A program made the position numbers and the translations under genes. Source: a virus. Taken from it: a stretch of DNA of 20,682 nucleotides. Where the stretch lies: the IMG/VR virus record IMGVR_UViG_3300042565_001887, positions 1 through 20,682 of that record; one strand, given 5' to 3'. This document shows, one piece after another, positions 1 through 20,682 of this stretch. Each line of letters opens with the position of its first letter. Position 1 is the stretch's first letter. The notes beneath the pieces were generated by a model. The model saw only the letters and a list, made by a program, of their open reading frames with translations. It ran no database searches and had not been told where the DNA came from.

Positions 1-429
1 AGAACTTGCTACCCGGTTTGTTAATTCAGCTAAATAAGCAGGGCCACCGCAACGGTATTTTAATTTTTCAGCTACGGTAATAATATCTACTACTTCAACT
101 GATTGACAAAGTTCAAAAATAAGTTTGTGATTGTCAAAATAAAAGTGTTCAGGGCTTAAAAAATTAACTTTGTCGCGGGCGTTATTATCTACTAATATAG
201 CACCTAAAATAACCTGTTCTAAGTCTTTAGAATGCGGGAACGTAATTTGTTTTTCAAAAAAACTTTGCTCTTTTTCTTCTAATGCAATAATAATATTTTG
301 CAGCGTTAAAAGTTGGCGTTCTTTAAGTTGCCTGTAATTTTGGCGCTTAGTATCGTCTTTGATGTATGCATCCATTTTTAGCGCTTCATCTTTAAGTTCA
401 GATAGTAGGTTTTCAGCTTCGTTGGTCAT
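1..429 (-). CDS. dnaB: Replicative DNA helicase, DnaB-like N-terminal part (truncated by window edge)
   Basis: The reading frame is open from ATG at 429-427 to the left edge, giving 143 codons with no stop. After a charged, probably helical N-terminal stretch of about 65 residues it reads into a DnaB N-terminal domain: PHSKDLEQVILGAILVDN, then SPEHFYFDNHKLIFEL, then DIITVAEKL and GGPAYLAELTNRVASS. These match the family pattern of an LGA(I/L)L helix, an 'FY..H..IF' helix and a 'GG..YLAEL' helix that form the hexamer collar. The ATPase core (Walker A/B) would lie beyond the edge. DnaB unwinds DNA at the phage fork and recruits primase. The start overlaps the methyltransferase stop by 4 bases (ATGA), so it is the last visible gene of the leftward operon. 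The roughly 65-residue N-terminal extension is longer than usual. Family assignment is confident; only half the protein is visible. Confidence 0.88.
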   Translation of the reverse strand, partial: MTNEAENLLSELKDEALKMDAYIKDDTKRQNYRQLKERQLLTLQNIIIALEEKEQSFFEKQITFPHSKDLEQVILGAILVDNNARDKVNFLSPEHFYFDNHKLIFELCQSVEVVDIITVAEKLKYRCGGPAYLAELTNRVASS

Positions 430-1868
430 ATGTTTAAGTTTTTTAATATTTTATAAAGTACATTTACCACTATACTATTACCAGCTTGTTTGTAGGCTTG
501 ACTATCTGAAACAGGCCAAGTAAATGTGTCGGGAAAATCCATAAGTCGGAAGCATTCTCGAGGGGTTAAGCGGCGGATTTGGTAGTTGTTATATTGAATA
601 CATTTTGGAGCTTTATAATCAGTAGCTAATAATGTAGGTGAAACTGTATCTTTAAATCCATTAAATTCTAATTTTTTGGAAAGTGGATGAACTGCAATAC
701 CTATTGCTTCTGTTATGCAATTATGTACAATAACATTATCCTTTTGAACAGTAGTAATTGAGTTAGTATAATCACTATTATTTAGTTCTAATGTTTGTTC
801 ATTGTTTTCGCCTCTGCCACGGATAGCACCGCAGATTAAATTAGCAACATTCCATAAAGTTGTTAACGCTGGATTTATACCATTTACATCATAAACTCTG
901 TTTTGCATATATGGTTGTTGCCCTCCACTTTCTTTACTTTGGTTAAGTTGTATTACCCCCTGATTGCATTGTGTATCCAACGTCTGCGCTACACCTTTGC
1001 CAACTCTACCTCTCCTTGTTTCGCTATTCGGTACGCTAAAATTTATAGAATCGCCTTCTGTTGCTTCTTCATAACCTTTTGATGTTGCGGATTTGATTTT
1101 TAAGTATTCTCCATCAGTAGGAATTTTTGAATAAGCAGTTAAAACACAATTAGCAGTATTTTTTAATTCTGCATCAGTCCATCCAATTCCACGCTCTGAC
1201 TTTGTTATAGTACCTATTCGTTCTTCGCTCAAAAAATACTTTTCATCTACCTCGCTTTCCAATACATCTTTTAACCGTTTTGTTAAATGCTCCTCAGCAG
1301 GAAAGCTAAAATTATTATCTTTGTCATCCCTAATGCCAATCAAAAAAACTCGCTCTCTGTTTTGTGGTACTCCGTGATGCTTTGCGTTTAATACTTTCCA
1401 ATATAAATGGTAATCAACAGCATCGGAATAAGGAAATAAAACAGGTGAACCGTTAACAGATTTACCACCTAAAAAATTTGTCCATTCAGAAAATGTTTTG
1501 CCGTTATCATCAGATAATAAACCTTTAACATTTTCAAAGATAAAAAAACGTGGTTTATTCTTTTCTATAAATTCCAAACTATTAAAAAATAAAATACCTC
1601 TTTTGTCATTTTTGCCTAATCGCTTCCCAGCTAAACTGAAAGCTTGACAAGGCGGTGATGTCATATAAATGTCTAATGATTCTGTTGGTATTTCACGTTC
1701 GTAAACGTTTGTCGGGTAATACTTAGGTTCGCCATAGTTGTGTATAAAAGTTTGCCGGGCGTATTTGTCCATATCGCAAGCAAAAACTTCCTTATACTCA
1801 ATGCCAAGCCTGTTCAGCGCTTGATTAAATGCACCTACTCCGCTAAAATCTGAGCCTACTTTTATCAT
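426..1868 (-). CDS. DNA (cytosine-5-)-methyltransferase, phage type
   Basis: A 480-residue protein with the C5-methyltransferase motifs in order. Motif I DFSGVGAF (8-14) binds S-adenosylmethionine. Motif IV TSPPCQAFS carries the catalytic Cys74. Motif VI is ENVKG (112-116), motif VIII is PQNRERVFLIG (168-178), motif IX is RRLTPRECFRLMDFPD (432-447) and motif X is QAGNSIVVNVL (461-471). The region between VIII and IX (about 220-425) is long and contains several short repeats of the type 'n.TL.T....VI' where the target recognition domain should be. It would methylate cytosine at C5 in a specific sequence, most likely to protect phage DNA from host restriction. No partner restriction endonuclease is adjacent. 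Start and stop both overlap neighbours by 4 bases (VRR-NUC gene upstream, dnaB downstream), implying translational coupling. The target sequence cannot be read from the protein. Confidence 0.95.
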   Translation of the reverse strand: MIKVGSDFSGVGAFNQALNRLGIEYKEVFACDMDKYARQTFIHNYGEPKYYPTNVYEREIPTESLDIYMTSPPCQAFSLAGKRLGKNDKRGILFFNSLEFIEKNKPRFFIFENVKGLLSDDNGKTFSEWTNFLGGKSVNGSPVLFPYSDAVDYHLYWKVLNAKHHGVPQNRERVFLIGIRDDKDNNFSFPAEEHLTKRLKDVLESEVDEKYFLSEERIGTITKSERGIGWTDAELKNTANCVLTAYSKIPTDGEYLKIKSATSKGYEEATEGDSINFSVPNSETRRGRVGKGVAQTLDTQCNQGVIQLNQSKESGGQQPYMQNRVYDVNGINPALTTLWNVANLICGAIRGRGENNEQTLELNNSDYTNSITTVQKDNVIVHNCITEAIGIAVHPLSKKLEFNGFKDTVSPTLLATDYKAPKCIQYNNYQIRRLTPRECFRLMDFPDTFTWPVSDSQAYKQAGNSIVVNVLYKILKNLNI

Positions 1869-2239
1869 ATCTCATCTGCTTTAAAGTCTTCATCTACCCA
1901 GCGCAAAATATCACCAATGCCGCCCGATTTTCTGACTTGTTTAATAAAATTGATTTGTTCTTTTGTAGCTTTTCCGCTAAGGTTTTTAACTTCGAGGGCT
2001 GTAAATATAGCAATTTTTTTACCTACCATGTCTTTAGTTATAATTTTTTCGGTCCATCCGATTAAATCAGAACTACCAACGCATAAGCCAAATGTTATTT
2101 GTCGGGGTTCGGTTATTATAGGGCGGCTGTTAATTACCGCCCTTTTACCCTGAAACGCTGTGCCTGTATTGTTACGAAATAATATGCCGTGTTTGCTGTG
2201 TCGCGCTTGCAGGGCCTTGTATAAGTCTTGTTCTTTCAT
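1865..2239 (-). CDS. VRR-NUC domain nuclease (PD-(D/E)XK fold)
   Basis: A 124-residue single-domain protein matching the VRR-NUC family, small nucleases common in phages and related to the nuclease domain of FAN1. Visible features are FRNNTGTAF (21-29), GLCVGSSDLIGW with Asp58, the catalytic ALEVKN with Glu83 and Lys85, the ATKEQ motif with Gln95, and GGIGD near 106-110. Together Asp58, Glu83-x-Lys85 and Gln95 form the PD-(D/E)XK metal site. Stand-alone phage members cut branched DNA structures such as Holliday junctions, so a role in resolving recombination or replication intermediates before packaging is likely. It overlaps its upstream neighbour and the methyltransferase by 4 bases each in the leftward replication operon. 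The family call is firm; the exact substrate is inferred. Confidence 0.9.
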   Translation of the reverse strand: MKEQDLYKALQARHSKHGILFRNNTGTAFQGKRAVINSRPIITEPRQITFGLCVGSSDLIGWTEKIITKDMVGKKIAIFTALEVKNLSGKATKEQINFIKQVRKSGGIGDILRWVDEDFKADEI

Positions 2240-2505
2240 AGCTTTGATAAATCTGATTTTAAACGTTCTATAAATGATTCTTCACCATCATCACCAGCTA
2301 AAAGCCAATCAACACGGTGCGCATAAACATAAGCCTTTTTTAGACATTCAATAGCATCTTGCAAATGTTTTAAAACTTCAGGTTCAAATATAAAGTTTTT
2401 GCCGCCCCATTCTGTTTCTTTGCCTTGTTTTTCTATATGCAGTTCTATTGTTTCGTAAATGTCACGAATATTATGCTGCATGTGGGAAAATGTACCGCCG
2501 CTCAT
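2236..2505 (-). CDS. Conserved phage hypothetical protein (MSGG-type)
   Basis: An 89-residue protein starting MSGGTFSHMQHNIRDIYETI and ending with a stretch like 'AYVYAHRVDWLLAGDDGEESF'-'ERLKSDL'. I recognise this pattern, 'MSGG.F.Y.QY.I..I...IE' followed by 'A..Y..R.DWL.SGDDGE..F..RL..DL', from small conserved proteins in many phages and prophages. No function is known to me. It is predicted to be mostly helical, acidic and cytosolic, with no signal peptide or membrane segment. It overlaps the genes on both sides by 4 bases in the leftward operon with the VRR-NUC nuclease and methyltransferase, so a role in DNA metabolism is possible but is only inferred from position. Confidence 0.85.
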   Translation of the reverse strand: MSGGTFSHMQHNIRDIYETIELHIEKQGKETEWGGKNFIFEPEVLKHLQDAIECLKKAYVYAHRVDWLLAGDDGEESFIERLKSDLSKL

Positions 2506-2786
2506 GATTTTTTTGATTTAGGTGAACAGCCAAGCCAAAAACTAAATGAAAACTGTTTAAGTCTATATCCTTTAATTTTATACTTTGCCATTGTTTCGTT
2601 AAAAATATCTTGCATTACTTTGTCTTCACATTCGTAATTCATGAACTTGATATCTTTTTGGCCGTGTTCGTTAAGTTCGGCATTCGCTACAAGTTCATCG
2701 AAATCTGCGGGCGGTTCGCTAACAGCATAAACCCGCCTAAAAATTTCTAAAAGTATTTCGTAATCAGTTAATTTTTTTCGAGGCAT
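2502..2786 (-). CDS. Conserved hypothetical phage protein
   Basis: A 94-residue protein of unknown function. It has a basic start (MPRKKLTDYE), an acidic middle with a proline pair (SEPPADFDELVANAEL), and a basic-aromatic C-terminus ending FWLGCSPKSKKS. The pattern '...DYEILLEIF...', a central 'GQKDIKFM.Y' strand and a C-terminal LGCSPKS resembles small proteins of other Bacteroidota phages, but no named domain is recognised. Its start lies inside the end of the endolysin gene (19-base out-of-frame overlap) and its end overlaps the next gene by 4 bases, so it is translated as part of the leftward operon. No signal peptide is present; probably cytosolic. Confidence 0.8.
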   Translation of the reverse strand: MPRKKLTDYEILLEIFRRVYAVSEPPADFDELVANAELNEHGQKDIKFMNYECEDKVMQDIFNETMAKYKIKGYRLKQFSFSFWLGCSPKSKKS

Positions 2787-3241
2787 TGTTCAAATTTTTT
2801 AAGGTAATTTAATGTGCTTTCATATTGATAACCATTCGGGCCACCGTTCCACATTCGCGCTAATTCACCATAATCAGGATATTTGCCGTACTTTTGCGCG
2901 TAAGTATAACAATTGATACCCATAACCGCCCAAAACACGCGCTCAGCTTTAACTGAATCAAACATGTCTTTATGCTGGTAATTTAGCAAGTCTTTAAGGC
3001 CTGAACCGGTAACACAAACATCATGTATTTGATACCTACCAAAAGCGCGGCCGCTGTCACCTATAAGTGAATCAGTATTTTGCGTTTCAATTTCGCCAAT
3101 GGCATTTATAAAATCTGAATCAGTATCGCATGTGTCGCGCGTTATGTAAATGGTTTTTACAATAACTTCGGGTTCGGGTTTACTTCCAGCGTAAATAACA
3201 GCAGCTATAAGTGCTGTAAATAAAATTATGTCTTTAAGCAT
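2768..3241 (-). CDS. Membrane-anchored lysozyme-like endolysin (i-type lysozyme/transglycosylase-like)
   Basis: A 157-residue protein. Residues 4-19 (DIILFTALIAAVIYAG) form a single hydrophobic segment followed by a polar linker, as in signal-anchor endolysins. The catalytic domain begins near residue 43. It has AIGEIETQ with candidate catalytic Glu50/Glu52, then GDSGRAFGRYQIHDVC with candidate Asp62, and a C-terminal 'ELARMWNGGPNGYQYESTLN' followed by YLKKFEQCL. The 'AR..NGGP.G....T..Y......CL' signature is characteristic of invertebrate-type (destabilase) lysozymes and some SLT-like phage lysins. It probably cleaves the MurNAc-GlcNAc bond of peptidoglycan during lysis. Four cysteines (38, 76, 111, 153) could form disulfides in the periplasm. 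It sits unusually in the early replication operon, one base from the helicase gene. The alternative is a virion or SLT transglycosylase. Confidence 0.78.
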   Translation of the reverse strand: MLKDIILFTALIAAVIYAGSKPEPEVIVKTIYITRDTCDTDSDFINAIGEIETQNTDSLIGDSGRAFGRYQIHDVCVTGSGLKDLLNYQHKDMFDSVKAERVFWAVMGINCYTYAQKYGKYPDYGELARMWNGGPNGYQYESTLNYLKKFEQCLEKN

Positions 3242-3242
3242 A

Positions 3243-4748
3243 TCAATGTTTTTTAGTTTTATAAAATTCGTTCCATTTTCTAAGCACAGCAGCTTTTAAA
3301 TCATCGCGGTTTATAGCGTTCAATCCGTGTTTATTGTTTATGTATTCAATAGAACCTTTGTCTTTTAATACCCTACTTTCAAATACAAAATAAACCCATT
3401 TATCTTTATGTCCGCGCTGAATTTTTAACTGCCATAAATCTTCTAATGTTCGGCTTTTTGCCTGCTCAGTACGTTTAAGTTTCAATAATTCATCCAAGGT
3501 AGTTTCATCTTTTACAGCAACGCCTGCAACCTGTTCTATTTCGCTAACCTTTACAGGTTCAACAAAACCACAATAAGGACATGCAGCGTGTGTTTTTTCA
3601 TAAGTCCTAAAACATTCTGTACAGTCGGTATATTCAGTTTGTAATGTATCTGTATCGCGTTTTCTCTTTTGTACGCCTTCTAATGTCCATTCTCGCGTCA
3701 TCAATGGATGCCCATGTAATTTTTGATTGCCTACGTGATCAAGTATTAAACATCTGTCTTTGCCTTCCATCGGTCTTAATCCGCGCCCTACTATCTGTAA
3801 ATATAAACTAAGCGACATTGTACGTCTAAGCATTCCAACAACTGATACTGCTGGTATATCTGTACCTTCACTTATAAGGTCGCAAAACGTTAAAATCTGA
3901 ATATCGCGATTCGCGAATTGCGATATAATTTCTTTAACTTCGTTTTCATGAAAGTTTCCATTTATAGAAACTGCTTTAAACCCAGCTTCATTGAATGCCG
4001 CTGCAACGTTATCAGCATGCTTAATATTTACACATGAATAAATTGCAGGTTCACCCGGTGCCAAACGTTTATATTCTTCAACTGCATTACCTGTTATAGC
4101 TGGTTTATCCATTTCTTTAAATAGGTCATCAGCTTTGTATTCGCCGTTTTTATCTTTCTTAATCTTAGTAAAATCCGCCAACGGTTTGAAGTTGTAATAT
4201 TCAGGCATCACCAAATTACCCATTTGCACTAATTCAGCGGGTAATGGCCCTAAAACTAAATCACTAAACACATCGCCTAATCCTTGACCATCGCCGCGCC
4301 ACGGTGTAGCAGTAACGCCCAAAACATAAACAGAATCTTTGTAGAAATCTAAAATGTCCTTCCATGTACCAGCGTTTGAATGATGCGCTTCATCAATTAT
4401 TAGCAAGTCAGGTTGCGGTACTTCATTAAGCCTATTTTTTAAACTTTGCACGCTGCATACTTGTGCTGGTAAATAATACTGCTTTGGCCTGTTACCCGCT
4501 ATAAAACCGTGTCTTAATCCGTATCTTTTGCAACGTTCCGAAATCTGATTAACAAGGTTTTTTTTATGCACTAAGAAATAAACACGTTTACCTTTGCTAA
4601 CTGCTTCCATTGCCATATAAATGAACGTTTCAGTTTTGCCGCCGCCCGTTGGTAATACGAATAGAACTTTTTTATTCCCCTGTCGGTAACTCTCTCTTAT
4701 GTCGCTTACGCTTTTTAATTGATATGGCCGTAGCTGTATTGTGTTCAT
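3243..4748 (-). CDS. SF2 DEAH-box helicase with C-terminal zinc finger
   Basis: A 501-residue superfamily 2 helicase of the type III restriction/UvrB-like group. It has a Q-motif-like RPYQ (7-10), Walker A PTGGGKTE (33-40), Walker B DEAH (119-122), motif III TATPWR (146-151), motif V EGTDIP (294-299) and motif VI QIVGRGLRP (318-326). A zinc-finger-like CxxC-x10-CxxC lies at Cys376, 379, 390 and 393. It would use ATP to translocate on duplex or branched DNA during phage replication or recombination. Nuclease and methyltransferase domains are absent, so it is not a restriction subunit by itself. Its ATG is 77 bases inside the upstream regulator gene. The next in-frame Met lies after Walker A, so the overlap must be real. 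Confidence 0.92.
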   Translation of the reverse strand: MNTIQLRPYQLKSVSDIRESYRQGNKKVLFVLPTGGGKTETFIYMAMEAVSKGKRVYFLVHKKNLVNQISERCKRYGLRHGFIAGNRPKQYYLPAQVCSVQSLKNRLNEVPQPDLLIIDEAHHSNAGTWKDILDFYKDSVYVLGVTATPWRGDGQGLGDVFSDLVLGPLPAELVQMGNLVMPEYYNFKPLADFTKIKKDKNGEYKADDLFKEMDKPAITGNAVEEYKRLAPGEPAIYSCVNIKHADNVAAAFNEAGFKAVSINGNFHENEVKEIISQFANRDIQILTFCDLISEGTDIPAVSVVGMLRRTMSLSLYLQIVGRGLRPMEGKDRCLILDHVGNQKLHGHPLMTREWTLEGVQKRKRDTDTLQTEYTDCTECFRTYEKTHAACPYCGFVEPVKVSEIEQVAGVAVKDETTLDELLKLKRTEQAKSRTLEDLWQLKIQRGHKDKWVYFVFESRVLKDKGSIEYINNKHGLNAINRDDLKAAVLRKWNEFYKTKKH

Positions 4749-4920
4749 TTTCTAATTCATTTAAAGCATTTATAAGTTTGTAATAGATGATCAATGTTTG
4801 CGGTTCAACCTTAGACCAGTATTCGACAGTTTGCCGCCCTACTTCGGCACGCCTGCAAAGTTCCGAAATACTGATGCCTAAAATGTCGCATCGAATAGAT
4901 AGCTGTTCAAATGTTTTCAT
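4672..4920 (-). CDS. Small HTH (XRE-like) DNA-binding regulator
   Basis: An 82-residue protein beginning MKTFEQLSIRCD. Residues 15-39 (LGISISELCRRAEVGRQTVEYW) form a helix-turn-helix of the XRE/Cro type, with 'SELCRRAEVGRQTVEYW' giving the turn and recognition helix. The C-terminus is very basic (SIKKRKRHKRELPTGE). I chose ATG at 4920 rather than the in-frame TTG at 4944. The -7 box CAAAGTTA (TAACTTTG on this strand, 4953-4960) puts the transcript start almost on that TTG, and the ATG has the usual A-rich leader. It is the first gene of the leftward operon and faces the recombination genes across a shared promoter region, where it may act as repressor or switch. Its last 77 bases overlap the helicase gene in another frame. 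Confidence 0.75.
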   Translation of the reverse strand: MKTFEQLSIRCDILGISISELCRRAEVGRQTVEYWSKVEPQTLIIYYKLINALNELENEHNTATAISIKKRKRHKRELPTGE

Positions 4921-4949
4921 AATATTTTTTAATTTTTCGTTCAATTGTG

Positions 4950-4979
4950 TTGCAAAGTTAAAAAACCTTTTTAATTTTG
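4950..4979 (+). promoter_or_regulatory. Bacteroidota-type promoter for recombination genes
   Basis: TTG (4950-4952), then exactly 19 bases, then TAATTTTG (4972-4979), matching TTG-N19-TAnnTTTG. The predicted start near 4986 leaves a leader of about 26 bases before ATG 5012. The -33/spacer part overlaps the leftward -7 box at 4953-4960, so the two polymerases should compete. Confidence 0.72.
4953..4960 (-). promoter_or_regulatory. -7 element of leftward early promoter
   Basis: On the minus strand the bases read TAACTTTG, a perfect match to the Bacteroidota -7 consensus TAnnTTTG. It lies 33 bases before the chosen ATG of the HTH gene. At 19 bases upstream the -33 position reads GCA rather than TTG, so the promoter may be weak or activator-dependent. 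Confidence 0.5.
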
Positions 4980-5011
4980 TGCTATTATTTAATAAAATAT
5001 TTTTAAAATTT

Positions 5012-5767
5012 ATGACAAACCAAGAGTATCACCGTAAAACTGAGTACATCAGTAAATCACTTTTAGACTTAGTACATAAGTCACCAGCGCATTATAAAGC
5101 CTATATTGAAGGCGAAAAACAAGCGCCAACTTCAGCCATGAACTTAGGTAGTTTAGTTCATAGCGTTGTATTTAATCAGGATAATTACGCCGTAATGCCC
5201 GAATGCGACCGCCGCACAAAAGAAGGTAAAGCAATTTACGAATCATTTATTGCTGAATCCGAAGGCAAAGAATTATTTGTATCGCTTAAAGATTACGAAT
5301 TAGCCCTAAACATTCGAAACGCTGTTTTAGCACATCCGAAGGCTGCTATACTTTTAGAACGTGGCCAAGCGGAACTACCTGTATTCGGTAAAATTGCAGA
5401 CCTTGACGCTAAGTGCAAAGTTGATTTTCTTAACACAAAGTATAACGTTTGCATTGACCTTAAAACAACAACTAATTCAGCACCGGGCGAATTTGCAAAA
5501 TCTGTTTGGAATTATCGCTATCACGTTCAAGCTGCGTTCTACATGGATTTAACAAAGGCCGAACGGTTTATATTTATAGCTGTTGAAAAAGAAGCGCCGT
5601 TTAATGTAGAACTTTATGAACTTGACCCCGAAGCTATTGAACGCGGCCGCCAAGAATATTTAGCCGATATTGAAACGCTTAAAAAATGCAAGGAAACTAA
5701 TAATTTTCACGGCTATACAACTGATAACAAAATTCATATTCTTTCATTGCCTAACTGGGCTAAATAA
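5012..5767 (+). CDS. RecB/RecE-like PD-(D/E)XK exonuclease
   Basis: A 251-residue protein of the PDDEXK exonuclease VIII-like family found in phages. SAMNLGSLVHSVVF with His50 is the typical entry motif. The catalytic set is Glu121 (AELPVFG), Asp138 (CKVDFLN), Asp149-x-Lys151 (CIDLKTT) and a C-terminal YHVQAAFYMDL helix with Gln173 and Tyr177. Such enzymes resect one strand of double-stranded DNA ends to leave a single strand for an annealing partner. That partner, a Rad52-like protein, follows 9 bases downstream. The start at 5012 is set by the promoter at 4950-4979; an open frame extends further upstream, but it would begin ahead of the promoter and inside the opposing gene. Confident in fold and role. 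Confidence 0.88.
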   Translation: MTNQEYHRKTEYISKSLLDLVHKSPAHYKAYIEGEKQAPTSAMNLGSLVHSVVFNQDNYAVMPECDRRTKEGKAIYESFIAESEGKELFVSLKDYELALNIRNAVLAHPKAAILLERGQAELPVFGKIADLDAKCKVDFLNTKYNVCIDLKTTTNSAPGEFAKSVWNYRYHVQAAFYMDLTKAERFIFIAVEKEAPFNVELYELDPEAIERGRQEYLADIETLKKCKETNNFHGYTTDNKIHILSLPNWAK

Positions 5768-5776
5768 CTTCAAACC

Positions 5777-6310
5777 ATGACACAACTAACAAAACTTCCG
5801 ACACTTCAAGACCTATTAGTAGAAAATGAAGACAGCCTAAAGCAAAACGCGCTAACGGTGTTATTGAATCAAGATCCACCAGCTAAGTGGTTAGTTCAGC
5901 ATCCAATGATTCGCGATTACCGATATATTCCTATTGAAAAAATAGAATACCTGTTAACACGTATTTTTGGCAATTTTAACGTAGAAATACGGTCAACGCA
6001 GATAGTAGCAAATTCAGTTGTAGTAACTGTAAGACTGCATGTAATAAACCCTATAAACGGGCAACCAATGTGGCAAGACGGCATAGGCGCAGCACCAATA
6101 CAAACAGATAAAGGCGCAGGAGCTACAGATTGGAACGCCGTTAAAACCGATGGTGTGCAAAAAGCTGCACCCGCCGCCGAAACTTACGCAGTTAAAGATG
6201 CTGCTGAAAAGTTTGGTAAAATATTTGGGCGCGATGTTAGCCGCAAGGGCAGCATGAATTATACTGATTTGCTGAAAAAATCAGCGTTTAATGATGAATT
6301 AGAAAAATAA
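5777..6310 (+). CDS. Rad52-like single-strand annealing protein (probable)
   Basis: A 177-residue protein whose order of motifs resembles the Rad52 core. 'YIPIEKIEYLLTRIFGNF' (50-67) matches the helix that precedes the sheet. VVVTVRLHV (81-89) is the central strand, DGIGAAPIQ (101-109) matches the 'DVGYG' strand-turn, and AVKTDGVQKAAPAAETYAVK with the following DAAEKFGKIFGRD matches the 'EAVTDGLKRAL..FG..LG' helix. Such proteins form rings that bind ssDNA and anneal complementary strands during phage recombination. Position right after an exonuclease gene, with a 9-base gap, supports an exonuclease/annealase pair like RecE-RecT or lambda Exo-Beta. The gene is followed by an intrinsic terminator. 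The resemblance is by eye; a distant DUF could be the formal family. Confidence 0.7.
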   Translation: MTQLTKLPTLQDLLVENEDSLKQNALTVLLNQDPPAKWLVQHPMIRDYRYIPIEKIEYLLTRIFGNFNVEIRSTQIVANSVVVTVRLHVINPINGQPMWQDGIGAAPIQTDKGAGATDWNAVKTDGVQKAAPAAETYAVKDAAEKFGKIFGRDVSRKGSMNYTDLLKKSAFNDELEK

Positions 6311-6318
6311 AAGTGATT

Positions 6319-6350
6319 AAAACCCTGCAAAAATGTAGGGTTTTTTATTT
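6319..6350 (+). terminator. Intrinsic terminator after the recombination genes
   Basis: Inverted repeat AAAACCCTGCA (6319-6329) and TGTAGGGTTTT (6334-6344) with a 4-base A loop and one G-T wobble, followed by a T-rich tail to 6350. The A tract before and T tract after could also stop leftward transcription. Confidence 0.85.
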
Positions 6351-6356
6351 ATAACC

Positions 6357-6387
6357 TTTGAAATATAAATATAAAATACTATCTTTG
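6357..6387 (+). promoter_or_regulatory. Consensus Bacteroidota promoter for the KilA-N cassette
   Basis: TTTG (6357-6360), 19 bases, then TATCTTTG (6380-6387) match TTTG-N19-TAnnTTTG perfectly. The predicted start is near 6394, about 22 bases before ATG 6416. It lies right after the terminator of the preceding operon, so the next three genes are a separate unit. Confidence 0.85.
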
Positions 6388-6415
6388 TAGTATTAACAAT
6401 TAAAATTTATATTTT

Positions 6416-7108
6416 ATGAAAACAAATGTAATTATGCAATCAAAAGACCGTGAACTTTTTGGAGTTACGATTAAACAAGAAACTAAAAGTGGATTTTTAT
6501 CAGTTACGGCATTACAAAAAGCCTATGAAACCGCAAGATGGGAATTTGGATGGACTGATAGAAGAATTGAAACTATAATGCAAACACAAGATTTTAAAGA
6601 ACGTACATATTATTTATTAGAAAATCAAGGAATCATAAAAACAGGTTTTAATGCTTTTATAGAACGTATAAATGAAATGGGAATTGCAAAATTATTAAAG
6701 TCACTTAATGTATATAAAACAACAGGAGCAAGACATACAAAAGAAGTTATGTGCAATCCTTATATATGGGTTTTATTAGCAATGGAATTAAATCCAATGA
6801 TTTATGCTAAAGTTGTTATTTGGTTAACAGATAGCCTAATATTTGACCGTATTGAAGCTGGTACTGAATATAGACCAATGAATGATGCTATTAAAAAAAT
6901 TATACCTAATGCTGAATTTTATAAATATGCTATGGCTATAAATGAACGTGTTTTTGAAAAACATTTTGCAGGCATGAGAAATTTAGCATCTGCAAATGAA
7001 CTTAAAAAAATTACAAAGATTGAGCAGTTTATTACACAGGGTATTGATTTAGGAATGATTAAAAATGAAGCTCAGATTCTTTATACTATTAAAACACTTA
7101 ATTTATGA
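6416..7108 (+). CDS. KilA-N-like DNA-binding protein, possible antirepressor
   Basis: A 230-residue protein. It opens with a strand and a short 'FLSVTALQKAYE' segment like the KilA-N/BRO start ('vnatdl.k'), and a tryptophan-rich WEFGWTDRR follows. The most telling part is TGARHTKEVMCNPYIWVLLA (about 102-121), continuing MELNPMIYAKVVIWLTD. This corresponds to the KilA-N core 'GTW.hp.la..lA.wlsP.f...V..wl'. The rest is helical. KilA-N proteins in phages are DNA-binding regulators, often antirepressors. The gene has a perfect promoter of its own and is followed by two small genes, the first overlapping by 4 bases. Its codons are visibly more AT-biased, with far fewer gcg/cgc words, than the recombination and terminase genes on either side, which fits recent acquisition as a moron. 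Confidence 0.65.
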   Translation: MKTNVIMQSKDRELFGVTIKQETKSGFLSVTALQKAYETARWEFGWTDRRIETIMQTQDFKERTYYLLENQGIIKTGFNAFIERINEMGIAKLLKSLNVYKTTGARHTKEVMCNPYIWVLLAMELNPMIYAKVVIWLTDSLIFDRIEAGTEYRPMNDAIKKIIPNAEFYKYAMAINERVFEKHFAGMRNLASANELKKITKIEQFITQGIDLGMIKNEAQILYTIKTLNL

Positions 7109-7392
7109 ATAGAGTTAAATTTGGCAGTAAAGAACGCTACAAAGGCGAAAAAATGCCACCTAACACAAAAAAAGTTGATAGGTCAACTAAGTATGGCAAC
7201 CCATTTAAACTTGATGAATTTAGCCGCGAAGATTCTTTAAAGCTATATAAGATATATCTTGATTGGGTAGTAGATAAAAAGAAGCTATTAAGTTTAAAAG
7301 AATTAAAAGGTTTTAATTTAGCATGTAGTTGTAAGTTAGATGAAAATTGCCATGTTGATATATTATTAGATAAACTAAAAAATACCCCATGA
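7105..7392 (+). CDS. DUF4326 family protein
   Basis: A 95-residue protein matching DUF4326. It has the central 'STKYGNPFKL' (the family's 'wGNPF' motif), a helix with Y..YL.WV, and near the C-terminus ELKGFNLACSCKLDENCHVDILLDKL, shown here by its key points: Cys74, Cys76, Cys82 and His83 in the 'LaC.C....CH.d.L' pattern that probably binds metal. The family is widespread in phages and bacteria, with no biochemical role that I can state with confidence. Its ATG overlaps the stop of the KilA-N gene (ATGA), so it is co-translated, and it overlaps the following small gene by 4 bases. Family call is good; function unknown. Confidence 0.82.
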   Translation: MNRVKFGSKERYKGEKMPPNTKKVDRSTKYGNPFKLDEFSREDSLKLYKIYLDWVVDKKKLLSLKELKGFNLACSCKLDENCHVDILLDKLKNTP

Positions 7393-7658
7393 AACTACTT
7401 CAAATCTTCAAACGCAATCTTTGTATTGACTACATTATGATCGATGATTCTGATTACGAAAAATGCCAAAACTTTAAATGGCATGTTAAAAAAAATAGGA
7501 TTATAAGCAATACTGGCATGTTATTACATCATTTGCTTTTTCCGCTTAAAAATCATGATTTAAAGTACACTATGACGTTTTTAGATGGTAATCCGTTGAA
7601 CTATCAAAAATCAAATATTGAATTTTCACATCGAAAAGTTTTAAAATCTGAAAACTAA
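7389..7658 (+). CDS. Degenerate HNH/homing-endonuclease-like protein
   Basis: An 89-residue protein with the layout of small phage HNH nucleases. It has a strand pair and DDSDYEKCQNFKWHVKKNRI (the usual 'DDEDY..v...kW.v' N-domain), then MLLHHLLFPL (first His), then MTFLDGNPLNYQKSNIEF, which occupies the place of 'VDHIDGN..DNR.SNL'. The catalytic His expected before the DGN turn is replaced by Phe (TFLDGN rather than DHIDGN), so nuclease activity is doubtful. The SN-(I/L) end and the DGN turn are kept. It may be a decayed mobile nuclease or a DNA-binding remnant. It is the last gene of the three-gene unit that ends in the terminator at 7692. Confidence 0.6.
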   Translation: MKLLQIFKRNLCIDYIMIDDSDYEKCQNFKWHVKKNRIISNTGMLLHHLLFPLKNHDLKYTMTFLDGNPLNYQKSNIEFSHRKVLKSEN

Positions 7659-7691
7659 TACTTACTTTTGCCTTAACTGCGGTTTGCCGCT

Positions 7692-7723
7692 AACCGCTGT
7701 TCAACAAGTGCAGCGGTTTTTTT
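7692..7723 (+). terminator. Intrinsic terminator closing the KilA-N cassette
   Basis: Perfect 8-base arms AACCGCTG (7692-7699) and CAGCGGTT (7711-7718) around an 11-base loop, followed by a run of seven T (7717-7723). A second small hairpin, GCGG (7679-7682) and CCGC (7687-7690), lies just before it. Confidence 0.88.
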
Positions 7724-7731
7724 ATTTGAAA

Positions 7732-7960
7732 TGTTAACACAGGTTACGCAGCATGTAACACATAACTGTTTGATTATTAGTTTTGTTACGCTGTTAACAC
7801 CCGTTACGGGGTTTTTCTCACATACGACGCATACATACACATGCGTATTTAAACTAAAAAATACATATGTGCGTAGAATATAGCGTAACAGGTGTAAACA
7901 CGTAACATGTACTATATATCAATTACTTATGTGTTACACTTAATGTAACAAGTGTTAACA
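7732..7960. repeat. GTTAC/GTTAAC repeat cluster (iteron- or cos/pac-like)
   Basis: Within about 230 bases there are eight copies of GTTAC or its complement GTAAC (7743, 7755, 7785, 7803, 7885, 7902, 7933, 7945) and three of GTTAAC (7733, 7793, 7954). TGTTAACAC-NN-GTTACG occurs at 7732-7748 and again at 7792-7808, exactly 60 bases apart. The block GTTACG...GTTACG at 7785-7808 recurs inverted at 7884-7906 (CGTAAC...CGTAAC with a near-identical centre). Near 7932-7960 the motif forms a palindrome-like set. Repeats on both strands, no coding capacity and the following AT-rich tract fit a replication origin. Position just before the small terminase gene equally fits a cos/pac region with terminase binding sites. 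Confidence 0.7.
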
Positions 7961-8015
7961 ATAATAATAAATAATAATAATAATATAAATAATAATACTA
8001 ATAATAATATAGATA
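7958..8015. repeat. AT-triplet tract (candidate DNA unwinding element)
   Basis: About 50 bases made almost wholly of AAT/ATA triplets with no G and a single C until base 8012. It directly follows the GTTAC repeats. Such tracts next to iterons commonly melt first at origins; here that is an inference from layout. Confidence 0.5.
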
Positions 8016-8112
8016 TAGTCTTAAAACTTATTTAAACGGTGTTTTAAGGCATTTTTATATTAAAGTAGTGTGTAGATATCAAAAGTTATTTAAAGTTGCT
8101 TAAAACGAAAAT

Positions 8113-8541
8113 ATGAAAGGAATTGCAGGTAGAAAATTGTTATTTAAAACGCCCGAAGAACTGAAAAGTAAAATTGAAGCGTATTTTGATTATTGCGATT
8201 CACGTACAAAAAAAGAAGTTGTAAAAACACGTGACTATTATGAAGTAATTGATTTGCCTGACCCAATACCATATACTATCTATGGTTTAGCTGATTTTTT
8301 AGATTGTGATGCTGATACGCTTTTGAATTACGCCGAAAGGCCTGAATTTTCGGTATTTATAGCGCGCGCGAAACATAAAATACTAACAAACAAAGTAGTA
8401 AGGGGTTTAGATGGCAAATCAAATCCTGCAATTACTAAACTTTTGTTAGGGTTTAACTATGGCATAATAGAACCGAAGGGCGAAGCGCAAGACGACAAAA
8501 ACATTAACATAAACATTCAGTATCCACCTGAAGCTAAGTAG
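8113..8541 (+). CDS. terS: Terminase small subunit
   Basis: A 142-residue protein of the small-terminase family related to phage P22 gp3-type DNA packaging proteins. Residues 12-30 (TPEELKSKIEAYFDYCD) form the opening helix. PYTIYGLADFLDCDADTLLN (53-72) followed by YAERPEFS is the helix-turn-helix-like DNA-binding region with the family's 'GLA.FL......L..Y' pattern, and a helix with ARAKHKI precedes the oligomerisation part. It recognises the packaging site on concatemeric DNA and feeds it to the large subunit. The gene begins the packaging module. Its stop overlaps the large subunit's GTG start by one base (TAGTG). The repeats just upstream are the natural candidates for its binding site. 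Confidence 0.85.
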   Translation: MKGIAGRKLLFKTPEELKSKIEAYFDYCDSRTKKEVVKTRDYYEVIDLPDPIPYTIYGLADFLDCDADTLLNYAERPEFSVFIARAKHKILTNKVVRGLDGKSNPAITKLLLGFNYGIIEPKGEAQDDKNININIQYPPEAK

Positions 8542-9992
8542 TGCCGCGTAACATAAACATACAACTGTTTAAGCCGCACACCGGGCAAAAACGAATATTA
8601 GATAATAAGCGCAGGTTTAATTGTATTGTTTGCGCGCGTAGGTTTGGCAAAACTGAACTTATAACATCGGTTGCATTGCCGCTTATATCACCTGCCGTAT
8701 TTGAAGGTAAGTTCGTTGGTATCTTTGTGGACGATTTTAAAGATTTTGCACAAAGCTGGAATAAGATTGTAGATACTTATAAGACTATTTCAGAAGGCGG
8801 AATCATTAAACATAAAGATGAAACATCTAAAATAATGCAGTTTCTCAATGGCGGCGTTTTAGAAGTGTGGTCCATTGGCGATGAAGGGCGAAAGGATAAA
8901 GGGCGCGGGCGAAAGTATCACCGCGTTATCTATGAAGAAACACAAAAGATACCAAGCCACATATTAGAATATCATTGGAAAACAGTTGCACGCCCTACCT
9001 TAACTGACTACAAAGGTGAGGCGTTTTTTATTGGTACAGCAGCGGGTAAAGATAACTACTGGTACGAACTATGCAGAAACGGCGCAAAGGCTGGCAATGT
9101 CGAAAAGAATTGTTATAATGACATAGATTTACCACAAAGCGAAAACGGCTCAGATAGTTGGATTACATTTCGAATGGAAACAACCGATAACCCAAGCATT
9201 GACCCTGATGAGGTTGCCGATGCCAGCCGCGATTTGGACCGCTTAACATTTGAACAAGAATACAAATCTGTATTTGTTGATTATAGTGGTGAAGCGTGGG
9301 TTTACGTTCTAAAGGACAAAAGCATTCAACAAAAAGTATTTCAGCAGTCAAAAAAAATATATTGGGAAACGGAACAGATTTACGTTTCATTTGACTTTAA
9401 CAAAATACCTATGACCGCCGCCGTTATGAAACAAACTGTCTTGCCAGCTAACATATCCGCTAAATCACGCTATAAGTATGGCGTACACATCGTAAAGGAA
9501 TTTAAGATAGGTTCAGAAGAACGCGGTGAAGCTTCAATCTATGACACTTGTCAAGCATTTAGGGAATGGGTATTTGCAGAAACAAATAAAAAAATCGGGC
9601 GTTGGTCCGATACTGCTATTTATCCTTGTACTATTCCGCTACTGATTACAGGTGATGCATCAGGTGATCGTTCCGATGGTAGACAGCGCGTTTCAAAAAC
9701 ATACTATGAAATAATACAAGAAGAACTGCAATTACCAGCGCGATTCTTTGTAGTGCCAAAGGCTAATCCCCTTCACGCTGAAAGTTACGTGCAAACAAAC
9801 ACTATTATTAGCATGTGCCCAGACTTTCAGATTTATGAAGATAAATGCCCGGGTTTGCGTATGGATTGTTTACGCATCAAATCAGATAACAGCAGGCGCA
9901 TAATTAAAGGCAAAGGAGAAGAAAGGCAGGCCGACTTACTTGATAATCTTAGATACTTACTTAACACGTTTTGTCAAGATATAAAACTATAA
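8541..9992 (+). CDS. terL: Terminase large subunit (ATPase-nuclease)
   Basis: A 483-residue protein with both terminase domains. The ATPase has Walker A CARRFGKT (31-38), Walker B RVIYEE (128-133) with catalytic Glu, and coupling motif GTAAG (165-169). The RNase H-like nuclease has acidic positions Asp285 (VSFDFNK), Asp372 (TGDASGD) and Asp468 (DLLDNLRYLLN). It pumps phage DNA into the prohead and cuts it at start and end. The start is GTG at 8541, sharing one base with the stop of the small subunit; this start keeps the MPRNINIQLFKPHTGQ leader before the Walker A. Length is normal for the family. The metallophosphoesterase follows after 4 bases, rather than the portal gene that usually comes next. 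Confidence 0.96.
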   Translation: MPRNINIQLFKPHTGQKRILDNKRRFNCIVCARRFGKTELITSVALPLISPAVFEGKFVGIFVDDFKDFAQSWNKIVDTYKTISEGGIIKHKDETSKIMQFLNGGVLEVWSIGDEGRKDKGRGRKYHRVIYEETQKIPSHILEYHWKTVARPTLTDYKGEAFFIGTAAGKDNYWYELCRNGAKAGNVEKNCYNDIDLPQSENGSDSWITFRMETTDNPSIDPDEVADASRDLDRLTFEQEYKSVFVDYSGEAWVYVLKDKSIQQKVFQQSKKIYWETEQIYVSFDFNKIPMTAAVMKQTVLPANISAKSRYKYGVHIVKEFKIGSEERGEASIYDTCQAFREWVFAETNKKIGRWSDTAIYPCTIPLLITGDASGDRSDGRQRVSKTYYEIIQEELQLPARFFVVPKANPLHAESYVQTNTIISMCPDFQIYEDKCPGLRMDCLRIKSDNSRRIIKGKGEERQADLLDNLRYLLNTFCQDIKL

Positions 9993-9996
9993 TCCT

Positions 9997-10833
9997 ATGA
10001 TTTACCGCCCCAAAATTAAAGTACATTCTAATGAAGAAGTAGAATATTGGAAAAACATAATAAATGAAAAGCGCCGACAAAACAAAAGTTTGCAGCGCTG
10101 GTTAGTTGTTAGTGATGTGCACAGACCGTTTCATAATCAGATACTATGGCAAAAACTATTGCGCTTAATATCTGAACTTGGCGCGAACTTACACGGCATT
10201 GTTTTAGCGGGCGATTATTTAGATCTTTATACACTTGGCAGCTATAATGCTGAATCATTGGCCAACTTATCGGGCCTAACATTGCAAGATGAATATATAG
10301 ATGGTTTGCAAGGCATTGACGATATTAACAGCGCGTTTAAAGGTGCAAAGAAGTATTTTTTATTTGGCAACCATGAAGACCGATACTTTAGGCACATAAA
10401 AGAAAAGGACAACGCTAAATACGGCGGCGCGCTAATAAATCCTACTGATGCATTATACTTGTACGAACGTGGATGGGAAGTTAAAACAGATTGGCAGTCT
10501 GATTATTTCACGTTAGGCAAACACTTAGATATAGTTCACGGCGTTTACACATCTATTCACGCGGCAAAAGCGCACTTAGACAAAACGCAGCACTCAGTTA
10601 TGTTTGGTCATACGCACCGGGTTCAATGCTATCACTCAGGTAATAGGGCCGCGTTTAACATTGGCGGGCTATATGATATCAAATCTAAAGGTTTTAGCTA
10701 TATGCCGCGATTTCAGCGTCAATTGTGGGCTAATGGTTTCGCCATCGTCAATATAAATGACAATGGCGATTTTTATGTAGAACAGGTTAACGTTTGGGCC
10801 GATAAGTTTTTGGCTAACGGTAAGATGTATTAG
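9997..10833 (+). CDS. Calcineurin-like metallophosphoesterase
   Basis: A 278-residue protein with the five metallophosphoesterase motifs: SDVHRPF (Asp40, His42), AGDYLDL (Asp73), FGNHEDR (Asn125, His126), a histidine block VHGVYTSIH (180-188) and FGHTHRVQ (His205, His207). These bind two metal ions and hydrolyse phosphoesters. Substrates in this superfamily range from DNA ends (SbcD/Mre11) to nucleotides and RNA caps, and none can be picked from sequence alone. No capping or Mre11 C-terminal domain is evident. It is co-transcribed with the terminases after a 4-base gap, hinting at a role in DNA end processing during packaging, which is inference. It is the last rightward gene before a palindrome-rich convergent spacer. 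Confidence 0.9.
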   Translation: MIYRPKIKVHSNEEVEYWKNIINEKRRQNKSLQRWLVVSDVHRPFHNQILWQKLLRLISELGANLHGIVLAGDYLDLYTLGSYNAESLANLSGLTLQDEYIDGLQGIDDINSAFKGAKKYFLFGNHEDRYFRHIKEKDNAKYGGALINPTDALYLYERGWEVKTDWQSDYFTLGKHLDIVHGVYTSIHAAKAHLDKTQHSVMFGHTHRVQCYHSGNRAAFNIGGLYDIKSKGFSYMPRFQRQLWANGFAIVNINDNGDFYVEQVNVWADKFLANGKMY

Positions 10834-10971
10834 CGTTCACGGAAAATGAACATTAGTATTTTGTGAACATAGCTGTATAAATGGTTATGTTACTTTAAGC
10901 CGTTAAACTAAAATAGCATATCGTTGACGTCAACGAGGTGGTCTAACTTGAAATCACAAATTGTGACCTCG
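10834..10971. repeat. Palindrome cluster in convergent spacer
   Basis: Between the metallophosphoesterase and the convergent leftward gene lie nested inverted repeats. TCGTTGACGTCAACGA (10921-10936) is a perfect 16-base palindrome. CGAGGT (10934-10939) pairs with ACCTCG (10966-10971) and encloses TCACAA-A-TTGTGA (10954-10966), which includes the last codons of the leftward gene. GTTCAC (10835-10840) pairs with GTGAAC (10863-10868). There are no T-runs, so classical intrinsic terminators are not evident. Possible roles are a bidirectional stop or protein-binding sites. Confidence 0.6.
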
Positions 10972-11352
10972 TATAAACATAGTAGTATAAGGATGGCCGC
11001 CGCCTGTAAACATTATACCTTTATAAGGCCAATTGAAATGATTGGTAATATGCAGCTGCCAATGCTCCCACGGCGTTTTATACTTAGGTTCTTTAAAGTC
11101 TAACCAAAAATAAGCCTTATGCGTTTTAAGTTCGTTATTCAATAGTGCAACCCATGAATAATAACGTGATTCTGATTCTAAAACAGAATAGTGCCGCGGT
11201 GGATGCCAGAATTTAAAGCGTTTATGTTTTCTGTAAAACTTACGGGTTAACGGAAAACATTTGAACGAATCATTCAGGATTAAACCAAGTTCAATATTAT
11301 CACTATGACCGCTTAATATTAGTTCGCGTATCCATTTAGATTCCGTTTGCAT
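10954..11352 (-). CDS. Hypothetical protein, aromatic- and histidine-rich
   Basis: A 132-residue protein that I do not recognise. It is unusually rich in Trp, Tyr, Phe and His (for example KFWHPPRHYS, YYSWVALL, PWEHWQLHITNHFNWPYK) and is basic. It ends with GGGHPYTTMFIRGHNL. There is no signal peptide or membrane segment. Its start overlaps the end of the sigma factor gene by 17 bases, so it is translated from the same leftward message and is the last gene of that operon. Co-expression suggests a part in phage transcription control or takeover, but there is no motif to support this. The last codons lie in a palindrome (10954-10966). Confidence 0.75.
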   Translation of the reverse strand: MQTESKWIRELILSGHSDNIELGLILNDSFKCFPLTRKFYRKHKRFKFWHPPRHYSVLESESRYYSWVALLNNELKTHKAYFWLDFKEPKYKTPWEHWQLHITNHFNWPYKGIMFTGGGHPYTTMFIRGHNL

Positions 11353-12103
11353 ATTTATTTCTTATTTTTTTATACGCTTGTTTTTCTATTTGCCTGACAC
11401 GTTCACGACAGAGTTTTAGTTTTTCAGCTACTTGGCTTAAATCTTGCGGGAAGTTATCAAAGTATCTATACCTTAAAACTTCTAATTCACGGCATGTTAA
11501 ACATTCGGTAACTTCGTTGTAAAGTTCTTTTAGTTCTAACTGCAAAACGTGTTTATCTGTTTGATCATCTGATGCAACCTGATAAATAATATCGCCATCA
11601 AAATTAGTATCGTCTAAGCTAACGAAGCCTGTAATACTTTGCGCTGATTTTATAATGTTTTCAGGTATGTTTAGTTTTTCCGATAACAGGTAACTATCTG
11701 TTTCTTCATACTTACCGATTTGGTATCTAACCTGAGATATTCGATGTGGCAGCCTTACGCAGTTTTTCTTAGTATCAATGAAGTCTTTGATATAGCGCTG
11801 AATCTGAAATAATGCGTAACTAATAAATTTATTTTCAAACGTTGGGTTAAATGTATCGGCAGCTTTGATTAGGCCAAACATAGCCTCACTTATTAAATCC
11901 ATTATATCTACTTGTGCAGTATCGTAACGGAACGCAACTGATGCGGCAAATAACATATTGTGATTGATCAGTTGTTCGCGTGTTGCTGTTCGTTCCTGTT
12001 CGAATGTTAGCGGCTTATATTTTTGCGCTTCTGTTAAGAACTGCTGTAGTATACCTTTTTTATTTCGGTGGTTATTGCCTTTAATATCTATATGCTTAAT
12101 CAT
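11336..12103 (-). CDS. Phage-encoded sigma-70 family RNA polymerase sigma factor
   Basis: A 255-residue sigma factor. Residues about 20-40 resemble the end of region 1.2. Region 2 (45-115) includes VDIMDLISEAMFGLIKAADT (core binding) and NKFISYALFQIQRYIKDFID (-7/-10 recognition and melting). Region 3 starts at CVRLPHR (115-121). Region 4 (about 195-250) has CRELEVLRYRYFDNFPQ and the helix-turn-helix SQVAEKLKLCRERVRQIEKQ (223-242), which reads the upstream element. Being larger than ECF factors and having region 3, it belongs near the group 2/3 sigmas. It would bind host core polymerase and redirect it to phage promoters. The operon is read from a host-type promoter at 12942-12972. The gene overlaps both neighbours. 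Family call is firm; the regulon is inferred. Confidence 0.92.
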   Translation of the reverse strand: MIKHIDIKGNNHRNKKGILQQFLTEAQKYKPLTFEQERTATREQLINHNMLFAASVAFRYDTAQVDIMDLISEAMFGLIKAADTFNPTFENKFISYALFQIQRYIKDFIDTKKNCVRLPHRISQVRYQIGKYEETDSYLLSEKLNIPENIIKSAQSITGFVSLDDTNFDGDIIYQVASDDQTDKHVLQLELKELYNEVTECLTCRELEVLRYRYFDNFPQDLSQVAEKLKLCRERVRQIEKQAYKKIRNKYANGI

Positions 12104-12407
12104 AAGTGTAAAATTGATAAAAGTTTAAAACTTGTTGTGATGTACGGCGGCAGATAAACGCGTCTTTGTGTGCGCGTTTCCATGTTGTTAGCATTATTTC
12201 AGCCTCTTCAAGTGTGTTGTAAACAAACATAATCCTGTATAGGCTATCTGTTTGTTCTACTTGCGCCTGTTCAAGTGTACACATAGCTAAATGTTCAGCG
12301 CGTATAAATTCAGGATGTCGCGTGCTAAGTATCTGAATGCAGTACATAGTATCTGTTTGCGCGTATGCTGCGGCGCTAAATAGTAAAATAAAAAGTAGTG
12401 TTTTCAT
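12096..12407 (-). CDS. Exported SPOR-like domain protein
   Basis: A 103-residue protein with a clear Sec signal peptide, MKTLLFILLFSAAAYAQ, with cleavage likely after AYA. The mature part begins with the strand YCIQILSTRHPEF and has a later pair YRIMFVYNTLEEAEIMLTTW and KDAFICRR. The pattern 'y.iQil....f..A......l......YrI.v...t..eA......k....aFic' resembles SPOR domains, which bind glycan strands lacking stem peptides at septa. If right, a phage-made periplasmic peptidoglycan-binding protein could help lysis, block division or alter the envelope. It overlaps the sigma factor gene by 8 bases. The SPOR call is by pattern only. Confidence 0.6.
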   Translation of the reverse strand: MKTLLFILLFSAAAYAQTDTMYCIQILSTRHPEFIRAEHLAMCTLEQAQVEQTDSLYRIMFVYNTLEEAEIMLTTWKRAHKDAFICRRTSQQVLNFYQFYTYD

Positions 12408-12425
12408 GTTGTGAAGTTTTAAGTG

Positions 12426-12569
12426 TTAAAAAGTAGTTTGTTTATTGGTCTTGAAATTTATATAATCAATAGCATCTTGTTGGTTAGAGAAAATTGCTAT
12501 TACTTCATCTGTTAGTTCGTCGCAAACTTTAAATTCGTTGCCGTGTAATGGTGTTCTAAGGTATAACAT
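12426..12569 (-). CDS. Small hypothetical protein, 47 residues
   Basis: An open frame from ATG 12569 to TAA 12426 encodes 47 residues starting MLYLRTPLHGNEFKVCDELT and continuing DEVIAIFSNQQDAIDYINFK. The 'DEVIA.F.N..DAIDYIN' helix looks like a real small domain rather than random sequence, and its codon choice matches its neighbours. It fills the gap between the SPOR-like gene and the 86-residue gene in the leftward operon. Function is unknown. Real-gene status is likely but unproven. Confidence 0.6.
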   Translation of the reverse strand: MLYLRTPLHGNEFKVCDELTDEVIAIFSNQQDAIDYINFKTNKQTTF

Positions 12570-12631
12570 GATTTTAAGTTTTTTATAGTTAAAAATTAGG
12601 TTTTGTAGGTTGACCGAAAAGCTTTGATGTT

Positions 12632-12892
12632 TTAGTTGATTGAAGTATATAAACCTGTTTTTTTAAAATATCTTTTGGATAAATAATAAAGTACAGAAAA
12701 TCCATAATCCCAAGTTTTGATAGTTTTGCTTGTGTTACAACTATAACAATGGTCAAACTTTATATCGCCATCTAAGTCTTTAAACCAATTATAGGTATTT
12801 TTGCCATCGTATTTGAAACCAATCAAATTATTTTCTTTGATAATTTCTATGTTCAAAGCATTAAGAATTGTTTTGAATTCTAAAGTTGTCAT
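12632..12892 (-). CDS. Hypothetical protein, 86 residues
   Basis: An unrecognised small protein, first gene of the sigma operon. It has an N-terminal helix (TLEFKTILNALNIEII), two strands around LIGFKYDGKNTYNWFKD, a CYSC pair (Cys49, Cys52) that might bind metal, and a basic-aromatic C-terminus (YYLSKRYFKKTGLY). No signal peptide. Transcription starts about 43 bases upstream from the consensus promoter at 12942-12972. Its codons are AT-biased like those of the KilA-N cassette. Function unknown. Confidence 0.7.
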   Translation of the reverse strand: MTTLEFKTILNALNIEIIKENNLIGFKYDGKNTYNWFKDLDGDIKFDHCYSCNTSKTIKTWDYGFSVLYYLSKRYFKKTGLYTSIN

Positions 12893-12941
12893 GATCTTAA
12901 TTTTTTGTGTGTTAATAATTCCGTTTCCGTATTTGTTGATA

Positions 12942-12972
12942 CAAAATTACACCTAATTTTCATAACTGCAAA
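12942..12972 (-). promoter_or_regulatory. Consensus Bacteroidota promoter for the sigma-factor operon
   Basis: On the minus strand TTTG (12972-12969), 19 bases, then TAATTTTG (12949-12942) match TTTG-N19-TAnnTTTG exactly. The transcript should start near 12935 and run left through the 86-residue gene, the small gene, the SPOR-like gene, the sigma factor and the aromatic-rich gene. Confidence 0.85.
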
Positions 12973-13016
12973 TAATTTTATAAAAATTTTATAAAATATT
13001 TTATCTTTTTTTGCCC

Positions 13017-13024
13017 TAACTTTA
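13017..13024 (+). promoter_or_regulatory. Weak -7-like element before the tail operon
   Basis: TAACTTTA differs from TAnnTTTG only in the last base and lies 19 bases before ATG 13043. No TTG is present at the -33 position; the upstream bases are an AT tract. It may be poorly read by host polymerase or be a promoter for the phage sigma factor. Confidence 0.3.
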
Positions 13025-13042
13025 CAACCAAATTAAATACAC

Positions 13043-13603
13043 ATGATTTTTAGAAAACGAAACAGGGCAGAACAAAACGAAAGTAATTACCAGAAGTGGC
13101 TTAAAACCTACATTCCCGAAACTACAAAGCAGCGCATAGAATTGACAAGAGTATTTACAGACCGCGCTGGTAATAACTTTTACATTTTAAAGAATCCTGC
13201 AAACCTAACGCGTGAACGTGCGCAAAGGATCGAAGAAGCTATGACCGCAATTGATTTTGGTATTCACAAAACAGAAGTAGTTGAAAAGCTAAACGGCATT
13301 TTAGAAACTGTTGAAGAAATGCCATGGCAAAACATGACACGCGATAAGCTAAAAGAATTTCATACTAAGTCTAAGGACCAATTAAACGACATTCTTTACA
13401 GGCTTAAAAGCGTTAAGTTAGATGATTTATTATTAGAAGCTGGTTTGTATTTTTTTTATATTGATGGTGAAAACCCATACATTATAAATTCAGAAACACA
13501 GCAGCGCAAAATGGAAGCGATTAAAAAAGACGATGAACTGCGCGCTTTTTTTTTGAACAGTATAGAACAAATATTGAAAGGTTCGAGCGCTTTAAAAAAT
13601 TAA
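13043..13603 (+). CDS. Tail assembly chaperone, gpG-like
   Basis: A 186-residue, mostly helical soluble protein with no recognised domain (MIFRKRNRAEQNESNYQKWL start, C-terminus FFLNSIEQILKGSSALKN). Identification rests on context. It lies directly before the tape measure gene, is followed by an overlapping open frame without its own good start, and has nine consecutive T (13546-13554) near its 3' end. This is the arrangement of lambda gpG/gpGT and equivalents, which coat the tape measure protein during tail assembly. Most ribosomes would stop at 13603. A minority would slip -1 and make a 269-residue fusion. It begins the rightward tail module, downstream of a weak promoter-like element. Confidence 0.72.
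   Translation: MIFRKRNRAEQNESNYQKWLKTYIPETTKQRIELTRVFTDRAGNNFYILKNPANLTRERAQRIEEAMTAIDFGIHKTEVVEKLNGILETVEEMPWQNMTRDKLKEFHTKSKDQLNDILYRLKSVKLDDLLLEAGLYFFYIDGENPYIINSETQQRKMEAIKKDDELRAFFLNSIEQILKGSSALKN
13546..13554 (+). promoter_or_regulatory. Slippery T9 site for -1 ribosomal frameshifting
   Basis: In the zero frame the codons are GCT TTT TTT TTG, giving the slippery heptamer T TTT TTT at 13546-13552. A -1 slip keeps TTT pairing in both sites and continues TTT GAA CAG. The -1 frame has a stop at 13534-13536 and the zero frame stops at 13601-13603, so any shift must fall between them, exactly where the run lies. Confidence 0.72.
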
Positions 13604-13851
13604 ACTTTCCAAGGCTAAACAAAATTGAACCAAACGCAAAACCAAAAAAGAAACCTGCAACATATCAACACGCACTACAAAAACTGAAAGAACAAAACCG
13701 CGAAAACGATTATATTATAACAAAGGGTGACCCGGTACAGATGGCAAATGTTAGATTCTGGGTTATACGTGATTATTACGCGGCATTAGAACAGATATTA
13801 AAAGACAACGATAGGGCCGAACAGGCTAACAAAAAAATAAATAAAAAGTAA
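13552..13851 (+). CDS. gpT-like extension of the tail chaperone (read by -1 frameshift)
   Basis: After the T9 run the -1 frame stays open for 99 codons to TAA at 13849-13851, which overlaps the tape measure ATG by one base (TAATG). It reads FEQYRTNIERFERFKKLNFP, then a Lys/Pro-rich linker (NAKPKKKPATYQHAL), then ending with VRFWVIRDYYAALEQILK and a basic tail. There is no start codon near its beginning; the first ATG is at 13741 and would give only 36 residues. Joined to residues 1-170 of the gpG-like protein it makes a 269-residue product. In lambda the T part contacts the tape measure protein. The codon usage and the exact abutment to the next gene argue that it is translated. The alternative is a homopolymer sequencing error fusing both frames. 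Confidence 0.7.
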   Translation, partial: FEQYRTNIERFERFKKLNFPRLNKIEPNAKPKKKPATYQHALQKLKEQNRENDYIITKGDPVQMANVRFWVIRDYYAALEQILKDNDRAEQANKKINKK

Positions 13852-16502
13852 TGGCAGAAATTAAAGACGTTTATAGTTTAGAATTTAACGGTTCGCAATT
13901 TCAAAGCGAAATTAACTCGGCAATTGCAAGCATTGAAGAACTAAACAGCGCAATGGCTGAAGGCGCTGACGTTGCTGATGAATTAGAATCTGCGCAGCAA
14001 AGTTTTATATCTATTTTAGGAACTGAAGCGAAAGGATTAGACCAATTAAATCAAAAACGCGATGCTCTTTTAAAATTACAAAAGTCTGTAAATGCAGAAT
14101 CAAAATTAGGCGTAGCTGTTGGAAATCAATTAGCAAATGTTAACAAACAGATAGCTACAGAAACTGCAAATGCAACAAAACAGCAAAAAGGATTTGGTCA
14201 AACGTTGATACAAGGCACACGCCAAATAGGTCAAATGCGCCGAGTTGCTTCTACATTGGGTTTTGCATTTCGCGCCATTGGTGCTGTATTGCCATTTGGT
14301 TTAATACTTAGTTTTGCAGGTCCTATATTAAGTTTTTTTAGCAGTTTAGTACAAGGTACTGATGATACTGCTGAAAACATGGAGAAAATAAATGATAAAA
14401 CGCTATCTTATCAAGAACGTTTAGATATTGCAGCTGTTGAACTTCAAAAGCTAAATAATATTGAAACACAGCGCGGAAAACTTACAGATGAAGAGGAAAA
14501 ACGCCGCCGTGAATTAGTACAGGTGTATAAAGATACATCTAAAGAAATGATTAAAGAAGAACAAGACCGTTTAGATGCTATTGCAGATTATCAGTATAGA
14601 ACCCAAAGAATAAGAATTAAACTTGAAGGTGAAACAGTTGAAGCTGTTATTAAAAGCCGTGAACTTGAGCGTAAAGAAATAATGCGCCAAAATCAAAAAC
14701 GTGAAGATGAGTTAAAACTACAAGAAGAAGAAGCACTAAGACAAGCATTAGACGCTGAATTAAAAGGCGAAACACAAAGAGCATATTTATTAAGAAAAAA
14801 ATGGGAATCATTATTAGAAGAACGTACAACTATTTGGACATATCAAACAGCACAGATAGAAGAACTTGAAGCCGATGCGCAAAAAAGAATAAATGATATT
14901 ATACAAAAAGGTGCTGATAAACAAAAGGCTGACCGTTTAAAAGCGATTCAGGATGAAATGAAAAATGTCGAAAATGCTTTACAGATTGAGGTATTAAAAA
15001 CAGAAGAAAATACCGAAGCAAGATTGAAAGCTGAACTTCAACTAATTGATGTTTTAGAATCCTTAAAAATTGAATATCAAAAAGAACTTGGTTTGTCTGA
15101 ATCTGAAATTACTCTGATGCAACAGGAAAATGTAAATAAGCGTAAAGAATTATATGAAACGTATTATAAGTTTATAGCTGACAAAGAAGAAAAAAACGAA
15201 AAAACTATAAAGAAATTTGCTAAAAAATTACAAGACGAATCAAAGAAATTAGTTAAAGCTGTAATGTCTGACAATGAAAAAATATACAAAGACCGCAATT
15301 CAATATTAGAAAACCAGTTAGAAACACAACTGAATTATCAGTTAATTGCATTAGAAGAGGAACGCCAATTGCTATTAAAAGCATCAATAGGTAATAAAGT
15401 TGAAGAGGAAAAAATAAATAAAGATTTTGATAAGCGCCGTTTAGAACTTGAAAAAGATACTAATAAAAAAGTACTTGAAGGTCGTTTAGTTTTGTTTGCT
15501 CAATTAAGAACTTTAGCAGTTGCAAGTGGTGATACTAAGTTAGTATCTGATATTGATAAACAAGTATCTGAAGTTAAATTAAAAATTACTGAACTAAATG
15601 AAAGTGCAACAGATACTACTGAAAACCTTAAAGGTTTAACCGATAAGCAAAAAGAACTAATAGAACAAACCGCTTCGTTAATTACAGGTGTTTCCGATTC
15701 TGTTTTTTCAGTTCTTAACGCACAGGTTCAAGCCTACATTTCTGGACTTGATAAAGCAATAGATAAAAGCAAATCGGCATTAGATGAAATACGTTCTAAT
15801 AGTGAAGATTTTAACGCGCGTCAATTAGAAATAGAAAAGGAACGTTTAGAAAAGTTGGAAGCTGAACGGGCCCGTGCTGTTGAACGTGAAAAAACATTAG
15901 CACAGGTACAGATAGCTATTAACGCATCAATTGCAATATCAAAAGCATTGATTGAAGGCGGTGGTTTTGCATCAGCTATAACAGTTGGTTTAACTATTGC
16001 GTCACTTATTGCAGGTTTAGCACAAGCACGTGCAGCCGCTGGTAACGCGTTTTATAAGGGTGTTGAATACTTAGAACGCGGCAACAATAAAGCAGGCCGC
16101 GACACAATACCAGCAATGCTTAATGAAGGTGAACGCGTAATAACAACCGATACAAATAATAAGTATTGGGATGTTTTAAGCGCCGTACACAATAACAGAA
16201 TCCCTGCGGATGTTCTGAATACATTTTCTAAAGCATATCAGCAAGGCGGCATTAAAAGCGCGCTCGGTGCATTTGGGGATAACGTTTCACTTAGTTCTGA
16301 ATTAGGGCAAAAGTCTATATTTGTAAACGTGGCGCAAACATACGGCGGATTAGAAAACAGATTGGAACGTATCGAAAATGTTTTAACTGAACTGCCAAAG
16401 TACATGCCGCGTACAACAGTTAGCGCGAATGCCAACGGTATATTTAAAATTGTAGAACAAAGACAAGCGCGTAAAAACTTCTCGCGTAATTGGTCAAAAT
16501 GA
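13851..16502 (+). CDS. Tail tape measure protein
   Basis: An 883-residue protein, by far the longest complete gene in the window. A hydrophobic segment near 131-168 (RVASTLGFAFRAIGAVLPFG, then LILSFAGPILSFFSSLV) is followed by several hundred residues of Lys/Glu/Gln/Leu-rich coiled coil. A second hydrophobic stretch is at about 707-731 (ASAITVGLTIASLIAGLAQA). The C-terminal GRDTIPAMLNEGERVIT (about 749-765) is the 'DT.PA.L..GE.V' motif seen in many tape measure proteins. It sets tail length and is thought to help DNA cross the cell envelope. Its ATG overlaps the stop of the gpT-like frame. Length suggests a moderately long tail, so a sipho- or myovirus-like virion; no sheath gene is visible. 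No peptidase domain seen. Confidence 0.93.
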   Translation: MAEIKDVYSLEFNGSQFQSEINSAIASIEELNSAMAEGADVADELESAQQSFISILGTEAKGLDQLNQKRDALLKLQKSVNAESKLGVAVGNQLANVNKQIATETANATKQQKGFGQTLIQGTRQIGQMRRVASTLGFAFRAIGAVLPFGLILSFAGPILSFFSSLVQGTDDTAENMEKINDKTLSYQERLDIAAVELQKLNNIETQRGKLTDEEEKRRRELVQVYKDTSKEMIKEEQDRLDAIADYQYRTQRIRIKLEGETVEAVIKSRELERKEIMRQNQKREDELKLQEEEALRQALDAELKGETQRAYLLRKKWESLLEERTTIWTYQTAQIEELEADAQKRINDIIQKGADKQKADRLKAIQDEMKNVENALQIEVLKTEENTEARLKAELQLIDVLESLKIEYQKELGLSESEITLMQQENVNKRKELYETYYKFIADKEEKNEKTIKKFAKKLQDESKKLVKAVMSDNEKIYKDRNSILENQLETQLNYQLIALEEERQLLLKASIGNKVEEEKINKDFDKRRLELEKDTNKKVLEGRLVLFAQLRTLAVASGDTKLVSDIDKQVSEVKLKITELNESATDTTENLKGLTDKQKELIEQTASLITGVSDSVFSVLNAQVQAYISGLDKAIDKSKSALDEIRSNSEDFNARQLEIEKERLEKLEAERARAVEREKTLAQVQIAINASIAISKALIEGGGFASAITVGLTIASLIAGLAQARAAAGNAFYKGVEYLERGNNKAGRDTIPAMLNEGERVITTDTNNKYWDVLSAVHNNRIPADVLNTFSKAYQQGGIKSALGAFGDNVSLSSELGQKSIFVNVAQTYGGLENRLERIENVLTELPKYMPRTTVSANANGIFKIVEQRQARKNFSRNWSK

Positions 16503-16538
16503 TATTCTTTTGTATAAACATTTAAACATTATAATGCT

Positions 16539-16664
16539 ATGCCACTAATCAAATGCTTACCCGGTGATAACAAATGCATTTCAAAAAACATTAGAACTTT
16601 GATAGCTGAAGGCAAACTACAAGAACAGGCGGTAGCCATCGCTTTAAACTTAGTAAAGAAATGA
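16539..16664 (+). CDS. Small conserved phage protein, 41 residues
   Basis: An open frame from ATG 16539 to TGA 16664 encodes 41 residues: MPLIKCLPGDNKCISKNIRT followed by LIAEGKLQEQAVAIALNLVK and a final Lys. The 'MPL.K......K..K.N......G....QAVAIA......K' pattern resembles very small proteins that recur in many tailed phages; I know no proven function. Its stop overlaps the next ATG by 4 bases (ATGA), supporting real translation. A different ATG at 16534 opens only a 4-codon frame. Confidence 0.68.
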   Translation: MPLIKCLPGDNKCISKNIRTLIAEGKLQEQAVAIALNLVKK

Positions 16665-16990
16665 AATACTTAATAGCTATTGTTATATTACTAATATCTG
16701 TTTTGCTTTATGTTACAATTGACAATAGCAACAAGCTACACAAACAGATACAGAAAAACGAACAGCAAACCCGTGACAGTTTGTCCCAAATATATGCTAA
16801 ATTTGTGACAAAATCAGATAGCTTGCAAGCGCATATAGATACGATGCAAACTACATTAGACAAACAAATAAAACAGTTTAGATATGACCTATCCAGAATT
16901 AAGATTATTAAAGTACCGATTGTTAATTACGATAATATTTCTGACACTTTGCTCATTAGCCGCCTCATGTCAGATTACAAAGGTAGATAA
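16661..16990 (+). CDS. N-anchored coiled-coil protein (i-spanin-like candidate)
   Basis: A 109-residue protein with one N-terminal membrane helix (KYLIAIVILLISVLLYVTI, residues 2-20) and a periplasmic, helix-forming rest rich in Gln, Asp, Lys and Ser (NKLHKQIQKNEQQTRDSLSQ and following). This is the shape of an inner-membrane spanin (Rz-like) or another small tail-linked membrane protein. Its last 107 bases overlap the next gene in a different frame, as Rz and Rz1 genes often do. No sequence family is recognised. Function in lysis is inferred from topology and gene overlap only. Confidence 0.55.
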   Translation: MKYLIAIVILLISVLLYVTIDNSNKLHKQIQKNEQQTRDSLSQIYAKFVTKSDSLQAHIDTMQTTLDKQIKQFRYDLSRIKIIKVPIVNYDNISDTLLISRLMSDYKGR

Positions 16991-17342
16991 CGGTTTTTTA
17001 ATTAGCCGCGACTATGCTGAATATATAGCTGCGCGTTTTGATAGTTTGGATGCCTATAAAATTGCATACGGCGAATGTGTTAATAGGGCCGTTAATTGTG
17101 ATAGCATATTATATAATGCTGAATCTGTTATTGCATCAATGAAAGTACAGCACCAAACACAAAGCGACATGCTATTATTAAAAGATGAAATGATTCAAAG
17201 TTATGAGCGCAGTAATATTATCTGCAATGATTACGCAAAGCAATTGAAAAAACAAACACGTCTTAAAAAAGTGTGGAAAATAACAACTTACGCGTTAATA
17301 TCTGTATCTTTGGGGGCTTTAACATATTCAATACTTAAATGA
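16884..17342 (+). CDS. Lipoprotein-like protein with C-terminal membrane helix (u-spanin-like candidate)
   Basis: A 152-residue protein. The N-terminus has a basic region and a hydrophobic core (LLITIIFLTLCSLAASCQ) ending in AASC, a plausible though imperfect lipobox with Cys29. A long periplasmic part with several Cys residues and helical, charged segments follows (SDMLLLKDEMIQSYERSNII). The C-terminus is a membrane helix, TTYALISVSLGALTYSIL (about 133-150), preceded by basic residues (KQTRLKKVWK). Outer-membrane lipid anchor plus inner-membrane helix is the topology of unimolecular spanins such as T1 gp11, which fuse the two membranes in lysis. The start overlaps the preceding gene by 107 bases and the stop overlaps the next ATG (ATGA). 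The alternative is a Sec-secreted, tail-associated membrane protein. Confidence 0.58.
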   Translation: MTYPELRLLKYRLLITIIFLTLCSLAASCQITKVDNGFLISRDYAEYIAARFDSLDAYKIAYGECVNRAVNCDSILYNAESVIASMKVQHQTQSDMLLLKDEMIQSYERSNIICNDYAKQLKKQTRLKKVWKITTYALISVSLGALTYSILK

Positions 17343-18997
17343 ACGGCTTACTAATATATTTTGATGGCATACCTCAAGACCTTGACAACTTCAATGGTAC
17401 TGAATCCGCAAGTTTTGTATTTCGCCGCAAAGATGAAGCGGGCGATTCTGCATTTAGTTTTGCCCCTGAATTAACTGTTGTTGGTGATACCTACGAATAT
17501 GTTAGGCAGCAAATAATAAACGCGCCTAATCCAAATATTGCAGCCATTGATGTACTGATTTATGATACATGCTGTCTAAATTCTGATGGTTCAGACCGCT
17601 TATTATTTACTGGCAAAATTGAAGGCGGTTCGGTACGTTGGTGCACGTTTCCGACATGTGAAGCACAAGTAACAGTAGTTGATAATAGTGTTGATGCGTT
17701 AGCTATTAGGTGTTTGAAAAATAATTTTCCGTGGGAAACAGGTCGAAATCATAGAGGAATAGACGAATTTAGACGCGCGCCATGGATGTACTACTGCAAT
17801 GACTTAAAACCAAGTGCAACACAAGAAGCAATAATGATTGTAGGTATATTTGTTTTTGTAGTAGCAGGACCTATTTTATTATTTTTTCAATTAGGTAATA
17901 TTATTGCAGGCAATGGTCAAAATATATTTGACCAATTATCTAACTTTATTGTAGGATGTAATAAGAAACATATATCACCATATTTAGATAGTCAATTTAG
18001 AAACCTATGTAAAATTTGCGGCTTAGGGTATCAAAGTAGTTTATTTGATGTGGGCGGTTATTATCATAATACCGTTAGAATTGATATGTCATTTAGACCA
18101 TGGTCAGGTACATCTTCAAGATTTTCAGCAATTGATGATAATTCACCAAACTTAAACGGCATACAGTTTTTAGATGCACTTAAAGAATTTAATATTGAAT
18201 GGCGCGTTGTAAATGGTGTTTTACAGATTGAACGCAAAGATTATTTTGCAGGTGTTGAATGGTTTAACACAGATAACTTACAACCTAATCAATTATTATC
18301 TATTTGCTATGAATCTTTAGGGGAACGCCCTGCTGCTTATGCTGAATATCAATACCCTAAAGATGGTGTTGATAATAGCGGTGATGAAGTTGCGCGCCGT
18401 TGGACTGACCGCGTAATAGATTGGAATCCAACAAATAACCCGCAACAAGTAGGATTATTTAGTAAAACATTTACATTTTCAGCTACACAATTTAGATTTG
18501 ATGCAAATGCACCAGATACTAACCCAATTGATAAACCTTTTTATGTAGCTTTTTATCCTTTTGTACAAGATAGCGAAAATAGATATTCAATGTTTTTAGA
18601 AAAGGGTATATCAAATTTTCCTAAACTTATAAATATTCAAAATGTAATTGATGAAGATATTTTTAATTTTAATAGAGGTTATGCAATTCCAGATTTTTTT
18701 ACAAATTCTAACGGCTTGCGTGTTTATAATTACAAATGGCATATTCGTGAAAATCCTTTAGTTGATGCTAACGGCCAATCATACGACACAGCCTACCAGC
18801 GCCTATTTTACATTGATGACCCGCGTTTAACATCTGTCAAAACGCGCAAAGTTACAATATCAATTACAGCTGATTGTGATTTACTTACAACTTTAGATAT
18901 TGATAAATACGTTACAACTTCACAAGGTCAGGTACAAATAACTGAAATAACCTACGATACAAATAATAATTCATTAACTATTCAAGGCTTAATTTAA
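17339..18997 (+). CDS. Putative tail/baseplate protein, 552 residues
   Basis: A large protein of the tail module with no domain that I can name firmly. The N-terminal part is beta-rich (NGLLIYFDGIPQDL, SASFVFRRKDEAGDSAFSF, RLLFTGKIEGGSV). A hydrophobic stretch near 165-190 (AIMIVGIFVFVVAGPILLFF) is unusual for a virion protein and may be a membrane-inserting element. The later part has 'FNIEWRVVNGVLQIERKD' and ends YVTTSQGQVQITEITYDTNN with a final strand SLTIQGLI, reminiscent of baseplate-hub proteins of the gpD/gp27 type. Position after the tape measure gene fits a distal tail or hub component. Its stop overlaps the next ATG by one base (TAATG). The middle and end are more AT-biased than the start. 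Confidence 0.6.
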   Translation: MNGLLIYFDGIPQDLDNFNGTESASFVFRRKDEAGDSAFSFAPELTVVGDTYEYVRQQIINAPNPNIAAIDVLIYDTCCLNSDGSDRLLFTGKIEGGSVRWCTFPTCEAQVTVVDNSVDALAIRCLKNNFPWETGRNHRGIDEFRRAPWMYYCNDLKPSATQEAIMIVGIFVFVVAGPILLFFQLGNIIAGNGQNIFDQLSNFIVGCNKKHISPYLDSQFRNLCKICGLGYQSSLFDVGGYYHNTVRIDMSFRPWSGTSSRFSAIDDNSPNLNGIQFLDALKEFNIEWRVVNGVLQIERKDYFAGVEWFNTDNLQPNQLLSICYESLGERPAAYAEYQYPKDGVDNSGDEVARRWTDRVIDWNPTNNPQQVGLFSKTFTFSATQFRFDANAPDTNPIDKPFYVAFYPFVQDSENRYSMFLEKGISNFPKLINIQNVIDEDIFNFNRGYAIPDFFTNSNGLRVYNYKWHIRENPLVDANGQSYDTAYQRLFYIDDPRLTSVKTRKVTISITADCDLLTTLDIDKYVTTSQGQVQITEITYDTNNNSLTIQGLI

Positions 18998-20682
18998 TGT
19001 CTTATACTTACGATAATATACAATTAGATTGCATCGACAGCAGCGGAAATGTTTTATATAACATTGCAACGTTTACGGCTGCAACAATACCGACATCGCC
19101 TATTGAAGGTTTTACAATGGGTAACAAAATCAGATTAACGCTAACAATAAATAGTACAGGTGCAAATAGTTTTTTGAATAAGTTTGTTAGGTTTAACCCC
19201 GCGCTATTTACAATTAACAATACTATAAGCGGCTTCAGTTTTGGATATGAAACGCCTAATCCATTAACGGCAACACCACAACAAGCATTTTTAAACTTTG
19301 CCGCGCCATACTTAGATAACATTTATTGCGCAATGTCAATGAGTGCCGCACCGCACAATACAGCTACAATTGTATTTGAATTTTATATTACACAAGATGT
19401 TTTAGATTATCTACAAAACAGTTTAACGCCACAAAACACAAAACGTTTTTTAAGTTCACGCGGTCAGGGCATTGATTTGCAAAACTTATATCAATCTGTT
19501 TATAGTACATTAACTCGGTCAATTGGTATTATTGCAACTGTATTCGATTATGCTGGTTTTAGCCTTGCAGCATTTACACCAACAGGTAACAGATTTTTAC
19601 GTTTGCCAATTGCGGCACGTTGGTATAATTCTGATATTGATGGCGATACAACGGGCATGCGATATATTAAAGAACTTGAAATAACGTCAGCATCACAAGT
19701 ATCAGCGGGCTTAAATGCTTTGACTGATGCAACTGCAACAAGTTCGCAGTTAAATCAGGCTGCAATAGCTAACGGCATGTTTACGGTTAATGGCAATCAG
19801 TTGGCCATAGGTGAAGATAATTCTGTAAGAATATTATTACGCGGTGATGCGTTTATAGGTTCGGCCAATAACCCGCCAATAACAGATGTTAGAATATTGC
19901 TTTTTAGAATAGATGCCGCAACAAATACGGCTGACTTTGTTACTGACTTGCAATTATCTGATGCTATAATACCACAGGCAACACCGGGCAGCGGTCAACT
20001 AAACGGCGCTATTTATTCGCCATCGGATTGGTTTGAAAACGTGCCAGCTGCTGATGACATAGAAATACAATTTATCATTAACGGATCAATGCTTACTTTA
20101 AATGGTCAATATTACATAGTAGTAAACATTCATGATTCTGTTAATCCTGATGAAGTCACATCACATATATCGCCGCTTTTAACAGCTACTTACACGCCGC
20201 CTGCAATACCAACTATTACAGGTTATCTTAGCACCTACAATACAGAATATAGCGGTAACGAATTAACCATTGCACCGCACCAACGAATTAAGGCGCGTTT
20301 AGCTATTGATAAAGCAAGCTATGTAACAGCTTTAAATGCTATTGGTTTAGTAGGTACTTTCGATGGTAGTGTAGCAGGCATTATTTGCAAACTTACAAAT
20401 GTACCGGGCGTAGTTAATCAAGTGCAGGGTTTTATACCAGCAGCGCCGCCAATTACAACCGCTGACATGACAATTATAACGAACGATGCAACCGATTTAG
20501 TTTTAGATTGTATTTTTAGAATAGCTGAAGAATACGCTGGTACATCAACTGAAATAACTTGGACTGTTAGCATGAATCAGGTGACTACAATTTCGGGTAT
20601 AACTCAATTAACGCAAATAGATTTTGTTCAAAAATTAGATGTTGATGTTTTTGAAAATGATGCAATTTCGCCAAATTTATTA
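18997..20682 (+). CDS. Large tail/baseplate structural protein (cut by window edge)
   Basis: An open frame from ATG 18997 runs to the right edge with no stop, giving at least 562 residues. It begins MSYTYDNIQLDCIDSSGNVL. The composition (Thr, Asn, Ile, Ala, Val; few charged residues; no coiled coil) and alternating patterns such as NKIRLTLTINSTGAN, DDIEIQFIINGSML and QYYIVVNIHDSVNP indicate a beta-sandwich virion protein. No signal peptide, enzyme motif or collagen-like repeats are visible. Position at the end of the tail operon suggests a baseplate, receptor-binding or upper-fibre component. I do not recognise a family. Its start shares one base with the preceding stop. Confidence 0.65.
   Translation, partial: MSYTYDNIQLDCIDSSGNVLYNIATFTAATIPTSPIEGFTMGNKIRLTLTINSTGANSFLNKFVRFNPALFTINNTISGFSFGYETPNPLTATPQQAFLNFAAPYLDNIYCAMSMSAAPHNTATIVFEFYITQDVLDYLQNSLTPQNTKRFLSSRGQGIDLQNLYQSVYSTLTRSIGIIATVFDYAGFSLAAFTPTGNRFLRLPIAARWYNSDIDGDTTGMRYIKELEITSASQVSAGLNALTDATATSSQLNQAAIANGMFTVNGNQLAIGEDNSVRILLRGDAFIGSANNPPITDVRILLFRIDAATNTADFVTDLQLSDAIIPQATPGSGQLNGAIYSPSDWFENVPAADDIEIQFIINGSMLTLNGQYYIVVNIHDSVNPDEVTSHISPLLTATYTPPAIPTITGYLSTYNTEYSGNELTIAPHQRIKARLAIDKASYVTALNAIGLVGTFDGSVAGIICKLTNVPGVVNQVQGFIPAAPPITTADMTIITNDATDLVLDCIFRIAEEYAGTSTEITWTVSMNQVTTISGITQLTQIDFVQKLDVDVFENDAISPNLL

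Follow-up and report, generated by a model that had tools for sequence, protein, structure and literature searches.

A mirror-symmetric array of short DNA words upstream of the terminase genes of a lytic phage, probably the replication origin of a self-loading helicase

Organization of the array and its flanks

The DNA analyzed here (the window) is the 20,682-nt stretch of IMG/VR virus record IMGVR_UViG_3300042565_001887. It was assigned to a roughly 42-kb lytic Bacteroidota phage, the host group being taken from one metagenome-assembled contig and general gene content. The region under study, 7732-8015, lies upstream of the small terminase gene (TerS). The features considered, in window coordinates, were:

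1-429, minus strand: DnaB N-terminal-domain (DnaB-N) protein, cut by the window edge; neighbours the SF3-like helicase in relatives
7692-7723, plus strand: terminator-like hairpin AACCGCTG/CAGCGGTT with a T run; closes the upstream operon and marks the left boundary of the element
7732-7760, no strand: left outer word cluster (GTTAAC 7733, GTTAC 7743, GTAAC 7755)
7763-7775, minus strand: IHF-consensus site of the left arm, WATCAANNNNTTR; mirrors 7917-7929
7785-7807, no strand: left inner word cluster (GTTAC 7785, GTTAAC 7793, GTTAC 7803)
7808-7884, no strand: core between the inner clusters, with a small hairpin, alternating Y-R tracts and the dyad centre at 7846
7827-7846: core hairpin ACGCAT-N8-ATGCGT
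7885-7906, no strand: right inner word cluster (GTAAC 7885, imperfect GTAAAC 7894, GTAAC 7902)
7917-7929, plus strand: IHF-consensus site of the right arm, TATCAATTACTTA
7933-7959, no strand: right outer word cluster (GTTAC 7933, GTAAC 7945, GTTAAC 7954)
7956-8015, no strand: AAT/ATA tract at the right edge of the array, candidate duplex-unwinding element
8042-8112, plus strand: conserved block TTTTAAGGCATTTTTATATTAAAG...TTGCTTAAAACGAAAAT, which remains beside the array despite gene insertions before TerS

The sequence-only reading had counted eight GTTAC/GTAAC words and three GTTAAC words in this region, and all of them were recovered in place (7743+, 7755-, 7785+, 7803+, 7885-, 7902-, 7933+ and 7945-; 7733, 7793 and 7954). 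A twelfth, imperfect word, GTAAAC at 7894-7899, completes the pattern, so that four clusters of three GTWAC-type words make up a 229-bp mirror-symmetric array (7732-7960) with its dyad centre at about 7846, the word pairs mirroring about 7845.5. The 60-base direct-repeat spacing noted before was exact and was found twice, once per arm, from 7732 to 7792 and, inverted, from 7884 to 7944. The 17-mer TGTTWACACNNGTTACR occurs four times in this register (+7732, +7792, -7884 and -7944); at up to 3 mismatches, 5 matches were found in the window against 1.0 expected. The reported 24-base inverted block held up as a pairing of 7785-7808 with 7884-7906, but with one indel. What had been overlooked is the single dyad, in which the direct and the inverted repeats are one object.

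The array holds 11 exact words per 240 bp, while the maximum in 300 dinucleotide-preserving shuffles of the window was 6, and five mirrored word pairs were present against at most four in 5000 random placements. GTTAC was not enriched across the whole window (34 found, 42 expected), indicating that the clustering is the signal. Both the dyad and the word clustering are thus far beyond chance. Between the outer and inner clusters of each arm lie IHF-consensus sites that are exact mirror images about 7846. The A+T content of the core is 65%, equal to that of the window. Single-strand folding of the core was just weakly better than that of shuffles (z -1.5), and the core hairpin was set aside as a fold; an Rfam search for an RNA element gave no match above threshold.

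No other 60-bp stretch of the window is as unstable as 7956-8015, in the AAT/ATA tract that had been noticed after the repeats, and 7961-8020 is 93% A+T. Among 17 records tested, 13 had their least stable 60 bp within the array or next to it; four of these are complete phage genomes of 41-45 kb (PBb002, MQ-4, phi1422 and Acjo_20). This weak DNA is the core between the word sets in most lineages, and the AAT tract to the right in the lineage of the window.

The hairpin at 7692-7723 was read directly. It was absent from the pattern scan, whose loop limit of 8 nt its 11-nt loop exceeds, and a scan for sigma-70-type promoters and terminators gave nothing above shuffles. The conserved block at 8042-8112 is probably the promoter or leader of the late operon. 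A phage-encoded sigma-70-like factor with regions 2 and 4 is found at 11336-12103 (minus strand), and is a candidate reader of this block. Upstream of the array, the gene at 6416-7108 (plus strand) showed weak PHROG matches, to an amidase family in its N-terminal part and to a transcriptional-regulator family in its C-terminal part.

Conservation of the array and its independence from TerS

The layout was kept upstream of TerS in about 60 distinct regions from viral contigs, with typical positions of -381/-321/-229/-169 relative to TerS. These arrays fall into at least four sequence subtypes, which have the words and the layout in common and differ in cluster details and core; the core varies even between close relatives, and recombinants occur whose left and right halves come from different subtypes (L114). 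The strict IHF consensus was present in the right arm of 58 of 59 related arrays and in the left arm of 24 (0.6% per arm in shuffles); as the 59 arrays share ancestry, these counts show conservation and not independent events. Another 47 viral-contig loci with a single 17-mer had at most 6 words per 260 bp and were discarded as looking like chance matches.

Array subtype does not track TerS identity. The array of L093, whose TerS is 51% identical, is nearly identical to that of the window, and L014, with a 98.6% identical TerS, carries an array of another subtype. Four loci (L064, L065, L067 and L068; G002) have an intact array and a TerL of about 97% identity, but in place of TerS they carry an unrelated 121-aa protein, and a ParB-methylase gene has been inserted as well. 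The final TerS residues, DDKNININIQYPPEAK, are retained there, indicating that the swap ends inside the TerS gene. Extra genes, coding for a 101-aa protein or the ParB-methylase protein, stand right after the promoter-like block in L040, L109 and G002; the 101-aa protein has a phosphatase-like start, judged by eye.

A second lineage (L234-L240 and L263-L266) differs in both terminase genes, in the neighbouring late genes and in its structural genes, and the mirrored GTWAC array persists between a Rad52-like gene and TerS. What the two lineages have in common is mainly a replication/recombination module: an SSB, an SF3-like helicase (55%), the DnaB-N protein, a VRR-NUC nuclease, a DEAD-type helicase, a small HTH protein, an exonuclease and the Rad52-like annealing protein. 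Weaker matches between them include a sigma factor (35% identity to that of the window). Moreover, the array is present on a 7.9-kb plasmid without an annotated large terminase, and a distant TerS homolog (L056) is found without the array. The array therefore follows the replication module with its AAA+/SF3-like helicase core, not TerS.

Association of the array with the helicase gene in distant phages and plasmids

In relatives, the helicase gene lies just beyond the position of the left edge of the window (13529-15241, minus strand, in L243), and its presence in this phage was deduced from synteny with them. Where the whole array was covered, it stood 4.9-9.3 kb from the helicase gene in the window lineage and the second lineage; in the window lineage this was seen in 28 of the 40 loci with at least 5.5 kb of flank, and most of the others end too early.

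A helicase-profile scan of viral contigs recovered homologs down to about 34% identity. Homologs of about 30-35% identity, from phages and small linear plasmids of 34-67% GC, often have a mirrored array right beside the gene, usually at 0.1-0.6 kb. GTWAC arrays adjoin the helicase gene in metagenomic L338 and, in genomes of 48-67% GC, in L334, L336, L337 and L344-L347, as well as in Arsenophonus plasmid paPv15, Bdellovibrio phage phi1422 and Phaeobacter plasmid pP18_f. In Acinetobacter phage Acjo_20 the array is just upstream of the helicase gene, and in paPv15, phi1422, pP18_f, L336, L344 and L346 it is immediately 3′ of it. The array is more distant in Bordetella PBb002, at 7.8 kb, and in Serratia MQ-4, at 1.7 kb. 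Searches up to 5 kb from the helicase gene gave no array for Dolphis, PHB04 and fHe-Yen8-01, nor did the DNA examined for several metagenomic helicase homologs.

The mirrored layout also occurs with other words, namely CGTTAG in Synechococcus S-H1 and Pseudomonas ZRG1, GCTAA in Pararheinheimera KLER1-1, GTAATG in pArsFIN16, GTTGTA in paNv_CAN17 and GTAAAC in L331. When words were scanned with none preset, the best two-orientation cluster was no more than 1 kb from the helicase gene in 19 of 36 records against 6.1 expected. The P value of about 4e-7 is indicative, given the relatedness of some records, the weakness of some of the 19 clusters and one cluster (L330) that is clearly no such array. 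Comparison of word change with divergence of the helicase C-terminal domain gave no convincing tracking; the difference was small and the pairs were not independent of one another.

The array is also carried by small Arsenophonus plasmids in which no replication gene other than the helicase is evident. One of them, pArsFIN16, is an 8.3-kb linear plasmid with a protelomerase and five listed genes, among which the helicase is the only evident replication protein. Three related Arsenophonus nasoniae plasmids (L348, L361 and L363) have the same mirrored layout with three different words; a protelomerase gene is present in two, and an annotated terminase small subunit in two. A second dense word cluster, ATTGCA in eight copies, stands between the helicase gene and the GTWAC array in L334 (5429-5582) and L338 (1935-2088).

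Predicted fold of the helicase and the DnaB-N protein

The helicase is a 571-aa protein in which Walker A (GPRGNGKS) and Walker B (TIDE) motifs and an SF3-like motif C region were recognised; its Pfam matches, to DUF5906 and AAA families, are weak. A PDB sequence search with helicase profiles gave no meaningful match, and fold comparison alone worked. The AlphaFold2 model (pLDDT 82.5) matched SCCmec Cch (5dgk) best, with Z 14.8 over 358 residues; MCM proteins scored nearly as high, and Foldseek matches included SaPI5 PriRep1, NrS-1 and vaccinia D5. Modelled alone, the C-terminal domain (pLDDT 90.8) gave its best match, at a modest Z of 5.0, to SaPIbov1 Rep 452-552, and Z 3.6 to Cch. These models suggest that the helicase has the fold of the self-loading AAA+ Cch/Rep kind.

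The DnaB-N protein is 203 aa long in relative G005, without the DnaB motor, and is possibly an adaptor recruiting host primase. Many helicase relatives carry a fused CHC2 primase rather than a separate DnaB-N protein.

Alternative functions of the array

Given that the repeats stand next to a terminase gene, the sequence-only reading had also considered a cos/pac packaging site bound by TerS. In lambda cosB, R sites with the IHF site I1 between them lie next to the small terminase gene, and the repeats here, with an IHF site between them and an array that precedes TerS by about 150 bp in most relatives, do resemble it. However, a lambda-type recognition site travels with the small terminase, and this array stayed unchanged when TerS was exchanged for an unrelated protein, was kept with a different TerS and TerL, and is on a plasmid without an annotated large terminase; its subtype ignores TerS, and it forms a full dyad, unlike cosB. 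Seven contigs end inside the array, yet these ends share no base, and the near-complete genomes form circular maps whose opening points differ. The pile-up was thus dropped as a proxy for virion ends, which metagenome contigs cannot locate; mosaic strain variation explains the assembly breaks. The TerS exchange and the second lineage led us to reject the TerS-bound site, which we regard as very unlikely.

A regulatory role, in which a phage regulator common to both lineages binds the array as an enhancer or operator upstream of the late operon, would agree with the position between the terminator and the late genes, with the promoter-like block that stays adjacent despite insertions, and with the sigma factor common to both lineages. 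On the other hand, in other lineages the array goes with the helicase gene and not with a late promoter. Small plasmids carry it too, and the least stable DNA of a record usually falls within it, so that this is a very improbable primary function; regulation may be a second role here. The roughly 230-bp size, mirrored arms, bend sites and core also recall attP or a partition complex, and some array-bearing plasmids carry a protelomerase. A site of recombination, partition or resolution (attP, parS or telomere-like, with arm sites and IHF bends) is nevertheless extremely unlikely, because no integrase was recognised in the G005 gene list, the core differs between close relatives, and the gene to which the array is linked is that of the helicase, not one for an integrase or ParA/ParB.

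Proposed origin function

The origin reading that had been proposed from the words and the melting tract is strongly supported by the conserved dyad array and its association with the helicase, together with the weak duplex and the predicted helicase fold. We consider it highly probable, on computational grounds throughout, that the region 7732-8015 serves a self-loading initiator helicase as its replication origin. Cooperative protein binding at the array, also suggested earlier, is likely. The helicase, encoded 5-9 kb away, would use a winged-helix-like domain at its C terminus to recognise GTTAC/GTAAC/GTTAAC. Assembly of two helicase rings in opposite orientation would be expected, since the word clusters are arranged face to face across the dyad. 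Each arm would be bent at its mirrored consensus site by a host IHF/HU-type protein, joining the outer and inner clusters. The strands would then open at the weakest DNA, either the AAT tract or the core, and the rings would load onto single strands and start replication in both directions. The DnaB-N protein may bring in host primase, where other members have the fused CHC2 primase.

Some observations speak against an origin. The helicase gene is outside the window, 5-9 kb from the array in this lineage, and the core in the window is not A+T-rich, the weak DNA lying outside the array, unlike in most other lineages. Some helicase homologs showed no nearby array, the C-terminal match to SaPIbov1 Rep is modest, and the words do not convincingly change in step with that domain. 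The cumulative GC skew turns at a divergent promoter, which four genomes have 1.4-2.4 kb from the array and G002 farther away; this may fit gene direction as well as an origin and is uninformative.

Comparison with known origins

SaPI/PICI elements have a rep-ori layout, reported as unique to phage satellites, in which a self-loading Rep helicase acts at two iteron sets on either side of a melting region, and the ori directly follows the 3′ end of rep (PMC6092414). The phage studied here resembles them (SaPIbov1 Rep, EcCICFT073) in the predicted Cch/Rep-kind fold of its AAA+ helicase and in a short-iteron array in two sets around a central region, an arrangement seen in the window and beside many distant helicase homologs. 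In contrast to SaPI/PICI, the arrays are in lytic tailed phages and small linear plasmids rather than satellites; mirrored IHF-type sites are present in this phage; and the weakest DNA is beside the iteron sets, not between them as in most distant relatives, the core of the window being 65% A+T. Moreover, neither the window lineage, with the origin 5-9 kb from the helicase gene, nor the second lineage has it immediately 3′ of that gene. We did not file the origin of the window as PICI-type because its melting DNA lies outside the two sets and the helicase gene is kilobases away, although it would work like one.

The AAA+ core is most similar to Cch (5dgk), and in SaPI Rep and Cch2 the origin iterons are recognised by the C-terminal domain; that of Cch2 binds 5-bp AAGTG iterons at a putative origin downstream of its gene (PMC7581432). 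The Cch2 site has three direct repeats, whereas the array here has mirrored clusters, and the helicase here is often fused to a CHC2 primase or paired with a separate DnaB-N protein. Viral origin-binding helicases are also similar in part. SV40 large T antigen and papillomavirus E1 recognise their own origins and form two hexamers. Their origins, like this one, have short words in opposite orientations beside A+T-rich DNA, but these proteins bind through an N-terminal domain and use far fewer words, with no demonstrated homology of the origins. A comparison with these proteins has been made before (PMC7581432). A search of part of the literature found no described origin with the words reported here.

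To our knowledge, the origins of most sequenced phages are unknown. We tentatively propose, as a possibility short of even, a widespread and apparently undescribed family of phage and plasmid origins with one architecture (two mirrored short-word sets, bend sites in some and a weak-DNA element), whose word drifts with the initiator helicase. In the lineage of the window, the origin would have moved kilobases off the helicase gene, and the DnaB-N protein may recruit host primase. If true, this family would offer a natural series for reading how the DNA-binding domain of an initiator encodes its origin word. The origin reading itself extends the satellite-type layout (PMC6092414) to lytic phages and small linear plasmids, and gives an origin-finding rule for one large group, namely mirrored short words that surround or adjoin the least stable DNA of a genome, close to a Cch/Rep-like helicase. 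With several word variants beside related helicases, recognition of the word by the initiator is directly testable. An origin-like array often stands just upstream of the terminase genes, as in PBb002 (L351), L234-L240 and the window, and there may be a reason why origin and packaging genes stay together.
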